From assembly GCF_022808815.1 (NCBI RefSeq), contig NZ_JAKZLC010000002.1, forward strand, positions 248,001-312,000: 64,000 nt of DNA, read 5' to 3'. The notes beneath the pieces are model-generated. The model worked only from the letters and a program-made list of their open reading frames with translations. It was not told where the DNA came from and ran no database searches. The number at the start of each line of letters is the position of its first letter. The first letter of the stretch is position 1. Shown one piece after another: positions 1-64,000 of the stretch. The stretch is from Geothrix paludis. Its GTDB lineage: Bacteria > Acidobacteriota > Holophagae > Holophagales > Holophagaceae. Made by a program: the position numbers and the translations under genes.

Positions 1-1
1 G

Positions 2-1639
2 GGCAAGGCCCTGAAGAACGGGAAGGTCATCGCCGAGTTCAAGGTAAAGTCCGACGTGATCTTCGACGAAGTGCGCGCCGGCGGCCGCATCCCCCTCATC
101 GTGGGCCGGGGCCTTACCACCAAGGCCCGCGCGGCCCTGGGCCTGCCCGCCTCCATCGTCTTCCGCCTCCCGGCCGTGCCCAAGGACACCGGCAAGGGCT
201 TCAGCTTGGCTCAGAAAATGGTCGGCAAAGCCTGCGGTGTGGTCGGCATCCGCCCCGGCACCTACTGCGAGCCGAAGATGACCACCGTGGGCTCCCAGGA
301 CACCACGGGCCCCATGACGCGCGACGAGCTGAAGGACCTGGCCTGCCTCCAGTTCAGCGCCGACATGGTGATGCAGTCCTTCTGCCACACCGCGCCCTAC
401 CCCAAGCCCGTGGACGTGAAGACCCACCGAGAGCTGCCCCCCTTCATCACGAATCGCGGCGGCGTGTCCCTGAAGCCCGGCGACGGCGTCATCCACAGCT
501 GGCTGAACCGCCTGCTCCTGCCCGACACGGTCGGAACCGGCGGCGACTCCCACACCCGGTTCCCCATTGGCATCTCCTTCCCCGCGGGCTCGGGCCTGGT
601 GGCCTTCGCCGCCGCCACCGGCGTCATGCCCCTGGACATGCCGGAATCCGTGCTGGTGCGCTTCAAGGGTGAGCTGCAGCCCGGCGTCACCCTGCGCGAC
701 CTCGTGAACGCCATCCCCTACTACGCTATCCAACAGGGGCTGCTCACCGTCGAGAAGAAGGGCAAGAAGAACATCTTCAGCGGCCGCATCCTCGAGATCG
801 AGGGCCTGCCCAAGCTGAAGGTGGAGCAGGCCTTCGAGCTGACGGACGCCTCCGCGGAGCGCTCCGCCGCCGGCTGCACCGTGCGCTTGGACAAGGAACC
901 GATCATCGAGTACATGACCTCGAACATCACGCTCATGAAGTGGATGATCGCCAACGGCTACGAGCACCGCGAGACGCTGGAGAACCGCATCAAGGCCATG
1001 CAGGCCTGGATCGCCAAGCCCGAGCTGCTGGCCCCCGATGCCGACGCGGAATACGCCGCCGTCATCGAGATCAACCTCGCGGACGTGAAGGAGCCCATCG
1101 TGGCCTGCCCGAACGATCCCGACGATGTGAAGCTGCTGTCCACCGTGGCTGGCGACACGATCGACGAGGTGTTCATCGGCTCCTGCATGACCAACATCGG
1201 CCACTTCCGCGCCGCCGGGAAGCTGCTGGACGGCAAGACCGACCTCTCCACCCGGCTCTGGATCGCCCCCCCCACCAAGATGGACGCCTACATCCTCACC
1301 CAGGAGGGCTACTACGGCATCCTCGGCCGCACCGGCGCCCGCATGGAGATGCCCGGCTGCTCGCTGTGCATGGGCAACCAGGCCCAGGTCCGCAAGGGCA
1401 GCACGGCCATGTCCACCTCCACCCGCAACTTCCCCAACCGCCTGGGCCTCGACACCCGCGTCTACCTGGGATCCGCCGAGCTGGCCGCCATCTGCGCCCT
1501 CCTGGGGAAGATCCCCACGGTGGAGGAGTACAAGGCCCAGATCGGCGTCGTGGACGCCAAGGCGAAGGACATCTACCGCTACATGAACTTCGACCAGATC
1601 CGCGACTTCTCCGAAGTCGCGGATACAGTGAAAATCTGA
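2..1639 (+). CDS. acnB: Aconitate hydratase B, C-terminal part (5' end outside window)
   Basis: This is the C-terminal part of a B-type aconitase, the TCA-cycle enzyme that interconverts citrate and isocitrate with a [4Fe-4S] cluster. The frame is open to the left edge; about 545 residues are visible against about 865 in E. coli AcnB, so roughly the first third is missing. The three cluster cysteines are present: one in GSCMTN (near base 1183) and two in CSLCMGN (near 1354-1368). The substrate-site motif [13 protein letters not shown] lies near base 537. The gene ends with TGA and is followed by a strong hairpin, so it is probably the end of its transcript. The family call is secure; start and promoter cannot be judged. 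Confidence 0.96.
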
Positions 1640-1651
1640 TCCTTTCCCTTG

Positions 1652-1696
1652 CTCGGAAAATGGCCCGGGGGCGCCGCCCCCGGGCCATTTTCCGAG
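1652..1696. terminator. Perfect inverted repeat behind acnB (bidirectional-type terminator)
   Basis: A 45-nt perfect inverted repeat (21-bp arms, 3-nt loop) begins 12 nt after the acnB stop. The GC core is flanked by AAAA on the left and TTTT on the right, as in an intrinsic terminator that could work in either direction. It separates acnB from the ribH-nusB unit. Confidence 0.75.
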
Positions 1697-1756
1697 ATGG
1701 CGATCCGGCCATGTGTGCTAACCTCATCGTTCTTGACCACCTTTCGGGGGGTTCCC

Positions 1757-2245
1757 ATGGGGATCTTTGAGGGCCACATCCGCGTCCACGACGGCGACCG
1801 TTTCGCGCTGGTGGCCTCGCGTTGGAACGACTTCATCGTCGACCGCCTCATCGAGGGCGCGAAGGACTGCATCCTCCGCCACGGCGGCCATGAAGACCAG
1901 ATGGACCTCATCCGCGTCCCCGGGAGCTTCGAGCTGCCCCAGGCGGCCAAGCTGGCGGCTCAGAGCGGCCGTTACGCCGGCGTCATCGTGCTGGGCTCGG
2001 TGATCCGCGGCGGCACGCCCCACTTCGACATGATCGCCGCCGAGGTCACCAAGGGCGCCGCCCAGGTGGCCCTGGACACCGGCCTGCCGCTATCCTTCGG
2101 CGTGCTGACCACCGACAGCGTGGAGCAGGCCATCGACCGGGCCGGCGCCAAGATGGGCAACAAGGGCTGGGAGGCCGCCCAGAGCGTCCTCGAGATGGCC
2201 GACCTCGCGCACGCCCTCAAGGCCGGAACGAAGGGACGCAAGTAG
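1757..2245 (+). CDS. ribH: 6,7-dimethyl-8-ribityllumazine synthase
   Basis: Lumazine synthase condenses 5-amino-6-ribitylaminouracil with 3,4-dihydroxy-2-butanone 4-phosphate, the penultimate step of riboflavin synthesis. The 162-residue length is normal for the family. Family motifs are clear: SRWNDFI near the N-terminus, VPGSFELP in the middle, and [12 protein letters not shown] with the catalytic His. I chose the ATG at 1757 because the family begins just before a segment like FEGHIRV; longer in-frame starts run into the terminator hairpin. The stop codon directly abuts the nusB start (TAG then ATG). The ribH-nusB pairing is common in bacteria and supports cotranscription. No FMN riboswitch is visible upstream. 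Confidence 0.95.
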
Positions 2246-2713
2246 ATGGGAGTTCGCCGCCGGGGGCGCGAGTACGCCCTTCAGATGCTGTACGCCATGG
2301 ACCTCACCGGCTACCAGCCGGACCAGGTGTTCGCCGGGTTCTACGCCATCCAGGATCTGAACCGGGATGCCTTCTACTATGCCCGGCGCCTGGTGGACGG
2401 GGTGTACGGCCACCAGGAGGAGATCGATGATGTGCTGGCCAAATACGCCGAGCACTGGAAGATCCACCGCATGGCGGCCGTGGACCGCAACCTGTTGCGC
2501 CTGGGGCTCTTCGAGCTGATGTACGTCAAGGAAGTGCCCTTCCCCATCGTCATCAATGAGGCCCTGGAGATCGTGAAGGAATTCAGCGACCAGGAAGGCA
2601 CGCAATTCCTCAACGGCATCCTGGATGCCGCGCGCAAAGAATTCCGCCCCGAAGAAACCGGCCCCCGGCTGCGCAAGAAAGCCGTGGCCGCCGATCCCCC
2701 GGATGAATCGTGA
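2246..2713 (+). CDS. nusB: Transcription antitermination factor NusB
   Basis: NusB binds boxA RNA with NusE (S10) and supports rRNA antitermination. The 155-residue protein has the typical all-helical pattern: GREYALQMLYAMD at the N-terminus, then RMAAVDRNLLRLGLFEL, then PFPIVINEALEIVKEF and the C-terminal signature FLNGILDAARKE. The last 20 or so residues are a short charged tail beyond the usual end. The ATG lies immediately after the ribH stop with no spacer, so translation is probably coupled to ribH. Confidence 0.95.
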   Translation: MGVRRRGREYALQMLYAMDLTGYQPDQVFAGFYAIQDLNRDAFYYARRLVDGVYGHQEEIDDVLAKYAEHWKIHRMAAVDRNLLRLGLFELMYVKEVPFPIVINEALEIVKEFSDQEGTQFLNGILDAARKEFRPEETGPRLRKKAVAADPPDES

Positions 2714-2714
2714 C

Positions 2715-2743
2715 CTGACCCTGTCCGGCTGGTTTGCTATGCT
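2715..2743 (+). promoter_or_regulatory. Candidate sigma-70 promoter for accB-accC
   Basis: CTGACC at 2715-2720 and TATGCT at 2738-2743 are separated by 17 nt, with a TG two bases upstream of the -10 (extended -10). It lies 40 nt before the accB start in the only gap between nusB and accB. Confidence 0.45.
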
Positions 2744-2782
2744 CGTTCCCTTCCCCAGCCTGATCCGATCGTTGGAGCATTG

Positions 2783-3376
2783 ATGAGCACCTCACGCAAG
2801 AAATCCCCTGCAGCCAAGAAGCCCGCCCCGGCCCCCAAGCCCGCTCCCTCCAAGCCCGCCCCCAAGGCCGCGGCCCCCCGCACCGCCCCTGGCGCCCCCC
2901 TGGGCCTGGAGGAGATCAAGGCGCTCATCGCCCTGGTGGGTCGCGAGCCCTTCCAGGAATTCGAGTTCGAAGCCGGCGACATGCGCTTCCGCATCCGGAA
3001 GGACGGCCCGGCCCCCGTGGTCCAGGCCGCCGCCATGCCTACCCATCAGGTGGTGGTGACCGCCCCCGCGGCCCAGCCCTTCCCCTCCCCGGCGGCCCCC
3101 GCAGCCCAGCCCACCGTGCCCGCGGATGAGCCTGGCATCCACTACGTCACCAGCCCCATCGTCGGCACCTTCTATCGCGCCTCCAACCCCACCGCCGCGC
3201 CCTACGTGTCCCCCGGCGATTTCGTGAAGCCCGGCCAGACGCTCTGCATCGTCGAAGCCATGAAGCTCATGAACGAGATCGAGTGCGACGTCTCCGGCGA
3301 GGTCGTGAAGGTGCTGGTGGAGAACGGCACTCCCGTCGAGTACGGCGAGCGCCTCTTCGCGGTCCGGATCGGTTAG
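2783..3376 (+). CDS. accB: Acetyl-CoA carboxylase biotin carboxyl carrier protein
   Basis: AccB carries biotin between the biotin carboxylase (AccC, next gene) and the carboxyltransferase in malonyl-CoA synthesis. The 197-residue protein has a Lys/Pro/Ala-rich N-terminus (residues 4-35), a short family segment around [13 protein letters not shown], a Pro/Ala linker, and the C-terminal biotinyl domain from about residue 120. The biotinylation motif EAMKLMNE is present with the Lys near residue 160. The ATG at 2783 was chosen over the overlapping TTG at 2780 because GGAG at 2773-2776 is better spaced. The basic Pro/Ala N-terminal tail is longer than in E. coli AccB (156 residues). accC follows after 2 nt. 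Confidence 0.94.
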
Positions 3377-3378
3377 CC

Positions 3379-4797
<1,419 letters not shown>

Positions 4798-4809
<12 letters not shown>

Positions 4810-4936
4810 CGGGTGGCGAGGGACGCTGCAGTGCAGCGTTCCGAGCCGGGCACCCGCTCTTGGATCCATAACAACCAGGTTGGCCCCAGTCTTCGAGCGG
4901 GGCCCCGTCCGCGGATCCATAACAACCAGGTCGGCC
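4798..4936 (+). repeat. Nested-hairpin intergenic repeat, copy A (behind accC)
   Basis: The outer inverted repeat pairs GGATCCAAG (4798) with CTTGGATCC (4859-4867) and AGCGGGTG with CACCCGCT. An inner hairpin is formed by ACGCTGC and GCAGCGT (4823-4839). A tail motif, GGATCCATAACAACCAGGT, follows and is duplicated at 4862-4880 and 4913-4931. The segments GCGTTCCGAG, ACCCGCT and the tail AACCAGGTTGGCC recur in the copy at 28826-28936, whose stems differ in sequence but keep the fold. No coding capacity is apparent. It would be transcribed as the accC 3' UTR. Confidence 0.7.
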
Positions 4937-4955
4937 TCCACCTCCCCCCGCATCG

Positions 4956-4984
4956 TTCAGGAAAGCCCCAAAACCCGATAGACT
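4956..4984 (+). promoter_or_regulatory. Candidate promoter for tRNA-Thr
   Basis: TTCAGG (4956-4961) and TAGACT (4979-4984) are spaced by 17 nt. The -10 ends 9 nt before the tRNA 5' end, the expected arrangement for a stable-RNA promoter. Confidence 0.45.
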
Positions 4985-4993
4985 GGACCTCGT

Positions 4994-5069
4994 GCCGCTA
5001 TAGCTCAGTTGGTAGAGCGCCCGCCTTGTAAGCGGATGGTCGTTGGTTCAATTCCGACTAGCGGCTCCA
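4994..5069 (+). tRNA. tRNA-Thr (anticodon TGT)
   Basis: A complete cloverleaf: acceptor arm GCCGCTA pairs with TAGCGGC. The D-arm begins TAGCTCAGTTGGTAGAGC, the anticodon loop is CTTGTAA (anticodon TGT, reading ACA), and the T-arm contains GGTTCAATTCC. Discriminator T is followed by an encoded CCA (5067-5069). It lies alone between accC and murJ. Confidence 0.95.
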
Positions 5070-5111
5070 GTCTTCTGGGAGCCTCATGGACCACCACGCC
5101 CTGTGCCGACC

Positions 5112-6713
5112 GTGAGCGACCCCACTCCCACCCGTCCCAGCCTGCTCCGCTCCGCGGGGGTCGTGGGCTTCATGACGCTGCTGAGTCGCCTCACGGGGCT
5201 GCTCCAAACCTTCTTCCTCAGCCACGTGCTGGGGGCGGGGGCGGCGGCGGACGCCTACTTCGTGGCCTTCCGCCTGCCCAACCTCCTGCGCCGATTCACG
5301 GCCGAGGGCACCATGACCGCCGCCTTCCTGCCCACCCTGGCGGAAGCCGAGGCGGCGGAGGGCGAGGACGCTGTGAAGGCCGTGGCGGCCCGCTTCCTGG
5401 GCACACTCCTGGTCATCCTGCTGATCGGCGTGGCCCTGGTGCTGCTCTTCATGGGACCCCTCGCCGGCCTGCTGACCCTGGGGCGGCCCGAGGTCCAGGG
5501 CGAGCTCACCACACGCCTGGGCCGCATCATGTTCCCTTACCTGGCCCTGGTGAGCCTCACGGCGGGTTTCGGGGGCCTGCTGAACCTGCGCCATCGCTTC
5601 GCACTGGCGGCCTCGGTCTCCATCTTCTGGAACGTGGCCTTCATCGCCTTCGGCTGGACCTCGCTCCGCGTGCTGGAGCGGTCGGGGCGCGTCCCCTACG
5701 AGACGGTGGCCGTCGTGTGCGCCCTGGCCGTGCTGGCGGGCGGCGTGCTGCAGCTGCTGGTGCTGCTGCCAGCCATCCGCAAGGAGGGCTTCAGCCTCTC
5801 CTTCGGCCTGTACCTGCGGGATCCCTGGGTTCTCAAGGCCCTCAAGCGCATGGGCCCCGGCCTGCTGGCGGCGGGCATCTACCCCATCAACGCCCTCGTC
5901 AGCACCACCCTGGCTTCGAAGCTGCCCAACGGCGCCCAGACCGTCCTCTTCAACAGCGGCATGATGAGCGAGATGGTCATGGGCCTCTTCGCCATGAGCC
6001 TCGCCACGGCGAGCCTGCCCGCGCTGTCCCGCCAAGCCGAGGCCCGGGACTGGTCCGGCATGAACCGCAGCCTCACCCAGTCCATCTCCGCCTCGGCCCT
6101 GCTCGTGCTGCCGGCTTCCGTGGGCCTGGCGGTGCTCTCGCGACCCATCTGCGCCCTCCTCTTCCGCACCGGCGCCTACACACCGGCGGCTTCTGACTGG
6201 ACGGCCCTGACGCTGGTGTTCCAGTCCGTGGGCCTGGTCTTCGTGGCGGCCCAGCGGCTGGGCAACCAGGCGCTCTATGCCCTCAAGGACTACCGCGGCC
6301 CCGCCACCCTGGCCGCAGGCACGCTGCTGCTGAACGTGGCCCTCAGCCTCGCCCTGCTGAAGCCCCTGGGCACCGGCGGCCTGGCCCTGGCCAACGGGCT
6401 GGCCAGCCTCGCGGGCCTGCTGGGTGTCCTGCTGCGCCTGCGCCCGCGCCTGCCGGGCCTGGACCTGCGCCCCCTCCTGAAGGCCACCCTCCGCGCCCTG
6501 GCCGCCTCGATCCTCATGGGCCTGCTGGCCTGGGCGGGGGCGGGTCTTCTGGGAATGGATGCCCCTCATGCGTTCCGCCGGGTGGGTCTGGCCCTGCGGT
6601 TGCTGCCCCTCATCGGTGCCTGCGCGGCGGCCTACGGCCTGGCCGCCGTGGCCCTTGGCCACCCCGAGGCCCGCGAACTATCCGGCAAGATCCTGCGGAA
6701 GGTGCGGAGATAG
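5112..6713 (+). CDS. murJ: Lipid II flippase MurJ (MviN family)
   Basis: MurJ flips lipid II across the inner membrane for peptidoglycan synthesis. The protein is about 533 residues, close to E. coli MurJ (511). It is strongly hydrophobic, with about 14 predicted membrane segments. It begins with the family signature RSAGVVGFMTLLSRLTGLLQ, followed by GAGAAADAYFVAFRLPNLLRR, which carries conserved polar and Arg residues of the central cavity. I chose the GTG at 5112; another GTG at 5103 is possible, and longer starts fall inside the tRNA gene. A hairpin separates it from the convergent S9 peptidase gene. Confidence 0.93.
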   Translation: MSDPTPTRPSLLRSAGVVGFMTLLSRLTGLLQTFFLSHVLGAGAAADAYFVAFRLPNLLRRFTAEGTMTAAFLPTLAEAEAAEGEDAVKAVAARFLGTLLVILLIGVALVLLFMGPLAGLLTLGRPEVQGELTTRLGRIMFPYLALVSLTAGFGGLLNLRHRFALAASVSIFWNVAFIAFGWTSLRVLERSGRVPYETVAVVCALAVLAGGVLQLLVLLPAIRKEGFSLSFGLYLRDPWVLKALKRMGPGLLAAGIYPINALVSTTLASKLPNGAQTVLFNSGMMSEMVMGLFAMSLATASLPALSRQAEARDWSGMNRSLTQSISASALLVLPASVGLAVLSRPICALLFRTGAYTPAASDWTALTLVFQSVGLVFVAAQRLGNQALYALKDYRGPATLAAGTLLLNVALSLALLKPLGTGGLALANGLASLAGLLGVLLRLRPRLPGLDLRPLLKATLRALAASILMGLLAWAGAGLLGMDAPHAFRRVGLALRLLPLIGACAAAYGLAAVALGHPEARELSGKILRKVRR

Positions 6714-6714
6714 A

Positions 6715-6742
6715 AAGGGCCGGACACTGGCCCGGCCCCTTC
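6715..6742. terminator. Hairpin between convergent murJ and S9 peptidase genes
   Basis: AGGGCCGG (from 6716) can pair with CCGGCCCCT (to 6740), allowing one bulged base. The flanks are AAA on the left and TT on the right. Its position in the 45-nt gap between two convergent stops supports a shared terminator. Confidence 0.45.
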
Positions 6743-6758
6743 CATCGCCTGTCAGCCT

Positions 6759-9476
6759 TCAGTTCTGCAGTTCCACCGTGACCACCGCGCCGCCCATCCG
6801 GGGGCTCGTCTCCACGGTCCTGAGCAGCTTGCGGGTGGCGGTGTCGATCCACAGGGTCTTGCTGCCGGGATCGCCCTCGGCGGAGGTGAGCTCCACCTTC
6901 CAGGCCTTGAAGGCGCCCGCGGGCACCTTCAGTTCCTCCTGGCCCAGCACCTTGGCCTGCTTGAGCTGGACCTTCTGACGCTGGATGTCCACGTTGCGGA
7001 AGGTGACGGTGTAGCCCTCCGCCAGAGGCAGGCAGGCCAGGGCGTCTTCGGCGCCAGAGCCTTCGGCGTAGGCTCCTCCGCCCAGCTCGATGCTGAAGGG
7101 CTTGGCGTTGCCGCCCATGGCCATGGTCCCGGTGGCCTTGGCGCCATCGAAGGCGATGTCGATGACCACGGGGCCCTGCTTCACCTGGCGCTTCAGGGGC
7201 GCCAGGGTATCCAGGGCCATGGTGGTGGTGTCCATCGCTTCACCGCCCGGCAGCTTGGTGGCATCGGTCACCACCCAGGCGCCGCCCTCCTCTTTCACGG
7301 TCCGGACCATGGAGATGGCCATGGAGCGCGGCCCCATGGCGAAGGCGCCCGCGTAGGTGAAGGTGCCGGCCGTGGGCTTGGCGACGGGCTTGGGGACGGT
7401 CACGGAGGCTGCGTCGGCCTTCTTCGCCAGCACCACGGTCTTGGGATCGACGGTGATCTCCGGCAGGCGCTTCATGACATCGGGCTTGCCGCCTTCCTGG
7501 TAGCGGCCTTTGAGATACTTGGCCAGGAAGGTCTCCGCGGCGGCGAACATGGCCTGGTTGTTCACGGGACGCTGGAAGCCGTGTCCCTCGTCCGGCGCGC
7601 AGAGGTACTCCACCGGGAAGCCCCGGTCGCGCAGGGCGATGACGATCTGGTCGCTCTCGGCCTTCTTCACGCGGGGATCATTGGCGCCCTGGATGACCAT
7701 GAGCGGGGTGTGGATCTTCGCCGCGGAGTTCAGCGGGGACTGGCGTTCCAGCTGCTTCTTGCCCTCGGGTGTGTTGGGGTTGCCCATGCGCTCGTGGAAG
7801 ACGATGCGGCCGGCCTCCCAGTAGGGCGGGATGGTCTCCAGCAGGGTCAGCAGGTTGGAGGGACCGACGATGGACACGGCGGCGGCGTAGAGGTCCGGCG
7901 TGAAGGCCACACCGGCCAGGGTGGCGTAGCCGCCGTAGGAACCGCCCAGGATGCCCACCCGCTTGGGATCGGCGATGCCCTGGGCCACCAGGTGCTTCAC
8001 GCCCCAGGTGATGTCGTCCTGCATGAGGTCGCCCCACTGCTTGTTGCCGGCGTTGAGGAAGGCCTTGCCGTAGCCCGTGGAGCCGCGGAAGTTGGGCTGC
8101 AGCACGGCGTAGCCGCGGTTGGCCAGGAACTGGGCCAGGCTGTTGTAGCCCCAGCTGTCCCGGGCCCAGGGGCCGCCGTGGGGCACCACCACCAGGGGCA
8201 GCCCCTTGGCAGGCACGCCCTTCGGCAGGCTCAGGTAGGCGGGGATCTCGAGGCCGTCGCTGGACTTGTAGCGGATGGGCCGCATGGCGACCAGGTCCTG
8301 CCGGGGCAGGTCCTCGCGGGAGACATATTCGAGGCTCAGCTTCTTGGTGCGGCGGTCGAAGAGGTAGCGCGTGCCGGGATCCCGGTCGCTGGTGCTCGTC
8401 ACCATCACCAGCTGCTCGTCGGTGGTCATGGAGCCCAGGCTGATCTCCCGGCCGGGCAGCTTCTTCTGCAGCAGCTTGTAGTCCGCCTCCCAGGCCTTGT
8501 CCTTCCAGTAGATCCGGGTGCGCTCATCGTCGTAGGTCGTGGCGATCAGCTCGTCCGTCAGGTCGGAGAACACGGCGGACCCGAGGTCCACGCGGCCCTT
8601 GGGATCGGATTCGAGCTTCTCCTCCTTGCCAGTGGCCGGGTCGAAGAGCGCCAGCTCCGTGAGGTTCCGGGCGCCCTTGTTCGTCTCGAGGTAGACCCGC
8701 TTGCCGTCCTTGTGGAAGTTCACCGGCGCCGCGGACTCGAAGACTGAGCACTCGTAGACCTTCTTGAAGCCATCGGGATCCACGCGGAGGATTTCGGTGT
8801 CGCCCTTGTCGGTGGTGCGCAGGGCCAGGCGCAGGTTCGCCTGCTTGTCGAAAACCCAGCCGGCGATGCGCTCGGTGTTCTTGCGGAGGAGCGTCCGCTC
8901 GCCCGTGGAGATCTTCACCTTGTAGACGTCGTGCCAGGCGGCATCGCGGTCGTTGAGGCCCACGTAGATCGTGTCCGGATCGCCCTTGGGCACCGAGAGG
9001 ATCTGGGCCCGGGCGCCCTTGGCCGCCGTCAGGTTGCGGGCCTCGGGGGCCTCCTTGCCCGCCGCGACGGGTGCCGCCGGATCCACGGTGTAGACGTTGT
9101 AGTTCTCGTCGCCGTCCTTGTCCTGCACGAAGAGGATCTGCTTGCCGTCCCGGCTCCAGAAGAAGGCCGGGATGGGGCGCTTGGGATCCGCGGTGATCAG
9201 GTGTCCCTTGGAATAGGGCTCGCCCACCTTCTTCACCCAGATGTTGCGGGTCTCCTTGTACGGCTTGAGGAAGGCGATCCACTTCCCGTCGGGGGAGATC
9301 TGGGCCCCGGCGATCTCGGGATTGCCGAAGAACTTGTCCCGGTCGATGAGGGGCGGCAACTGGCTCTTCTTGACCGCGGCGGCCGGGGCCTTGGCCCCCT
9401 GGGCGGCCAGGGGCAGCGCCAGAGCCAGGGCAAGGCCAGACCACAAGAGGCTGGACAAGGACACATGAGGTTTCAT
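6759..9476 (-). CDS. Secreted S9 family (prolyl oligopeptidase-type) peptidase with extra C-terminal beta domain
   Basis: A serine peptidase exported by an N-terminal signal peptide (about 22 residues, ending LPLAAQG). Residues ~40-420 resemble the beta-propeller that gates S9 peptidases. The alpha/beta-hydrolase domain follows, with nucleophile Ser in GGSYGGYATLAG (near residue 512), Asp in GANDPRV (near 599) and His in DEGHGF (near 632). The 905-residue length is 200-250 more than usual. The extra C-terminal part (about 700-905) ends with a pattern like WKVELTS...TLWIDTATRKLLR that resembles DUF3108-type beta domains. The ATG at 9476 was chosen for the signal peptide and the AAGGAG site upstream. 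It is divergent from dtd. Substrate unknown. Confidence 0.88.
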   Translation of the reverse strand: MKPHVSLSSLLWSGLALALALPLAAQGAKAPAAAVKKSQLPPLIDRDKFFGNPEIAGAQISPDGKWIAFLKPYKETRNIWVKKVGEPYSKGHLITADPKRPIPAFFWSRDGKQILFVQDKDGDENYNVYTVDPAAPVAAGKEAPEARNLTAAKGARAQILSVPKGDPDTIYVGLNDRDAAWHDVYKVKISTGERTLLRKNTERIAGWVFDKQANLRLALRTTDKGDTEILRVDPDGFKKVYECSVFESAAPVNFHKDGKRVYLETNKGARNLTELALFDPATGKEEKLESDPKGRVDLGSAVFSDLTDELIATTYDDERTRIYWKDKAWEADYKLLQKKLPGREISLGSMTTDEQLVMVTSTSDRDPGTRYLFDRRTKKLSLEYVSREDLPRQDLVAMRPIRYKSSDGLEIPAYLSLPKGVPAKGLPLVVVPHGGPWARDSWGYNSLAQFLANRGYAVLQPNFRGSTGYGKAFLNAGNKQWGDLMQDDITWGVKHLVAQGIADPKRVGILGGSYGGYATLAGVAFTPDLYAAAVSIVGPSNLLTLLETIPPYWEAGRIVFHERMGNPNTPEGKKQLERQSPLNSAAKIHTPLMVIQGANDPRVKKAESDQIVIALRDRGFPVEYLCAPDEGHGFQRPVNNQAMFAAAETFLAKYLKGRYQEGGKPDVMKRLPEITVDPKTVVLAKKADAASVTVPKPVAKPTAGTFTYAGAFAMGPRSMAISMVRTVKEEGGAWVVTDATKLPGGEAMDTTTMALDTLAPLKRQVKQGPVVIDIAFDGAKATGTMAMGGNAKPFSIELGGGAYAEGSGAEDALACLPLAEGYTVTFRNVDIQRQKVQLKQAKVLGQEELKVPAGAFKAWKVELTSAEGDPGSKTLWIDTATRKLLRTVETSPRMGGAVVTVELQN

Positions 9477-9622
9477 GGACTCGAGCTCCTTGGAAAGAAT
9501 GGGTGGGAAACCCAGCTTACGCCGAAGCGGACCTGAAGGTTGAGCATGAATGCGGCCGGCTCCGGATCCACCCGATGGCCCTGCCCCCCTCCGCCATGGC
9601 ACAGTTCGGAGGGGAGCATTCC

Positions 9623-10057
9623 ATGAAAGCCGTCATCCAGCGCGTGAAGCGGGCCTCGGTGCGCAGCGGAGAGCTGGAATCCGCCATCGGACCGGGCCTC
9701 CTCGTGCTCGCGGGCCTCGAGGCCAGCGACACGGAGGAGACTTGCGCCTGGGCCGCCGCCAAGATTGCCTCGCTGCGCGTCTTCGAGGACGATGCCGGAA
9801 AGATGAACCTCGGCCTCGCCGACGTGGGCGGCGAGATCCTGGCCATCAGCCAGTTCACGCTGGCGGGCAGCGTCGCGCGGGGGCGGCGCCCCTCCTTCGA
9901 TCGGGCCATGGCCCCGGACGCGGCCCGGGTGCTCTTCCGCAGGTTCCTCGACCTGCTCAAGGCCCAGCACCCCCGCGTGAAGTCCGGATTCTTCCAGGAA
10001 CACATGGAGGTGGAGCTGGTGAACGACGGGCCCGTGACCTTCATCCTCGAGCGCTGA
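9623..10057 (+). CDS. dtd: D-aminoacyl-tRNA deacylase
   Basis: Dtd hydrolyses D-amino acids (and misacylated Gly) from tRNA, protecting translation. The 144-residue length matches the family (145 in E. coli). It begins MKAVIQRVKRASV and has both active-site signatures: SQFTL (residues ~77-81, with the catalytic Thr region) and the C-terminal NDGPVTF, which corresponds to the NxGPV(T) loop. A strong GGAGGGG (9608-9614) precedes the ATG. Its last 17 bases overlap the 3' end of the convergent PAP2 gene. Confidence 0.95.
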   Translation: MKAVIQRVKRASVRSGELESAIGPGLLVLAGLEASDTEETCAWAAAKIASLRVFEDDAGKMNLGLADVGGEILAISQFTLAGSVARGRRPSFDRAMAPDAARVLFRRFLDLLKAQHPRVKSGFFQEHMEVELVNDGPVTFILER

Positions 10058-10910
10058 AGGGCCGCGCCAGCCACCGGGAGACCGGCGCCGCCAGGACGAG
10101 GGCCAGCCCCGCGAGCAGGAGGCCCGCCGCCACATCCACCACGTAGTGCACGCCGATGTAGACCGTGGCGAAGACCACGGCCAGGGCCCAGACCCAGAGC
10201 AGCGGCGCCAGGCGCGGGAAGGGTCGCGTGGCCAGCAGGGCCGGCAGCACGGAGAGGGCCGTGTGGCCACTGGGGAAGGCGTCCAGGGTGGTGGATTCGG
10301 CTCCGTGGAGGAAGGCCCGGACCGCTTGGGAGACGGCACCGCCGCCCAGCTTCGCGGCAGCCAGGGCCTCGGGCACCCGGGGGCCTTCCGCAGGCCAGAG
10401 GAAGTAGCCCAGGAAGGACAGGTAGAAGCCCAGCAAGATCCGGAAGGCCACCCGCTCAAAGCCTTCGGGGCCCAGCCGCCGCCAGGCCAGCGCCGCCACG
10501 GCGATGGGCAGGAAGTAGAAGCTGGCGTAGGCGAGGTAGATCAGATCCGTGAACGCCGCGGGCCGGCCGAAGGCGCCGTGCCAGGCCGCAGCGAGCTGGC
10601 CGAACCACCGGGCGTCGGCGGCGGCGAGCGCCGCGTCCCAGCGGTGGACGTTGACCGCCACCACCAGCGGCTGGAGCAGGAGGAACACGAGGAGGACCAC
10701 CAGGATCGGCAGGAAGTCACGCAGCACCGCGGCCGCCTTCCCCTTCACCCGGCCCACCAGCAGGACCGCCAGGAGCAGCGCCGCGAACGTGGCGGCCCGG
10801 GGAATCCCCCCGTCGGGCCGGACCAGCACGATGAGCAGCAGCAGGCCCGCCAGAACCAGGGCCGTCAGCCGCTCGGAGGGCCGCAGGGCGGCGATCGCCC
10901 TGGCGATCAT
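10041..10910 (-). CDS. PAP2-family membrane phosphatase (Aur1/Ipt1-like)
   Basis: A multi-pass inner-membrane protein of 289 residues with about six hydrophobic segments. The PAP2 active-site motifs are present: FPSGHT (near residue 215) and YIGVHYVVD (near 250), supplying the two His and the Asp of the acid-phosphatase triad. The long N-terminal membrane part and motif spacing resemble the inositolphosphotransferase branch (PAP2_3), so it may act on a phospholipid or polyprenyl phosphate headgroup. Its start overlaps the stop of the upstream acyltransferase-like gene by 4 bp (ATGA), implying coupled translation and a shared pathway. Substrate cannot be deduced. Confidence 0.85.
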   Translation of the reverse strand: MIARAIAALRPSERLTALVLAGLLLLIVLVRPDGGIPRAATFAALLLAVLLVGRVKGKAAAVLRDFLPILVVLLVFLLLQPLVVAVNVHRWDAALAAADARWFGQLAAAWHGAFGRPAAFTDLIYLAYASFYFLPIAVAALAWRRLGPEGFERVAFRILLGFYLSFLGYFLWPAEGPRVPEALAAAKLGGGAVSQAVRAFLHGAESTTLDAFPSGHTALSVLPALLATRPFPRLAPLLWVWALAVVFATVYIGVHYVVDVAAGLLLAGLALVLAAPVSRWLARPFSARG

Positions 10911-11785
10911 GGTTCCGGTGCCCCCGGATCCACGCCCGACCAGACGGGCGTCCCCTCCGGCGAGCCCAGCCAGCGGGCGGGGTCCTCGAGGATCTTCTGC
11001 ACCAGGGCCAGGGAACGGGCGCAGGAGAAGGCGTCGTCGATGCGCTCGTCGAAGGTCCAGCGCACGGACAGCGCCTCCTCGGAGGTCGCGCCATCGCGGC
11101 CGGCGAAGACCGCGCGCCGGGGGGCCGACACGGCCCCGAAGATGGAGACGGTGCCGTATTCATAAAGATGGTGGAACACGTCGGAGACGCCCACGGAACC
11201 CAGGTTGGCGAGGAAGATCGTCGCGAACATCGGGTCATCCCGGATCATGAAGCCCGGGAAGAGGTTCCAGCGGTCCAGCCCCCGCGCGAGGGCCACCAGC
11301 CCGCGCACCAGCGGGCCGGGAAGCCGCATGACCAGCGCCACCTCCTTGTCCACGGCGCAGTCCTTCTCCCGGGCCTCGTCCACCCGCGTCGAGATGCGCC
11401 GGGAGAAGTCCGGAAAGCTCTCGCCCTTGGGGCACGCCAGCTTCACCGTGACATCGGCCCCGTCATCCGTGAACTCCCGCTTGGCCACGAAGGAGATGGA
11501 CACGCCCCGGCGCTGGTAGGTCCGCCCGCCCGAGACGAACCGGTTCAGGCGCGGGCGCGTCTCGAGCGCCACCGCGGTGGCGTAAGCCACCAGATGGAAG
11601 AGCGTGGCGCGGGGGTGATGGACGCGGTTGTAGGCCTTGAGCCAGACGCGCGCGGCCGCGATGCGGTACACGGACTCCTGGTAGACGCAGCTCTCGTTCC
11701 GGCCTCGCATGAGGTAGGGCATGATGCGCCGCACGGGATCCTCGCCGCGGATCAGATCACCATCGGGACGCGAGAAGAGGGGCAT
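10907..11785 (-). CDS. CAT/E2-like acyltransferase fold protein lacking the catalytic His
   Basis: A 292-residue protein that resembles the catalytic domain of 2-oxoacid dehydrogenase E2 subunits and chloramphenicol acetyltransferase, with no lipoyl or subunit-binding domain. Alignable features include the segments NRVHHPRATLFHLVAYATA and LNRFVSGGRTYQRRGVSIS. The C-terminal region RWTFDERIDDAF lies at the place of the E2 motif SFDHRVIDG. There the catalytic His is replaced by Glu and the Gly by Ala (near residue 241), so classical acyl transfer by this motif is unlikely. It is translationally coupled to the PAP2 gene. It may bind acyl-CoA or a lipid without catalysis, or use a different chemistry. 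Confidence 0.7.
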   Translation of the reverse strand: MPLFSRPDGDLIRGEDPVRRIMPYLMRGRNESCVYQESVYRIAAARVWLKAYNRVHHPRATLFHLVAYATAVALETRPRLNRFVSGGRTYQRRGVSISFVAKREFTDDGADVTVKLACPKGESFPDFSRRISTRVDEAREKDCAVDKEVALVMRLPGPLVRGLVALARGLDRWNLFPGFMIRDDPMFATIFLANLGSVGVSDVFHHLYEYGTVSIFGAVSAPRRAVFAGRDGATSEEALSVRWTFDERIDDAFSCARSLALVQKILEDPARWLGSPEGTPVWSGVDPGAPEP

Positions 11786-11845
11786 GGCCCAGGGTCATCA
11801 TCCGGACCGGGCCTGTCAAGAAGACCCGCAAATCGTCTTTTCGCA

Positions 11846-11873
11846 TTGACACCCCGGAAGGTCGGGATTATCC
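11846..11873 (+). promoter_or_regulatory. Candidate sigma-70 promoter for the outer-membrane protein gene
   Basis: TTGACA (11846-11851) and TTATCC (11868-11873) are spaced by 16 nt, 25 nt upstream of the ATG at 11899. The -35 is a perfect consensus. Confidence 0.5.
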
Positions 11874-11898
11874 ATGGGGCAACTTTTCCGGGGATCCC

Positions 11899-12663
11899 AT
11901 GCTGACGCCTTTCGCACGCTTAAGCCTGCCTGTTTCTGGCCTGCCCATTTCCAGTGTGCTTGGCGCGGTCCTCCTCCTGTCCGGGGCTCCAGCCGCCGCC
12001 CAGCAGGCAACGCCCTGGACCTGGACCGCCTACCTCCAGCAGAGCTGGCCCAAGCAGACGGAGACCAACCGCCAGATCAAGGACATCAACGCGACCACGG
12101 GCCAGTCGTTCAAGACCTGGGACGACGTCGCCAACCTCAACCTGGGCCTGCAGGTCTTCCGGGACCTGGATCCCCGCTGGAAGGTGGGGCTCGAGCTGGA
12201 CTACTCCCGGGGCAAGATCGACGGCTCGGCGACCGTGGACACGCCCGCCGGCCCCGCCACCCTCGCCTTCGAGCAGAAGTACACGGTCTACGCCGACCTT
12301 CTCGTCCTCGCCCAGTTCCGTCCCCTGGGCGCGGACCGGCGCGTGATCCCCTTCCTCCAGGGCGGCCTGGGCGTGGCCTACGAGAAGGACCGCACCCTCC
12401 TGACGCTGCGCAACCCCTACCTCGACGAAACCCTGCTCCACGTGGACAACGACGGCTGGTTCCCCATGCTCACGGTGGGCGTGGGCGTGGATGTGTACTT
12501 CTCGGAGAAGCGCACCTGGTACGCGGAGGCCGGTGTCAGCTACTCCTGGGCCCGCCTCAAGCACGACGTCCCCGCCAGCGGCTCCCTGGCCCCACCCACG
12601 GTCACCGCCGACACCGACTCCACGGGCCCCAATGTGTGGCTGGGCATCGGGCGGCGGTTCTAG
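11899..12663 (+). CDS. Small outer-membrane beta-barrel protein
   Basis: A 254-residue exported protein with a signal peptide ending near residue 35 (GAPAAAQQ). The mature part is rich in alternating hydrophobic strands and aromatic residues and ends in a C-terminal Phe (GIGRRF), the usual signal for BAM-dependent insertion. The pattern resembles OmpA/OmpW-type eight-stranded barrels (for example FLQGGLGVAYEKDRTL and WYAEAGVSYSWARL). No specific family is recognised and no ligand can be proposed. It has its own promoter and is followed by a hairpin, so it is probably monocistronic. Confidence 0.75.
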   Translation: MLTPFARLSLPVSGLPISSVLGAVLLLSGAPAAAQQATPWTWTAYLQQSWPKQTETNRQIKDINATTGQSFKTWDDVANLNLGLQVFRDLDPRWKVGLELDYSRGKIDGSATVDTPAGPATLAFEQKYTVYADLLVLAQFRPLGADRRVIPFLQGGLGVAYEKDRTLLTLRNPYLDETLLHVDNDGWFPMLTVGVGVDVYFSEKRTWYAEAGVSYSWARLKHDVPASGSLAPPTVTADTDSTGPNVWLGIGRRF

Positions 12664-12684
12664 GGTCGGGCTCCCACACGCAGC

Positions 12685-12714
12685 GGCGCTCCGGGGGATG
12701 ATTCCCGGGGCGCC
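12685..12714. terminator. GC-rich hairpin between convergent genes
   Basis: GGCGC-TCCGGG pairs with CCCGGG-GCGCC around a short loop in the 86-nt gap between the barrel gene and the convergent metalloprotease gene. There is no T-run, so intrinsic termination is only probable. Confidence 0.45.
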
Positions 12715-12749
12715 GGATGTCTTGCGGATGGTTCAGTCCTGCGCGTGAT

Positions 12750-15386
12750 TCAGAGCGTCATGCGCTGCAGGCTGGCCTTCAGGCTCTCGTCGACGATGGC
12801 GAGGCAGTCGGCGAAGTGGGCCTTGCTCTCCTTGCTGAAGCCGGGCTTCAGGGGCGCGGCCTTCAGGGCGGGCTGGAGGGCGCGCAGGGTCTCCCGGGCC
12901 AGGGCCCGGGCGTCCGCCGGCGTGAGGGGATTGGCCTTCAGCACCTGGGCGCTGAGCTGGCGCAGATGCTCCCGCTGCAGGTTGCGCCGCATCACCGAGA
13001 CCTCGCGTCCGCTCTTGAGCTCGGTCCAGATGGCACTCTGCAGGGCGTCGTAGAGCTCCGACAGGCGGAAGGCCCCCTTGGGATCCGCCAGCTTGTCCGG
13101 CGCGTCCAGGATGCGCTGGGCCACCGCGGGCTGGAACAACTGGGCTAGCACCTGGGTCTGGGTCCGGAGCACCCACTGGGCGGGCGAGGGGTCCGCGTTC
13201 ACGGGGCCCTCGAACCGATCCGTGGTGAGCCGCGAGAGGAACTCGGGCTTGAAGCGGAAGGCGTCGACGGAGAAGATCCCGGTCTCCAGCAGCTTCAGGG
13301 CCTGGCGCTGGCGGACGGCGGGGACGGGCGTGATGGGCGCCCGGCCCGTGCCTGCGTGGTCGCGAAGGTGGACCACGCCTCCGATGTACTTGGCGCTCAG
13401 GTTGGCGGAGAGGCCCACCTGGCCCAGGGCCCGCAGCAGGCCCCGACGCAGGGGCTGGTACTCCTCCCCATCCTTGAACGTCTTGGCCTGCAGGCGGTCC
13501 CAGAGCTCCTTGGAGAGGCTCATGCGCTTCTGGTAGAAGGCCAGCGGGTCCGAGCCCAGGTCCCGGCGGTTCACCTCCGGGTCCATGCCCTCGAGGCCCA
13601 TGAAGCCCAGCGCCTCCTCGTCCGTGCCGTAGGCCAGCTGGGGCTCGGAGCTGCGCGCGGCGATCTTGGCGAGGGCCGCCTTCTCCTCCGAGGGCACCAG
13701 GGGCTTGTAGCCGTACTCGATGACCCAGTGGTCGTAGGGGCCCAGGGTGCTCATCACGTACTCGCCTTGGCGCTGGCCCTTGAGCGCCAGGTTCAGCGCG
13801 TTGTAGTCCATGACGGAGCCGGTCAGACCGTGGACCTTGGTGAACTCCGGGTCGGAGACCTGGTCCAGGGAATAGATGGTCGAGGCCCGGAAGTTGTGGC
13901 GCAGGCCCAGGGTGTGGCCCACCTCGTGGGTGACCACGTCCTTGAGCACGGCGGCCACGTAGGCGTCCTCCTCGGGGCTGCCCGGCGTGATCTCGCCGCG
14001 GGTCTCCAGGAGGTCGAGGGCGAAGCCCATCTCCTGGTGGGCCTCGGCCGCATAGCTGCAGAGGTCCTGGTCGTGGCGGAACAGGAAGGGCTCCTGGGCC
14101 CGGGGCGGCAGGGTCTCGCGGGCGTCCGTGCGGGTGCCGCGGGCCCAGACTTCGCCGATGCCGATGTCCGCGTCCAGGATCTCGCCGCTACGGGGATCCA
14201 CCTGGCTGGGCCCGATGGCGAAGCCGATGTCCGTGCCCGTGAGCCAGCGCAGGGAGGCGTGCCGGGCATCGTGCGTGTCCCAGTCCGCGTCGGCGGGCTG
14301 CACCTTGACCTGGATGGCTTCCTTGAAGCCCTGCTCCTCGAAGGCCTTGTTCCAGGCCAGCACCCCCGCCGTGACGGCCGGACGGTACTTCTCGGGGATG
14401 TTCCGGTCCAGCCAGAACACGATGGGCTGCTTCGGCTCAGAGAGCGGGGCGGCGGGGTCCTTCTTCTCGAGGCGCCAGCGGTGGATGTAGTGCACCTTGG
14501 GATCCACCCTGGTGTCGTCGCCGAAGTCCCAGCGGGTGGTGGCGAAGTAGCCCAGCCGGTCGTCCGCCAGACGCGGAGCCATGGGCTGGTCCGGCAGCTT
14601 GGCGAAGGAGACGTGCCAGCCCAGGAACAGGCTGCGGATGTCCTCCAGGGTGGCCGGGGGCGGCGTGAAGGGCATGGGCGGGGCGCCCGGCATCTGCGGC
14701 GGCGGCAGGATGACGCGGGCCAGGGCGTAGTGGGCCTGGATCCGGAAAGCGGCCTGGTCTTCGGTGCCGCGGACCTTCTCGAAGAAGCTGTTGGCGGCGT
14801 CGAAGCCGTAGGGCTGCCGGAAGGCCGCCTCCAGCCGGGTGGCGCCCATGGGAATGTCCTTCAGCAGGAGTGCGTTGGCCTCCACCAGGAAGGACTTCCG
14901 CTCGGGATGGGGCTGGCTGAGCACGGGGGCGCTGGAGAGCAGGCTGTCGGTGAAGCCCTCCGCCACGGCCCGCGCCGCCGCCGAGCCTTCGGGCGCGGTG
15001 AAGGTCGTGTTCTTCGCCAGCAGCTGGAGGGAGTTCCCCACGCGGCGGAAGCTGGCGAGGTAGCTGGCATCCATCATGCCGCCGTAGATGCCGCGCTCTC
15101 CCAGGCCGCGGGTGCTGCTGATCGCGAGGAAGAAGGGCGCGTCGAGCTGCTCGGGCTTCACCTCGATCCAGACCTTCTCGTCCTTGGTCCAGAGGGTGAA
15201 GAACCCCTTCTGCTCCTTGGCGTCCTTGATGACCTCGGCGAAGGGCTTCAGGGCCCCGGGCGCCTGGGCTGCCGCGAGCGTGGCGGCCGCCCCTCCCGGA
15301 GCCTTGGCGCCGTTCGAAGGGGCCTGGGCGGCGAGGCTCAGGCAGATCAGGGGCAGGAGCGCGGCGAGGCGCGGATGATGGCACAT
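12750..15386 (-). CDS. Secreted zinc metalloprotease (met-zincin, DUF5117/DUF5118 type)
   Basis: An 878-residue exported protein with a signal peptide (LLPLICLSLAAQ). The zinc site is HEVGHTLGLRHNF near residue 488, which matches HExxHxxG/N/H metzincin-type sites and the extended GLRHNF signature of the DUF5117 family. A Met-turn candidate (GSVMDYN) follows about 45 residues later. The N-terminal third matches the DUF5117/5118 pattern (KDEKVWIEVKPEQLDAPFFL). The ATG at 15386 was chosen because GGAGGAGG lies just upstream and a signal peptide follows. Such proteins are common in Acidobacteriota and Bacteroidota; the substrate is unknown. Neighbours are not functionally linked. Confidence 0.88.
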   Translation of the reverse strand: MCHHPRLAALLPLICLSLAAQAPSNGAKAPGGAAATLAAAQAPGALKPFAEVIKDAKEQKGFFTLWTKDEKVWIEVKPEQLDAPFFLAISSTRGLGERGIYGGMMDASYLASFRRVGNSLQLLAKNTTFTAPEGSAAARAVAEGFTDSLLSSAPVLSQPHPERKSFLVEANALLLKDIPMGATRLEAAFRQPYGFDAANSFFEKVRGTEDQAAFRIQAHYALARVILPPPQMPGAPPMPFTPPPATLEDIRSLFLGWHVSFAKLPDQPMAPRLADDRLGYFATTRWDFGDDTRVDPKVHYIHRWRLEKKDPAAPLSEPKQPIVFWLDRNIPEKYRPAVTAGVLAWNKAFEEQGFKEAIQVKVQPADADWDTHDARHASLRWLTGTDIGFAIGPSQVDPRSGEILDADIGIGEVWARGTRTDARETLPPRAQEPFLFRHDQDLCSYAAEAHQEMGFALDLLETRGEITPGSPEEDAYVAAVLKDVVTHEVGHTLGLRHNFRASTIYSLDQVSDPEFTKVHGLTGSVMDYNALNLALKGQRQGEYVMSTLGPYDHWVIEYGYKPLVPSEEKAALAKIAARSSEPQLAYGTDEEALGFMGLEGMDPEVNRRDLGSDPLAFYQKRMSLSKELWDRLQAKTFKDGEEYQPLRRGLLRALGQVGLSANLSAKYIGGVVHLRDHAGTGRAPITPVPAVRQRQALKLLETGIFSVDAFRFKPEFLSRLTTDRFEGPVNADPSPAQWVLRTQTQVLAQLFQPAVAQRILDAPDKLADPKGAFRLSELYDALQSAIWTELKSGREVSVMRRNLQREHLRQLSAQVLKANPLTPADARALARETLRALQPALKAAPLKPGFSKESKAHFADCLAIVDESLKASLQRMTL

Positions 15387-15472
15387 ACGGATCCTCCTCC
15401 AAGGAGACATGTGCCATACCATACGCGGGCATCCTCATCACCGTTTAGGGATTTTCCGATGCCGGGGGGCCT

Positions 15473-16168
15473 TCAAGCGGCTCCGGCCAGCCCGCCGATC
15501 CAGGCGAGGACATCGGCCCGCATCTCGGGATTCAGGGTGTGGCCCGCGCGATACATCCGGGTGACGTGGGGGATGCCGAGGTCGGCCAGCCACTGGTCGG
15601 ATCGCTGGGCCCAGGCCACGGGCAGCGTGGGGTCCTGCTCGCCGTGGCTGATGAAGGCGCGCAGGTGCGCCAGCCACTCCCGCTTGGCGATGCGGGGCTC
15701 GAGTTCCGGCAGGATGCGGCCCGAGAGGATGGCGAAGCCGCCCACGCGCTCGGGCGCGCTGAGGGCCACGCTGGCGCTCAGGATGCCGCCCTGGCTGAAG
15801 CCGGCGAGGACGGTCCGGCGCGCCTCCACGCCGTGGTCGGCCTGCAGGTGATCGACAAGGCGGATGAGCGCGTGGCGGCTGTCCTCGGCTTCGCCCGCGG
15901 CGATCTTCGGGCCCTCCGCGGTGAACGCCACGCGGAACCAGCCGAACTGGTCGAGCCCTAGTTGGAGGCGGCTGCGGACCAGCACCACCAGGGTGTCCGG
16001 GCCCACGCCGGCCGCGAGGTCGGCTAGGTCCGTCTCCCGGCCCCCCACGCCGTGCAGGAGCACCACGAGGGCCCGGGGGCGGGCGGGCTCCGGCAACCTC
16101 ACGCGGTAGGCCAGGCCCGAGGGCGCGTCCTGCCGCAGCTCACTGAGGGATTGGATTGATGGAGCCAT
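15473..16168 (-). CDS. Alpha/beta hydrolase, phospholipase/carboxylesterase family
   Basis: A cytosolic hydrolase of 231 residues resembling bacterial carboxylesterases and lysophospholipase-like enzymes (Abhydrolase_2). The oxyanion region LLHGVGGRETD is near residue 40. The nucleophile is in GFSQGG (near 122), the acid in SHGEQDPTLP (near 177) and the His in RAGHTLNPE (near 209). I chose the ATG at 16168, which has GGAGG 7 nt upstream; a longer start would add a basic segment unlike the family. Substrate is unknown, probably short-chain esters or thioesters. Confidence 0.85.
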   Translation of the reverse strand: MAPSIQSLSELRQDAPSGLAYRVRLPEPARPRALVVLLHGVGGRETDLADLAAGVGPDTLVVLVRSRLQLGLDQFGWFRVAFTAEGPKIAAGEAEDSRHALIRLVDHLQADHGVEARRTVLAGFSQGGILSASVALSAPERVGGFAILSGRILPELEPRIAKREWLAHLRAFISHGEQDPTLPVAWAQRSDQWLADLGIPHVTRMYRAGHTLNPEMRADVLAWIGGLAGAA

Positions 16169-16244
16169 GCGTGCCTCCAGAAAGGGGCGCCTCCGGTCGC
16201 TCAGAGAACGGCCGGAGGCGGTGAAAACCATAGGTCCGGCTGGA

Positions 16245-16838
16245 TTACTTCTTCGCGGCCGGGGCCACCTTGCCGGCCTCGGCGTTCAGGCTGACGGCCA
16301 CGGTCTCGCCGATGACGCCGGGGAAGGTCTTGATGCCGTACTCATTGCGGTTGAGGCTGAGGGCACCGTCGATGAAGCCTGCCACCACGCTGCCGGGCGC
16401 CATGCCGGGCTGGGTTCCCGCGTTGGTGATGGGGAAGGTGATGCGCTTGGTCACGCCATGCAGGGTGAAGTCGCCGGTGATCTCAAGCTTGCCCTTGGCC
16501 ACTTCCTTCACGGACGTGCTCTTGAAGGTGATGGTGGGGTACTTCGCCACGTCGAAGAAGTCGGGGGACTTCAGGTGCTTGTCCCGGGCCTCGTTGTCCG
16601 TGGTCAGGCTGGTCGCGTCGATGGTGACGGCCACGCTGGACTTGCTGATGTCGGCCGTGTCCACCTGGATGGTGCCTTCGAACTTCGTGAAGCGGCCGCT
16701 AACCTTGGCGAGCAGGTGGCTGACCTTGAAGCTCACCTCGCTGTGGACGGGGTCGATCTTGTAGGTGTCCTGGCCGGCCAGGGCGGGCACGGTCGCCAGG
16801 GCGAGGGTGGCGAGCAGGGAGCGGAAGGGGTGTCGCAT
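16245..16838 (-). CDS. YceI family periplasmic protein
   Basis: A 197-residue secreted lipocalin-like protein with a signal peptide (residues 1-21, ending PALAGQ). Family hallmarks include YKIDPVHSEVSFKVSHL at the mature N-terminus, FTKFEGTIQVD, KYPTITFKST and DFTLHGVTKRITFP. YceI proteins bind polyisoprenoid or amphiphilic lipids in the periplasm; the exact role is unclear. The ATG at 16838 is preceded by GGAGG. An upstream promoter is well formed. It is transcribed alone. Confidence 0.92.
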   Translation of the reverse strand: MRHPFRSLLATLALATVPALAGQDTYKIDPVHSEVSFKVSHLLAKVSGRFTKFEGTIQVDTADISKSSVAVTIDATSLTTDNEARDKHLKSPDFFDVAKYPTITFKSTSVKEVAKGKLEITGDFTLHGVTKRITFPITNAGTQPGMAPGSVVAGFIDGALSLNRNEYGIKTFPGVIGETVAVSLNAEAGKVAPAAKK

Positions 16839-16875
16839 AGAGCCTCCAAAGATTAGGTGTTTCACCATGCAATTC

Positions 16876-16903
16876 AGTCTAGGCACTTCTAATGAAGTTG
16901 CAA
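16876..16903 (-). promoter_or_regulatory. Candidate promoter for the YceI gene
   Basis: On the minus strand TTGCAA (16898-16903) and TAGACT (16876-16881) are spaced by 16 nt, 38 nt upstream of the YceI ATG. The surrounding bases are locally AT-rich. Confidence 0.5.
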
Positions 16904-16929
16904 CACCTTTTTTGAGAAAACCGCCCCGG

Positions 16930-16958
16930 CCCCTCTGAACGCTCCGCTTCGCGAGGGG
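16930..16958 (-). terminator. Possible terminator behind the chemoreceptor gene
   Basis: Read on the minus strand, CCCCTC and GAGGGG enclose a second GC-rich stem. A GGTTTT run occurs about 13 nt downstream of the hairpin. It lies 33 nt after the chemoreceptor stop. The stem is imperfect, so confidence is low. Confidence 0.35.
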
Positions 16959-16990
16959 CGCGGCTGGGGGACTCGGCGTCTCCGCCTGGG

Positions 16991-18586
16991 TCAGGTGGCC
17001 GCGTTCAGGTCCGCCAGATGGCGGCGGACGCCTGACGATTCGGGCTTCGGGCCAGCGCTCACACCGGCATTCGCACCGGGAGCGGCTCCCGGCCGCTCTC
17101 CTCCGGTCCGGAAGAACCCGAGGGTGGCCTGGAGGTGCGCGGCCTGGGCGGACAGTTCCTCCGCCGTCGAGGCCATCTCCTCCGCGGCTCCGGCATTCTC
17201 CTGGATCACGCGGCTGAGCTGCTGGATGGCCGAGTTGATCTGCCCCGCCCCCGTGGCCTGCTCCCGGGATGCGGCGCTGATCTCCTGGACCAGCTCGGCG
17301 GTCTTCCGGATGTCGGGCACCAGCTTCGCAAGCATCTTGCCCGCCCGCTCGGCCACGTCGACGCTGGCCGAAGACAGCTGGCTGATCTCGCCGGCGGCCA
17401 CCTGGCTGCGCTCGGCCAGCTTGCGGACTTCGGAAGCCACGACCGCGAAGCCCTTCCCGTGCTCGCCGGCCCGCGCCGCCTCGATGGACGCGTTGAGGGC
17501 GAGGAGGTTGGTCTGCCAGGCGATGTCGTCGATGATCTCGATCCGGGTGGCGATGTCCTTCATGGCCGCCATGGCCTCGGCCACCGCGGCTCCGGTCTTC
17601 CCCGCATCGTCCGCGGCCTGCATGGCCATCCGTTCCGTCTGGCTGGCGTTGTCCGCGTTCTGCCGGATGGTGGCGTTCATCTCCTCGATGGAGGCGGCGG
17701 CCTCTTCGGCCGACGCCGCCTGCCGGGAGGTGCCGCCGGACAGCTGCTCGGCGCCGATCGCGATCTGCTGGCTGCCCCGGGCCACCTGGGCCGCGGCGCC
17801 CCGGATCTCCGTCACCACCTGGTTCATGCTCTCCATCATCTTCTTCATGGCGTAGAGCACCCAGCTGGCTTCGTCCCTTCCGGGCACCTGGATCTTGACC
17901 GCCAGGTCGCCCTTGGCGAGCTGCTTGACGGCCTCGATGCTCAAGCGGAGCGGCTTGGCGACGCTGCGGGCGATCGCCAGGGCGAACAGGATGAAGAGGA
18001 GGCCGGCGAGGCCCAGGCCGATGGCGAGGAGGTTCCGGGTCCTCGCCATGCTGGCGACTTCCGCGTCCTTCCTGGCGGTGAAGACCTTCTGCTGCTCCCC
18101 GATGAGCCTGATCAGGAGACCCTTGGCCTCGCGCCAGGCGGGCTTCTCCTTCTGCACCAGCAGCGCTGTGGCGGCATCCTGGTGCCCCAGGGAAGCCTGG
18201 CGCTGGACCTCGACCTGAAGGGCGTGGTCCTCAGCCCAGAGGGCGAGCAGGGTCGGCAGGCGTACCCGCATGCCTTCGGGAGCCAGGCGCTCCGCGTGCG
18301 CCAGGGCCTCGGCCGACTGCCGGTAGGCTTCTTCGAAATTCTGCCTGGCCTGGGCGTCGGCTGGATCGATCAGGATATTCCGGGTGGCTTGGCCCATCTG
18401 CAGGCCTTCGGCCTGGGCCCGGTTGAGGTCCACGAGCAGCTGGAGGTCCCGATCGACCATCGCCGTGATCGAGGCCTCCATCTGGCGTCGCTGGACATGC
18501 GACAGCACCCCGATCGTGCCGAGGCTCAGGACGGTGAACCCGAGGAGCAGGTTCAGCTTCCATCTGATCGTCATGTTCTTGAACAC
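16991..18586 (-). CDS. Methyl-accepting chemotaxis protein
   Basis: A transmembrane chemoreceptor of 531 residues. The order is: membrane segment 1 ([16 protein letters not shown]), a periplasmic four-helix-bundle sensor (about 35-190, 4HB_MCP-like), membrane segment 2 ([20 protein letters not shown]), HAMP, and the cytoplasmic signalling domain. The highly conserved hairpin tip reads [20 protein letters not shown] (near residue 380). No C-terminal CheR/CheB pentapeptide is present. I chose GTG at 18586, giving [13 protein letters not shown], because GGAGG lies 8 nt upstream and the sequence matches typical receptor N-termini. There are no chemotaxis neighbours, so it is an orphan receptor. 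Ligand unknown. Confidence 0.9.
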
Positions 18587-18826
18587 CAGGGGCCCCTCCG
18601 GGAAAGGTGACGGAACAATAAAGGGCAATGCTCAATAAGTAACAAGCAATATAGGGGCCAGCGACCTCGTCACGACCCATTTCGGTGGATCGTATGCAGT
18701 TGACGCCCTAAATCGCCCGGAAGCAGAAACATCAGATCGATCAAATCCTGTCCACCCGGTCAACCCCTGACCAGAGAGCCCCGAATCGGTTCACCCCCCG
18801 ACCGCCACCGGGCCTACATTGGAGCC

Positions 18827-19669
18827 ATGGACCCGGGATCCCTGGCGCTCCAGCGCGCCCCCCTGCTCTCCGAGAGGCCCGCCGACGGGGTGCTGCTCCG
18901 GGCGGAATACTTCCAGGGCCAGATCGACTTCCGGGCCTTCTGCGCGACCTACCCCCACCACCGGGTGCTGTCCACCAACCCCCTGGTGCTGGAACCCGAG
19001 GCCGGAACCTGGGTGTACCTCGCCCGGTTCGGGGCGGCGGTGTTCTGGGGCGCCTCCCCCGAGGTCACGGCCTCGGTCCTCCAGGACCTGGCGCGCCTGC
19101 CGGGAACGGGTGCGCGGGCCGAGGCCGCCCGGGACGAGCTGCGGGTCCACCTCGGCGCCGAGGCGGACCGGGTGGGCTTCTCCGAGGTCTGGCTACGGGA
19201 ACTCACCCTGGACAAGCTGAAGATCGTCTCCCTCGCCCTGGCCCAGAGCGTGGCCCTGGACGCGGTGGAGGCGGAGGTGAGCCAGGCCCTGGCCCGCTTC
19301 GGGCCGGTCGTGACCGCTCTCCGCGAGGAAGGACGCCTGGTGCCCGGCCAGAAGGAGCTGCTGCGCACCGTGGGCTTCGCCATGGCGGTGCGCGCGGCGG
19401 TGCTGGACACCCTCACCCTCTTCGACGACCCGCCGGAGACCTGGGAGAGCGAGGCGCTGGCACACCTGGACGGGGCCCTCTTCGACCAGTTCGACCTGGA
19501 GGAGCGCCTGTCCGCCGTGAACCAGAAGGTGGCCTACCTCCAGGACGCCGGCGCCACCGTGCTCGACGTGCTGGCCCACCGCAAGGACCAGCGCCTGGAG
19601 TGGATCATCATCGTGCTCATCCTGGTCGAGGTGGTCCTCTTCGTCTGGAAGGAATTCCCCCTGAAGTGA
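18827..19669 (+). CDS. RMD1/DUF155 family tail-anchored protein
   Basis: A 280-residue protein matching the RMD1 (DUF155) family, known from yeast sporulation and mitochondrial proteins and widespread in bacteria without an assigned biochemical role. Features are an N-terminal alpha/beta region with VLEPEAGTWVYLARFGAAVFWG, a central segment DKLKIVSLALAQSVALD, and the C-terminal signature LDVLAHRKDQRLEWIIIVL. A single membrane anchor follows (IIIVLILVEVVLFVW), with a very short tail. GGAG precedes the ATG. It is convergent with the DinB gene. Confidence 0.8.
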   Translation: MDPGSLALQRAPLLSERPADGVLLRAEYFQGQIDFRAFCATYPHHRVLSTNPLVLEPEAGTWVYLARFGAAVFWGASPEVTASVLQDLARLPGTGARAEAARDELRVHLGAEADRVGFSEVWLRELTLDKLKIVSLALAQSVALDAVEAEVSQALARFGPVVTALREEGRLVPGQKELLRTVGFAMAVRAAVLDTLTLFDDPPETWESEALAHLDGALFDQFDLEERLSAVNQKVAYLQDAGATVLDVLAHRKDQRLEWIIIVLILVEVVLFVWKEFPLK

Positions 19670-19679
19670 GCCGGGAAGG

Positions 19680-20201
19680 CTACACCTTCGGCGCCGCCAT
19701 TCCGAACTGGGCCCAGCCCTCCTTCGTCGGCCCGTAGATGCTGGGCACATGGAGGCCGGCCTGGCGCATGAGGACCGTCATCTGGCCCCGGTGGTGCGCC
19801 TGGTGACTCACGAGCACGTAGAGCGCGAAGGCGCCCGTCCAGGTCTCGCCGTAGAGCGTGAAGTTCCGCCCCAGCTCCGTGTTGCTCCAGCTGCCCATGT
19901 GGTCCAGCAGGGAGTCGCTCACGGCGTGGTAGGCGGCGATGATCTCGGCCATGGTGGGAGGCGGCGGCGTGGCGATGAAGCCATCGGGCCCCAGCCCTAC
20001 CGGGCCCTTCACCTTCAGGCCCAGGTTCTGGGGCAGCTCCAGGATGGTCTCCACCAGATGCCAGGCCATGCGCCGCAGGTCCCGGTGCTGCTCATCCACA
20101 GCCTGGTGGGCCGCGGCGTCCGGAATGGCCTCGAAGACGGCCAGGGTCTTCTCCGCCTCCTGCTGCCAGATGGTCTTGAAGTCCTCCACGCGACGGAACA
20201 T
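19680..20201 (-). CDS. DinB family protein
   Basis: A 173-residue four-helix-bundle protein of the DinB/YfiT metal-binding superfamily. The three metal-ligand histidines are visible: one in RRMAWHLVETI (near residue 47) and two in SHQAHHRGQM (near 135-139). Members act as thiol-dependent transferases or have unknown roles. The ATG at 20201 has GGAGG 5 nt upstream; a longer start is possible but lacks a ribosome site. No neighbouring gene suggests its substrate. Confidence 0.82.
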   Translation of the reverse strand: MFRRVEDFKTIWQQEAEKTLAVFEAIPDAAAHQAVDEQHRDLRRMAWHLVETILELPQNLGLKVKGPVGLGPDGFIATPPPPTMAEIIAAYHAVSDSLLDHMGSWSNTELGRNFTLYGETWTGAFALYVLVSHQAHHRGQMTVLMRQAGLHVPSIYGPTKEGWAQFGMAAPKV

Positions 20202-20282
20202 GCGGCCTCCGGAAAGATCCCCGGAAGCATAGCGCACTCGCCGCGGGAAGGCCCGGGCCCGACAGGCCCGGTCCTGCCGCGG

Positions 20283-21170
20283 TCACCCCGCCTTCGGAAG
20301 CGACAGGATCATGAGCCCGATCAGGACCGCACTGACGATGAGGCCGTACAGAGCCGACGCCAGGGCCGCCTTCAGGAGGCTCCGCCCCCAGCCCCGCCGG
20401 AAGAGCCGCTGCAGCGAGGCCGCCAGGTGGACCGGCGGGAGCAGGAAGATGAAGAAGCCCGGCAGGCAGCCCCAGTTCTCCCCGGGCAGGGCCGCCAGCC
20501 CCATCAAGAGGAGGATGGCCAGGAAGGACACCACATGGTGGTGCAGGGAGATCACCAGCTGGTCCACGAAAAGCGGCCTGGAGCGCAGGTGCAGCAGCAT
20601 CAGCAGCCCCGCGAAGAGGGGCATGAGCAGGAAGAGGCTCTTGGAGAGGTTCGACAGGAACGTCCGGTAGAAGCGGTCCGGGTCCTGTCCGGCCCGCCGG
20701 GCGCGGGCATCCAGTTCGACCGCCCAGACCGGGGCCCCGGATCTCCGGACCGCCCGGACAGGAGTCTCGGAAGCCGCCGGACTCTCTCCCGAGACCCCCC
20801 CGCTCCCGGAGGCATGCTGGACCGCTTCCGCCGGTTTTCCCGTCTTCCCCTTGGAGCCCACCGGCACGAAGGAAAGTGCCATGAACAGCGCGAAGCTGGT
20901 GAGGACGTAGAGCCGGAACGGAGGCATGTAGCGCACCCGGCGCCCCTGGAGATACTCCTGGGCCAGGAATCCGGGGCGGCGCACCAGCAGCCACAGGGAT
21001 TCCAGGACCTTGTGGTCCAGGTGCCAGAGGTCGTGCATCACGTCGTGGAGCAGAGCCTTCAGGGGCAGCCGCCGGTTTTGAGCCTTCTGGCCGCAGCGAT
21101 GGCAGAAGACGCCCAACAATTCCGCTTCGCAGTTCAGGCACAGGCCCGGGGAAGGCATCGAAACCGACAT
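20283..21170 (-). CDS. DUF3667 family zinc-ribbon membrane protein
   Basis: A 295-residue protein with an N-terminal zinc ribbon (CLNC...CHRC at residues 11-26) followed by KALLHDVMHDLWHLDHKVLESL and a long hydrophobic C-terminal half with four to five membrane segments. The segment RPGFLAQEYLQGRRVRYMPPFRLYV is the DUF3667 hallmark. Function is unknown; the family is common in Bacteroidota and Acidobacteriota. A low-complexity Gly/Ser/Glu loop at about 115-150 is likely exposed. I chose the ATG at 21170 because AGGAG lies 6 nt upstream; an internal ATG at 21158 is an alternative. Confidence 0.78.
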   Translation of the reverse strand: MSVSMPSPGLCLNCEAELLGVFCHRCGQKAQNRRLPLKALLHDVMHDLWHLDHKVLESLWLLVRRPGFLAQEYLQGRRVRYMPPFRLYVLTSFALFMALSFVPVGSKGKTGKPAEAVQHASGSGGVSGESPAASETPVRAVRRSGAPVWAVELDARARRAGQDPDRFYRTFLSNLSKSLFLLMPLFAGLLMLLHLRSRPLFVDQLVISLHHHVVSFLAILLLMGLAALPGENWGCLPGFFIFLLPPVHLAASLQRLFRRGWGRSLLKAALASALYGLIVSAVLIGLMILSLPKAG

Positions 21171-21284
21171 CGCGACTCCTGGCGTGCCTGCAGGGCCGCC
21201 GTGCCTTGATGATGCCACGGCTCCTGACCGGAAAAAGCTGATTCAGATCGGCTTCGGCGCGGACATGCCCCGGCCGTTCGCCCC

Positions 21285-22808
21285 TCAGACCGGCGTCACG
21301 CTGCGGCGCTTGATGGGCCACGAATCGCGTCGGCGGGCGCGGGCCAGGCGGGTGATGATCTCTTGGCGGAGGTCGGCCGGATCCACGATGGCGTCCACGT
21401 GGAGGTCGGCGCCCAGCTTTTTCAGGTCGATGTCCTCGTTGTACTCGTCGCGGAGCTGCTGGACGTAGGCGGTGCGCTCTTCTTCGGGCTTCTCGGCGAT
21501 CTTGTTGGCGAAGACGGCGTTCACCGCGGCCTCGGCCCCCATGACGGCGATGCTGGCGGTGGGGAGCGCCAGGGTGGCGTCGGGGTCGAAGCCCGGGCCG
21601 CTCATGGCGTAGAGACCCGCGCCATAGGCCTTGCGCACCACCACGCAGATGCGCGGCGTGCTGCAGGAAGCCATGGCGCTGATCATCTTGGCGCCGTGGC
21701 GGATGATGCCTTGCTTCTCCACGGCGCTGCCGATCATGAAGCCCGGCACGTCGCTGAGGAACACGAGGGGGATGCCGAAGGCGTCGCACAGCGTCATGAA
21801 GCGCGTGGCCTTGTCCGCGCTGTCCACGAAGAGCACGCCGCCCTTCACCCTAGGCTGGTTGGCCAGGATGCCCACGGGCCGGCCGTCGAGGCGCGCCAGG
21901 CCCGTGATGATCTCGCCGGCGAAGAGCTTCTTGACCTCCAGGAAGCTGCCCTCGTCCACCAGGCCCTCGATGAAGTCCTTCATCTGGAAGGGCGAGTTGA
22001 TGTCCTTGGGAACCAGCGTCTGCAGGTCCTTGGCCTTCACGGAGACGCCCTTGGGCGTGGCCTGGGGCAGGGCATCTTCGCAGTGCTGGGGGAAGTAGGA
22101 GAGGTACTGGCGGCAGAGGGCGATGGCCTCCTGCTCGGTCTTGCAGAGGAAGTCGCCGCAGCCGCTCACGGAGCAGTGCATGCGGGCGCCGCCCAGGTCC
22201 TCCAGGCTGATCTTCTCGCCGATGACCATCTCGGCCATGCGGGGCGAACCCAGGTACATGCTGGCGTTGCCCTCCACCATCATCACCACGTCGCAGAAGG
22301 CGGGGATGTAGGCGCCGCCGGCGGCCGAGGGCCCAAAGAGCAGGCAGACCTGAGGCACCAGGCCCGAGAGCGCCACCTCCATGTGGAAGATGGTCCCGGC
22401 GTGGCGGCGGCCCGGGAACATGTCGAGCTGATCCGTGATGCGGGCCCCGGCGCTGTCCACCAGGTAGAGCATGGGGATCCTCATGCGCATCGCCACTTCC
22501 TGGATGCGGATGATCTTCTCCACCGTGCGGGCACCCCAGCTGCCGGCCTTGATGGTGCTGTCGTTGGCCATGAGCGCCACGGGTCGGCCGTCCACCGTGG
22601 CCGTGCCGGTGATGACGCCGTCGGCCGGAAGATCCTTGTGCAGGGCGTTGGCGAAGAGGCCGTCCTCGCTGAAGCTGCCCTCGTCCACCAGCAGGCGGAT
22701 GCGCTCCCGGGCGAAGAGCTTCCCGGCCTCGGCGTTCTTCTCGTGGGCCTTGGGCGCGCCGCCCTTCCTGATGCGGTCGACTTCCGAATGGAACTGGTCC
22801 AGCTGCAT
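21285..22808 (-). CDS. Acyl-CoA carboxylase, carboxyltransferase (beta) subunit
   Basis: A 507-residue carboxyltransferase that moves CO2 from carboxybiotin to an acyl-CoA, of the propionyl-/methylcrotonyl-CoA carboxylase beta type. Both crotonase-fold halves are present. The N-half acyl-CoA oxyanion region is LFGPSAAGGAYIPAFCD. The C-half has VFLSDVPGFMIGSAVEKQGIIRHGAKMI and AYGAGLYAMSG. Four cysteines in a loop (HCSVSGCGDFLCK) are unusual but not clustered as a zinc ribbon. The biotin carboxylase and carrier partners are not adjacent; a small BCCP lies at 37804-38016 and accB-accC at 2783-4809. Acyl specificity cannot be fixed from the sequence alone; branched-chain acyl-CoA is plausible. 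Confidence 0.88.
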   Translation of the reverse strand: MQLDQFHSEVDRIRKGGAPKAHEKNAEAGKLFARERIRLLVDEGSFSEDGLFANALHKDLPADGVITGTATVDGRPVALMANDSTIKAGSWGARTVEKIIRIQEVAMRMRIPMLYLVDSAGARITDQLDMFPGRRHAGTIFHMEVALSGLVPQVCLLFGPSAAGGAYIPAFCDVVMMVEGNASMYLGSPRMAEMVIGEKISLEDLGGARMHCSVSGCGDFLCKTEQEAIALCRQYLSYFPQHCEDALPQATPKGVSVKAKDLQTLVPKDINSPFQMKDFIEGLVDEGSFLEVKKLFAGEIITGLARLDGRPVGILANQPRVKGGVLFVDSADKATRFMTLCDAFGIPLVFLSDVPGFMIGSAVEKQGIIRHGAKMISAMASCSTPRICVVVRKAYGAGLYAMSGPGFDPDATLALPTASIAVMGAEAAVNAVFANKIAEKPEEERTAYVQQLRDEYNEDIDLKKLGADLHVDAIVDPADLRQEIITRLARARRRDSWPIKRRSVTPV

Positions 22809-22863
22809 GGTTGCCTCGGGATGGATCCTTCAGCATAGCGGCCCGGCATGCGATCCTGGAGGG

Positions 22864-24063
22864 ATGCTGGACGCAGACGAGTCAAGGCGAACCGGGTTCC
22901 TGACGGTGCCTTTTTTCGTGGTCTGCACTTTCTATTTCCTGGTGTTCGCCGCCGGCTACCAGCTCTTCCCCGTGGTGCCCCTGCGCCTGCGGGAGTTCGG
23001 CGCCAGCCTGGCGGAGAGCGGGCGCTTCCAGACCGCCTTCATGCTGGGCTCGGGCTTCGGCGCGCTGATCACGGGCCCCCTGGGCGACCGGCTGGGGCCG
23101 CGCCGCGTGCTGCGGGTGGCCACCTTGGCGGTGGTGGGCATCCTCCTCGTCTACGCCCTGCTGAAGGTCCGCTGGGTGTTCTACCTGCTGGCGCCCCTGC
23201 ACGGCCTGCTCTGGTCGGCCCTGCGCACGGCCTCCGTCGCCAAGGTCGGCGGCATCCTGCCCCTGGCGCACCGGGCCCAGGGGCTGTCGATCTTCGGCCT
23301 GACGGGGCCCGGCGGCGTGGCCGTGGGCCCGCTCGTGGGGCTCTGGCTGATGCCCCGACTGGGCTTCTCCTGGATGCTGGTCCTGCTGGCGGGCGTCTTC
23401 GTGGCACTGCACCTGCTGATCGGCTTCCTGCCCCGCGAGGCTCCTCGCGAGATCGAGGCCGTGGGCCTGTTCCAGTGGCCGGACCGCTCCGTGTGGGGCG
23501 CTGTGGCCGTCATGGGCCTGGTGGGCCTGAGCTTCGGTCCCATGCCGCCCTACAGCGCCCAGGAGGCGAAGGCCCTGGGCCTGCCCTGGCCGTCCGCCTT
23601 CCTGACCTGCTTCGCCCTGGGCATGATGGCCATGCGCGGCCTGCTGGCGCTGACAGGCATGGGCCGGCGGCCCGTGGAGCTCCTGCCGTGGATGGCCGCC
23701 CTCACCACCCTGGGCTACGGGCTGCTGGCCTTCCTGCCGGGGGGCCTGGCCCGGCACCTGTCCTCGGGCCTCGTCTACGGCGCCGGCTACGGCATGGTGC
23801 ATACGCTCATGCTCACCCACGTCATGGAGACCACGCCGCCCCACCGCCGGGGCGCGGCGACGGGCGCCTTCTTCTTCGCCTTCGACGCCGCCACGGCCAT
23901 CGGCGCCCTGGGCCTGGGCTGGGTCATGCAGCACGCCAGCTTCCGCTGGGGCTGGGCCGTCGGGGCGGGCCTGATGACCCTGTGCATTCCCGTGGCGCAT
24001 CGCGTGGTCCGCAGACCGGCCGTGACATCCGTGCCGGGGGCCTCTGTCATCGTAGAAGGATGA
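22864..24063 (+). CDS. MFS transporter, first of a tandem pair
   Basis: A 399-residue major facilitator with about 12 membrane segments. The loop 2-3 signature is visible as GPLGDRLGPRRVL. It shares layout and many motifs with the next gene (LFPxVPLRLRxxGASLAESGRF, the long C-terminal YGAGYxMVHTL segment, and KRRGAA or HRRGAA near helix 11), so the pair arose by tandem duplication. The substrate is unknown; the family resembles drug/solute antiporters. The GGAG before the ATG is unusually close (3 nt), so the start is less certain than the frame. The stop overlaps the next start (ATGA). Confidence 0.82.
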   Translation: MLDADESRRTGFLTVPFFVVCTFYFLVFAAGYQLFPVVPLRLREFGASLAESGRFQTAFMLGSGFGALITGPLGDRLGPRRVLRVATLAVVGILLVYALLKVRWVFYLLAPLHGLLWSALRTASVAKVGGILPLAHRAQGLSIFGLTGPGGVAVGPLVGLWLMPRLGFSWMLVLLAGVFVALHLLIGFLPREAPREIEAVGLFQWPDRSVWGAVAVMGLVGLSFGPMPPYSAQEAKALGLPWPSAFLTCFALGMMAMRGLLALTGMGRRPVELLPWMAALTTLGYGLLAFLPGGLARHLSSGLVYGAGYGMVHTLMLTHVMETTPPHRRGAATGAFFFAFDAATAIGALGLGWVMQHASFRWGWAVGAGLMTLCIPVAHRVVRRPAVTSVPGASVIVEG

Positions 24064-25205
24064 CGGATCTTTCGAGCCCGCGGCCGCGTCTGATGACCCG
24101 GCAGTTCACCCTCGTCTGGGCCATCACGTTCGTGACCTTCTTTGCGGCCTTCCAGCTCTTCCCCACGGTGCCGCTGCGCCTGCGGGTTCTCGGCGCCTCG
24201 CTGGCCGAGAGCGGCCGGTTCATGAGCCTCTTCACCGCCGGCAGCGCCCTGGGCGCGCTGTTCACGGGCCCCCTGGGAGATCGCGTGGGCCATCGCCGCC
24301 TGGTGGTCACCTCCGCCTCGCTCTATGCGCTCTTCCTTGGCGCCTACGCGCTGATGCCGGTGCGCTGGGGTTTCTACGCCCTGGCCTTCCCGCACGGCAT
24401 CGTGTGGTCGGGCCTGCTGACGGCCACCATGGCCTCGCTCTCCCACGTGCTCCCGGAGGACCGGCGGGCGGACGGCCTGAGCCTTTACGGCCTGGCCAGC
24501 CCCGGCGGCGTCATCGTTGGCCCGCTGCTGGGCCTGTGGATCCACCAGCGCTGGGGATTCGCGCCCATCGGGTGGTACCTTGCCGCGATCTTCCTCGCCC
24601 TGGGCGCCCTGGGGACCACCCTGCCCAAGGATCACCCCCACGGCCGGGCGGAGGGCTTCGAGTGGCCCGACCCCTCGGCGCTGGGGCCGAGCCTCGTGCT
24701 CTTCTGCGTGGCCCTGGGCTACGGGGCGCTGGGGAGCTACACGGCCCAGGAGGCCCTGGCCCTGGGCATGTCCCTGCCCTCGGCCTTCCTCTCCTGCATG
24801 GCCGTGGGTATGGTGCTCATGCGCATCGTCATGCTGCGGACGGGCTTCGGCAGGCGCCCCATCCGCCTGCTCCCGGCCATGCTGATCGGCGCCCTGACGG
24901 GCATGGCCCTGCTGGCCACGCTGCCGGGAGGGATGGCCCGCCACGTGGCCGCCGCGGTGATCTACGGGGCGGGCTACAGCATGGTGCACACCCTGCTCAA
25001 CGCGAAGCTGCTGGAGACAGCCGATCCCAAGCGCCGCGGTGCGGCCTTCGGCGCCCTCCTCTTCGCCTTCGACTCGGGCATCGGCCTCGGCAGCTTCACC
25101 CTGGGCTGGGTCATCGGCGGCTACGGCTACCGCATGGGCTGGGCCCTGGGTGCCGTCGCCGTACTGGCCTCCCTGCCCATGGCAGTGCGACTCAGCCGGA
25201 ACTGA
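24060..25205 (+). CDS. MFS transporter, second of a tandem pair
   Basis: A 381-residue major facilitator, a paralogue of the gene just upstream, with about 12 membrane segments and the signature GPLGDRVGHRRLV. Its ATG overlaps the upstream stop by 4 bp, so the two are translationally coupled. The two proteins might form a heteromeric or functionally paired exporter, which is inference from the coupling alone. The intergenic repeat at 25231-25343 follows and the next gene is convergent. Confidence 0.82.
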   Translation: MTDLSSPRPRLMTRQFTLVWAITFVTFFAAFQLFPTVPLRLRVLGASLAESGRFMSLFTAGSALGALFTGPLGDRVGHRRLVVTSASLYALFLGAYALMPVRWGFYALAFPHGIVWSGLLTATMASLSHVLPEDRRADGLSLYGLASPGGVIVGPLLGLWIHQRWGFAPIGWYLAAIFLALGALGTTLPKDHPHGRAEGFEWPDPSALGPSLVLFCVALGYGALGSYTAQEALALGMSLPSAFLSCMAVGMVLMRIVMLRTGFGRRPIRLLPAMLIGALTGMALLATLPGGMARHVAAAVIYGAGYSMVHTLLNAKLLETADPKRRGAAFGALLFAFDSGIGLGSFTLGWVIGGYGYRMGWALGAVAVLASLPMAVRLSRN

Positions 25206-25230
25206 TCGCGATCCCCATCAGGAAAGCACT

Positions 25231-25343
25231 CCACGAAGCACACGAATGGAAGACTAAAGAGGCACGAAGGAGGAAGAGGAGTGTCCCGACCTTCCTTCGT
25301 GTTCATTTGTGCGCATGCAGTGCACCCTCGTGTCCTTCGTGGA
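25231..25343. repeat. CACGAAG-type intergenic inverted repeat
   Basis: CCACGAAGCACACGAATGG (25231-25249) is nearly the reverse complement of CCTCGTGTCCTTCGTGG (25326-25342). Inside these lie GGCACGAAGGAGGAAG and CTTCCTTCGTGTTC, which also pair. Repeats built on CACGAAG/CTTCGTG are seen between genes in several bacterial phyla. It occupies nearly all of the 163-nt gap between two convergent genes and could act as a shared terminator. Confidence 0.65.
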
Positions 25344-25368
25344 GATCCTTGGTCTCTGGAACCTGGGG

Positions 25369-26136
25369 TCACGCCCGCCGATGGAGCTTGTGCACGCTGG
25401 CCTGGTCCACGCACTTCACGAGAACTTCATCGATGTTCACGTGGTCCGGGAGCATGAGGCACCAGCGGACACACTCCGCCACATCCATGGCGGTGAGGGG
25501 CGTCACGCCCTGGTAGACGGCCTTGGCTTTGTCGCCGTCCTTGAGGCGCACGTTGGAGAACTCGGTCTCGGCCATGCCCGGATCCACGGAGGTCACGCGG
25601 ATCTGCTCGCCGTTCAGCTCCAGGCGCAGGCTGTGGGCCATGGCCTTCACCCCGAACTTCGAGGCGCAGTAGACGCTGCCGCCCTCATAGGGCTGGTGGC
25701 CCGCCGTGGAGCCGATGAAGAAGACATGACCCCACCCGGCCGTGCGGAGGTGCGGCAGGCCGGCCCGGATGGTCTTCACCACGCCTTCGACGTTGGTGCG
25801 CATCATGGCTTCCAGATCCTCGTCCGGAGTCTCCCACATCTTGTAGGTGCCGCTGGCCAGGCCTGCGTTGGCCACCAGGACGTGCAGTCCGCCCAGCGCC
25901 GCTGCGGCTTCCGCCACGAAGGTGTCCACGCTGGCGGTGTGCCGGGTATCCACTGCCCCGGCGAACACCTTCACGCCATGGGCCTTCCTGAGCTCGTCCG
26001 CCAGGGCCTGCACGCGCTCCACCCGCCGGGCGCCCAGGGCGAGGTGGCAGCCCTGGGAAGCCAGCAGCCGCGCCATGGCTTCGCCGAAGCCGCTGGACGC
26101 GCCGGTGATGAGGACGATGGGGTGCTCGGGACGCAT
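25369..26136 (-). CDS. Short-chain dehydrogenase/reductase (YdfG-like)
   Basis: A 255-residue classical SDR. The NAD(P)-binding loop is TGASSGFG (residues 10-17), followed by GARRVERV, which favours NADP(H). The NAG motif is present (LVANAGLA). Catalytic Ser is in FIGSTAG and the YxxxK motif is YCASK (near residue 154). The C-terminal pattern DPGMAETEFSNVR resembles YdfG-type 3-hydroxy acid/serine dehydrogenases. It follows the aminotransferase gene by 17 nt on the same strand, so the pair may be cotranscribed and work on related hydroxy/amino acids. Confidence 0.88.
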   Translation of the reverse strand: MRPEHPIVLITGASSGFGEAMARLLASQGCHLALGARRVERVQALADELRKAHGVKVFAGAVDTRHTASVDTFVAEAAAALGGLHVLVANAGLASGTYKMWETPDEDLEAMMRTNVEGVVKTIRAGLPHLRTAGWGHVFFIGSTAGHQPYEGGSVYCASKFGVKAMAHSLRLELNGEQIRVTSVDPGMAETEFSNVRLKDGDKAKAVYQGVTPLTAMDVAECVRWCLMLPDHVNIDEVLVKCVDQASVHKLHRRA

Positions 26137-26153
26137 GGGTTCTCCTGTGGAAA

Positions 26154-27509
26154 TCAGCGGTAGTTCCGGTGGAACTCGCCCAGGGCCTCGACGACCTTCT
26201 CGAGCTTGTCCGTGGGCGGGAGGATGGTGGTCCGGAAGTGGGCGGTGCCCTCGGCTTGGCCGAAGCCGGAGCCCGGCACGACGCAGATGCCCGTCTGCTC
26301 GAGCAGGGCCATGGCGTAGTCGAAGTCCGTGCGGCCGGGCGGCAGCGTGATGCTGGGGAAGGCGTACATGGCGCCCGCGATCACGTTGCAGGTGATGCCC
26401 TCAATGCGGTTCAGACCCTCGGCCAGCAGGATGGCCCGCTGCTTCAGCGCGCCGAGGATGGCGGCCTTCTCCTCGGCGTAGCGGGCGTACGAGGGCATGC
26501 CCGGTTTCGGAGGGCGCACCATCGCGCAGGTGGCGGCCTGGCCCGCCAGATTGGCGCAGAGGCTCACGCTCTGGAGCTTGAGGATCTGGGCGGCCACGTC
26601 CTCGGGCACATTCCGATACTCGAAGTAGCCGCCGCGCACGCCGCACTCGCCCAGAAAGCCCTTGGAGCAGGAGTGGAAGCTGAAGAGGGAGACCTCCTTC
26701 GCCTCCATCTGGTGGAGCACCTTGGCGAAGGACACGAACTCGTCGCCCGGCAGGTAGATGTTCTCCTGGTAGACCTCGTCGGCCAGGATCGAGAGCCCGT
26801 GGTCCCTCGCGAACCCGATGACCATCTCGATGTTGGCCTCGTCCAGCACCGCGCCCGTGGGGTTGCCCGGGTTGATGACGCAGATGGCCTTCACATGGGT
26901 GCCTTCGGCCTTCGCCTGGGCCAGGGAGGCCTCCAGCATGGCGCGGCTCAGCTTCCAGCCGTTGGCCTCGTCCAGGTAGTAGGGCACCATGCGCCCCTCG
27001 TACAGCGTGATGGTGGCCGAGTAGAGCGGGTACTGGGGGATGGGGATCATGATGCCGTCCTGGGGGCCGGCGATGAGCAGCCGCAGGATGGTCTGCACGC
27101 CCTTGCTGGCGCCGTCCGTCAGGAAGATGGCGTCGGGATCCACCCGCATGTGGTCGCGCTCCAGGATGAACTCGGCCACGGCCTCGCGGATGAACCGCAC
27201 GCCGCGGCTCTCGCTGTACGCGCCGAGGCCGTGCTTCGTCCCGGCGAGGATGGCCTTGGCGGTCTCGATCACATCGGGCGGGAAGATTCCGGGGGCCAGG
27301 TCCATCAGCGCCGGATATTCGCAGAGAGCGAGGATCTGGCGGTTCCAGGTGAGGGCCTTCTGACCCAGGGACTGGGGGTTCCCGATGTTGCAGTAGATGA
27401 TCTCGCGGCCCTGCTTCTCCAGGTCCGCCGCGCGCGCCACGATGGGCCCCCGCACCGCGTATTCCGTCTCAAGGACGGCCTTCCCGAGGTCGGTCAGATG
27501 AATGGTCAT
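26154..27509 (-). CDS. Class I aminotransferase, alanine aminotransferase-like
   Basis: A 451-residue PLP-dependent fold-type I aminotransferase that resembles the alanine:2-oxoglutarate aminotransferases of the eukaryotic GPT type. Diagnostic segments are IIYCNIGNPQSLGQK, GLGAYSESRGVRFIREAVA, INPGNPTGAVL (which binds the cofactor Asn), LADEVYQENIY, and the PLP-lysine region SFHSCSKGFLGECGVRGG (Lys near residue 280). The ATG at 27509 has GGAG 6 nt upstream. Alanine is the best guess for the substrate. Confidence 0.88.
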   Translation of the reverse strand: MTIHLTDLGKAVLETEYAVRGPIVARAADLEKQGREIIYCNIGNPQSLGQKALTWNRQILALCEYPALMDLAPGIFPPDVIETAKAILAGTKHGLGAYSESRGVRFIREAVAEFILERDHMRVDPDAIFLTDGASKGVQTILRLLIAGPQDGIMIPIPQYPLYSATITLYEGRMVPYYLDEANGWKLSRAMLEASLAQAKAEGTHVKAICVINPGNPTGAVLDEANIEMVIGFARDHGLSILADEVYQENIYLPGDEFVSFAKVLHQMEAKEVSLFSFHSCSKGFLGECGVRGGYFEYRNVPEDVAAQILKLQSVSLCANLAGQAATCAMVRPPKPGMPSYARYAEEKAAILGALKQRAILLAEGLNRIEGITCNVIAGAMYAFPSITLPPGRTDFDYAMALLEQTGICVVPGSGFGQAEGTAHFRTTILPPTDKLEKVVEALGEFHRNYR

Positions 27510-27587
27510 GGGCACTCCAACCCTTGAGTTTAACCCGGGGCCGCGCTGTGACCGCCGTCATCCTACTCCGTGACAGGGCTTCCGGCC

Positions 27588-27616
27588 TTGGGCGGCGCGG
27601 GGCAGGCCGCTAGACT
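27588..27616 (+). promoter_or_regulatory. Candidate promoter for the acyl-CoA dehydrogenase gene
   Basis: TTGGGC (27588-27593) and TAGACT (27611-27616) are spaced by 17 nt, 55 nt before the ATG at 27672. Confidence 0.45.
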
Positions 27617-27671
27617 GGACCCTCCGGCCCCATCCGCGCGCCATTCCACCTCCCCATCTGAAGAGGCATCC

Positions 27672-28817
27672 ATGCTCGGTTTCTCGCTCACCCCCGAACA
27701 GCTGGCCGAAAAAGAACGGGCCCATACCTTCGCCGAGAAGATCATGCGGCCCGTGGCCCGCAAGTACGACGAGACCGGCGAGTGGGCCGTAGACGTCTAC
27801 AAGGCCGCCTTCGACTACGGCTACCTGCAGGCCCTGGTGCCCGAGGACTGCGGCGGTCCCGGCGCCTCCCAGATGGATGAGGCCATCGTCTGCGAAGAGC
27901 TGTCCTGGGGCTGCGGCGGCCTCTACACCTCCATCATGGCCAACGGCCTGGCCATGACCCCCCTGCTCATCGCCGCCAGCCCCGAGCAGAAGAAGAAGTG
28001 GCTGGGCATGATCGCGGAGGAGCCCAAGTTCGCCGCCTTCTCGCTCTCCGAGCCCAATGCCGGCTCCGACGCCGGCGGCATGAGCTGCCGCGCAGAGAAG
28101 AAGGGCGACAAGTACATCATCAACGGCACCAAGTGCTACTGCACCAACGGCGGCTACGCCGACTGGTACGCCCTCTTCTGCAGCACCGATCCCAGCAAGG
28201 GCGCCCGCGGCACCAGCTGCATCGTCGTCCCCCGCGACACGCCGGGCCTGGTGGTGGGCAAGGCCCTGGACAAGATGGGCCAGCGCGCCTCCAACCAGGT
28301 GGAGCTCTACTTCAATGACGCCGAGGTGCCCGCCGAGAACCTCCTCGGCAAGGAGGGCATGGGCTTCGTCATCGCCATGAAGACCCTGGACCAGACCCGC
28401 GCCGCCGTGGCCGCAGGAGGTGTGGGCGTGGCCCGCGCCGCCTACGAGATCGCCCTGCAGTACGCCAAGACCCGCGTCCAGTTCGGCCAGCCCATCTTCG
28501 CCAACCAGGCCATCAGCTTCATGCTGGCGGACATGGCCAAGAAGATCGAGGCCGCCCGCCTGCTCACCTGGCAGGCCGCCTGGATGACCGACAACGGCAT
28601 CAAGAACTCCAAGCAGAGCGCCATCGCCAAGACCTTCGCCACCGACACCGCCATGGAAGTCACCACCGACGCCGTGCAGATCCTCGGCGGCAACGGCTAC
28701 AGCCGCGACTACCTGGTCGAGAAGTGCATGCGCGACGCCAAGCTGCTCCAGATCTACGAAGGAACGAACCAGATCCAGCGCCTGGTCATCGCCAAAGAGA
28801 TCCAGCAGGGCAACTGA
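27672..28817 (+). CDS. Acyl-CoA dehydrogenase (short/branched-chain type)
   Basis: A 381-residue FAD enzyme that oxidises acyl-CoA to trans-2-enoyl-CoA and passes electrons to ETF. Family signatures are FSLSEPNAGSDAGG (FAD/substrate loop), TLDQTRAAVAAGGVGVARAA, RVQFGQPIFANQAISFMLADM and QILGGNGYSRDYLVEKCMRD. The catalytic Glu lies in YEGTNQIQR (near residue 362), the position used by short- and medium-chain enzymes. Butyryl-CoA or a similar short chain is the likely substrate. The ATG is preceded by AGAGG. No ETF gene is nearby. The last five codons (IQQGN) recur 137 bp downstream as part of a direct repeat that brackets an intergenic element. Confidence 0.93.
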   Translation: MLGFSLTPEQLAEKERAHTFAEKIMRPVARKYDETGEWAVDVYKAAFDYGYLQALVPEDCGGPGASQMDEAIVCEELSWGCGGLYTSIMANGLAMTPLLIAASPEQKKKWLGMIAEEPKFAAFSLSEPNAGSDAGGMSCRAEKKGDKYIINGTKCYCTNGGYADWYALFCSTDPSKGARGTSCIVVPRDTPGLVVGKALDKMGQRASNQVELYFNDAEVPAENLLGKEGMGFVIAMKTLDQTRAAVAAGGVGVARAAYEIALQYAKTRVQFGQPIFANQAISFMLADMAKKIEAARLLTWQAAWMTDNGIKNSKQSAIAKTFATDTAMEVTTDAVQILGGNGYSRDYLVEKCMRDAKLLQIYEGTNQIQRLVIAKEIQQGN

Positions 28818-28952
28818 CGGTCAGGGAACGGACGACCCCGCGGGTCACGAGTGAACGCGCCTGAATGGCGCGTTCCGAGTGGGGACCCGCTGGTTCGTTC
28901 AAACACCCAAGGTTGGCCACCCGGCCTGGCCGGGAAATCCAGCAGGGCAACT
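28800..28952 (+). repeat. 16-bp direct repeat bracketing an intergenic element
   Basis: ATCCAGCAGGGCAACT occurs at 28800-28815, covering the last five codons and first stop base of the acyl-CoA dehydrogenase gene, and again at 28937-28952. The second copy is followed by AA, so it also reads I-Q-Q-G-N-stop (TAA). The DNA between the copies is the nested-hairpin repeat. This is the footprint expected if an element inserted at the gene end and duplicated its target, or of a local duplication. Confidence 0.75.
28826..28936 (+). repeat. Nested-hairpin intergenic repeat, copy B (behind acyl-CoA dehydrogenase)
   Basis: The inner hairpin AACGCGCC-TGAAT-GGCGCGTT (28854-28874) is perfect. The outer arm GCGGGTC (28840-28846) pairs with GACCCGC (28884-28890), and GAACG (28826) pairs with CGTTC (28896-28900). 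A tail, AACACCCAAGGTTGGCC, leads into a third small stem. It shares GCGTTCCGAG, ACCCGCT and the GGTTGGCC tail with copy A at 4798-4936, while inner stem bases differ and remain paired. No open frame of interest. Confidence 0.7.
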
Positions 28953-28976
28953 AATCCACCCCGAATCCCTGTGCTC

Positions 28977-29004
28977 AGAAGGCGGCCCCCCGGGGCCGCC
29001 TTCT
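28977..29004 (+). terminator. Terminator of the acyl-CoA dehydrogenase transcript
   Basis: A 13-bp perfect stem (AGAAGGCGGCCCC with its complement, 2-nt loop) is followed by CCGTTTC. It lies just past the second copy of the direct repeat, consistent with being the original terminator displaced by the inserted element. Confidence 0.65.
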
Positions 29005-29092
29005 CCGTTTCGGGAGCCCAGGCGCAGCTGGGTCTGACGGCCATCCCGGGTCTGAAGATCAATACAAGAGCATGAATTCCGGCATTTGGGTC

Positions 29093-29121
29093 TTGAAGGC
29101 CCCAACACCCGACCCTAGAAT
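29093..29121 (+). promoter_or_regulatory. Promoter of the cold-shock gene
   Basis: TTGAAG (29093-29098) and TAGAAT (29116-29121) are spaced by exactly 17 nt. Transcription would start near 29128, giving a leader of about 164 nt. Confidence 0.55.
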
Positions 29122-29127
29122 CCCTGT

Positions 29128-29291
29128 CAACCATCCATCTTTACCAGCTCAACAGCCGTGAAAAGTGGGGGAGGGACTCCCGCCGGGGATCCCGGTTTCA
29201 CTCGGGCGCAAGCCCCCGCGATCCGCACGCCTGGTGCGTATCGCGCGACCAACCTCCAGGCTTATGGGACTCCATCCCAGGGAAGAAAGTC
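29128..29291 (+). promoter_or_regulatory. Long 5' leader of the cold-shock gene
   Basis: An untranslated leader of about 164 nt is implied by the promoter position. It contains several GC-rich self-complementary segments, for example CCGCACGC...GTGCG around 29233-29240, and ends with GGGAAGAAAGTC before the ATG. Long structured leaders are typical of temperature-responsive cspA genes; the particular fold here is not demonstrated. Confidence 0.4.
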
Positions 29292-29495
29292 ATGTCCGAA
29301 GGTACCGTCAAGTGGTTCAACGCCGAGAAGGGGTTCGGGTTCATCACCCCCGATGAGGGTGGGGCCGACATCTTCGTTCACTACTCCGCCGTCCAGGCCA
29401 AGGGGTTCCGCACCCTCGAGGAGAAGCAGCGGGTCAGCTTCGATGTGGTGCAGGGCCCCAAGGGGCCCCAGGCCGCGAACGTCAACAAGGTCTGA
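29292..29495 (+). CDS. Cold-shock domain protein (CspA family)
   Basis: A 67-residue single cold-shock domain that binds single-stranded nucleic acids and acts as an RNA chaperone. RNP1 is present as KGFGFI and RNP2 as DIFVHY, and the family start is [13 protein letters not shown]. The length is standard. The long leader suggests post-transcriptional control; whether it is cold-induced cannot be read from the sequence. A hairpin follows the stop. Confidence 0.95.
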
Positions 29496-29509
29496 TCACC
29501 GTTTTTCCC

Positions 29510-29535
29510 CGGGCCCCGGTTCCGGCCGGGGCCCG
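29510..29535. terminator. GC hairpin behind the cold-shock gene
   Basis: CGGGCCCCGG and CCGGGGCCCG form a 10-bp perfect stem with a 6-nt loop. The T-run (GTTTTT) lies on the left side, so the polarity for a plus-strand intrinsic terminator is imperfect. Confidence 0.4.
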
Positions 29536-29552
29536 TCGCGTACCCTGGAGCC

Positions 29553-31232
29553 ATGAAGAAGGTCTCCGTCCGCCCGATCCTGGGCACCCTGCTGATCGCC
29601 TTGATGCTCCTCCTGTCGCTGGAGGGATTCCGCCGCGATCCCCGGTTCGGGTGGATCCTCCCGCTCACGGTCCTGGCCGGGGCCTGGCTGGGCTGGGCGA
29701 TCCGGCAGGCCTGGCTATACCCCCCGCGGCTGGCCCGCGCCGAGGCCATGTGGGCCGCCGGCGAGCCCGCCTCGGCCGTGGCGGAGTGCCTCTCCCGGGC
29801 GCCCCTGGCCACCGGTGAGCTGGGTTACCGGGTCCGCCTCCTGCGGAGCGCGGCGCACCAGGCCCTCGGTTACCGGGACCGGGCTTGGCTGGATGCCCTG
29901 GAGGCCCAGCTCGCCCGCCTTCCCCTCTGGAAACGCCTGGTGGTGTCCCAGGCCTTCCGGCGGGTTCCCGACACACCCTCGTTCCGCCGCATCGCCTGGG
30001 GGGACCGGTTCATCCGGGTGGCCCCGCGGATGGCCCGGCTGCGCCACCTGCAGGGCATCCTCCTCCTGCGCTCCGGCCGCGAGGATGCACTGCATCAGGC
30101 CTGGACGCGGTTTGAGGATGCCCTCCCCCTGGCCTGGGATGATCCGCTGGTGCTCGAGGACCTGATGCTGGCCGGGTTCCAGCATGGACGGGAGGACGTG
30201 GCCGAGCGCGCCCTGGCGACGCTGATCTCCCGCCACGGCGACCCGCGGCTCCCCTGGGACCGCGGGGCGGCGGGCATGTACCTGCTGCGGAACGGCCGGC
30301 CCGCCGAGGCCCTGGGCCTGGTCGGAGCCCTCCCCCGGGATCGCCGGGACCAGCCCCTGCCCTGGCTCGTGGAGTGCCTGTCCCGCCGGCGCATGGGGGA
30401 CATCGACGGAGCCTGGAGGACAGTGGAGGACGCGGTCGGACAGTTGCCGGACGCCTTCCGCCTCTGGATGGAGCGGTACCAGATCGCACTCGACCTGGAG
30501 CGCGACGCGGAGGCGCTCGGGAGCCTGGCGCGGGCCTGGCGGACCCTCCCGGAGGGGACGGAGGGGGACCTCCTCCGAGAAGAGTGGCAGCTCCGCCGGG
30601 CCGAGTTCGCCTTCTGGTGGGAGGGCGATCCGGCCTTCGCGAAACAGCTCCTCGTGAAGCTCCCGCCGGATCGCCGGGGCGATCACCGTCCGCCGCTCCT
30701 CCTGCAGGTCCGGGTGGCCCTGGGGGAATACGAGGCCGCCTACGGAGAGGTCGCAACCCTGCTTCAGCAGGCTCCAGACGACACGGGCCTCCTGCTGCTC
30801 CAGGCCGACTGCCTCGCCGGCCTGGAAGCCTGGGAGGCCCTGCTCCCCTATCTGAACGGCCTGGGGGAGTCCTGCCGGGAGCGTGCGGATTTCTGGCACC
30901 TGCGGGGGCTCGCCCGGGCCAACCTGGCCGATCACGTCCCCGCCCGCCTGGATCTGGAGCATGCGGTGCGGATGGACCCCCGGAACCTGGGATTCCTGAT
31001 GGACGCGGGGCATGCCTGTGCGGAACTGGGCGATTGGGACCGGGCCGAGAGCCACTGGCGGCAGGCCCTCCAATTGGACAGCCAGTCCGAGGAGGCCCTG
31101 ATCCAGCTGGCGGAGGCGAGGCGAGAGCTGGAGGACCTCGACGGGGCGCGACGCTACCTGCGCGAGTGCCTGCTCCACCACCCCGACAGCGCCGACGCCC
31201 AGGCCCGCCTGGCGGAGCTGGAGGCCAACTGA
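29553..31232 (+). CDS. Membrane-anchored tetratricopeptide-repeat protein
   Basis: A 559-residue protein with two N-terminal membrane segments (ILGTLLIALMLLLSL and ILPLTVLAGAWLGWAI) followed by a long helical region. The C-terminal part (about 400-555) is clear TPR: LRGLARANLADHVPARLDLEHAV, DAGHACAELGDWDRAESHWRQAL and LAEARRELEDLDGARRYLREC. The middle part is weaker TPR-like. There is no catalytic motif. It likely acts as a scaffold at the membrane; partners unknown. The gene is convergent with another TPR protein. Confidence 0.78.
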   Translation: MKKVSVRPILGTLLIALMLLLSLEGFRRDPRFGWILPLTVLAGAWLGWAIRQAWLYPPRLARAEAMWAAGEPASAVAECLSRAPLATGELGYRVRLLRSAAHQALGYRDRAWLDALEAQLARLPLWKRLVVSQAFRRVPDTPSFRRIAWGDRFIRVAPRMARLRHLQGILLLRSGREDALHQAWTRFEDALPLAWDDPLVLEDLMLAGFQHGREDVAERALATLISRHGDPRLPWDRGAAGMYLLRNGRPAEALGLVGALPRDRRDQPLPWLVECLSRRRMGDIDGAWRTVEDAVGQLPDAFRLWMERYQIALDLERDAEALGSLARAWRTLPEGTEGDLLREEWQLRRAEFAFWWEGDPAFAKQLLVKLPPDRRGDHRPPLLLQVRVALGEYEAAYGEVATLLQQAPDDTGLLLLQADCLAGLEAWEALLPYLNGLGESCRERADFWHLRGLARANLADHVPARLDLEHAVRMDPRNLGFLMDAGHACAELGDWDRAESHWRQALQLDSQSEEALIQLAEARRELEDLDGARRYLRECLLHHPDSADAQARLAELEAN

Positions 31233-31242
31233 CCTTCCGGGA

Positions 31243-32301
31243 TCAATCGGGCTTGATGTTCCGGAGCAGCGAGAGCTTGCTGTCGTAGCGGGCCTGCGCC
31301 TCGGGCTGGGCCCACTTGCGCGCTTTCTCAAGCGACTTGATGGCGTCCTTCGTCCGGCCCTGGGCCAGGGCCACCCGGGCCTGGATCCAGTAGAACTCCG
31401 GTTCGTAGGGAAGCAGCCGGATGGCCTGCTTGATGCGCCGCCCCGCCTCGTCCCACTGCTGCTCCCCGAGGGCTTCTTCGGCCAGGAAGGCGTTGAAGAA
31501 GGGGTCCCGCTTCCGGATCTCCAGACCGCGTTCGCGGTAGGCGGCCGCTTCCTCCGTGCGGCCCTGGGCCCGGAGGAGGTTCTCCAGGTTTCCGCAGGGG
31601 GCGCCGTCCTTGGGATCTTCGAAGAGGGCCTTCCGGAACGACGCCTCGGCGTCGGCGTCGTGCCCCTGGGCCCGCTGGACCACCCCCAGGATGTTCCAGC
31701 CCACGCCCAGGGCCGGGTCCACTTCGATGGAGTGGCGGGCGGCGTGGAGGGCTTCCTCCGGCTTTTCCTCCGCCAGCAGCTCCACCGCCCGGTTGCTGAA
31801 GTAAAGAGCCTGCACGCGCTTCGGCTCGAGCGGGGCGATCAGCAGGCTGTCCCGGCGCACTTCGGGCAGGAAATCGGCCACCAGCTCCTGTCCCAACGTC
31901 CCCGACTGCACCACGGCCACCACGTGCCGCTCGAACCGCACCGTCGAGCCCACCCGGCGCCAGCGGCTGATCCGCAGGGGTTCGCCGTACCGCACCTCGA
32001 GGCCGATGGACTTGCAGGCGCCCACGAAAAGCGCGGTGAGGCCTAGGCAGTTGGCTTTGCGATCCCGCCAGACCTCCTTGGGCGTCCGGGTGTAGGCATT
32101 GTCATAGACGATCCCCAGCCCGCCCTCCTCGGCGGGGGAGAAAAAGGCCCTGAGCAGGGTGGAGACCTTGGAGGGGATGCTCGGCCGGCCATTGGTCTGC
32201 TGGCGCGCGAAGGCCTGAACCTCCGGCGGTGGCTCGAAGGGATCCTCGCCAGCCGTCAGCAGCACGGCGCCGAACAGCAGCGGCAGGACACGCAAGCGCA
32301 T
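31243..32301 (-). CDS. Secreted transglutaminase-like plus TPR protein
   Basis: A 352-residue protein with a signal peptide (MRLRVLPLLFGAVLLTAGE). Residues ~70-160 resemble a transglutaminase-like cysteine-protease fold, with Cys in KANCLGLTALFVGACK, His in FERHVVAVV and Asp in VADFLPE, so the triad is intact. The C-terminal half is TPR repeats (SIEVDPALGVGWNILGVVQRAQGHDADAEASF and similar). The ATG at 32301 has GGGAG 6 nt upstream. Proteins of this layout may act in envelope maturation; the substrate is unknown. Confidence 0.72.
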   Translation of the reverse strand: MRLRVLPLLFGAVLLTAGEDPFEPPPEVQAFARQQTNGRPSIPSKVSTLLRAFFSPAEEGGLGIVYDNAYTRTPKEVWRDRKANCLGLTALFVGACKSIGLEVRYGEPLRISRWRRVGSTVRFERHVVAVVQSGTLGQELVADFLPEVRRDSLLIAPLEPKRVQALYFSNRAVELLAEEKPEEALHAARHSIEVDPALGVGWNILGVVQRAQGHDADAEASFRKALFEDPKDGAPCGNLENLLRAQGRTEEAAAYRERGLEIRKRDPFFNAFLAEEALGEQQWDEAGRRIKQAIRLLPYEPEFYWIQARVALAQGRTKDAIKSLEKARKWAQPEAQARYDSKLSLLRNIKPD

Positions 32302-32375
32302 GAAAGCTCCCGGCACAACATAGGGCTACGGACAGGAAGGTCAACGGGTTATGAGATGCTGGATGTGGAGGAATT

Positions 32376-33296
32376 ATGCCGCGCCCGACTGCCGTTGTGT
32401 GTGCCTATTCCAGCGTGGGGACCTCGGCCCTGCAGGGGCTGCTGGAAGCCGGGGTGGAAGTGAAGGCCCTGTACACCTACGCCCAAGGCTCCGATGAGCA
32501 GTGGTTCACACCGCCGGCCGTGGTGGCCGAGGCCCACGGGATCCCGGTCCACATGGCCCCCGCCTTCAACGCCGACGAGGTGTTCGAGGCCATCCGGGAC
32601 CACCGGCCCGACTTCCTCTTCAGCTTCTACTTCCGGGAGATGATCCAGGCGCGCTTCCTGGAGATCCCGAGGCTGGGGGCCTACAACCTGCATGGCAGCC
32701 TGCTGCCGAAGTACCGGGGCCGGGCGCCCATCAACTGGGTGCTAGTGAAGGGCGAGAGCGAAACCGGCATCACCCTGCACGCCATGACGCCCAAGCCCGA
32801 CGACGGCCACATCCTGGCCCAGGCCCGCCTCCCCATCGACTGGGACGAGACCGCCCTCAGCCTCACGCTGAAGGCGGCGGACGCCGGTCGGGGCCTTGTC
32901 CGCGAGGCCATGCCGGGCCTAGTGGACGGGAGCCTCCTCCGCATCGACCAGAAGACCCTCGGACCCTCCACCTACTTCGGGGGACGGAAGCCCGCCGACT
33001 CCCGACTCGATTTCGCCATGACGGCCCAGGAGGCCTTCAACCAGATCCGGGCCGTGGCCGACCCCTGGCCCAACGCCTTCCTCCAGACCGCCGAGGGCTC
33101 CGTCAAGGTGGCCTGGGCGCTGCCCACGGACCTGCCCTGCCCCCAGGGACGCTTCCTCGCCCTGCGCGATGGCGTGCTGCTCGGTTTCGCGGACGGGGCC
33201 CTGCGTCTCCACACGCTCAAGGTGGAGGGAACCCGGCTGGAGCGCCCCAGCGAGCAGGCCAACGCCCTCCGGATGCTCGGGATCAGCGAAGGCTGA
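32376..33296 (+). CDS. Formyltransferase, ArnA N-terminal-domain type
   Basis: A 306-residue 10-formyl-THF-dependent formyltransferase. It is very close in pattern to the N-terminal domain of ArnA (UDP-4-amino-4-deoxy-L-arabinose formyltransferase). It has FSFYFREMI followed by NLHGSLLPKYRGRAPINWVL (catalytic Asn and His near residues 104-106), then TGITLHAMTPKPDDGHILAQ (catalytic Asp near 141). A C-terminal OB-like region begins near residue 205. The NAD-dependent decarboxylase half of ArnA is absent and no other arn genes flank it, so the natural substrate may be another amino sugar nucleotide. Alternative: a methionyl-tRNA formyltransferase paralogue, less likely given the ArnA-like motifs. 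Confidence 0.82.
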   Translation: MPRPTAVVCAYSSVGTSALQGLLEAGVEVKALYTYAQGSDEQWFTPPAVVAEAHGIPVHMAPAFNADEVFEAIRDHRPDFLFSFYFREMIQARFLEIPRLGAYNLHGSLLPKYRGRAPINWVLVKGESETGITLHAMTPKPDDGHILAQARLPIDWDETALSLTLKAADAGRGLVREAMPGLVDGSLLRIDQKTLGPSTYFGGRKPADSRLDFAMTAQEAFNQIRAVADPWPNAFLQTAEGSVKVAWALPTDLPCPQGRFLALRDGVLLGFADGALRLHTLKVEGTRLERPSEQANALRMLGISEG

Positions 33297-33382
33297 ACCG
33301 TCCTTCCGGGCCTCCCGGCCGGATCTGGCTCCGACCCGGAATCCGGGGTATGCTGTCGCGCCCTCACGAGAAAAGGAAATCC

Positions 33383-34441
33383 ATGCGAAGCGTGATCACT
33401 GGAACCGGCATCGGCCTGCCTCCGCACGTCGTCACGAACGCGGCCCTGGCGCGGATCATGGACACCTCGGATGAGTGGATCCGGACCCGCAGCGGCATCC
33501 AGGAGCGGCGCTTCGCGGAGCCCGGCCAGGGCTCCACCGACCTGGGCGTGCTTGCCTCCCGGGCCGCCCTGGCCGATGCCGGGCTGGCGCCCGGGGACCT
33601 CGATGCGGTGGTGTTCGCCACCATGACGCCCGACCACCTCCTCCCCGGCGATGGCCCCCTGCTGCAGGCGGCGCTGGGACTCCGCACGAACCTCCCCACC
33701 TTCGACATCCGGCAGCAGTGCAGCGGCTTCCTCTACGGGCTGGAGCTGGCGGACCTGCTCATCCAGAGCGGCCGGTACCGGAAGGTCCTGCTGGTGGGGG
33801 CCGAGGTGCACACAGGCTTCATGCCCTGGCACCTGGGATGGGATACGGTGATCGGCCGCTCGACCCGCGAGGTCACCGATGTGGAGAAGGCCGAGAACAC
33901 CGCCAGCCGGGACCGCACCGTCCTGTTCGGCGACGGGGCCGGCGCCGTGGTGATCGAAGCGCGGGACGAGGACCGCGGCCTCCTGAAGACGAAGCTCTTC
34001 ACCGATGGCACCGGGGCGGGCGTGTTGACCATGCCGGGCGCCAGCTTCAAGCGCCGGCCCTTCGTGGACCAGGCGCAGATCGAAGCCGGCGAGACCCTTC
34101 CGGTGATGTCCGGCAAGGAGGTCTTCCGGTCCGCGGTGACCCTCATGCCGCAGGCGGTGCGGGACGTCTGCGACGAAGGGGGCGTGACGGTGGCGGACCT
34201 GGACCTGGTCCTGGTCCACCAGGCGAACCTCCGCATCATCGAAGGCGTGCAGAAGGCCCTTGGCCTCCCGCCGGAGAAGGTGCCCCACAACATCGAGCGC
34301 TACGGCAACACCACCGCAGCCACCCTGCCCATCCTCTTCCACGAGTGCCGCCAGCAGGGCCTGGTGCGCCCCGGCGGCCTGGTGGCCTTCACGGCCCTGG
34401 GCTCCGGCCTCCACTGGGGCGCGGCGCTCTACCGCGCCTGA
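33383..34441 (+). CDS. 3-oxoacyl-ACP synthase III (FabH-like)
   Basis: A 352-residue thiolase-fold synthase of the KAS III family. The catalytic Cys is in IRQQCSGFLYG (near residue 113), His in LVHQANLRI (near 279) and Asn in ERYGNTTAAT (near 309). This is the complete Cys-His-Asn triad for decarboxylative condensation of acyl-CoA with malonyl-ACP. The central insertion (GWDTVIGRSTREVTDVEKAE) is longer than in E. coli FabH (317 residues), typical of FabH-like enzymes outside the core fatty-acid cluster. No fab genes are adjacent, so it may prime specialised or branched fatty acids. AAAGG precedes the ATG. Confidence 0.88.
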   Translation: MRSVITGTGIGLPPHVVTNAALARIMDTSDEWIRTRSGIQERRFAEPGQGSTDLGVLASRAALADAGLAPGDLDAVVFATMTPDHLLPGDGPLLQAALGLRTNLPTFDIRQQCSGFLYGLELADLLIQSGRYRKVLLVGAEVHTGFMPWHLGWDTVIGRSTREVTDVEKAENTASRDRTVLFGDGAGAVVIEARDEDRGLLKTKLFTDGTGAGVLTMPGASFKRRPFVDQAQIEAGETLPVMSGKEVFRSAVTLMPQAVRDVCDEGGVTVADLDLVLVHQANLRIIEGVQKALGLPPEKVPHNIERYGNTTAATLPILFHECRQQGLVRPGGLVAFTALGSGLHWGAALYRA

Positions 34442-34471
34442 TTGCGGTTGGATCCCACCCGGGACTAGAAT
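34442..34471 (+). promoter_or_regulatory. Candidate promoter for the small secreted protein gene
   Basis: TTGCGG (34442-34447) and TAGAAT (34466-34471) are spaced by 18 nt, 22 nt before the ATG at 34494. Confidence 0.45.
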
Positions 34472-34493
34472 CCTGGCAAACCCCGGAGTCTCC

Positions 34494-34844
34494 ATGCGTG
34501 CCCTGACCTTCGGCGCCGCCCTGGCGCTGGTCCCCGCCCTTGTCCTGTCCGCAGGCACCCCCAGATCCCGCAAGCACTCGGGCGGCCCCGTGAAGACCGC
34601 CGGCGAGGCCAAGTCCATCGCCGAACGCGAAACCGGCGGCCGGGCCGTCAGCGCCCGGCGCATCCCCCTGAATGGCGCCTCCGGGGGCTGGGAGGTGGAC
34701 CTCCGTATGCCCGGCGAGGAGCGGGGCTGGCGCTGCATCATCGACAGCGACACCCACATGGTCCACAGCAAGGCCCGCATCGAGCAGCCCGGCGCCAAGG
34801 GCAAGGCCGATGGCGCCGTCCGCATGGTCAAGGGAAGCCGCTGA
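34494..34844 (+). CDS. Small secreted protein, PepSY-like
   Basis: A 116-residue protein with a signal peptide (LTFGAALALVPALVLSAG). The mature part contains KTAGEAKSIAERETGGRAVSA, then a segment ending in GWEVDLRMPGEERGWRCIID. The first part, a helix with an Ala-rich start, followed by strands carrying Trp-Glu-Val-Asp, resembles single PepSY repeats. The resemblance is moderate and no function should be assumed. It has its own promoter; CGGAG precedes the ATG. Confidence 0.6.
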   Translation: MRALTFGAALALVPALVLSAGTPRSRKHSGGPVKTAGEAKSIAERETGGRAVSARRIPLNGASGGWEVDLRMPGEERGWRCIIDSDTHMVHSKARIEQPGAKGKADGAVRMVKGSR

Positions 34845-34961
34845 CGGGGGCTCCCCGACCTGCGGCGATCGTTCGCCGGTTTTTCCCACCGCGCAGCCTG
34901 TCCGGCTTGACAGCCCGGCCTAGAATCGTACGTGCGGCCGATGCCGCAAGGAGAACGACAC

Positions 34962-36008
34962 ATGGGTCTGATGGACTGGGGCAAAGCCCAATTCCTCGAC
35001 ATCCTCGAATGGCTGGATGATTCCAACGACACGCTGGCCTGGCGCTTTCCCATGCGAGGGCAGGAGATCCAGAACGGCGGCAAGCTGGTGGTGCGGGAAA
35101 GCCAGGAGGCCGTCTTCGTCAACGAGGGCCAGCTGGCGGACGTGTTCAAGCCCGGCACGCACAACCTCACCACCCAGAACCTGCCCATCCTCGCCACGCT
35201 GAAGGGCTGGAAGTACGGCTTCGAGAGCCCCTTCAAGAGCGACGTCTACTTCATCTCCACCAAGCTCTACAACGACCTGAAGTGGGGCACCTCGAACCCC
35301 ATCATGATGCGCGACGCCGACTTCGGCATGCTGCGCATCCGGGCCTTCGGCATCTACTCCATCAAGGTGGTGGACAGCGGCACCTTCCTCAAGCAGCTGG
35401 TGGGCACCAACGGCGTCTACACCGTGCCCGACATCAGCGAGCAGCTCCGCAAGACCATCATGAGCCGCTTCACGGACACCCTCGGCGAGGCCAAGATCCC
35501 CGCCCTGGACCTGGCCGCCAAGTACGACGAGATCTCCGACCTCGTGAAACAGAAGCTCCAGGACGAGTTCAAGACCATGGGCCTGGAGCTGTCCAAGTTC
35601 TTCGTGGAGAACATCAGCCTCCCCGAGGAAGTGGAAGCCATGATGGACAAGCGCACCGGCGTGGGCATGATGGCCCCCGTCATGGGCGCCTACACGCAGA
35701 TGCAGGTGGCCGACAGCATCCCGCTCGCCGCCCAGAACCCCGGCGGCGTGGCCGGCATGGGCATGGGCGTGGGCCTCGGCTTCGGCATGGGCAACATGAT
35801 GGGCCAGCAGATGACCGGCGCCGCCCAGCAGATGGGCCAGCAGGGCTTCCCCGCCGGCAGCGCGCCTGCCGCGCCGGCGGCCCCCGCCAAGTCGCTCAAG
35901 GACGAGCTGACCGAGCTCAAGGAGCTCTTCGACGGCCAGCTCATCACCCAGGCCGAGTACGACACCCAGCGCGCCGCCATCATGAAGAAGCATGGGATGG
36001 GGAATTGA
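34962..36008 (+). CDS. SPFH-domain protein with C-terminal SHOCT-like segment
   Basis: A 348-residue protein of the YdjI/virion-core type SPFH family. Residues ~20-210 form the SPFH domain (FPMRGQEIQNGGKLVVRES, FVNEGQLADVFKPGTHNL, TLKGWKYGFESPFKSDVYF and FGIYSIKVVD). A Gly/Met/Gln-rich low-complexity stretch follows (about 245-300). The last 30 residues (LKDELTELKELFDGQLITQAEY) match the SHOCT motif. Homologues often end in a zinc ribbon, which is absent here. Such proteins assemble at membranes in stress responses; the role here is unknown. AGGAGA precedes the ATG, and TAGAAT at 34921 may be part of its promoter. Confidence 0.85.
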   Translation: MGLMDWGKAQFLDILEWLDDSNDTLAWRFPMRGQEIQNGGKLVVRESQEAVFVNEGQLADVFKPGTHNLTTQNLPILATLKGWKYGFESPFKSDVYFISTKLYNDLKWGTSNPIMMRDADFGMLRIRAFGIYSIKVVDSGTFLKQLVGTNGVYTVPDISEQLRKTIMSRFTDTLGEAKIPALDLAAKYDEISDLVKQKLQDEFKTMGLELSKFFVENISLPEEVEAMMDKRTGVGMMAPVMGAYTQMQVADSIPLAAQNPGGVAGMGMGVGLGFGMGNMMGQQMTGAAQQMGQQGFPAGSAPAAPAAPAKSLKDELTELKELFDGQLITQAEYDTQRAAIMKKHGMGN

Positions 36009-36019
36009 AGCCTTTTCTT

Positions 36020-36063
36020 CCTGCAAAAAACAGGGCGGCTTGAGCCGCCCTGTTTTTTGCAGG
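36020..36063. terminator. Bidirectional terminator between SPFH and CDF genes
   Basis: A 44-nt perfect inverted repeat: A-run, CAGGGCGGC stem, TTGA loop, then the complementary stem and a TTTTTT run. It is symmetric and lies between two convergent genes, so it can terminate both transcripts. Confidence 0.9.
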
Positions 36064-36077
36064 ACGTGAAAAGCGGT

Positions 36078-37022
36078 CTAGTGGTGATGATCCGCCTCCA
36101 CCTCATGCTGGTGGATGAACCGGTGGTGGTGGTGGTCCGCCATCTCCCGGGTCTCGAAGTGGACCGTGAGGTGGCGGACGCCGTGGCGATCCCACAGCAG
36201 GCGCTCGATGCGCTCGAGGTGGGCCTCGGTGTCCCCCAGCCGGTCCGCCTCCACGATGATGTGGGCCGTGGCGATGGTGAGGTGGCTGCACATCTTCCAG
36301 CTGCGGAAATCCTCCACGCCGAGGATGCCCGGCAGCGCCATGAGCTCCGCCTTCACGGACTCGTGCTCGAAGGCGGCGCGGTGCATGAGGATGCCCACGG
36401 CATCGCGGAGCAGGAGCACGGCCCCCCGCAGGATGACCACCAGGATCACCAGGGCGATGGCCGGGTCCACCCAGCGCCAGCCCGTGAGACGGATAAGGAC
36501 CATGCTCCCCACCAGAGACACGCTGGTGAGGCTGTCGGCGAAGGCGTGCAGGTAGGCGGCCTTCAGGTTGGCGTCCCGCTCCAGCAGGCTGCGGTCCCGG
36601 GGCACCAGCACCACGGTGGCCGCGATGTTCAGCAGGAGGCCGATGCCCGAGAACACCAGCACCCAGCCCGTCTGGATGGGGACGGGATGGCGGAACCGGG
36701 CCAGGGCCTCCCAGCCCACGGCCCCAGCGAGAAACAGGAGAAACCCCACGCCCACGAGGCTGTTGAACACCTCCAGGCGGTGCCAGCCGAAGGTCCAGCG
36801 GTCGTCGGGATCCCGCCGGTTGGCCAGCCACAGGCTCAGGATGCCCAGGCTGTTCACCAGCACATCGTTCAGGTTCTCGAGGCTGTCGCTCACCAGGCCG
36901 ATGGAGCCGGTCCACCAGCCGCCGAGGCCCTGGAGGATGAAGCTGGCGAAGAAGATGCCGGCGCTCCAGGCCAGGCGCCCGGTGGTGCTGGGCCCGTGAT
37001 GGTGGTGATGATCCGACATCAT
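36078..37022 (-). CDS. CDF family cation efflux transporter
   Basis: A 314-residue cation diffusion facilitator that exports divalent metals (usually Zn2+, Cd2+ or Co2+) in exchange for protons. Six membrane segments are followed by a C-terminal cytoplasmic domain. The helix 2 site is VSDSLENLND and the helix 5 site is HAFADSLTS (the HxxxD pair of the transport site). Both ends are His-rich (SDHHHHHG at the start; HHHHRFIHQHE near the end), suggesting cytosolic metal binding. The start overlaps the stop of the upstream hydratase gene (ATGA), an odd partner for a metal exporter. Metal specificity is unclear; zinc is likely. Confidence 0.9.
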   Translation of the reverse strand: MMSDHHHHHGPSTTGRLAWSAGIFFASFILQGLGGWWTGSIGLVSDSLENLNDVLVNSLGILSLWLANRRDPDDRWTFGWHRLEVFNSLVGVGFLLFLAGAVGWEALARFRHPVPIQTGWVLVFSGIGLLLNIAATVVLVPRDRSLLERDANLKAAYLHAFADSLTSVSLVGSMVLIRLTGWRWVDPAIALVILVVILRGAVLLLRDAVGILMHRAAFEHESVKAELMALPGILGVEDFRSWKMCSHLTIATAHIIVEADRLGDTEAHLERIERLLWDRHGVRHLTVHFETREMADHHHHRFIHQHEVEADHHH

Positions 37023-37804
37023 TCGCCCCGATACTGGGGTTTCCGCTTCTCCCGGAAGGCGGCCAGCCCCTCGAGCCGATCCTGGGTGGGGATGACCTGG
37101 GCGTAGCAGGCCTGCTCGAAGGCCAGGCCCGAGTCCCGGTCCATCTCGAGACCCCGGTTCACCGCCAGCTTGGCCATGCGCAGCGCCACGGGCCCATTGG
37201 GGAGGATCTCCCGCGCCAAGGCCAGGGCCGCGTCCAGGGCGCCGCCCGCGGGAACCACCCGATCGACGATCCCCAGGCGCCCCGCCTCCTCCGCTCCGAT
37301 GCGGCGGGCCGTGAAGATCAGCTCCTTGGCGCGGGAGGCGCCGATGAGCCTCGGCAGGCGCTGGGTGCCTCCGGCGCCCGGGATGATCGCCAGGGCCGTC
37401 TCCACCAGGCCCAGCTTCGCCTCGGCCCCCGCCACGCGGAGGTCCGCCGCCAGGGCCAGCTCCAGCCCGCCACCGAAGGCCGCCCCTTCCAGGACCGCGA
37501 TGACGGGCACCGGCAGGTCCTCCAGCTCCGTGAAGGCGCTCCGAAGGCCATGCACGAAGGCGGCGGTCTCCGCCGGGGCCATGCCAGCCCGCTCTTTCAG
37601 GTCCGCCCCGGCGCAGAAGACGCCGGGCACCAGGCTGTGCACCACCACCACCCGGACCTCCGGGTCGAAGCGCAGATCCGCGAGGGCCTGGCGGAACTCC
37701 GCCATGAGCTGCCGACCCAGCGCGTTCTTCGCCGCGGGGCGGTCCAGGCCCAGCAGGACCAGGCCCGCATCGGCCCCCCCGAGGCGTTCGACGCGGATCT
37801 CCAT
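37019..37804 (-). CDS. Enoyl-CoA hydratase, AUH/methylglutaconyl-CoA hydratase-like
   Basis: A 261-residue crotonase-fold enzyme. The match to human AUH (3-methylglutaconyl-CoA hydratase, leucine degradation) is striking: VPGVFCAGADLKERAGM near the oxyanion hole, GGGLELALAADLRVA, GLVETALAIIPGAGGTQRLP with the catalytic Glu residues, and the C-terminal CYAQVIPTQDRLEGLAAF. I chose the ATG at 37804, which overlaps the stop of the biotin-carrier gene upstream. Together with the BCCP and a distant carboxyltransferase this suggests leucine or related branched acyl-CoA breakdown. Simple enoyl-CoA hydratase activity remains possible. Confidence 0.88.
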   Translation of the reverse strand: MEIRVERLGGADAGLVLLGLDRPAAKNALGRQLMAEFRQALADLRFDPEVRVVVVHSLVPGVFCAGADLKERAGMAPAETAAFVHGLRSAFTELEDLPVPVIAVLEGAAFGGGLELALAADLRVAGAEAKLGLVETALAIIPGAGGTQRLPRLIGASRAKELIFTARRIGAEEAGRLGIVDRVVPAGGALDAALALAREILPNGPVALRMAKLAVNRGLEMDRDSGLAFEQACYAQVIPTQDRLEGLAAFREKRKPQYRGE

Positions 37805-38016
37805 CAGCCCAGCTCGACGATGGAATCCCCCTCGTTCAGGAACTGGTCCGGGGTCACGAAGACCTTCTTGACCGTCCCCTCCTCGGGGCTCCCCACGGGA
37901 ATCTGCATCTTCATCGATTCGATGATCACCAGATCCTGGTCCTCGCCCACGGAATCCCCTTCCGACACGCAGACTTCCAGGACCTTCCCAGCCATCTCGG
38001 CCCGCACCAGCGCCAT
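37804..38016 (-). CDS. Biotin carboxyl carrier protein (small, single domain)
   Basis: A 70-residue single biotinyl domain. The biotinylation motif is IESMKMQIPV with Lys at about residue 36, flanked by the paired Gly-rich turns (VSEGDSVGEDQ and EGTVKKVFV). Small standalone BCCPs of this type serve acyl-CoA carboxylases or pyruvate-type carboxylases. The stop overlaps the start of the AUH-like hydratase gene. The likely partner carboxyltransferase is at 21285-22808; accC could supply the carboxylase. Both links are inference. Confidence 0.9.
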   Translation of the reverse strand: MALVRAEMAGKVLEVCVSEGDSVGEDQDLVIIESMKMQIPVGSPEEGTVKKVFVTPDQFLNEGDSIVELG

Positions 38017-38065
38017 CCAACACCTCTCGAAAAGGACGATGGCCCCAGTGTAGCGGTCTGCCGCG

Positions 38066-38302
38066 TCATTCGTCCTTGTCGGAGTCGCCGATCACCACCA
38101 GGTCGTCATCCTCGTAGGCGAAGTCGCCCTCCTCCATGAGGACCTCGCGGACCTTCCCGCACTCCGGAGCATTGATGTAGAAGGCGGTGCGGGAAGAATC
38201 CGTGCCCTCGAGGATCATCAGGGGCTCGTCCTCCTCCACCTCCTGGCCGGGGCGGACAAGGACGTCCACCACATAGCCCGGCCATTCCGCCCGCACGATC
38301 AT
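38066..38302 (-). CDS. Biotinyl/lipoyl-like domain protein with degenerate attachment site
   Basis: A 78-residue protein with the same hammerhead fold pattern as the next gene (WPGYVVDVLVRPGQEVEEDEPLMIL and GKVREVLMEEGDFAYEDDDLVVI). Where a carrier should read ESMKM, it has EGTDSSRTAF, so there is no Lys at the attachment turn and biotin or lipoate cannot be attached there in the usual way. It is highly acidic at the C-terminus. GGGAGG precedes the ATG. It lies 49 nt upstream of the functional BCCP gene, so it may regulate or scaffold the carrier, or be a decayed duplicate. Confidence 0.75.
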   Translation of the reverse strand: MIVRAEWPGYVVDVLVRPGQEVEEDEPLMILEGTDSSRTAFYINAPECGKVREVLMEEGDFAYEDDDLVVIGDSDKDE

Positions 38303-38432
38303 GCTGCCTCCCTTTCGCCCATCCGCGACCTTGGCGGGGAGGTTATGGCGGACGGGCTTCCCGCGCAAGGGCCAGAAGCCGTTCTTTTCGTCACATCTCC
38401 GGTAGGCGATACTGGAGGGCTTGGAGGATGGA

Positions 38433-39533
38433 ATGGCTGTCGCCTGTGGCATCGTGGGTCTCCCCAATGTGGGAAAGTCCACCCTTTTCAACGCCCTCAC
38501 CCGTGCGGGCGCGGCTTCGGCCAACTACCCCTTCTGCACCATCGAGCCCAACACGGGCGTGGTGGATGTGCCCGATCCGCGCCTGGCGGCCCTGGCGGAG
38601 ATCGTGAAGCCCCAGCGAATCCTCCCCGCGGCCCAGGAGTTCGTGGACATCGCGGGCCTGGTGCGCGGCGCCAGCAAGGGCGAGGGCCTGGGCAACGCCT
38701 TCCTGGGCCACATCCGGGAGACGGACGCCATCGTGCAGGTGGTCCGCTGCTTCGAGGATGGCAACGTCACCCACGTGGAGGGCGGCGTGAACCCCGAGCG
38801 GGACCTGGGCATCATCGAGACCGAGCTGGTCATCAAGGACCTGGACGCGGTGGAGAAGGGCCTGGAGCGCCACCGGAAGATCGCCAAGACCGGCAACAAG
38901 GAATCCCAGGCCCTGGTGGCCGTGCTGGAGCGGGTCTTCGCCGCCCTGGATGGCGGCAAGTGGGCCCGGACGGCAGGCCTGTCCGCGGAGGACAAGGCCC
39001 TGATCAAGTCCTACGGCCTGCTCACCCTGAAGCCCACCCTCTTCGTGGGCAACATCGGGGAGGAGGACATCCGGAACCCCGAGGGCAACGCCCACTACCG
39101 GAAGCTGCAGGAGCTGGCCGCCGAGCGCCAGGCCCCCTGCATCCCCATCTGCTCCAAGCTGGAGGCGGAAATCCAGGACCTGCCCGAGGAGGACCGGCCC
39201 CTGTTCCTGGAGGAAGCGGGCCTCTCCGAGCCGGGCCTGAACGTGCTCATCCACGCCAGCTACGACCTGCTGGGCCTCCAGACCTACTTCACCGCCGGGG
39301 TGAAGGAGGTGCGGGCCTGGACCATCCACAAGGGCGACACGGCCCCCCAGGCCGCCGGGGTCATCCACACCGACTTCGAGAAGGGCTTCATCCGCGCCCA
39401 GGTCATCGCCTACGAGGACTTCATCCAGTACAAGGGCGAGCAGGGTGCCAAGGACGCCGGCAAGATGCGCACGGAAGGCAAGGACTACGTCGTCAAGGAC
39501 GGCGACCTGATGAACTTCCTGTTCAACGTCTGA
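38433..39533 (+). CDS. ychF: Redox-regulated ATPase YchF (OLA1 family)
   Basis: A 366-residue Obg-related P-loop protein that prefers ATP to GTP and associates with ribosomes. The P-loop is GLPNVGKST (residues ~9-17), and the switch region is [21 protein letters not shown] stands at the G4 position instead of NKxD, as in YchF/OLA1. A coiled middle region and the C-terminal TGS domain ([21 protein letters not shown]) follow. The ATG at 38433 has GGAGG 5 nt upstream. It is divergent from the carrier-protein cluster and convergent with htpX. Confidence 0.95.
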
Positions 39534-39536
39534 CCG

Positions 39537-40376
39537 TTAGCGCGCCTCGATGGGCATGCGCCGCAGGCGCTCCACTCGGACCTCCATGGGGGGATGGGTG
39601 GAGAAGAGGCTCATGAGGCCGCCGCCGCTCAGGGGGTTCACGATCATCATGTGGGCCGTGGCGGGCTCGGCGGACGCCATGGGCAGCTGCTGGTTGTAGG
39701 CCTGCAGGCGCTCCAGGGCCGAGGCCAGCATGTCCGGCCGGCCCGTGAGGTGGGCGCTGTAGTCGTCCGCCAGGTACTCGCGGGAGCGGCTGACCGCCAT
39801 CTGGAGCAGGATGGCCGCCAAGGGCCCGAGGATCATGATGGCGATGCCCGCCAGAGGGTTGGAGCGGCCCTCTTCGTCGCGGGGCGAGATCCAGAAGGCC
39901 ATCCGGGAGAGGAACATGATGGCCTGGGCCAGCACGGCCGCCAGGCTGCCGATGAGGATGTCCCGGTGCTTCACGTGGCCCAGCTCATGGCCGAGGACCG
40001 CCTCCAGCTCGGGCCGGCTGAGGATGCGCATGATGCCCTCCGTGACCGCCACCACGGCGTGCTCGGGGTTCCGGCCCGTGGCGAAGGCGTTGGGGGTGTC
40101 CTCGGGGATGATGGCGATGCGGGGCGTGGGCAGGCCTGCGCGCTGGGCCAGGTTGGCCACGATGGCGTAGAGTTCGGGAGCGTCGGCCTGGTCCACCACC
40201 TTGGCGCCGTAGCTGGCCAATACGATCTTGTCGGAGAAGAAGTAGCTGATCCCGTTCATCACGAGACCGATGGCCAGCGCCAGCACCATGCCGGACCGCC
40301 CGCCGAAGTAGCCGCCGATCCACACCAGCAGGCCCGTCATGGCCACGATGATGAGAAGGGTTTTCGCCTGGTTCAT
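39537..40376 (-). CDS. htpX: Membrane zinc protease HtpX
   Basis: A 279-residue M48B membrane protease that degrades misfolded membrane proteins. The zinc site HELGHVKHRD lies near residue 130, with the third ligand in SREYLADDYSA. Four hydrophobic segments flank the site (two N-terminal, two after it). The length matches E. coli HtpX (293). It starts 51 nt downstream of the RsbU-like gene on the same strand, so it may be cotranscribed with the partner-switching genes. Confidence 0.94.
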   Translation of the reverse strand: MNQAKTLLIIVAMTGLLVWIGGYFGGRSGMVLALAIGLVMNGISYFFSDKIVLASYGAKVVDQADAPELYAIVANLAQRAGLPTPRIAIIPEDTPNAFATGRNPEHAVVAVTEGIMRILSRPELEAVLGHELGHVKHRDILIGSLAAVLAQAIMFLSRMAFWISPRDEEGRSNPLAGIAIMILGPLAAILLQMAVSRSREYLADDYSAHLTGRPDMLASALERLQAYNQQLPMASAEPATAHMMIVNPLSGGGLMSLFSTHPPMEVRVERLRRMPIEAR

Positions 40377-40427
40377 GAAGTTGCCTCCAGGTACCAGGAT
40401 ACGAAAGGGATCAAGCGCCCCAGCCCC

Positions 40428-42002
40428 TTAGGCGCCAGGCAGGCCCATGCGCTTCACGACCACCAGGGTCACGTCGTCCCGGAACCGGCCGTCCTCCAGG
40501 TGCTGGAAGGCCTCCACCAGCAGGGCCTCGAACAGCTCCTCCGCCCCCGCCCGCGGGCGCCTCAGGATGACTTCGGCCAGGCGCCCGTCGCCCAGTTCCT
40601 CGCCGGCGGCGTTTTCCGCCTCCACCAGGCCGTCCGTGAAGATCACCAGCGCGTCGCCCGGTTCCATGGAGGCCCGGCCCTCGGCGAAGGCGGCCCCGGG
40701 GAGCAGGCCCACCATGGGCCCCGTGGGGGCCAGCCGGACAACCTCGCCGCTGGCCCGCACCACCAGGGGCGGGTTGTGTCCCCCGTTCACGAACCGGAGA
40801 TCGCCGGTCAAGGGATTGAGGCTCGCGGCGAACAGGGTGGTGTAGCGGTTGCCGTCCCGCACGTCGTTCATGCGCCGGTTCAGGCGCTCCGCCAGCTTGC
40901 CCCAGTCCTGCACGCGCCGGCCCCCGAGGGCCCGGAGGAAGGCGGAGAGCTGGGTCATCATCAAGGAGGCCGGGAGGCCCTTGCCAGAGATGTCGCCCAC
41001 GGCGATGTGGAGCCTCTCGCCCAACTCCTCGTCGCGGGCCATCCACAGGTCGTAGAGGTCGCCGCCCACCGCCTGATAGGGCAGGTTCGCGGCGGCACAC
41101 TGCCAGCCGCTGGGCTCGGGAAGCGCCTTGGGGAGGAGGCGGCGCTGGATGTCCCGGGCCAGGTCCTTCTCCAGGCGCTCGGCCTGGCGGCGGGCCTCCC
41201 TGAACTCCAGGTTCGAGAGCTGGGAGGAGGTGAGGTTCAGCAGGGTGTGCAGGAAGACCTCATCGTCATCCGACAGCTTCCCCACCGCCGGATCCGCCGC
41301 ATAGGCGAAGCCGTGGCTGTGGTCCTGGTCCTGCAGCTCGACGGCGTGGACCAGCCCCTTCGCCTCCACTAGCTCGTGGAGGGAATCGCCTTCCAGCACT
41401 CCGGGAACCGTGCCGAGCCCCTTCGCATGCAGCACGGTGCCCTGGGCATCCACCACCAGGAGGCGCATGATCCGGAACTCGCCCATGAGCGTGTTGGCCA
41501 TGAGCCGGACTAGGTCCTGCCGGGTCTCCACCTGGCCCAGGTTGCGGGTGAGCTCGAACACCGTGTTCAGGCGGGAGAGCTGCAGGGCCAGGGCCTGGTT
41601 CTGGGAGCTGCGCACGGCCTCGGCCCGGCGCCAGGCCAGCAGGGGGGCGCTGATGGACAGCAGCAGCGGCACGGCCCCTGGCGGCCCCTCGGCGCGCAGG
41701 ACCAGGTGGCCGTAGACCTCCTCGCCGTAGGCCCAGGGCAGGACCTGCCAGCCCTCACCCGGGTGGGTGGGGAAGGCCGGCGCCGCCCCCCGCAGGAACA
41801 GCCACTTGCCTCCGTCCCACAGGCCACCCTGCCCCGCCTTGGCGATGCCCATGGCGGTGATGCCCACCAGGTGGACAAGGTCCTCCTCGGTGCCCTGGTC
41901 CGGAAAGGTCTCCAGGAAGTCGATGAGCGGGAGCAGCTCCTGGGCCCCTTCCGGGATCTTCAGCGCCAGCTGGCGGAGACGGTCGAAGGGGTTGGTCGGC
42001 AT
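40428..42002 (-). CDS. RsbU-like PP2C (SpoIIE) phosphatase with GAF-like N-terminus
   Basis: A 524-residue protein serine phosphatase that would dephosphorylate a STAS antagonist. The C-terminal PP2C/SpoIIE domain (about 290-520) has the metal Asp motifs: AVGGDLYD, AVGDISGKGLPASLMM, FVNGGHNPPLVV and VIFTDGLVEAENAAGEELG. Residues ~130-280 look GAF-like, and a coiled linker (EARRQAERLEKDLARDIQRRLL) joins it to the phosphatase. There is no transmembrane segment. It lies directly downstream of the RsbW-like and STAS genes on the same strand, forming a complete partner-switching set. The input ligand is unknown. Confidence 0.9.
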   Translation of the reverse strand: MPTNPFDRLRQLALKIPEGAQELLPLIDFLETFPDQGTEEDLVHLVGITAMGIAKAGQGGLWDGGKWLFLRGAAPAFPTHPGEGWQVLPWAYGEEVYGHLVLRAEGPPGAVPLLLSISAPLLAWRRAEAVRSSQNQALALQLSRLNTVFELTRNLGQVETRQDLVRLMANTLMGEFRIMRLLVVDAQGTVLHAKGLGTVPGVLEGDSLHELVEAKGLVHAVELQDQDHSHGFAYAADPAVGKLSDDDEVFLHTLLNLTSSQLSNLEFREARRQAERLEKDLARDIQRRLLPKALPEPSGWQCAAANLPYQAVGGDLYDLWMARDEELGERLHIAVGDISGKGLPASLMMTQLSAFLRALGGRRVQDWGKLAERLNRRMNDVRDGNRYTTLFAASLNPLTGDLRFVNGGHNPPLVVRASGEVVRLAPTGPMVGLLPGAAFAEGRASMEPGDALVIFTDGLVEAENAAGEELGDGRLAEVILRRPRAGAEELFEALLVEAFQHLEDGRFRDDVTLVVVKRMGLPGA

Positions 42003-42018
42003 GGGGGCAGACCCGGCG

Positions 42019-42462
42019 TCAGTCCAGCTTCTTGATCAGACAGCACTCGTTCCGGCCGGAGACCTCGTCGGCCTTGAACCGCACCTCGTCCATGAACCGG
42101 CTCATGAGCAGCAGGCCAAGGCCGCCCTTCCGGGGATGCTTGATGTATTCCTTGGGATCCGGCAGCACCACCTGGTCGCCGCGGAGGCCCTGGCCGGAGT
42201 GGAGGATGTGGATCTCCAGCGCCTGCTCGGTGAACCGAAGCTCCAGCTCGACGCTGTGCTCCCCCTCCCCGTGGTAGGCGTGGAGGATCACATTGGTCAC
42301 GGCCTCGTCCACAGCGATGCTGACCTTGGCGGAGGTGGCGTCGTCGAGGCCGGCCACCAGCGACGCCCGCTTGGCCAGTCCCGTCACCAGGTTCAGGTAG
42401 CGGGTCTGGCTCGGGATCACGAGTCGGAACTCGGCTGGCTCCATGCTGACCGCCACGCTCAC
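42019..42462 (-). CDS. RsbW-like anti-sigma/serine kinase
   Basis: A 147-residue GHKL-fold kinase. The N-box is DEAVTNVILHAY, with the Mg-binding Asn, and the G2-like segment is KGGLGLLLMSRFMDEV. This layout matches RsbW/SpoIIAB switch kinases, which phosphorylate a STAS protein and sequester a partner. The GTG start overlaps the STAS gene stop (GTGA) and is preceded by AAGGG; an internal ATG at 42444 is an alternative. No sigma factor gene is adjacent, so the final output is unknown. Confidence 0.88.
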   Translation of the reverse strand: MSVAVSMEPAEFRLVIPSQTRYLNLVTGLAKRASLVAGLDDATSAKVSIAVDEAVTNVILHAYHGEGEHSVELELRFTEQALEIHILHSGQGLRGDQVVLPDPKEYIKHPRKGGLGLLLMSRFMDEVRFKADEVSGRNECCLIKKLD

Positions 42463-42818
42463 CCCTTCCGCTCGGGCGCGACCGCGGCGAGCGCCTGGTC
42501 CTCATCGCCGAACACACGGTAGAGCTGGGTGAAGCCGAGGGTGTCGAAGATGGTGAAGACATTCGGCTGGAGATCGGACAGGAGGATGTCCCCCTGGTGG
42601 TCCCGGACCGTCTCGATGAGGCCCATGATGGCCCCCAGGCCGGCCGAACTGATGTAATGGAGATCCCTGCAGTTGAGGAGGATGGTGTACCGTCCGTCGC
42701 GGACCAGCCCCTCCAGGGCCTCCTCGAACTCGCGGACCGTGTGGGCGTTGATGAAACCGGCCGGAAGCAGGATCGCCACATCACCAGCCTGTCTCATCGC
42801 AATGGAAAGATCCGCCAT
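42459..42818 (-). CDS. STAS-domain anti-sigma-factor antagonist
   Basis: A 119-residue single STAS domain of the RsbV/SpoIIAA type. The phosphorylatable Ser lies in YISSAGLGAIMG, in the classic position. It overlaps the kinase gene by 4 bp. It is the first gene of the STAS/kinase/phosphatase operon. The ATG at 42818 has GGAG 8 nt upstream. The next gene upstream is divergent, leaving about 117 nt for promoters. Confidence 0.9.
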   Translation of the reverse strand: MADLSIAMRQAGDVAILLPAGFINAHTVREFEEALEGLVRDGRYTILLNCRDLHYISSAGLGAIMGLIETVRDHQGDILLSDLQPNVFTIFDTLGFTQLYRVFGDEDQALAAVAPERKG

Positions 42819-42935
42819 CCGCCATCTCCAAGGAACCTGGGCCATCCTATCGGTTCCCCAGGGCAAATACCAGCAGACGGGGTTCCCACCCGAACTTGGG
42901 ATACCCTGGATCCGAACCTTTCACCCGAGCCCCCC

Positions 42936-44078
42936 ATGAGCGCCGCCCGTCCTGAGGACCAGCCCATCCACGCCGCCCTCCGTGGTCTGGTGGAAAACTG
43001 GGTGAACCAGAAGAACCAGAGCCTGCTCGAGGAGGTCATCGCCACCTGGCAGCTGGCCATGGACCGGTTCCATCCCGACGACGCCCTGATCGAGAAGCTC
43101 CGCCAGGCCATCCCGGCCCAGGCTCCGGCAGAAACAGAAGGGGGCGGAGCCATGGGATCCATGGCCGCCTTCTCCTCCGCCCTCGACCTGGTCGAAGGCG
43201 CTCCCTCCCAGAGCGACCTTCTGAAGCGCCTTCTGGACGGCCTGGAGCCCCTGGTGGAGCGCAGCGCCCTCTTCATCGTCAAGCAGGGGTTGGCCTCCCT
43301 CTACGCCCATCGGGGCTTCGAGGCGGGCGCCCCCCTGAAGCCGGGCGCCGTGGTGCCGCCCCCAGACCTGGAGTCCGTGATCCAGGGGCTGGGCCGCTCC
43401 CTGAGGAAGAAGGGCGCTGGCTACTCGGCCCTCGTCTCGGTGCTCAGTTCCTTCGAGGCCGCGGACCTGGTCGTCCTGCCCCTGCGCCACAAGCGGAAGA
43501 CCGTGGCCCTGCTGCTCGTGGACAGCGGCCTGCGCCAGAAGGTCGACCACCCCGAGCTGGTCCGGGCCCTCGTGTTGGCAGCCTCGGCCGCCCTGGGAGG
43601 CCTGGCGGCCGGGAAGGATGAGCCCGCCCACGCCTTGCCTCACCCCCAGCCAGCAGTCTTGCCGCCTTCAGCCCCGCCTCCCTCGGCTCTGACGCCATCG
43701 GCCCTGCCGCCCGCTTCACCCCAGCCGCTGCCCCCCCTTCCCAGCAGCCACTCGAGCGCCCCCACGCAGATGGTGCCCGAGCCCATTGAAGCCCCCGCGG
43801 CGCTGGATCTGGACCCCAAGACCCGGGCCGCCGCCGAGCGACTGGCGCGGGTCCTGGTGGGCGACGTGGAGCTCTACTTCCCGACGAAGGTCGCCCAGGC
43901 CCAGACCCACGGCAACCTGTACGGTCTGCTCCGGGAGGAGCTCGAGCGGAGCCGCGCCACCTTCGTGGAGCGCTTCGGAGAAGATGTCGAGGCCCATCAC
44001 CGGATTTTCACCAGCACGGTCGTGAGCCAGTTATGCGAAGGCGATGCCTCCAAGCTGGGGCCGGCCCCCTGGGCCTGA
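42936..44078 (+). CDS. Unknown protein with GAF-like centre, Pro-rich linker and conserved helical C-terminus
   Basis: A 380-residue soluble protein not recognised as a named family. Residues ~1-65 are helical (AALRGLVENWVNQKNQSLL). Residues ~80-220 resemble a GAF-type sensor (ERSALFIVKQGLASLYAHRGF and VLPLRHKRKTVALLLVDSGL). Residues ~228-283 are a Pro/Ser/Ala linker. The C-terminus (about 290-370) is a conserved helical module, RAAAERLARVLVGDVELYFP then LREELERSRATFVERFG. I have seen similar helices at the ends of regulatory proteins in this phylum, but it carries no known motif. It is divergent from the partner-switching operon and may feed into it. Confidence 0.65.
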   Translation: MSAARPEDQPIHAALRGLVENWVNQKNQSLLEEVIATWQLAMDRFHPDDALIEKLRQAIPAQAPAETEGGGAMGSMAAFSSALDLVEGAPSQSDLLKRLLDGLEPLVERSALFIVKQGLASLYAHRGFEAGAPLKPGAVVPPPDLESVIQGLGRSLRKKGAGYSALVSVLSSFEAADLVVLPLRHKRKTVALLLVDSGLRQKVDHPELVRALVLAASAALGGLAAGKDEPAHALPHPQPAVLPPSAPPPSALTPSALPPASPQPLPPLPSSHSSAPTQMVPEPIEAPAALDLDPKTRAAAERLARVLVGDVELYFPTKVAQAQTHGNLYGLLREELERSRATFVERFGEDVEAHHRIFTSTVVSQLCEGDASKLGPAPWA

Positions 44079-44096
44079 GATCGCCCACCATAAGAA

Positions 44097-44125
44097 GTGA
44101 CAACGGGATCAGAGTCTGGTAGAAC
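44097..44125 (+). promoter_or_regulatory. Candidate promoter for the FYDLN zinc-ribbon gene
   Basis: GTGACA (44097-44102) and TAGAAC (44120-44125) are spaced by 17 nt, 34 nt before the ATG at 44160. Confidence 0.5.
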
Positions 44126-44159
44126 CTTGTTCCTTTGGGCATGGGCGAGGAACAAGTCA

Positions 44160-44453
44160 ATGGCGGATCTCGGCAAGAAGTTCACGTGTTTCCAGTGCGC
44201 GACGAAGTTCTACGACTTCGGCAAGCCGGAGGCGGTCTGTCCCAAGTGCGGCGCGAACCAGAAAACCGCTCCCGCGAAACCGCGCGCGGTGAAGAAGGAG
44301 AAGAGCGTCCACGTCATCGAGGACGACTTCACTGCCGAGCCTGAGGCCGAGAACCTCGAAGAGGCCTTCAACGAGAGCGGCGTGCCCCTCGAGCGGGGCC
44401 GCGGCGAGGGCTTCGACCCCGGCGACCTGCGCATGGACGACTACGACGAGTAG
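44160..44453 (+). CDS. FYDLN-acid family zinc-ribbon protein
   Basis: A 97-residue protein with an N-terminal zinc ribbon: FTCFQCATKFYDFGK (first CxxC, then the family FYD motif) and AVCPKCGANQ (second CxxC). A basic segment (KPRAVKKEKS) and a strongly acidic C-terminus follow (EDDFTAEPEAENLEEAF and DDYDE). This is the TIGR02300/FYDLN_acid layout; the function is unknown, possibly a transcription- or ribosome-associated factor. GAGG precedes the ATG. Confidence 0.88.
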   Translation: MADLGKKFTCFQCATKFYDFGKPEAVCPKCGANQKTAPAKPRAVKKEKSVHVIEDDFTAEPEAENLEEAFNESGVPLERGRGEGFDPGDLRMDDYDE

Positions 44454-44454
44454 G

Positions 44455-44475
44455 CCCATGAGCTGCGCTCATGGG
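44455..44475. terminator. Short hairpin behind the FYDLN gene
   Basis: CCCATGAGC and GCTCATGGG form a perfect 9-bp stem with a 3-nt loop, starting 1 nt after the stop. There is no T-run. The right arm contains an in-frame ATG for the next gene, which could make that start inaccessible. Confidence 0.4.
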
Positions 44476-44497
44476 TAGGGGAAGTGCGGGAGGGGGC

Positions 44498-45421
44498 GTG
44501 ATTCACCCGCTCGTGGATCGGCATACGCACCTCGAAGGCGCCCTGGACCCCGCCTGGGTCCGAGGCGAAGCGGCGCGTCGCGGGCTGGCGCTGCCGGGAC
44601 CGCTGGAGACCCTGTGGTCCGGCGGCACGGTGCCGTTCGAGGGGTTCATCGAGGCCTTCCTCTTCGGCGCCATGCTGCTGGACAGCCGGGAGGCCGTCCG
44701 CGAGGCGGTGCGGGCAGTGGTCCGGCGGACGCGGGCCTGTCGCGGGTCGGGCTTCGACCTCTGGGCCTCGCCCCACTTCCTCGTGGCCCACCGCGGCCAG
44801 ATCAGCCTTGACGCTTTCTGGCGCGGGGTGGAGGAGGGCCTCGCCGAGGCCGCGGCCCAGGGCGTCTCGGGCTGCGTGGTGGTGGACGCCGTGAACCACT
44901 TCGGCCCCAAGCACGGCCACTCGGTCCTCGACCTGGTGCTGCCGGAACTGCCCCCCTTCGTGAAGGGCTTCTCCACGGGCGGCCTGGAGGGCAGTCCCTT
45001 CCGCGACTGGGCCCCCGTCTTCGACCGGGCCCGGGCCGCGGGCCTGCGCGTCGCCGCCCACGCGGGCGAGAACGGGCCGGGTTCGAACGTGCGCGAGGCC
45101 GTGCTGGAGGGTGGCGTGGCCCGCATCGTCCACGGCATCCGCGCCGACGACGCCACCCTGGACCTGCTGGCGGAGCGGCGCATTCCCGTCGACATGTGCC
45201 CCACCTCCAACCGGGCCCTGGCCGCCGACGTGGCGCCCCATCCCCTGCCCCGGATGCTGGCGGCTGGCGTGCGCTGCGCCCTGGGCACGGACGATCCCGG
45301 CGTGGCCCCCTGCGACCTCGGCATCGAAGCCGCCGCAGCCCGGGCCATGGGCCTGGATGCCACCGCCCTGGAGACCCTCCGCCGGAATGGCGCCGAGGAT
45401 GCCTGGTGCCTCCAGGCCTGA
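44498..45421 (+). CDS. Adenosine deaminase family protein
   Basis: A 307-residue amidohydrolase of the adenosine/AMP deaminase family. The metal and catalytic motifs are complete: HTHLEGAL near the N-terminus, AHAGEN with catalytic Glu, RIVHGIRA, MCPTSNRAL, and LGTDDPG with the metal Asp. The substrate could be adenosine, adenine or a modified purine; the sequence does not decide. I chose the GTG at 44498 because GGAGG lies 4 nt upstream and the metal motif should start near residue 10. An in-frame ATG at 44471 sits in a hairpin arm. Two tRNA genes follow. Confidence 0.85.
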   Translation: MIHPLVDRHTHLEGALDPAWVRGEAARRGLALPGPLETLWSGGTVPFEGFIEAFLFGAMLLDSREAVREAVRAVVRRTRACRGSGFDLWASPHFLVAHRGQISLDAFWRGVEEGLAEAAAQGVSGCVVVDAVNHFGPKHGHSVLDLVLPELPPFVKGFSTGGLEGSPFRDWAPVFDRARAAGLRVAAHAGENGPGSNVREAVLEGGVARIVHGIRADDATLDLLAERRIPVDMCPTSNRALAADVAPHPLPRMLAAGVRCALGTDDPGVAPCDLGIEAAAARAMGLDATALETLRRNGAEDAWCLQA

Positions 45422-45433
45422 CAAACCCAGGGG

Positions 45434-45462
45434 TCGAAGCCAGGGGGTCTTCCCGGTAGACT
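45434..45462 (+). promoter_or_regulatory. Candidate promoter for tRNA-Arg/tRNA-Leu
   Basis: TCGAAG (45434-45439) and TAGACT (45457-45462) are spaced by 17 nt; the -10 ends 14 nt before the tRNA-Arg 5' end. Confidence 0.45.
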
Positions 45463-45476
45463 ATGGGATTCGGTGC

Positions 45477-45553
45477 GCGCCCATAGCTCAGTTGGATAGA
45501 GCATCAGGCTTCGAACCTGAGGGTCGGGCGTTCGAGTCGCTCTGGGCGCACCA
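45477..45553 (+). tRNA. tRNA-Arg (anticodon TCG)
   Basis: Cloverleaf with acceptor GCGCCCA pairing with TGGGCGC, D-arm TAGCTCAGTTGGATAGAGC, anticodon stem TCAGG/CCTGA around CTTCGAA (anticodon TCG, reading CGA) and T-arm GCGTTCGAGTCGC. Discriminator A with encoded CCA. Confidence 0.95.
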
Positions 45554-45578
45554 CCGGCAATGACAATTCGGCAACCCT

Positions 45579-45663
45579 GCGAGCGTGGCGGAACTGGTAG
45601 ACGCACTGGATTTAGGTTCCAGCGGTTCACACCGTGTCGGTTCGAGTCCGACCGTTCGCACCA
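45579..45663 (+). tRNA. tRNA-Leu (anticodon TAG)
   Basis: An 85-nt class II tRNA: acceptor GCGAGCG pairs with CGTTCGC (one G-U), the D-arm is GGCGGAACTGGTAGACGC, the anticodon loop is TTTAGGT (TAG, reading CUA), and the long variable arm is typical for Leu. Discriminator A with encoded CCA. It lies 25 nt behind tRNA-Arg, probably in the same transcript. Confidence 0.95.
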
Positions 45664-45696
45664 CATCGCATGACCCCCGCATCACACGGAGCATCC

Positions 45697-47367
45697 ATGT
45701 CCGCCACCCTGCATCACCAGTCCCCCACCCGCAAGGCCGTCGAAGTGACGGTGCCCGCCGCCGAGGTGAGCGCCACCTTCAACGAGGTGGTGGCGAAGAT
45801 CGCGCCGAAGGTCCGCATCCCCGGTTTCCGTCCCGGCAAGGCCCCCCGGCCCGTCCTGATGCAGCGCTATGCCCGTGAGATCCAGTCCGACGTGGCCCAG
45901 CAGCTGGTGGAGAAGCACTTCTGGAAGGCCGCCCAGGAAGCCGGTGCCCTGCCCATCTCCCATCCCTCCCTGGAGAAGCTGGACCTGAAGGAGGGCGCCG
46001 ACGCCGTCTTCCGGGCTCAGTTCGACGTGGCCCCCGAAGTGGCCCTGCCGGACTACAAGGCCATGGCCCTCACCAAGAAGAAGCGGGCCATCGACGAGAC
46101 CACCGTGGCCGAGCACCTGGAGGGGCTCCGCCAGCGGGCCACCAAGCTCCTGCCCGTGGAGGACGGCGCCGTGGCCGAGGGCCTCGTCGCCACCTGCGAT
46201 ATCCGCGTGAAGCCCCAGGGCCTCAAGGCCCAGACCTACCAGGACCAGGTGCTGGAGATCGACGGCAAGCGCCCCTTCGACGCCCAGATCCTCGGCATGA
46301 AGGTCGACGAAAAGAAGGCCTTCAACCTCACCCACCCGGACGACGACACCAACAAGGTTCTCGCCGGCAAGACCCTGGCCTACGAGGTGCAGGTCAAGGA
46401 CATCCGCCGCAAGGAAGTACCCGCCCTGGGCGACGACTTCGCCAAGGACATGGGCGCCTTCGAGAACCTGGAGGCCCTGAAGGCCGCGGTGAAGAAGGAC
46501 CTGGAGGAGGCCTCCGAGCGCGACGCCGTGGCCCGCCTCCACGCCAACATGCTCGACACCCTGCTGGAGGCCGCGCCCTTCGAGGTGCCCCGCTCCATGG
46601 TGGCCCTGCAGCTCGATGACTACTGCCAGGAGTTCGCCCAGCACGTGGCCCGCCAGGGCATGGACCCCAAGAAGGTGAACTGGCAGGGCTACCGCCAGTA
46701 CCGCCTCAACGACGCCGAGCGCGCCGTCCGCAGCGGCTACCTGCTCCAGGCCATCGGCAATGCCGAGAGCATCGAAGTGCCTGAGGCGGACATCGACACC
46801 GAGATTCGGAACTTCATGGCCGAGAACCAGGTGCAGCAGCCCTTCGAGGCCTTCAAGGCCGAGCTCGAGCGCCGCGGCAACACCACCGAGATCAAGGGTC
46901 GCCTCCGCACCGACCGCATCTTCACCCACCTGCTCGCCACCGCCAAGGTCACGGAGGAGCAGCTGGACAAGGCGGCCTTCGAGGCCCTGGTCGAGCTGGA
47001 GCGCAAGCGCGAGGCCGGCCTGCCCGTGAACCGCTTCGATGCCGGCGGCCTGGAGGGCGGCGACCTGGAGGGCCAGGAGGGCGGCGAGCCCGCCGCCGTG
47101 GCCCCCGCTGGCCACGTCCACGGCCCCGACTGCGACCACGACCATGATCACGGTCACGAGCATGGCCACGAGGAGGAGGCGGCTCCTGCCAAGAAGCCCG
47201 CGGTCAAGAAGGCCAAGGCTGAGCCCGAGCCCGAGGCCGAGGAGAAGCCCAAGAAGGCCGCGAAGAAGGACGAGCCCGCCGCTGAGAAGCCCAAGAAGGC
47301 CGCGGCCAAGAAGGACGAGCCCGCCGAGGACAAGCCCAAGGCCAAGAAGCCCGCGGCCAAGAAATAG
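45697..47367 (+). CDS. tig: Trigger factor with extended His-rich and Lys/Ala/Glu-rich tail
   Basis: Trigger factor is the ribosome-bound chaperone at the nascent-chain exit. The ribosome-binding signature is IPGFRPGKAPRPVL in the N-terminal domain. A divergent FKBP-like PPIase segment (about 160-240) and the helical C-terminal domain follow to about residue 448. The protein has 556 residues against about 430 normally. The extra 109-residue tail has a His/Asp/Glu cluster (DCDHDHDHGHEHGHEEE) and then three near-repeats of the type EKPKKAAKKDEP, as in histone-H1-like tails. Metal and nucleic-acid or ribosome binding by the tail is inference. CGGAG precedes the ATG. It is followed by clpP, a common pairing. 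Confidence 0.92.
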   Translation: MSATLHHQSPTRKAVEVTVPAAEVSATFNEVVAKIAPKVRIPGFRPGKAPRPVLMQRYAREIQSDVAQQLVEKHFWKAAQEAGALPISHPSLEKLDLKEGADAVFRAQFDVAPEVALPDYKAMALTKKKRAIDETTVAEHLEGLRQRATKLLPVEDGAVAEGLVATCDIRVKPQGLKAQTYQDQVLEIDGKRPFDAQILGMKVDEKKAFNLTHPDDDTNKVLAGKTLAYEVQVKDIRRKEVPALGDDFAKDMGAFENLEALKAAVKKDLEEASERDAVARLHANMLDTLLEAAPFEVPRSMVALQLDDYCQEFAQHVARQGMDPKKVNWQGYRQYRLNDAERAVRSGYLLQAIGNAESIEVPEADIDTEIRNFMAENQVQQPFEAFKAELERRGNTTEIKGRLRTDRIFTHLLATAKVTEEQLDKAAFEALVELERKREAGLPVNRFDAGGLEGGDLEGQEGGEPAAVAPAGHVHGPDCDHDHDHGHEHGHEEEAAPAKKPAVKKAKAEPEPEAEEKPKKAAKKDEPAAEKPKKAAAKKDEPAEDKPKAKKPAAKK

Positions 47368-47388
47368 CGGTCTGCGCAGACCACCCAG

Positions 47389-47412
47389 AGAAGGCGCCCC
47401 ATGGCGCCTTCT
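47389..47412 (+). terminator. Hairpin between tig and clpP
   Basis: AGAAGGCGCC and GGCGCCTTCT form a perfect 10-bp stem around CCAT, followed by TGCTATCC. An ATG in the loop region is in frame with clpP but has no ribosome site. Confidence 0.55.
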
Positions 47413-47442
47413 TGCTATCCTGATGAGCCAGCCGGAGGGCCC

Positions 47443-48039
47443 ATGCCCAGCAGCTACTATCCCCCCATCGTCATCGAGCAGACGCCGCGCGGCGAGCGCA
47501 GCTACGACATCTATTCGCGCCTGCTGAAGGACAACATCATCTTCCTGGGCACGGCCATCGACGACAACGTGGCCAACGCCATCGTGGCCCAGATGCTCTT
47601 CCTCGAGAGCGAGGACCCGGACAAGGACATCCAGATCTACATCAACAGCCCCGGTGGGAGCGTCACCGCGGGCCTGGCCATCTACGACACCATGCAGTTC
47701 GTGAAGAACGACATCGTCACCTACTGCATCGGCCAGTGCGCCTCCATGGGCGCCCACCTGCTGGCGGCGGGCACCAAGGGCAAGCGCTTCGCCCTGCCCA
47801 ACGCCCGCATCATGATCCACCAGCCCAGCGGTGGCGCCCAGGGCCAAGCCACCGAGATCGAGATCACCTTCAAGGAGATCCAGCGCCTGAAGGAAAACCT
47901 GGCCGCCACCTTCGCCAAGCACACGAACCAGCCCCTGAAGAAGGTCATGAAGGACATGGACCGCGACTTCTTCATGGGTGCCGAGGAGGCGCTGGAATAC
48001 GGCATCGTCGACAAGGTCCTCTCCGAACGGCCCGCCTGA
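47443..48039 (+). CDS. clpP: ATP-dependent Clp protease proteolytic subunit
   Basis: A 198-residue ClpP that forms the tetradecameric protease core for Clp ATPases. The catalytic Ser is in [13 protein letters not shown], His in [14 protein letters not shown], and the Asp lies in the [19 protein letters not shown] region. I chose the ATG at 47443, preceded by GGAGGG; a start at 47401 lies inside the terminator. The usual neighbours clpX and lon are absent: hisC follows with a 1-bp overlap. Confidence 0.96.
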
Positions 48040-49166
48040 TGAACACCAGCCTTTCCGCCCTTCCCGCCTTCGAACACCTGGCGCGGATCCCGCTCTACGT
48101 CCCCGGCAAGCCCATCCAGGAGGTCCAGCGCGAGCTGGGTCTCACTTCCATCGTCAAGCTGGCCTCCAACGAGAACCCCTGGGGCCCCACCGACGCCGTG
48201 AAGGCCCGCGTGGCCGCAGTCATCTCCGGCTCCGAGTTCGAGGGCCTGGGCCTCTATCCCGTGAGCGACGGCTACTATCTCCGCCAGCGCATCGCCGAGC
48301 GCAAGGGCCTGGCCCTCGACCGCGTGGTGCTGGGCAACGGCAGCAGCGAGATCCTGGAGATGGTGGCCAAGGCCGCCTTCCTGGACGGCGGCAGCTCCGT
48401 CATCCCGAAGCACAGCTTCGCCATCTACGGCATCGCCACCCAGACGGCCGGCGGCCGCGTCATCGAGTCCCGGGCCTCGGCCACGGAGCTCGACGCCGAC
48501 GACATCCTGCGCTCGGTGGCGGCGGACACCCGCCTCGTCTACCTGGGTAATCCCAACAACCCCACGGGCATCCGCCTGGAGAGGTCCGAGCTGGAACGCC
48601 TGGTGCGCGAGCTTCGGGAGGACATCGTCCTCGTGGTGGACCAGGCCTACGCCGAGTACGAGGATCCCGCCACGTACCCGGATGCCGCGGCCTACCTGGA
48701 CCAGCGCCCGAACCTGCTGGTCCTCCACACCTTCTCCAAGATCCACGCCCTGGCCGGGCTGCGCATCGGCTACGGCCTCGGGTCCACGGAGATGATGGGC
48801 TTCCTGGAGCGGGTCCGCAGCCCCTTCAACACCAACCACCTGGCCCAGGCCGCCGCGGAAGTGGCGGTGCAGGACCTGGCCTTCGAAGCCTTCTCCCGCC
48901 AGAAGAACACCGAGGCTCGCGCGGCCTTCGTGGCGGAGGCCGCGAAGTACCGCTGCCAGACCTCGGGCACTTCGGGCAACTTCATCCTCCTGGAGGCGGC
49001 CTTCCCGGCCGCCGAGCTGTTCAAGGAACTGCTCCAGCGCGGCGTGATCGTGCGGCCCATGCAGGGCTACGGCCTGCCCAACCACATCCGCGTGACCTTC
49101 GGGAAGCCCGAGGAGATGGAGGCCTTCTGGAAGGCCGCCGGGCCGCTGCTCGACGGCGGCTGCTGA
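48039..49166 (+). CDS. hisC: Histidinol-phosphate aminotransferase
   Basis: A 375-residue class I/II PLP aminotransferase of the HisC type (histidine synthesis; may also act on aromatic amino acids). Typical segments are VKLASNENPWGP, LGNGSSEILEMVAKAF-like helix, LGNPNNPTGIRL, VVDQAYAEYED and the PLP-Lys region HTFSKIHALAGLRIGYG (Lys near residue 232). It is translationally coupled to clpP (TGATG), not to other his genes, so it may be a second HisC paralogue or broad-specificity enzyme. Confidence 0.9.
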   Translation: MNTSLSALPAFEHLARIPLYVPGKPIQEVQRELGLTSIVKLASNENPWGPTDAVKARVAAVISGSEFEGLGLYPVSDGYYLRQRIAERKGLALDRVVLGNGSSEILEMVAKAAFLDGGSSVIPKHSFAIYGIATQTAGGRVIESRASATELDADDILRSVAADTRLVYLGNPNNPTGIRLERSELERLVRELREDIVLVVDQAYAEYEDPATYPDAAAYLDQRPNLLVLHTFSKIHALAGLRIGYGLGSTEMMGFLERVRSPFNTNHLAQAAAEVAVQDLAFEAFSRQKNTEARAAFVAEAAKYRCQTSGTSGNFILLEAAFPAAELFKELLQRGVIVRPMQGYGLPNHIRVTFGKPEEMEAFWKAAGPLLDGGC

Positions 49167-50855
49167 TTGGGACGGGTTCCGGACGAGATTGAGAGGCTAC
49201 GCGCCCTGCTCGCGCAGGGCGCGCACGTAGAGTGCAGGGAAGGTCTAGTCCGGTTGCGCGGCCGCTACCGGACCGAGCCCGGGGCCTTCGATGGAGCCGC
49301 CATCGCGGCTCTCAAGACCCTGGCCGCGGAGCTGGAGGCCCCGCCGGATCTGGAGTCCGCTCTCAAGGCCACCTTCGGCTACGCCTCCTTCCGGCCCGGG
49401 CAGCGGACCATCATCGAGGCGGTGATGGCGGGTCGGGACGTGGTGGGCATCATGCCCACGGGCGCCGGCAAGTCCCTCACCTTCCAGCTGCCCGCGCGGC
49501 TGCTGGGCGGTGTGACGCTGGTGGTATCGCCCCTCATCGCCCTCATGAAGGACCAGGTGGATGCGCTGACCGAGGCCGGGCTCCGGGCCACCTTCCTCAA
49601 CTCCAGCCTCGACGCGGAGGCCCGCCGCGAGCGCATCCGCGCTCTCAAGAACGGCGAGCTGGAGCTGGTGTACGCGGCGCCCGAAGGCCTCGAGCTCTAC
49701 CTCGCGGACCTGCTGCGCGAGGTGGACCTGCGCCTCATCGCCGTGGACGAGGCCCACTGCATCAGCCACTGGGGCCACGACTTCCGCCCCGCCTACCGCA
49801 CCCTGGCCGGCCTCAAGCGGCGCTTCCCAGGCGTGCCCGTCCTGGCCCTCACGGCCACAGCCACCCCCGAGGTACGCCGCGACATCGCGGAGCAGCTGGA
49901 GATGCGGAAGCCCGTCGAAGTGCAGGGCTCCTTCTTCCGCCCCAACCTGCGCATCAGCGCCTACCGCAAGGGCGCCGAGGGGCTGCCGCCGGTGCGCGAG
50001 GCCCTGCTGCGGCTCGTGCTGGCGCGGCGCGGCGAGAGCGGCATCATCTATTGCCTGTCGCGCAAAGCCGTGGAGGCCACGGCGGCCTTCCTGCGCGACG
50101 AGGGCGTCCGCGCCGCCGCCTACCACGCGGGCATGGACGCCGCGGCGCGCTCCGCGGCCCAGGAGGCCTTCCAGCGGGACGACGTGGATGTCATCGTCGC
50201 CACGGTGGCCTTCGGCATGGGCATCGACAAGAGCAACATCCGCTACGTCATCCACCGCGACATGCCGAAAAGCGTGGAAGGCTGGTACCAGGAGATCGGC
50301 CGCGCGGGCCGCGATGGCGCTGACGCGGACTGCGTCATGTTCTACGGCTGGGGCGACGTGCTCAGCTACGACCGGTTCACGGACGGCCTGGAGGCGAACC
50401 TGGCCCAGGCGCAGCAGCGGCAGACCCGGGACCTCTTCCGCCTGGCGGATGCCACGCGCTGCCGCCACCAGGCCCTGCTGGCCCACTTCGGGGAGCGCAT
50501 GGAGCCCTGCGGGACGTCCTGCGATGTCTGCTCCGGCGCGGACCCTATGGAAGCCGCGCCGAAGCCCGGCAAGGCCAAGCGCGGCTCGCCGCGCGGCACG
50601 CGCCCGGCCCTGCCCGAAGGACCGGTGGACGGCGAAGAGGCGCTCTACCGGGACTTGAAGATCCTCCGGAAACGGCTGGCCGATGCGAAGGGCGTGCCCG
50701 CCTACGTGATCTTCAGCGACGCCACCCTCCAGCAGATGGCCCGCTTCCAGCCCGCCACTGAGGCGGAATTCCTGGCCCTGAGCGGCGTCGGGCCGAAAAA
50801 GCTCCAGCAGTACGGCGAGACCTTCCTCCACCTGCTGCGCGAAAAGATGATCTAA
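49167..50855 (+). CDS. recQ: ATP-dependent DNA helicase RecQ
   Basis: A 562-residue 3'-5' SF2 helicase. Motif I is [14 protein letters not shown] (near residue 98), motif II is [15 protein letters not shown] (near 193), and motif VI is [10 protein letters not shown]. The RecQ-Ct zinc cysteines are CRHQ...CGTSCDVC (about 431-455). A C-terminal HRDC domain carries [12 protein letters not shown] and [13 protein letters not shown]. The start is the TTG directly after the hisC stop, without a clear ribosome site. The first ~65 residues precede the usual RecQ start ([10 protein letters not shown]) and have no known motif. Coupling to hisC is likely. Confidence 0.92.
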
Positions 50856-50975
50856 TGGTAACTTTCCAGTAGCCTGGGCCTCTGTCACAACCTGGAACGG
50901 CCCCTGTTGATATCAAAGGAGATAAGGCCTCCTTGGCTGCGCCCTGTCTTGCGGCTGACCCCGGAGGAATTTAGG

Positions 50976-51044
50976 GTGGAACGAGGCATTGCCCACTCGG
51001 GTGTCATTTGTCTTTTCCCCCACGTCGCGGAGGTGGATCCATGA
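50976..51044 (+). CDS. Possible 22-codon leader peptide of the multihaem cytochrome gene
   Basis: A short frame starts with GTG at 50976, 9 nt after GGAGG (50963-50967), and reads 22 codons. Its TGA stop overlaps the cytochrome ATG in the ATGA arrangement (51041-51044). The peptide resembles nothing known. The ribosome site, length and overlap suggest a leader for translational coupling, but a frame this short could arise by chance. Confidence 0.3.
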   Translation: MERGIAHSGVICLFPHVAEVDP

Positions 51045-52492
51045 GCTTGAAAGAACGCATCAGAGACCTCGCCAGGCTCTGCTTCCAGCTGGGGAACAAC
51101 TGGATCACCCTGCTGGGCGTGGCCCTGACGACCAGCTCGGCCTTCACGCTCGTCTGGTTCTGGTTCATGGAGCTGACCAGCCCCCGGGCCGTCCACCCCT
51201 ACGTCGGCATCCTGCTGTTCCTCGCCCTTCCCGCCATCTTCCTCGTGGGCCTGGTCCTCATCCCCGTGGGCATCCTCCGGGTGCGCCGCCAGCGCCGCCT
51301 GTCGGGCGAGGCTCCCACGCCTCTCCAGAAGGTGGACTTCACCCAGCCCGGCATCCGCCGCCTGCTGCTGGTGGTGGGCGCCCTCACCTTCATCAACGTC
51401 GGCATTCTCGGCACCGCGGGCCTCAAGGGCGTGGAGTACATGGACTCCAACCGCTTCTGCGGCCTCACCTGCCACACAGTGATGAGCCCCGAGTACACCG
51501 CCTTCCTGAACTCGCCCCACTCCCGCGTAGGCTGCGCCCAGTGCCACATCGGCCACGGCGCCCCCGCCCTGGTGCGCGCCAAGATCTCTGGCACCCGCCA
51601 GCTCTTCGCGGTGGCCTTCGGCACCTACTCGCGCCCCATCCCGAGCCCGGTCGAACACCTGCGCCCCGCCCGCGAGACCTGCGAGCAGTGCCACTGGCCC
51701 CAGAAGTTCACCGACGACAAGCTGCTGATCCGCACCAAGTACGCCGATGACGAGGCCAACACCCCCTCCACCAGCATCCTCCTGCTGAAGATCGGCGGGC
51801 ACACGCCGAACGGCACCACGGGCATCCACGGCCGCCACCTCGACGCCATGGAGCGCATCAGCTACATCAGCACGGACCACCGCCGCCAGGAGATCCCCAA
51901 GGTTACCTACCGCGACGATAACGGCCAGCTCGTGGAGTACGTCACCGACGACTTCAAGAAGCTGACCCCCGAGCAGCTCGCGAAAGCCACCGAGCGCAAG
52001 ATGGACTGCATCGACTGCCACAACCGGCCCACCCACACCTTCGAGCTGCCCGATCGCGCCGTGGACAAGTCCATGACCAAGGGCCTCATCGCCACGGACC
52101 TGCCCTACATCAAGAAGAAGGCGGTGGAGCTGCTGAAGGTCGAATACGCCAGCCAGCAGGAGGCCGGCTCGAAGATCGTCCTCGGCATCAACGAGTTCTA
52201 CCGCACCACCTACCCGGACGTGTTCAAGCACAAGCGGGCCCAGGTGGACGCGGCCGCCGAGGCCGTGAAGGCCATCTACATGCGCAACGTGTTCCCCGAG
52301 ATGAAGCTCACCTGGGGCACGCACCCGAACAACATCGGGCATGAGGAATCCGTGGGCTGCTTCCGCTGCCACGACGGCAGCCACACCGCCGCCGACGGCC
52401 GCACCATCAAGGGCGACTGCGACACCTGCCACACGCTCCTGGCGCAAGACGAGAAGGATCCCAAGGTCCTCAAGGACCTCGGCATGAAGTGA
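51041..52492 (+). CDS. Membrane-anchored multihaem cytochrome c (NapC/NirT-related)
   Basis: A 483-residue inner-membrane cytochrome that would carry electrons from the quinol pool to the periplasm. Three hydrophobic segments (about 20-42, 50-75 and 103-125) precede the haem region. Haem motifs: FCGLTCHTVM (CxxxCH, near residue 140), CAQCH (166), CEQCH (214), CIDCH (323), CFRCH (440) and CDTCH (460). That makes six c-type sites, the first with an unusual three-residue spacing. The segment PEYTAFLNSPHSRVGCAQCHIG resembles cytochromes of metal-reducing bacteria. CGGAGG precedes the ATG. Partners in the periplasm are not in this window. Confidence 0.88.
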   Translation: MSLKERIRDLARLCFQLGNNWITLLGVALTTSSAFTLVWFWFMELTSPRAVHPYVGILLFLALPAIFLVGLVLIPVGILRVRRQRRLSGEAPTPLQKVDFTQPGIRRLLLVVGALTFINVGILGTAGLKGVEYMDSNRFCGLTCHTVMSPEYTAFLNSPHSRVGCAQCHIGHGAPALVRAKISGTRQLFAVAFGTYSRPIPSPVEHLRPARETCEQCHWPQKFTDDKLLIRTKYADDEANTPSTSILLLKIGGHTPNGTTGIHGRHLDAMERISYISTDHRRQEIPKVTYRDDNGQLVEYVTDDFKKLTPEQLAKATERKMDCIDCHNRPTHTFELPDRAVDKSMTKGLIATDLPYIKKKAVELLKVEYASQQEAGSKIVLGINEFYRTTYPDVFKHKRAQVDAAAEAVKAIYMRNVFPEMKLTWGTHPNNIGHEESVGCFRCHDGSHTAADGRTIKGDCDTCHTLLAQDEKDPKVLKDLGMK

Positions 52493-52527
52493 TGGAATGA
52501 CCGGGAGCGGTCCCGCAGAATGAAGGC

Positions 52528-53193
52528 ATGACCGCTTCCGCCCTTCCCCTGATCGCGATCGACGGCCCGTCTGGCGTGGGAAAATCCACCACAGCCCGAC
52601 GGGCCGCCGCGCGTCTTGGCTGGCAGTACCTCGACACCGGCGCCATGTACCGCGCCGCCGCCCTGGCCGTGCTCCGCGCAGGCCTGTCCCTGGCGGACCG
52701 CCCCGGGCTGGAACGCCTCCTGGCGGGCCTGGACCTCGCCCAGGAGGGCACGCGCATCTTCCTCGCCGGCGAGGACGTCAGCGAAGCCATCCGCAGCCAG
52801 GAGGTCACGCGCGGCGTCACGCCCGTGAGCGCGGATGCCCGCGTGCGGGAAGTGCTCGTCGAGCAGCAGCGGCGCATCGGCGCCTCCGGCCGCTGGGTGG
52901 TGGATGGCCGCGACATCGGCACGGTGGTCTTCCCCCATGCCTGCTGCAAGATCTTCCTCACGGCCAGCCCCGAGGCCCGCGCCCGGCGGCGCTTCCTCGA
53001 GCTCGAGGCCAAGGGCCAGGCTCCAGCGTTCGAGAACGTGCTCGCCGATCAGCGCCGCCGCGATGAGGCCGACAGCACCCGCGCCGTGGCGCCCCTGCGC
53101 AAGGCCGCGGACGCCGTGGAGCTGGATTCCAGCGCCATGACCCTCGACCAGGTGGTGGACTGGATCGTGGCAAGGCATTTGGCGCATCCGTGA
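52528..53193 (+). CDS. cmk: Cytidylate kinase
   Basis: A 221-residue CMP/dCMP kinase. The P-loop is DGPSGVGKSTTARR, followed by YLDTGAMYRAAAL and the NMP-binding RDIGTVVFPHA. The LID-like segment is RRRDEADSTRAVAPL. The length is normal (E. coli 227). Its stop overlaps the start of the next gene (TGATG). The usual neighbour rpsA is not in the window. Confidence 0.95.
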   Translation: MTASALPLIAIDGPSGVGKSTTARRAAARLGWQYLDTGAMYRAAALAVLRAGLSLADRPGLERLLAGLDLAQEGTRIFLAGEDVSEAIRSQEVTRGVTPVSADARVREVLVEQQRRIGASGRWVVDGRDIGTVVFPHACCKIFLTASPEARARRRFLELEAKGQAPAFENVLADQRRRDEADSTRAVAPLRKAADAVELDSSAMTLDQVVDWIVARHLAHP

Positions 53194-53744
53194 TGCCCCT
53201 CCTGGAACCGCTAGCCGAAGCCTGGGAGGCCGAGTGGCAGCCCGTGGGAACCGCCGCCCTGGCCGGCGTCTCCCTGGGTTTCCTCCTGCTCGCCGTTCTC
53301 GCGATCCGCGCCGACCAGGGCTGGATCCCGCTGCTGGACGGCGTGAATCTGGTGTTCCACGAAGCCGGCCACCCCATCTTCGGCCTCCTGGGCTGGGAGG
53401 TCCTGACCATCCTCGGCGGGACCTTCATGCAGCTCCTGGTGCCCCTGCTCGCGCTCGGGGCCTTCTGGCTGCGCCGGGATGCGGTGGGCACCTCGGTCAC
53501 AGGCATCTGGGCGTTCGAGAACCTCCTGAACATCGCGCGCTATGTGGCGGACGCCCGCGCGCAGGTCCTCCCGCTCGTGGGTGGAGGCGAGCACGACTGG
53601 GCCACGCTGCTGGGGCGCTGGGGCCTGCTGGCCCAGGACACCACGCTGGCCCACGGGCTCCAGAGCCTGGGCTGGCTGGGCATGGTGGCCTGCTGGGCCT
53701 GGCTGGCCTGGCGGTGGCACCGGAGCCGGTCGGAACAGGCCTAG
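53193..53744 (+). CDS. Membrane protein with HEAGH zinc-protease-like motif
   Basis: A 183-residue integral membrane protein with about four hydrophobic segments. Between the first two lies NLVFHEAGHPIFGLLG, an HExxH motif at a membrane boundary as in site-2-protease-like (M50) enzymes. A second acidic segment (WAFENLLNIARYVADAR) could give a third ligand, but no NPDG-like motif is present. The function is unrecognised; an intramembrane peptidase or a zinc-binding membrane protein is possible. It is translationally coupled to cmk. An alternative GTG start lies 3 nt upstream. Confidence 0.6.
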   Translation: MPLLEPLAEAWEAEWQPVGTAALAGVSLGFLLLAVLAIRADQGWIPLLDGVNLVFHEAGHPIFGLLGWEVLTILGGTFMQLLVPLLALGAFWLRRDAVGTSVTGIWAFENLLNIARYVADARAQVLPLVGGGEHDWATLLGRWGLLAQDTTLAHGLQSLGWLGMVACWAWLAWRWHRSRSEQA

Positions 53745-53771
53745 GAGCGCACCCCTTCATCCCTTCCCACC

Positions 53772-53809
53772 TCAGAAAAACGGGCGCCTCCCGGCGCCCG
53801 TTTTTCTGA
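53772..53809. terminator. Bidirectional terminator between the HEAGH gene and cydB
   Basis: A 38-nt perfect inverted repeat with an A-run, ACGGGCGCC stem, TCCC loop, complementary stem and T-run (TTTTTCT). It lies between two convergent genes. Confidence 0.9.
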
Positions 53810-53826
53810 ACCATGCAGAAACCAGG

Positions 53827-54873
<1,047 letters not shown>

Positions 54874-54882
54874 GGCAGCCTC

Positions 54883-56217
54883 CTAGGCCTTCTGGGAGTG
54901 GGAGACGGGGCCGTGGGCGATCTCCCGGCCGATGAGGAAGAGCCACAGGACACTCAGCACCACGAAGATGCCGGCGAACCCGAGCGTCGTGAACGCGGTG
55001 TGGCCCGCGTTCACCGTGGGGGAACCCCCGTGGAGCGTGCGCAGCAGGCCGTAGATGAGCCAGGGCTGACGGCCGAACTCGGCCACCGCCCAGCCCGCGG
55101 CCGTGGCGATGTACGGGAAGGGGAAGGCCAGCATCAGCACCCAGAGCATGGGACGCGCCGTGTCGAGGCGGCTCTTCCAGAGCAGCAGAGCGGCCAGGCC
55201 CATGATCGCGATCATGATCGTGCCCAGGCCCGCCATGATGTGGAAGCTGTAGTAGAGCAGCTCGATGTTCTGCGGCCACTGATCCTCGGGGAATTCCAGC
55301 AGACCCTTCACGTTGCTGGAGAAGCTGCCGTAAGCGATGAAGCTCAGCACGGCGGGCAGCTGGATGGGATTCTCGATGCGCCGCTGGGCCACGTTTGGCT
55401 GGCCCACCAGGGTGAGGTTGGCGCGGGGGCCACTCTCGAAGCGGCCCTCCATGGCTGCCAGCGTGATGGGCTGGTACTTGGCCACGAGCTTGCCGGAGAT
55501 GTCCCCCGTGGGGAACGCCACGAGCACGCTGAAGACCAGGCCCATGATCGTGCCCGCCCGCAGGTTCAGCCGGGCCTGCACCGGATGGATGCCCTTGAGG
55601 GTCCAGTAGGCGCCGATGGCCGCCACCACGAAGGAAGCCGTCACCACGGAGGCGATCATGTTGTGGGCGTACTGGCCCAGCGCCCAGGGGTTGAGCACGA
55701 AGGCCCAGAAGCTGGCCAGCTGGAGGCTACCGTCGGCGGCATGGGTGTAGCCCACGGGATGCTGCATGAACGCGTTGGTGGCGATGATGAAGTAGCCCGA
55801 GAGCCAGCTGCCGATCCACAGCGCCAGGGCGGCCCCGAAGTGACCCTTCGGCGAGAGCCTCTTCTCGCCCCAGATCAGCATCCCCAGGAAGCTGCTCTCC
55901 AGGAAGAAGGCGAACATGCCTTCCATGCCCAGGGTCTGGCCGATGATGCCGCCGGAGAAGCGCGAGAAGGCGGCCCAGTTCGTGCCGAACTGGAACTCCA
56001 GCGGAATGCCGGTCACCACGCCCACGGCGAAGTTGATGCCGAAGATCTTGATCCAGAAGCGGGCCGCATCGTTGTAGCGCGCCTCGCCGGTGCGGAGGCC
56101 CATGGCCTTCAGCACGACGATCACGAGGGCGAGGCCCATTGTCAGCTGCGGGAACAGGTAGTGGTAGGTCGCCGTGAAGCCGAACTGCAGCCTGTGCCAG
56201 AAAAGCGGATCACCCAT
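54883..56217 (-). CDS. cydA: Cytochrome bd ubiquinol oxidase subunit I
   Basis: A 444-residue haem-bearing subunit of the bd oxidase, which reduces O2 with high affinity using quinol. Haem and quinol residues appear in FWHRLQFGFTATYHYLFPQLT (haem b595 His), GTNWAAFSRFSGGIIGQTLGMEGMFAFFLES and GWAVAEFGRQPW. The Q-loop is short compared with E. coli CydA (522 residues), as in the CIO-type or short-Q-loop group. The upstream region holds a CRP/FNR-like palindrome, which would fit oxygen or redox control. Confidence 0.95.
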   Translation of the reverse strand: MGDPLFWHRLQFGFTATYHYLFPQLTMGLALVIVVLKAMGLRTGEARYNDAARFWIKIFGINFAVGVVTGIPLEFQFGTNWAAFSRFSGGIIGQTLGMEGMFAFFLESSFLGMLIWGEKRLSPKGHFGAALALWIGSWLSGYFIIATNAFMQHPVGYTHAADGSLQLASFWAFVLNPWALGQYAHNMIASVVTASFVVAAIGAYWTLKGIHPVQARLNLRAGTIMGLVFSVLVAFPTGDISGKLVAKYQPITLAAMEGRFESGPRANLTLVGQPNVAQRRIENPIQLPAVLSFIAYGSFSSNVKGLLEFPEDQWPQNIELLYYSFHIMAGLGTIMIAIMGLAALLLWKSRLDTARPMLWVLMLAFPFPYIATAAGWAVAEFGRQPWLIYGLLRTLHGGSPTVNAGHTAFTTLGFAGIFVVLSVLWLFLIGREIAHGPVSHSQKA

Positions 56218-56333
56218 GGTTTCTCCCGGAATGAATGGCCTGCGACGCCTCTGGATCCCTGATGCGCGGCCAGTATCCCACGCCGGCGCGGGAGGGGCTC
56301 ACCCAAAGAGCTGAAACCAAACGGGAAACCGTA

Positions 56334-56349
56334 GGTGACGGAAATCACA
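56334..56349. promoter_or_regulatory. CRP/FNR-superfamily-like palindrome upstream of cydA
   Basis: GGTGA-CGGAAA-TCACA matches the TGTGA-N6-TCACA half-site layout of CRP-type regulators. It lies in an AT-rich island about 120 nt upstream of the cydA ATG. Which promoter it would serve is not clear. Confidence 0.35.
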
Positions 56350-56444
56350 TTGTTATCAATAGTCTTGAATCGTTATTTAGTCATATTCTATTTGCATCCC
56401 AGCACTGGACCGTTCGCGGTTCCGGAAAGCTCAGGGGTAGGGGA

Positions 56445-56474
56445 GGCGGGCCCGGGGTGGGCCCGCCGTTTTTA
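56445..56474 (+). terminator. Plus-strand intrinsic terminator without an annotated upstream gene
   Basis: GGCGGGCCC and GGGCCCGCC form a 9-bp stem around GGGGT, followed by GTTTTTATGG on the plus strand. Both flanking genes (cydA and OsmC-like) are on the minus strand, where the hairpin has no U-run behind it. It may still stop the OsmC-end transcript, or may end an unannotated plus-strand RNA. Confidence 0.6.
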
Positions 56475-56507
56475 TGGTCGATCTTCCGCGCCGGCTTCGA
56501 CCGCCGG

Positions 56508-56918
56508 TCAGCCCTCGACCACGATCTCCGACGTGATGGGCACGGCCGGGCGCAGCATGGCGGAGACCCCGCAGTAGGTCTCCTCGGACAGCTTCACGGC
56601 ACGCTCCAGCTTGTCCATGGGCAGGTCCCTTCCCCGGAACACATAGCGCACGTGGATGCTGGTGAAGATCCGGGGATGTTCCTCCCGGGCCTCGGCGCTC
56701 ACCTGCACCTCGAGGCCGTCCAGCTTCACGCGCATCTTCTCGAGGATGCTCACCACGTCGATGGCGGTGCATCCGCCGAGCCCCGCCAGGATGAGCCCCT
56801 TGGGCCGGGGCCCCTTGGTGAGCGCCCCGGCACCGGCCGGCACGTCGATGTGGTACTGGTGGCCTTCCTGGTCCACCTGGAACGTCAGACCCGATTCCCA
56901 GCGGACATGGGCTTCCAT
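56508..56918 (-). CDS. OsmC/Ohr family protein
   Basis: A 136-residue thiol-dependent peroxidase-fold protein. The two reactive cysteines are in LGGCTAIDVVSILEK (near residue 49) and EETYCGVSAMLR (near 115), the positions used by OsmC/Ohr and YhfA-like proteins to reduce organic peroxides or persulfides. The ATG at 56918 follows AAAGGAA. It is the last gene of a minus-strand run behind rhodanese and thioredoxin, suggesting a role in peroxide or sulfane-sulfur handling. Confidence 0.9.
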   Translation of the reverse strand: MEAHVRWESGLTFQVDQEGHQYHIDVPAGAGALTKGPRPKGLILAGLGGCTAIDVVSILEKMRVKLDGLEVQVSAEAREEHPRIFTSIHVRYVFRGRDLPMDKLERAVKLSEETYCGVSAMLRPAVPITSEIVVEG

Positions 56919-56929
56919 GGAAGTTCCTT

Positions 56930-57280
56930 TCAGGGGAGGAAGGTGGCGATGCGGCGCCAGGAGCCGAGGTTGTGGACCTCCTTGAAGCCCTTGCGATTGA
57001 GGATGGAGGCGGCGAACCCGCTCCGGCTGCCGCTCTCGCAGCAGAGCAGCACCGGGCGCGCGGGGTCCAGTTCCTTCGCGCGCTGGTCCAGCTGGTCCGC
57101 GGGAATGTTGATGGCCTTCGGGTGCGAGGCGGTGCGGAACTCGCCCGTGGTGCGGACGTCCACGATCTGGGCCCCCCGCTCCAGCAGGGCCTTCACATCC
57201 GCCGCCGAGGCGGAGCGACGGCTCCACAGCAGGTAGCCGATGGCGGCCACCGGGATGAGGTAGATCCAGTACTCGGCCAT
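56930..57280 (-). CDS. Membrane-anchored rhodanese-domain protein
   Basis: A 116-residue protein with one N-terminal membrane segment (WIYLIPVAAIGYLLW) and a single rhodanese domain: AQIVDVRTTGEFRTASHPKA and the active-site loop LLCCESGSRSGFAA, with Cys near residue 80. Rhodaneses transfer sulfane sulfur between thiols. Its ATG overlaps the thioredoxin stop (TGATG), so the two are probably coupled functionally as persulfide donor and reductant. Confidence 0.9.
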   Translation of the reverse strand: MAEYWIYLIPVAAIGYLLWSRRSASAADVKALLERGAQIVDVRTTGEFRTASHPKAINIPADQLDQRAKELDPARPVLLCCESGSRSGFAASILNRKGFKEVHNLGSWRRIATFLP

Positions 57281-57603
57281 CAGGCACCCGCCTGCTGCAG
57301 GGCCGCCAGGAGCGCGTGCGCGGACTGGACGCCCACCATGCGGCTCTGGATGCGGCCGTCCTTGAGGACCACCAGCGTGGGGATGCTCTGGACGCCGAAC
57401 TGGCCGGCCAGCAGCGGCTCCTCGTCCACGTTGACCTTCGCCACGAGGGCCTTCGCGCCCGCGGTCCTGGCGACCTCGTCGAGGATAGGACCCTGCATGC
57501 GGCAAGGACCGCACCAGGGAGCCCAGAAGTCGATGAGCACCGGGTTCTGGTGGGACGATACCTTGTGGAAGGCCTCGGTGGTGAGATGGATGACGTCGGA
57601 CAT
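57280..57603 (-). CDS. trxA: Thioredoxin
   Basis: A 107-residue thioredoxin with the standard active site WCGPC (residues 30-34) and the cis-Pro region SIPTLVVL. The length and motif fit classical Trx1; no signal peptide. It is cotranscribed with rhodanese and OsmC genes and lies downstream of an RND efflux system, so it may be the reductant for this set, not the main cellular thioredoxin. Confidence 0.93.
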   Translation of the reverse strand: MSDVIHLTTEAFHKVSSHQNPVLIDFWAPWCGPCRMQGPILDEVARTAGAKALVAKVNVDEEPLLAGQFGVQSIPTLVVLKDGRIQSRMVGVQSAHALLAALQQAGA

Positions 57604-57655
57604 GGCGACTCCGGAAATGGACGGAAGGAGAAGCGGCTGAAGCTGCCGGCGGGGC

Positions 57656-57838
57656 CTACTTGGCCGCCGCCCAGAGCAGGCCCATCACGGCGCCGTACGT
57701 GATGGCGCGGAGGGGCGTGGCCGTGAGCGGGCAGGTTCCGGTGCTGCAGCCCACCAGCCGCTGGTAGGCGTAGCCCAGTACGCCACCGATCGCGAGACCC
57801 AGGAGGATGCGGAGGGCCATGGGCTTCACCGGCAACAT
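57656..57838 (-). CDS. DUF6132-type small membrane protein
   Basis: A 60-residue protein with two membrane segments around a loop with a Cys pair: YQRLVGCSTGTCPLTATPL. The Gly-Cys-x-Thr-Gly-x-Cys pattern is typical of DUF6132 proteins, which often occur next to rhodanese and DUF2892 genes. The function is unknown; the cysteines might bind a metal or sulfur. The start at 57838 overlaps the preceding gene by 13 nt; a second ATG at 57820 is equally possible. Confidence 0.8.
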   Translation of the reverse strand: MLPVKPMALRILLGLAIGGVLGYAYQRLVGCSTGTCPLTATPLRAITYGAVMGLLWAAAK

Positions 57839-58038
57839 CCCACGCCCTGCCCTTCAGGCACGCCGAGCTTGCGCAGAATGGTGGACATGAGGCACCAGTT
57901 GGTGAGGCCGCTCTGGAGCAGGTTCGCGCCCACGAAGACAGTGAACCAGATCCAGTTCGGGTTGTGGAACTTCGCCAGGGCGAGGCTCACCAGGATGAAG
58001 GTGCCGGCGACAGTGTGGACGATGCGATCGACGTTCAT
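57826..58038 (-). CDS. DUF2892 (YgaP-type transmembrane) protein
   Basis: A 70-residue protein with two membrane segments: MNVDRIVHTVAGTFILVSLAL and WFTVFVGANLLQSGLTNWCLM. This is the transmembrane module found fused to rhodanese in YgaP, here as a separate gene. It ends in a Cys pair (VGCCR). Together with the separate rhodanese gene it could rebuild a YgaP-like unit. Its ATG is 3 nt behind the RND permease stop. Confidence 0.88.
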   Translation of the reverse strand: MNVDRIVHTVAGTFILVSLALAKFHNPNWIWFTVFVGANLLQSGLTNWCLMSTILRKLGVPEGQGVGCCR

Positions 58039-58041
58039 GGA

Positions 58042-61000
58042 TCACTCCTTTTCAGCGGCAAGGGCCGCCTGGCGTTGCAGGTTGGCGGCGTGGCCACGGC
58101 GGGCCACGACGTAATAGAGCACCGGCACGGCGATGCGGGAGAGCAGGGTGGCGGCCACTTCGCCCGCCATGAGGCTGATGGCCAGGCCCTGGAAGATGGG
58201 GTCCGCCAGCATGACAGCGCTCCCCACCAACACGGCGGCGGCTGTCAGCAGCATGGGGCGGAACCGCACCACGCCCGCCTCCTCCACCGCGGATTCCAGC
58301 GACATCCCCTCCTTCAGCTTCAGCTCGATGAAGTCCACGAGGATGATGCTGTTGCGGACGATGATGCCGGCCCCCGCGATGAATCCGATCATGCTCGTGG
58401 CCGTGAAGAACGCGCCCATCAGCCCGTGCGCCGGGATGATACCGATGAGGGAGAGCGGAATGGGCACCAGGATCACCCAGGGGATCTCGAAGCTCTCGAA
58501 CCAGCCCACCACCAGCACGAAGATCAGCACCAGCACGGCGGCGAAGGCCATGCCGAGGTCGCGGAAGACCTCAAGGGTGATGTGCCACTCGCCGTCCCAC
58601 TTCATGATGAGGTTCTCGGTGTTCTCGGGGTGGGCGAGGCCGAGGCGCTCGACCTTCGCGCCGCCGGTGCCCTTGAGGGCGTCGATCTTCTTGTTCAGCG
58701 CGGCCAGGGCGTAGACCGGGCTCTCGATGGTCCCGGCCAGGTCGGAGAAGACATAGGTGACAGGCATCAGGTTCTTGTGGTGGATGACCGGCTCCTCGGT
58801 CCCGTCCTTCACCGTCACCAGCTCCCGCACGGGCACCATGCCCCGGGCTCCCGGAACATAGAGCTGGAGGATCTGATCCAGCCGCTGGCGCTTCTCGGAG
58901 GGGAGCTGCACCACGACGGGCACCTGGCTGGAGCCGCGCAGGACATGGAAGGCTCCGACGGTGTGGCCATAGCCCGCCATGTAGAGCGTCTGGACGACAC
59001 TCGCCGGGGCCACCCCATGGAGGGCCGCCTTCTCGCGGTCGAGCACGAGGCTGATCTTCGGCGAGGTCGGATTCAGGGTGGAATCCACGTCCACGATGCC
59101 GTTCACGCTCTTGAAGACCCCGAGCACCTCTCCGGCCAGGCGGGTGCGCTCCGCGTCGGAGGGCCCATAGACCTCCGCAACGATCGTGTCCATGACCGGC
59201 GGTCCAGGCGGGATCTCCACGAGCTTCATGCGGGCCCCCGCGGGCTTCGAGATCTTCTCGAGCTCGGGGCGCAGGCGCACGACGATGTCGTGGCTCTGCT
59301 CCTTGCGGTCACCCTTGGGCACCAGGTTCACCTGGATGTCGACCATCTCGGCCGCCTGGCGGAGGAAGCTGTGGCGCACCATGCCCACGAAGGTGAAGGG
59401 CGCGGCTTCGCCTGCGTAGACCTGCACGTCCTTGACCGTGGCGTCCTTCAGCAGGCGGCGGGCGATGTCCTGACCGGCGGCCAGGGCGTCCTCCTTCGGC
59501 GTCCCGGCCGGCAGGTCCAGCTGGACCATGAACTCTGACTTGTTGTCGAAGGGCAGCATCTTGACCTTGACCACGCCGAAGCCCACCAGGGACATGGCCC
59601 CCAGGAGCAGGACGACGACGCCGGCGAAGAAGGCCCACCGGACCTTGGGCCGGGTCAGCAGGGCGTGCATGGAGGTCCGGTAGATCCGGGTGAACCGGGT
59701 CTCGGGCACCTCGTCCGGGCCCCGGTGATGCTGGGCCGGCTCGGGGGCCGCCTGGTCCGGGCTGGCGGGATGGAGGCCGGAGGCGTCCGTCTCGGGGAGG
59801 TGCGCCTCCTTCCGGAACACGATGAGGCTGGCCCAGGGGCTGATGACGAAGGCGATGATCAGGCTGAAGATCATGGCCAGGCTGGCACCGATGGGGATCG
59901 GGCGCATGTAGGGGCCCATGAGGCCGCGCACGAAGGCCATGGGCAGGATGGCCGCGATCACCGCGAACGTGGCGAGGATCGTGGGATTGCCCACCTCGTC
60001 CACCGCCTCCACCACCATGCGGGCGAAGGTCTTCTTCTGGCCGGCCAGATGCAGGTGCCGGTGGATGTTCTCCACCACCACGATGGCGTCGTCCACCAGG
60101 ATGCCGATGGAGAAGATGAGGGCGAACAGCGTGACCCGGTTCAGCGTGTAGCCGAACAGGTAGGTGATGAGCAGCGTGAGGGCCAGGGTGACGGGAACGG
60201 CGATGCCCACCACCACGGCGCTGCGCCAGCCCATGGCCAGCAGGATGAGCGCGATGACGCTGAGGGTGGCGATGAGCAGGTGCTCGATCAGCTCATTGGA
60301 CTTGTCGCCCGCCGTCTCGCCGTAGTTGCGGGTGACGGCCACCTTCAGGTCGCGGGGGATGAGGCTTCCGCGCAGGGCCTCCACCTTGGTGAGCACCTGC
60401 TCCGCCAACGCCGTGGCGTTCGCCCCGGCCCGCTTGGAGAGGGCGATGCTGACGGCGGGCTCGAAGCCGGGCCGAGCCGCGTCGGCGAAGAGGACCATGG
60501 GCGGCTCGGATTCGGGGGCGTCCACCACCTTGGCGACATCCGCGAGGTAGACGGGCTTCATGTTCCGCACGCCCACCACGAGGCGGCGCAACTCGGAGGC
60601 CTGGAGCACGAAGCCGGTGGCCTCGAGCTCCGTGCGCTTGCCGTGGTCCACGAGCGCGCCCGCAGGTAGCTGGGCTTCGGCGGCCTGGAGGGCCGGCTGG
60701 AGCTCGCCGATGGACATGTTGAGGGATCGGAGACGGTCGGGATCCGGTTCGATGCGCACCATGCGGCGGGCGCCGCCGACCACCTTCACCTGGGCGGTGT
60801 TCGGCACGTCGGACAACTCGCGCGCCAGGACCTCGCCGACCTGGCGGAGCTGGCCGGGCGTCTGCCCGGAGCCGGCCTCGCCATGGAGCGTGAGCACCAG
60901 GAAGGGCACGTCGTCGATGGTCTGGAGCTTGATGATGGGCTTCATGGCCCCGGGCGGCAGGATCTGCGGATTGGCCGCCAGCTCCTGGTAGATCTTCACC

Positions 61001-61341
61001 AGGCTGGGCTCCTGGGGTTCGTTCACCTTGAAGCGCACGGTGATGAGCGCCATGCCCGGCATGCTCGTGCTGTAGAGATACTCGACACCGGGGATGCCCC
61101 AGAGGCGGCGCTCCAGGGGCGTGGCGACCTGGCTCTCGATCTCCTTGGGGCTCGCGCCCGGGTAGGGCACATAGAGGTCGACCATCGGGACGATGATCTG
61201 GGGCTCCTCCTCCCGCGGCGTCAGGACCACGGCGAGGACGCCCAGCAGCAGCGAAGCCAGGACGATGAGCGGCGTCAGCTTGCTGCGGAGGAAACCCTTC
61301 GCCAGCCGCCCGGCCAGGCCCAGTTTGGGCTCACTTGCCAT
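58042..61341 (-). CDS. RND efflux permease (HAE-type)
   Basis: A 1099-residue inner-membrane proton/substrate antiporter. Twelve hydrophobic segments and two large periplasmic loops are arranged as in AcrB. The proton-relay motif in helix 4 is SIGILVDDAIVVVENI, with the Asp pair near residue 415; the DD form is that of drug/hydrophobe pumps, not the HME metal pumps. The region TPREEEPQIIVPMVDLYV near the N-terminus is typical of a subgroup often found with DUF2892 proteins. It overlaps the adaptor gene by 11 bp. The exported compound is unknown. Confidence 0.93.
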   Translation of the reverse strand: MASEPKLGLAGRLAKGFLRSKLTPLIVLASLLLGVLAVVLTPREEEPQIIVPMVDLYVPYPGASPKEIESQVATPLERRLWGIPGVEYLYSTSMPGMALITVRFKVNEPQEPSLVKIYQELAANPQILPPGAMKPIIKLQTIDDVPFLVLTLHGEAGSGQTPGQLRQVGEVLARELSDVPNTAQVKVVGGARRMVRIEPDPDRLRSLNMSIGELQPALQAAEAQLPAGALVDHGKRTELEATGFVLQASELRRLVVGVRNMKPVYLADVAKVVDAPESEPPMVLFADAARPGFEPAVSIALSKRAGANATALAEQVLTKVEALRGSLIPRDLKVAVTRNYGETAGDKSNELIEHLLIATLSVIALILLAMGWRSAVVVGIAVPVTLALTLLITYLFGYTLNRVTLFALIFSIGILVDDAIVVVENIHRHLHLAGQKKTFARMVVEAVDEVGNPTILATFAVIAAILPMAFVRGLMGPYMRPIPIGASLAMIFSLIIAFVISPWASLIVFRKEAHLPETDASGLHPASPDQAAPEPAQHHRGPDEVPETRFTRIYRTSMHALLTRPKVRWAFFAGVVVLLLGAMSLVGFGVVKVKMLPFDNKSEFMVQLDLPAGTPKEDALAAGQDIARRLLKDATVKDVQVYAGEAAPFTFVGMVRHSFLRQAAEMVDIQVNLVPKGDRKEQSHDIVVRLRPELEKISKPAGARMKLVEIPPGPPVMDTIVAEVYGPSDAERTRLAGEVLGVFKSVNGIVDVDSTLNPTSPKISLVLDREKAALHGVAPASVVQTLYMAGYGHTVGAFHVLRGSSQVPVVVQLPSEKRQRLDQILQLYVPGARGMVPVRELVTVKDGTEEPVIHHKNLMPVTYVFSDLAGTIESPVYALAALNKKIDALKGTGGAKVERLGLAHPENTENLIMKWDGEWHITLEVFRDLGMAFAAVLVLIFVLVVGWFESFEIPWVILVPIPLSLIGIIPAHGLMGAFFTATSMIGFIAGAGIIVRNSIILVDFIELKLKEGMSLESAVEEAGVVRFRPMLLTAAAVLVGSAVMLADPIFQGLAISLMAGEVAATLLSRIAVPVLYYVVARRGHAANLQRQAALAAEKE

Positions 61342-62365
61342 GGCTCACCCCGCTGGAGATCTCGACAGGTTGGCCATCCTGGAGCGCGCCGGGATGGTCG
61401 ATGACCTTCTCGCCCTCCTTCAGGCCCGAGCGGACGGGCAGGAAGTTCCCCTCGCCTTCGCCCAGGGAGAGCCAGCGCAGTTCGGCATGGCCGTCCTTAG
61501 CCACGAAGATGCCGGTGAGTTCGCCGCGCTGCACGAGGGCAGTGCGGGGCACGGAGAGGCCCTGGGCGACTGCCTTCGCGCCCGGCACCTGGATGCGGGC
61601 GAAGGAGCCCTGGCGGAGCCCCTTGGGCTTGAGCACCTTGGCCCGCAGGGTGCCCTTGTGGCTGTACGGATCGCCACCGGGGGCCAGGCCGGTGATCTGG
61701 GCCTCGCCCTGGACGCCCTCGGTTTCGAACGTCACCTTGGAGCCGGTCTTCAGGCCCTTGGCCTCGTCCTCCGAGACCGACGCCACCAGCTCCTGCTCGC
61801 CGTCGCCCACCAGCTCCAGCAGCGGCATGGCGGGTCCGACGAAGTCGCCCTCGTTCACCTTGCGGGACTGGACCACCCCAGCGAAGGGCGCGCGGATCTG
61901 GGTGTAGGCGATGTTGGCCTTGATGGCGGCCACGCCGGCCTGGGCCTGGGCCACCTGGGCCTGCACCTGCTCCAGCTCGGAGGGGGTGGCGGCCTTCTGG
62001 GCCTGGAGGGCCTGGATGCGGCGGTGGTGGGCCTCAACCGTGGCCAGGCCAGTCTCCGCGGCCTTCAGCTGGCCCTGGAGGTCCTCGTCGCCGAGGGAGA
62101 TCAGCAGGGTGCCCGCGGACACCCGCTGGCCTTCCTGGACCAGCACGCGCTTCACCTGGGCGGCCATGCGGGTGGACATCGTGGCCGTGCGGCTGGACTG
62201 CAGCGTGGCAGCCACCCAGGCACCGCCTTCCGGCGCGCCGCCACCCACCAGGGACACGGCGACCCGTGGCAGTTCCTTTTCCACTCGGGAATCCCGCTTG
62301 CTCCCGCAAGCGAGAGTCCCGAGCAGCGCTGCCCCCAAAGTCAGAGACACAACGACGGTCTTCAT
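61331..62365 (-). CDS. RND periplasmic adaptor (HlyD/AcrA type lipoprotein)
   Basis: A 344-residue membrane-fusion protein. The N-terminus is a lipoprotein signal with lipobox LGTLAC (Cys20). It continues with the barrel-sandwich lipoyl segment (RVLVQEGQRVSAGTLLISLGD), a helical hairpin (about 90-150) and IRAPFAGVVQSRKVNEGDFVG, then a beta-barrel and membrane-proximal domain. It bridges the outer-membrane channel encoded upstream and the permease encoded downstream, with 4-bp and 11-bp gene overlaps respectively. Confidence 0.92.
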   Translation of the reverse strand: MKTVVVSLTLGAALLGTLACGSKRDSRVEKELPRVAVSLVGGGAPEGGAWVAATLQSSRTATMSTRMAAQVKRVLVQEGQRVSAGTLLISLGDEDLQGQLKAAETGLATVEAHHRRIQALQAQKAATPSELEQVQAQVAQAQAGVAAIKANIAYTQIRAPFAGVVQSRKVNEGDFVGPAMPLLELVGDGEQELVASVSEDEAKGLKTGSKVTFETEGVQGEAQITGLAPGGDPYSHKGTLRAKVLKPKGLRQGSFARIQVPGAKAVAQGLSVPRTALVQRGELTGIFVAKDGHAELRWLSLGEGEGNFLPVRSGLKEGEKVIDHPGALQDGQPVEISSGVSHGK

Positions 62366-63675
62366 GGCTTCACTCCTTCGATGGGGGTGCCGGTGGCGAG
62401 ATCAAGGCTGGCGCGGCTCACGCGAAGATCGAACAGGCTCTGGAGGATGAGGGTGCGGGCGCCCTGCACGGCGGCTTCGGCGTCGAGCACCTCGATGAGG
62501 GGGGCGAGACCTTCCTTGTGGCGGGCCTCCCGCAGGCGCTTGGATTCCTCGGCGGCGGCCAGGGATTCCTTCGCCGCGGCGTAGCGGGCCTGGGCGGCGA
62601 GGACGCCTTCCCTGGCCACGCGGATCTCGTGCTCGGCCTGCTGCTGCTTGAAGTCCCGCATCTCGCGGGCGGCGCGCTCCTGGGCGCGGGCGGCCCGGGC
62701 CTTGGCCTGGTCCGGCGCCGAGAACACCTTCCACTTCACGCCCACGCCGGCCCAGGTCCAGTTCCCCTTGTCGGACCAGGAATGGTGGAGGGTGCCTGCG
62801 CCGAGTTCCACGCCCACCTCGGGCATCAGGTTGCCCTTGGCGGCCTTGGCGCCTTCGGCGGCGGCGCGGGCCTCCAGGTCCGCAGCCACCAGGTCGCCGC
62901 GCACGCCGGCGGGGAGGCTGGCCGGGGGATCCGTGGGTTCAAGCGGCGTGGCCAGCGGCCCTTCCACAGGCCCCGTGCCCGTGAGCAGGCCCAGCCCCGA
63001 ACGGGCGGCATGCACCTGCTTGGTGACGTCGGCCTTCTGGGCGTCGATCTGGGCGTGGAAGGCCTTGAGACGCTGGAGCTCCGACTCCAGCATCAGGCCC
63101 TGCTTGACGCGGGCCCCCACGAAGTCCTCCATGCCCTGGATCCAGGTCCGGGAATCCTCCACCCACAGCAGGGCCTGCTCCGCCACCTGGGTGCCGAAGT
63201 AGGCCTCCACCACCGCCTGGGCCGCCTCCTGCTTCCGGCGCTCCTGGCTGGCCACCTCGGCCTGGGCCATGAAGTCGCCCGCCCGCCGGGCGGCGGTGAT
63301 CCGGCCGCCGGTGTAGAGGGGCTGCTGGAGCACGGCCGAGCCGCCGTAGGCGCCGATGGCATCCGGGTGGTTCAGGCTGTCGGGGTTGAAGTCCGCCGCG
63401 GTGATGCGCGCCTGGTTCAGCTTGATGCCGAAGGCCATCATGGGCTCGTTGGTACGGATCCCCTGGGCCTGGAGCGTGAGGCTCGGCAACCGGAGGTCGC
63501 GGGTGCCCTCGGCTTCCGCCTGGCGGGATTCCACCATGGCCTGGCCCGCGCGGAGGCCGGCCTGGTCGCGCCATGCCTTCCGGATGCTGTCGGCCACGGT
63601 CAAGCCCTCCTGCGCCAGGAGGCTTCCCCCCGACAGCAGCGCCAAGCTCAATCCCGTTATGGCTTTAATGTTCAT
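62362..63675 (-). CDS. TolC-family outer-membrane efflux protein
   Basis: A 437-residue outer-membrane channel with a signal peptide (residues 1-21, ending SLLAQEG). The coiled-coil helices (QRLKAFHAQIDAQKADVTKQ; ARAAREMRDFKQQQAEHEI) and the strands AVLQQPLYTGGRI and GVGVKWKVFS fit the OEP pattern. It is the first gene of the efflux operon, with TTAGGAG before the ATG. Its stop overlaps the adaptor start (ATGA). Confidence 0.9.
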   Translation of the reverse strand: MNIKAITGLSLALLSGGSLLAQEGLTVADSIRKAWRDQAGLRAGQAMVESRQAEAEGTRDLRLPSLTLQAQGIRTNEPMMAFGIKLNQARITAADFNPDSLNHPDAIGAYGGSAVLQQPLYTGGRITAARRAGDFMAQAEVASQERRKQEAAQAVVEAYFGTQVAEQALLWVEDSRTWIQGMEDFVGARVKQGLMLESELQRLKAFHAQIDAQKADVTKQVHAARSGLGLLTGTGPVEGPLATPLEPTDPPASLPAGVRGDLVAADLEARAAAEGAKAAKGNLMPEVGVELGAGTLHHSWSDKGNWTWAGVGVKWKVFSAPDQAKARAARAQERAAREMRDFKQQQAEHEIRVAREGVLAAQARYAAAKESLAAAEESKRLREARHKEGLAPLIEVLDAEAAVQGARTLILQSLFDLRVSRASLDLATGTPIEGVKP

Positions 63676-63725
63676 AAAGGAATACTCCTAAGCAAAAAAA
63701 AGCAACTGCATATAAAAGCATTCGT
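63676..63725 (-). promoter_or_regulatory. AT-rich control region between ArsR-type regulator and efflux operon
   Basis: About 50 nt of unusually AT-rich DNA with T- and A-runs separate the regulator stop from the TolC-type gene. It holds the ribosome site TTAGGAG and a loose TGC-N8-GCA dyad (63707-63720) that might be part of an operator. No standard ArsR-family operator consensus is evident. Confidence 0.35.
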
Positions 63726-64000
63726 TCATTTAAGGGCCTTGTAGGTCATCTTCGCACGGTCGGTCACATGACCGCACACCAGGTCGCAGAGCTCGCCCAC
63801 CAGGGGCATCACGGGGGTGAAGTACACCGCATTGCCCTCGGGCTCGCGGGTCACGAGGCCCACGCGCACGAGGCAGGCCAGATGCTTCGACGCGTTGGCC
63901 TGGGACAGGCCCGAGGCCTCGGCCACGGCCCCCTGGCTGAGGGGCCCCTTGTTGTCGAGGAGGGAACGGAGGATCTTCAGGCGGGAGGCGTCGCCCAGGG
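63726..64000 (-). CDS. ArsR-family transcriptional regulator (5' end outside window)
   Basis: The C-terminal ~90 residues of a winged-helix ArsR/SmtB-family repressor; the frame stays open to the right edge. The visible part begins LGDASRLKILRSLL, then the recognition helix region VAEASGLSQANASKHLACLVRVGLV and the wing REPEGNAVYF. The C-terminal helix contains LCDLVCGHV, two cysteines spaced by three residues in the helix that often carries inducer ligands, plus one Cys in the recognition region (HLACLV). This favours a metal(loid) or thiol/persulfide inducer. It is the likely regulator of the efflux/thiol operon downstream. Confidence 0.88.
   Translation of the reverse strand, partial: LGDASRLKILRSLLDNKGPLSQGAVAEASGLSQANASKHLACLVRVGLVTREPEGNAVYFTPVMPLVGELCDLVCGHVTDRAKMTYKALK

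Follow-up and report, generated by a model that had tools for sequence, protein, structure and literature searches.

A conserved glutamate at the catalytic histidine position marks a family of free-standing CAT/E2-fold proteins

We describe a conserved variant of free-standing CAT/E2-fold proteins in which the histidine of the catalytic loop is replaced by glutamate. The window, that is, the whole stretch of 64,000 nucleotides analysed here, encodes one such protein of 292 amino acids at 10907..11785 on the minus strand, with an ATG start; the assignment draws on the open reading frame, the match to PF00198, the predicted fold and a family alignment. The variant is real, and the glutamate is the constant hallmark of a so far uncharacterised family, here called the Glu-type family, that extends across several bacterial groups. 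We found no earlier description of it: the titles and abstract openings listed in our literature search contain none of the Glu-type family, which is no proof of absence in print.

Textbooks identify CAT, E2 and related acyltransferases by the motif HxxxDG, and in E2 the catalytic loop reads DHRxxDG. Its counterpart in the window protein is DERIDDA (D246-E247-R248-I249-D250-D251-A252, residues 246–252; 11030..11050, minus strand). E247 (11045-11047, minus strand) aligns with the catalytic histidine of E2 by both hhalign and hmmsearch, as the initial annotation had proposed. The same strand encodes the family motif HHLYEYG (residues 205–211; 11153..11173), whose two histidines align with the TP of the E2 stretch TPIIN, and A193-N194 (11204..11209), where A193 occupies the position of the active-site Ser/Thr of E2 according to alignment and profile comparison.

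PF00198, the catalytic domain of the 2-oxoacid dehydrogenase acyltransferases, matches the protein with an E-value of 2.4e-9 (37.4 bits, cut-off 23). At E up to 1, Pfam finds nothing else on the 292 residues: no lipoyl domain, no peripheral-subunit-binding domain and no match to the CAT family PF00302. An AF2 model built from 17 sequences (the window protein and 16 close homologues) has a pLDDT of 66.1 and a pTM of 0.69, with confidence below 50 at residues 1–15, 22–32, 171–185, 194–212 (the HH segment) and 289–292. By VIA, the model matches the E2 core 3l60 with a Z-score of 18.8 (208 residues, rmsd 3.7), and the other E2 cores listed give similar values; the Z-scores for CAT III (6x7q) and for 6h60 are 15.4 and 17.1, respectively. 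Foldseek gives an E-value of 2.0e-10 to 3mae. The CAT/E2 fold assigned at the outset is thus borne out by the PF00198 match and by a predicted fold at Z of about 18 to solved E2 cores.

Profile–profile comparison with 30 E2 rows, at 98% probability, puts E247, D251 and A252 opposite the catalytic His, the Asp and the Gly, respectively, and HH opposite the TP of TPIIN; since the E2 rows were selected by their HR..DG motif, this comparison does not test how often E2 retains the histidine. A comparison with eight CAT rows from the phylum of G302, a Myxococcales-titled genome discussed below, reaches 15% probability (E 0.0017) and is unreliable in the HH stretch, so we place HH by the E2 comparison alone.

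Set beside the catalytic core of E2 (PF00198), the window protein shares the fold and the positions of D246, R248, D251, N81 and N194. It differs in being free-standing, in having Glu for His and HH for TP, and in about 37 additional residues around 147–185, which are without an E2 counterpart and common to the His-type group described below. The PF00198 match would suit a protein that serves a 2-oxoacid dehydrogenase complex as a normal E2 subunit and carries a local mutation, but the lipoyl and peripheral-subunit-binding domains of such a subunit were not found in the 292 residues, and the same genome holds one other PF00198 protein, separate and with a longer N-terminus, that has the motif DHRIIDG. 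We rejected this explanation on these two grounds; the additional residues and the family-wide conservation of the glutamate also speak against it, and we regard it as extremely improbable.

The protein is present in 19 of the 77 genomes of the order, the window's own included, at 65–100% identity, and all 19 carry DERIDDA. A scan of genome contigs, partly overlapping with these genomes, gave 16 loci, again all with DERIDDA; eight come from Geothrix isolates (78–97% identity) and two more from Geothrix-titled MAGs. The codons of the motif vary synonymously (GAG/GAA), and dN/dS values against the five relatives L022, L023, L025, L029 and L034 are 0.10, 0.19, 0.17, 0.33 and 0.31, indicating that the E247 protein is under purifying selection. 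The His-to-Glu swap is old and maintained. The initial annotation had allowed for a mutation confined to one strain, with the normal HxxxDG motif in close homologues. The glutamate in all 19 genomes excludes this, and DERIDDA in all these close relatives together with the synonymous codon changes likewise rules out a frameshift or sequencing error.

Outside the order, a tblastn search of plasmid records revealed, at 28% identity, a protein of Vescimonas fastidiosa (Clostridia) that is listed as hypothetical and bears the motif DERICTG. An unannotated Glu-type protein, an 80% relative of the Vescimonas one, is encoded on a faecal contig (L077) that is filed as phage and possibly is not one; scans of viral contigs gave no relative. 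Searching 247 genomes from the window's phylum with the profile returned 12 strong matches, all within the window's genus, and three weak ones. One of the weak matches, L050:1504-2391 (Acidobacteriota), is another protein, with VDTRVLNA at the place of the motif and a methyltransferase-like gene adjoining; it is perhaps another degenerate E2-fold protein with a weak likeness to the Glu-type family.

In the phylum of G302, the Myxococcales-titled genome to which one of the 16 contig loci (L030) belongs, the profile matched in 116 of 146 genomes. Among the matches listed, 36 in 33 genomes are nearly full-length, with E-values of 6e-58 or better, and every one of the 36 has Glu at the His position. 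We aligned 44 Glu rows: seven of the 17 Geothrix-type loci, 35 others from the phylum of G302, the Vescimonas protein and that of the faecal contig. E247 is invariant in all 44, which answers whether the glutamate is conserved, and so are D246, R248, H205, H206, G211, R29, R92, N194, F216, P156 and P177. D251, E209 and K102 are each kept in 42 rows and R82 in 40; R82 and K102 are further charged residues specific to the family, and the columns of R82, K102, H205, H206, E209 and E247 hold other residues in the sister group and in the single E2 row. The position of the E2 Ser/Thr is occupied by Ala in 38 rows and by Thr in six. The initial annotation had also counted the motif glycine as lost. 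This is correct for the window protein, which has Ala, but it is no signature of the family: Gly ends the motif in 37 of the 44 rows, and Ala is found only in the seven Geothrix-type ones.

The nearest kin of the family, among the matches listed, is a His-type group from the same phylum (L114–L157), which we sampled as 44 of the lower profile matches; 41 were placed in a tree, and L145 (DHAFCDG), L155 and L157 (both DHRFIDG) had been left outside before this count. These proteins are free-standing, PF00198-like and similar in size to the window protein, contain the same extra stretch and can be aligned with it throughout. They differ at the active site, with DHRxxDG as their motif: the His position holds His in 40 of the 41 tree rows and Ala in one, and the H-H-x-x-E of the Glu-type family is mostly V-P-x-x-P, with V (29 rows) or one of A, L, S and P (12 rows) at the H205 position, and Pro in 40 of 41 at each of the H206 and E209 positions. 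Thr occupies the position of the E2 Ser/Thr in 36 of 41. Nearly all members of the group have an intact DHRxxDG, and most have a YVPLVPY-like stretch; L148 (DARLID, with Ala) and L145 have altered motifs, possibly separate losses.

In the tree, the Glu rows lie on one side of a branch with an SH-aLRT value of 99, and the His rows likewise on one side of another with a value of 95. This quick tree was computed with both motif stretches set to be excluded, and its only outgroup, one E2, is attached by a very long branch, a situation in which the tree program warns of long-branch joins. The window protein has the glutamate at the His position and the HH pair, and it falls on the Glu side of the branch.

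The gene directly downstream of the window's E2-like gene encodes a PAP2/PAP2_3 protein of 289 amino acids (10041..10910, minus strand; PF14378 PAP2_3, 2.8e-21; PF01569 PAP2, 1e-11). As noted at the outset, the stop codon of the E2-like gene (10907-10909) overlaps the start codon of the PAP2 gene (10908-10910), the two sharing the ATGA at 10907-10910. A PAP2 gene is directly adjacent on the same contig in 18 of the 19 genomes with the E2-like gene (E 8e-89 or better), which are not 18 independent events because the genomes are related. The exception is G061, which is without the PAP2 gene; many of the 77 genomes are incomplete assemblies. Such a PAP2 gene is missing from all 58 genomes of the order without the E2-like gene, nine of which hold a distant one (1.7e-16 to 7.1e-11).

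Counted by locus, the PAP2 gene accompanies 16 of 17 Geothrix-type loci, L032 being the one without. The same two-gene unit, with an E2-like protein 71% identical to that of the window, is found on L030, the contig of the Myxococcales-titled MAG; transfer or misbinning of a Geothrix-type contig could account for this. L078 duplicates L030 and was left out of the count. Elsewhere the pairing is rare. Only one of the 35 other loci from the phylum of G302 (L079–L113) has a PAP2 gene, and in this locus (L082) it is upstream rather than downstream and its product is 42% identical; L086 has one hit to the PAP2 motif pattern in addition. Neither of the two remaining loci (L038, L077) has one nearby. 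Because the loci were tested by phmmer, with the protein from the window as query, and by the motif pattern, these counts could miss remote PAP2 genes, and the contigs L083, L085, L103 and L111 end shortly after the Glu-type gene. PAP2 as a constant neighbour, as first suggested, therefore holds for the Geothrix type (16/17 loci, 18/19 genomes); as a partner of the whole family we reject it, given 1/35 and 0/2 loci elsewhere.

The PAP2 protein was initially taken for a lipid phosphatase. A phosphatase is plausible, and an AUR1-like phosphotransferase is another candidate: the best sequence matches among solved structures, AUR1 (E 0.0022 and 0.0035) and the LpxE phosphatase (0.0046), are nearly tied. 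It is alike to both in having them as its best PDB matches and in its PSGH and HYxxD motifs, and unlike them in that similarity to all is weak. The NCBIfam phosphatase models it matches all score below their cut-offs, the best being the undecaprenyl-diphosphatase SepP (3.2e-6). The classical PAP2 motifs are PSGH and SRx5HxxxD. PSGH and HxxxD are present in all eight aligned PAP2 proteins (that of the window, with HYxxD, and seven relatives), and the Arg of SR in the third motif is replaced by Thr in six and by Ala in two.

Given the overlap with a PAP2-superfamily gene, the two genes are probably co-transcribed, and the acceptor or product of the E2-like protein in Geothrix is probably membrane- or lipid-linked. 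The pairing points to such an acceptor in the Geothrix lineage only. On the other side of the E2-like gene, a divergent gene for a beta-barrel-like outer-membrane protein (11899..12663, plus strand; Pfam matches all below cut-off) has a similar counterpart at the same place in four of six Geothrix-type loci compared. A Lipid_desat gene, which we take to be of the CarF/PEDS1 kind, lies downstream on the same strand in L089, L090, L097 and L099, all from one branch of the family; in L090 about 880 bases separate it from the Glu-type gene.

Across the family the neighbours of the Glu-type gene vary, and the lipid link therefore rests on few branches. We compared 30 selected neighbour proteins, out of far more that flank these genes, with Pfam; ten had no match, and the names obtained were cytochrome c, PAP2, HSP70, FkbM methyltransferase, AraC-type regulator, histidine kinases, urocanase, Lar_N, Caroten_synth, Lipid_desat, methyltransferase, metallophosphatase, ABC-2 transporter and FA_desaturase. 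Neighbouring genes were called by our own procedure, which left the target gene uncalled at nine loci.

A precedent for glutamate at this site comes from CAT (PF00302), which shares the fold with the window protein and differs from it in the missing PF00302 match and the weak profile comparison. In 1994, Lewendon reportedly described, as the title has it, a general base role for a Glu that replaces His195 of CAT, the position held here by E247. For E2, the evidence is divided. According to PMC5986005, Asp374Ala and His375Ala in E. coli E2o each have 54-fold effects, and the activity left is 59% for His375Trp, 45% for Thr323Ala and 2% for His375Ala; since these mutants stay active, neither His375 nor Thr323 is strictly required in that enzyme. 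The same paper gives a decrease in kcat of about 9e5-fold for CAT His195Ala and argues that the E2o histidine is not an acid–base catalyst at all, whereas PMC8421416 assigns the histidine of E. coli E2p the role of general base and places the E2 active-site channel between two subunits, with His and Asp supplied by the neighbour. In terms of E2o numbering, the Glu-type family has kept the counterparts of Asp374, Arg376 and Asp379; those of His375 and, in most rows, Thr323 are replaced.

By analogy with these enzymes, the most likely reading, at about even odds, is that the protein is an active, free-standing acyltransferase of the E2/CAT type that uses the glutamate as its general base. Such an enzyme would form trimers as in CAT and E2, with three interface channels that acyl-CoA would enter at one end and the acceptor at the other. 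E247 of one subunit, held by D251 and D246/R248, would do the work of the usual histidine and deprotonate the acceptor (or CoA-SH), and H205-H206-x-x-E209 of the neighbouring subunit would lie on the acceptor side and help to bind or polarise the acceptor. The two histidines, which the alignment suggests may sit in the interface channel, are candidates for another His in the site. The base role of the glutamate would follow CAT, because PMC5986005 denies an acid–base role of the E2o histidine. Two features of the alignment appear to speak against an active enzyme, namely that 38 of 44 rows have Ala at the Ser/Thr position and that the Geothrix-type rows have lost the Gly as well.

The loss of the catalytic His, and in most rows of the Ser/Thr, is what a pseudoenzyme might show, and the initial annotation had favoured one by default. 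Such a protein would use the old channel to bind acyl-CoA, a lipid or another protein and would act as sensor or scaffold; in Geothrix it would do so for the PAP2 protein, and the gene overlap would speak for this. There is a precedent in E3BP (protein X), an E2-like protein that PMC10156792 calls catalytically inactive and distinguishes from E2 in animals by the missing histidine; its resemblance to the window protein extends to the Z-score of 6h60. E3BP, however, has the E2 domain layout and sits in a complex (same source), whereas the window protein is without such domains. Other points also speak against a pseudoenzyme: the glutamate is invariant instead of drifting, D246, R248 and D251 are conserved, the histidine pair is invariant, Glu at the same place in CAT was reported, by title, to work as a base, and beyond the Geothrix type no PAP2 gene was found close to the majority of family members. 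The pseudoenzyme is thus not supported as the default, and we consider it unlikely, if worth keeping in view. The invariant Glu and His pair seem to fit a selected function at the site better than decay, and binding alone could also be selected as the function of the conserved site.

Slightly less probable to us is that the active site has been rebuilt across the clade, the glutamate and the His pair of HHxYE forming a catalytic or metal centre new to this superfamily, which in Geothrix would work as a two-gene unit with the PAP2 phosphatase or phosphotransferase. Going further, the old fold might house new chemistry, with E247, H205, H206 and E209 making up a different catalytic or metal centre, for example that of a hydrolase or a metal-dependent enzyme, and no CoA acyltransferase at all. 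The family-specific charged set of R82, K102, H205, H206, E209 and E247 would agree with this, but the HH segment is modelled at a pLDDT below 50, and both the proximity of these residues and the metal are conjecture; we think it quite improbable.

Annotating Glu-type genes as E2 subunits is wrong. The natural combination of Glu and an invariant His-His motif across a clade would be nature's equivalent of the engineered CAT in which, by the title of that report, Glu replaced His195. The role of the histidine, on which PMC5986005 and PMC8421416 disagree, would be testable in proteins that evolved without it.
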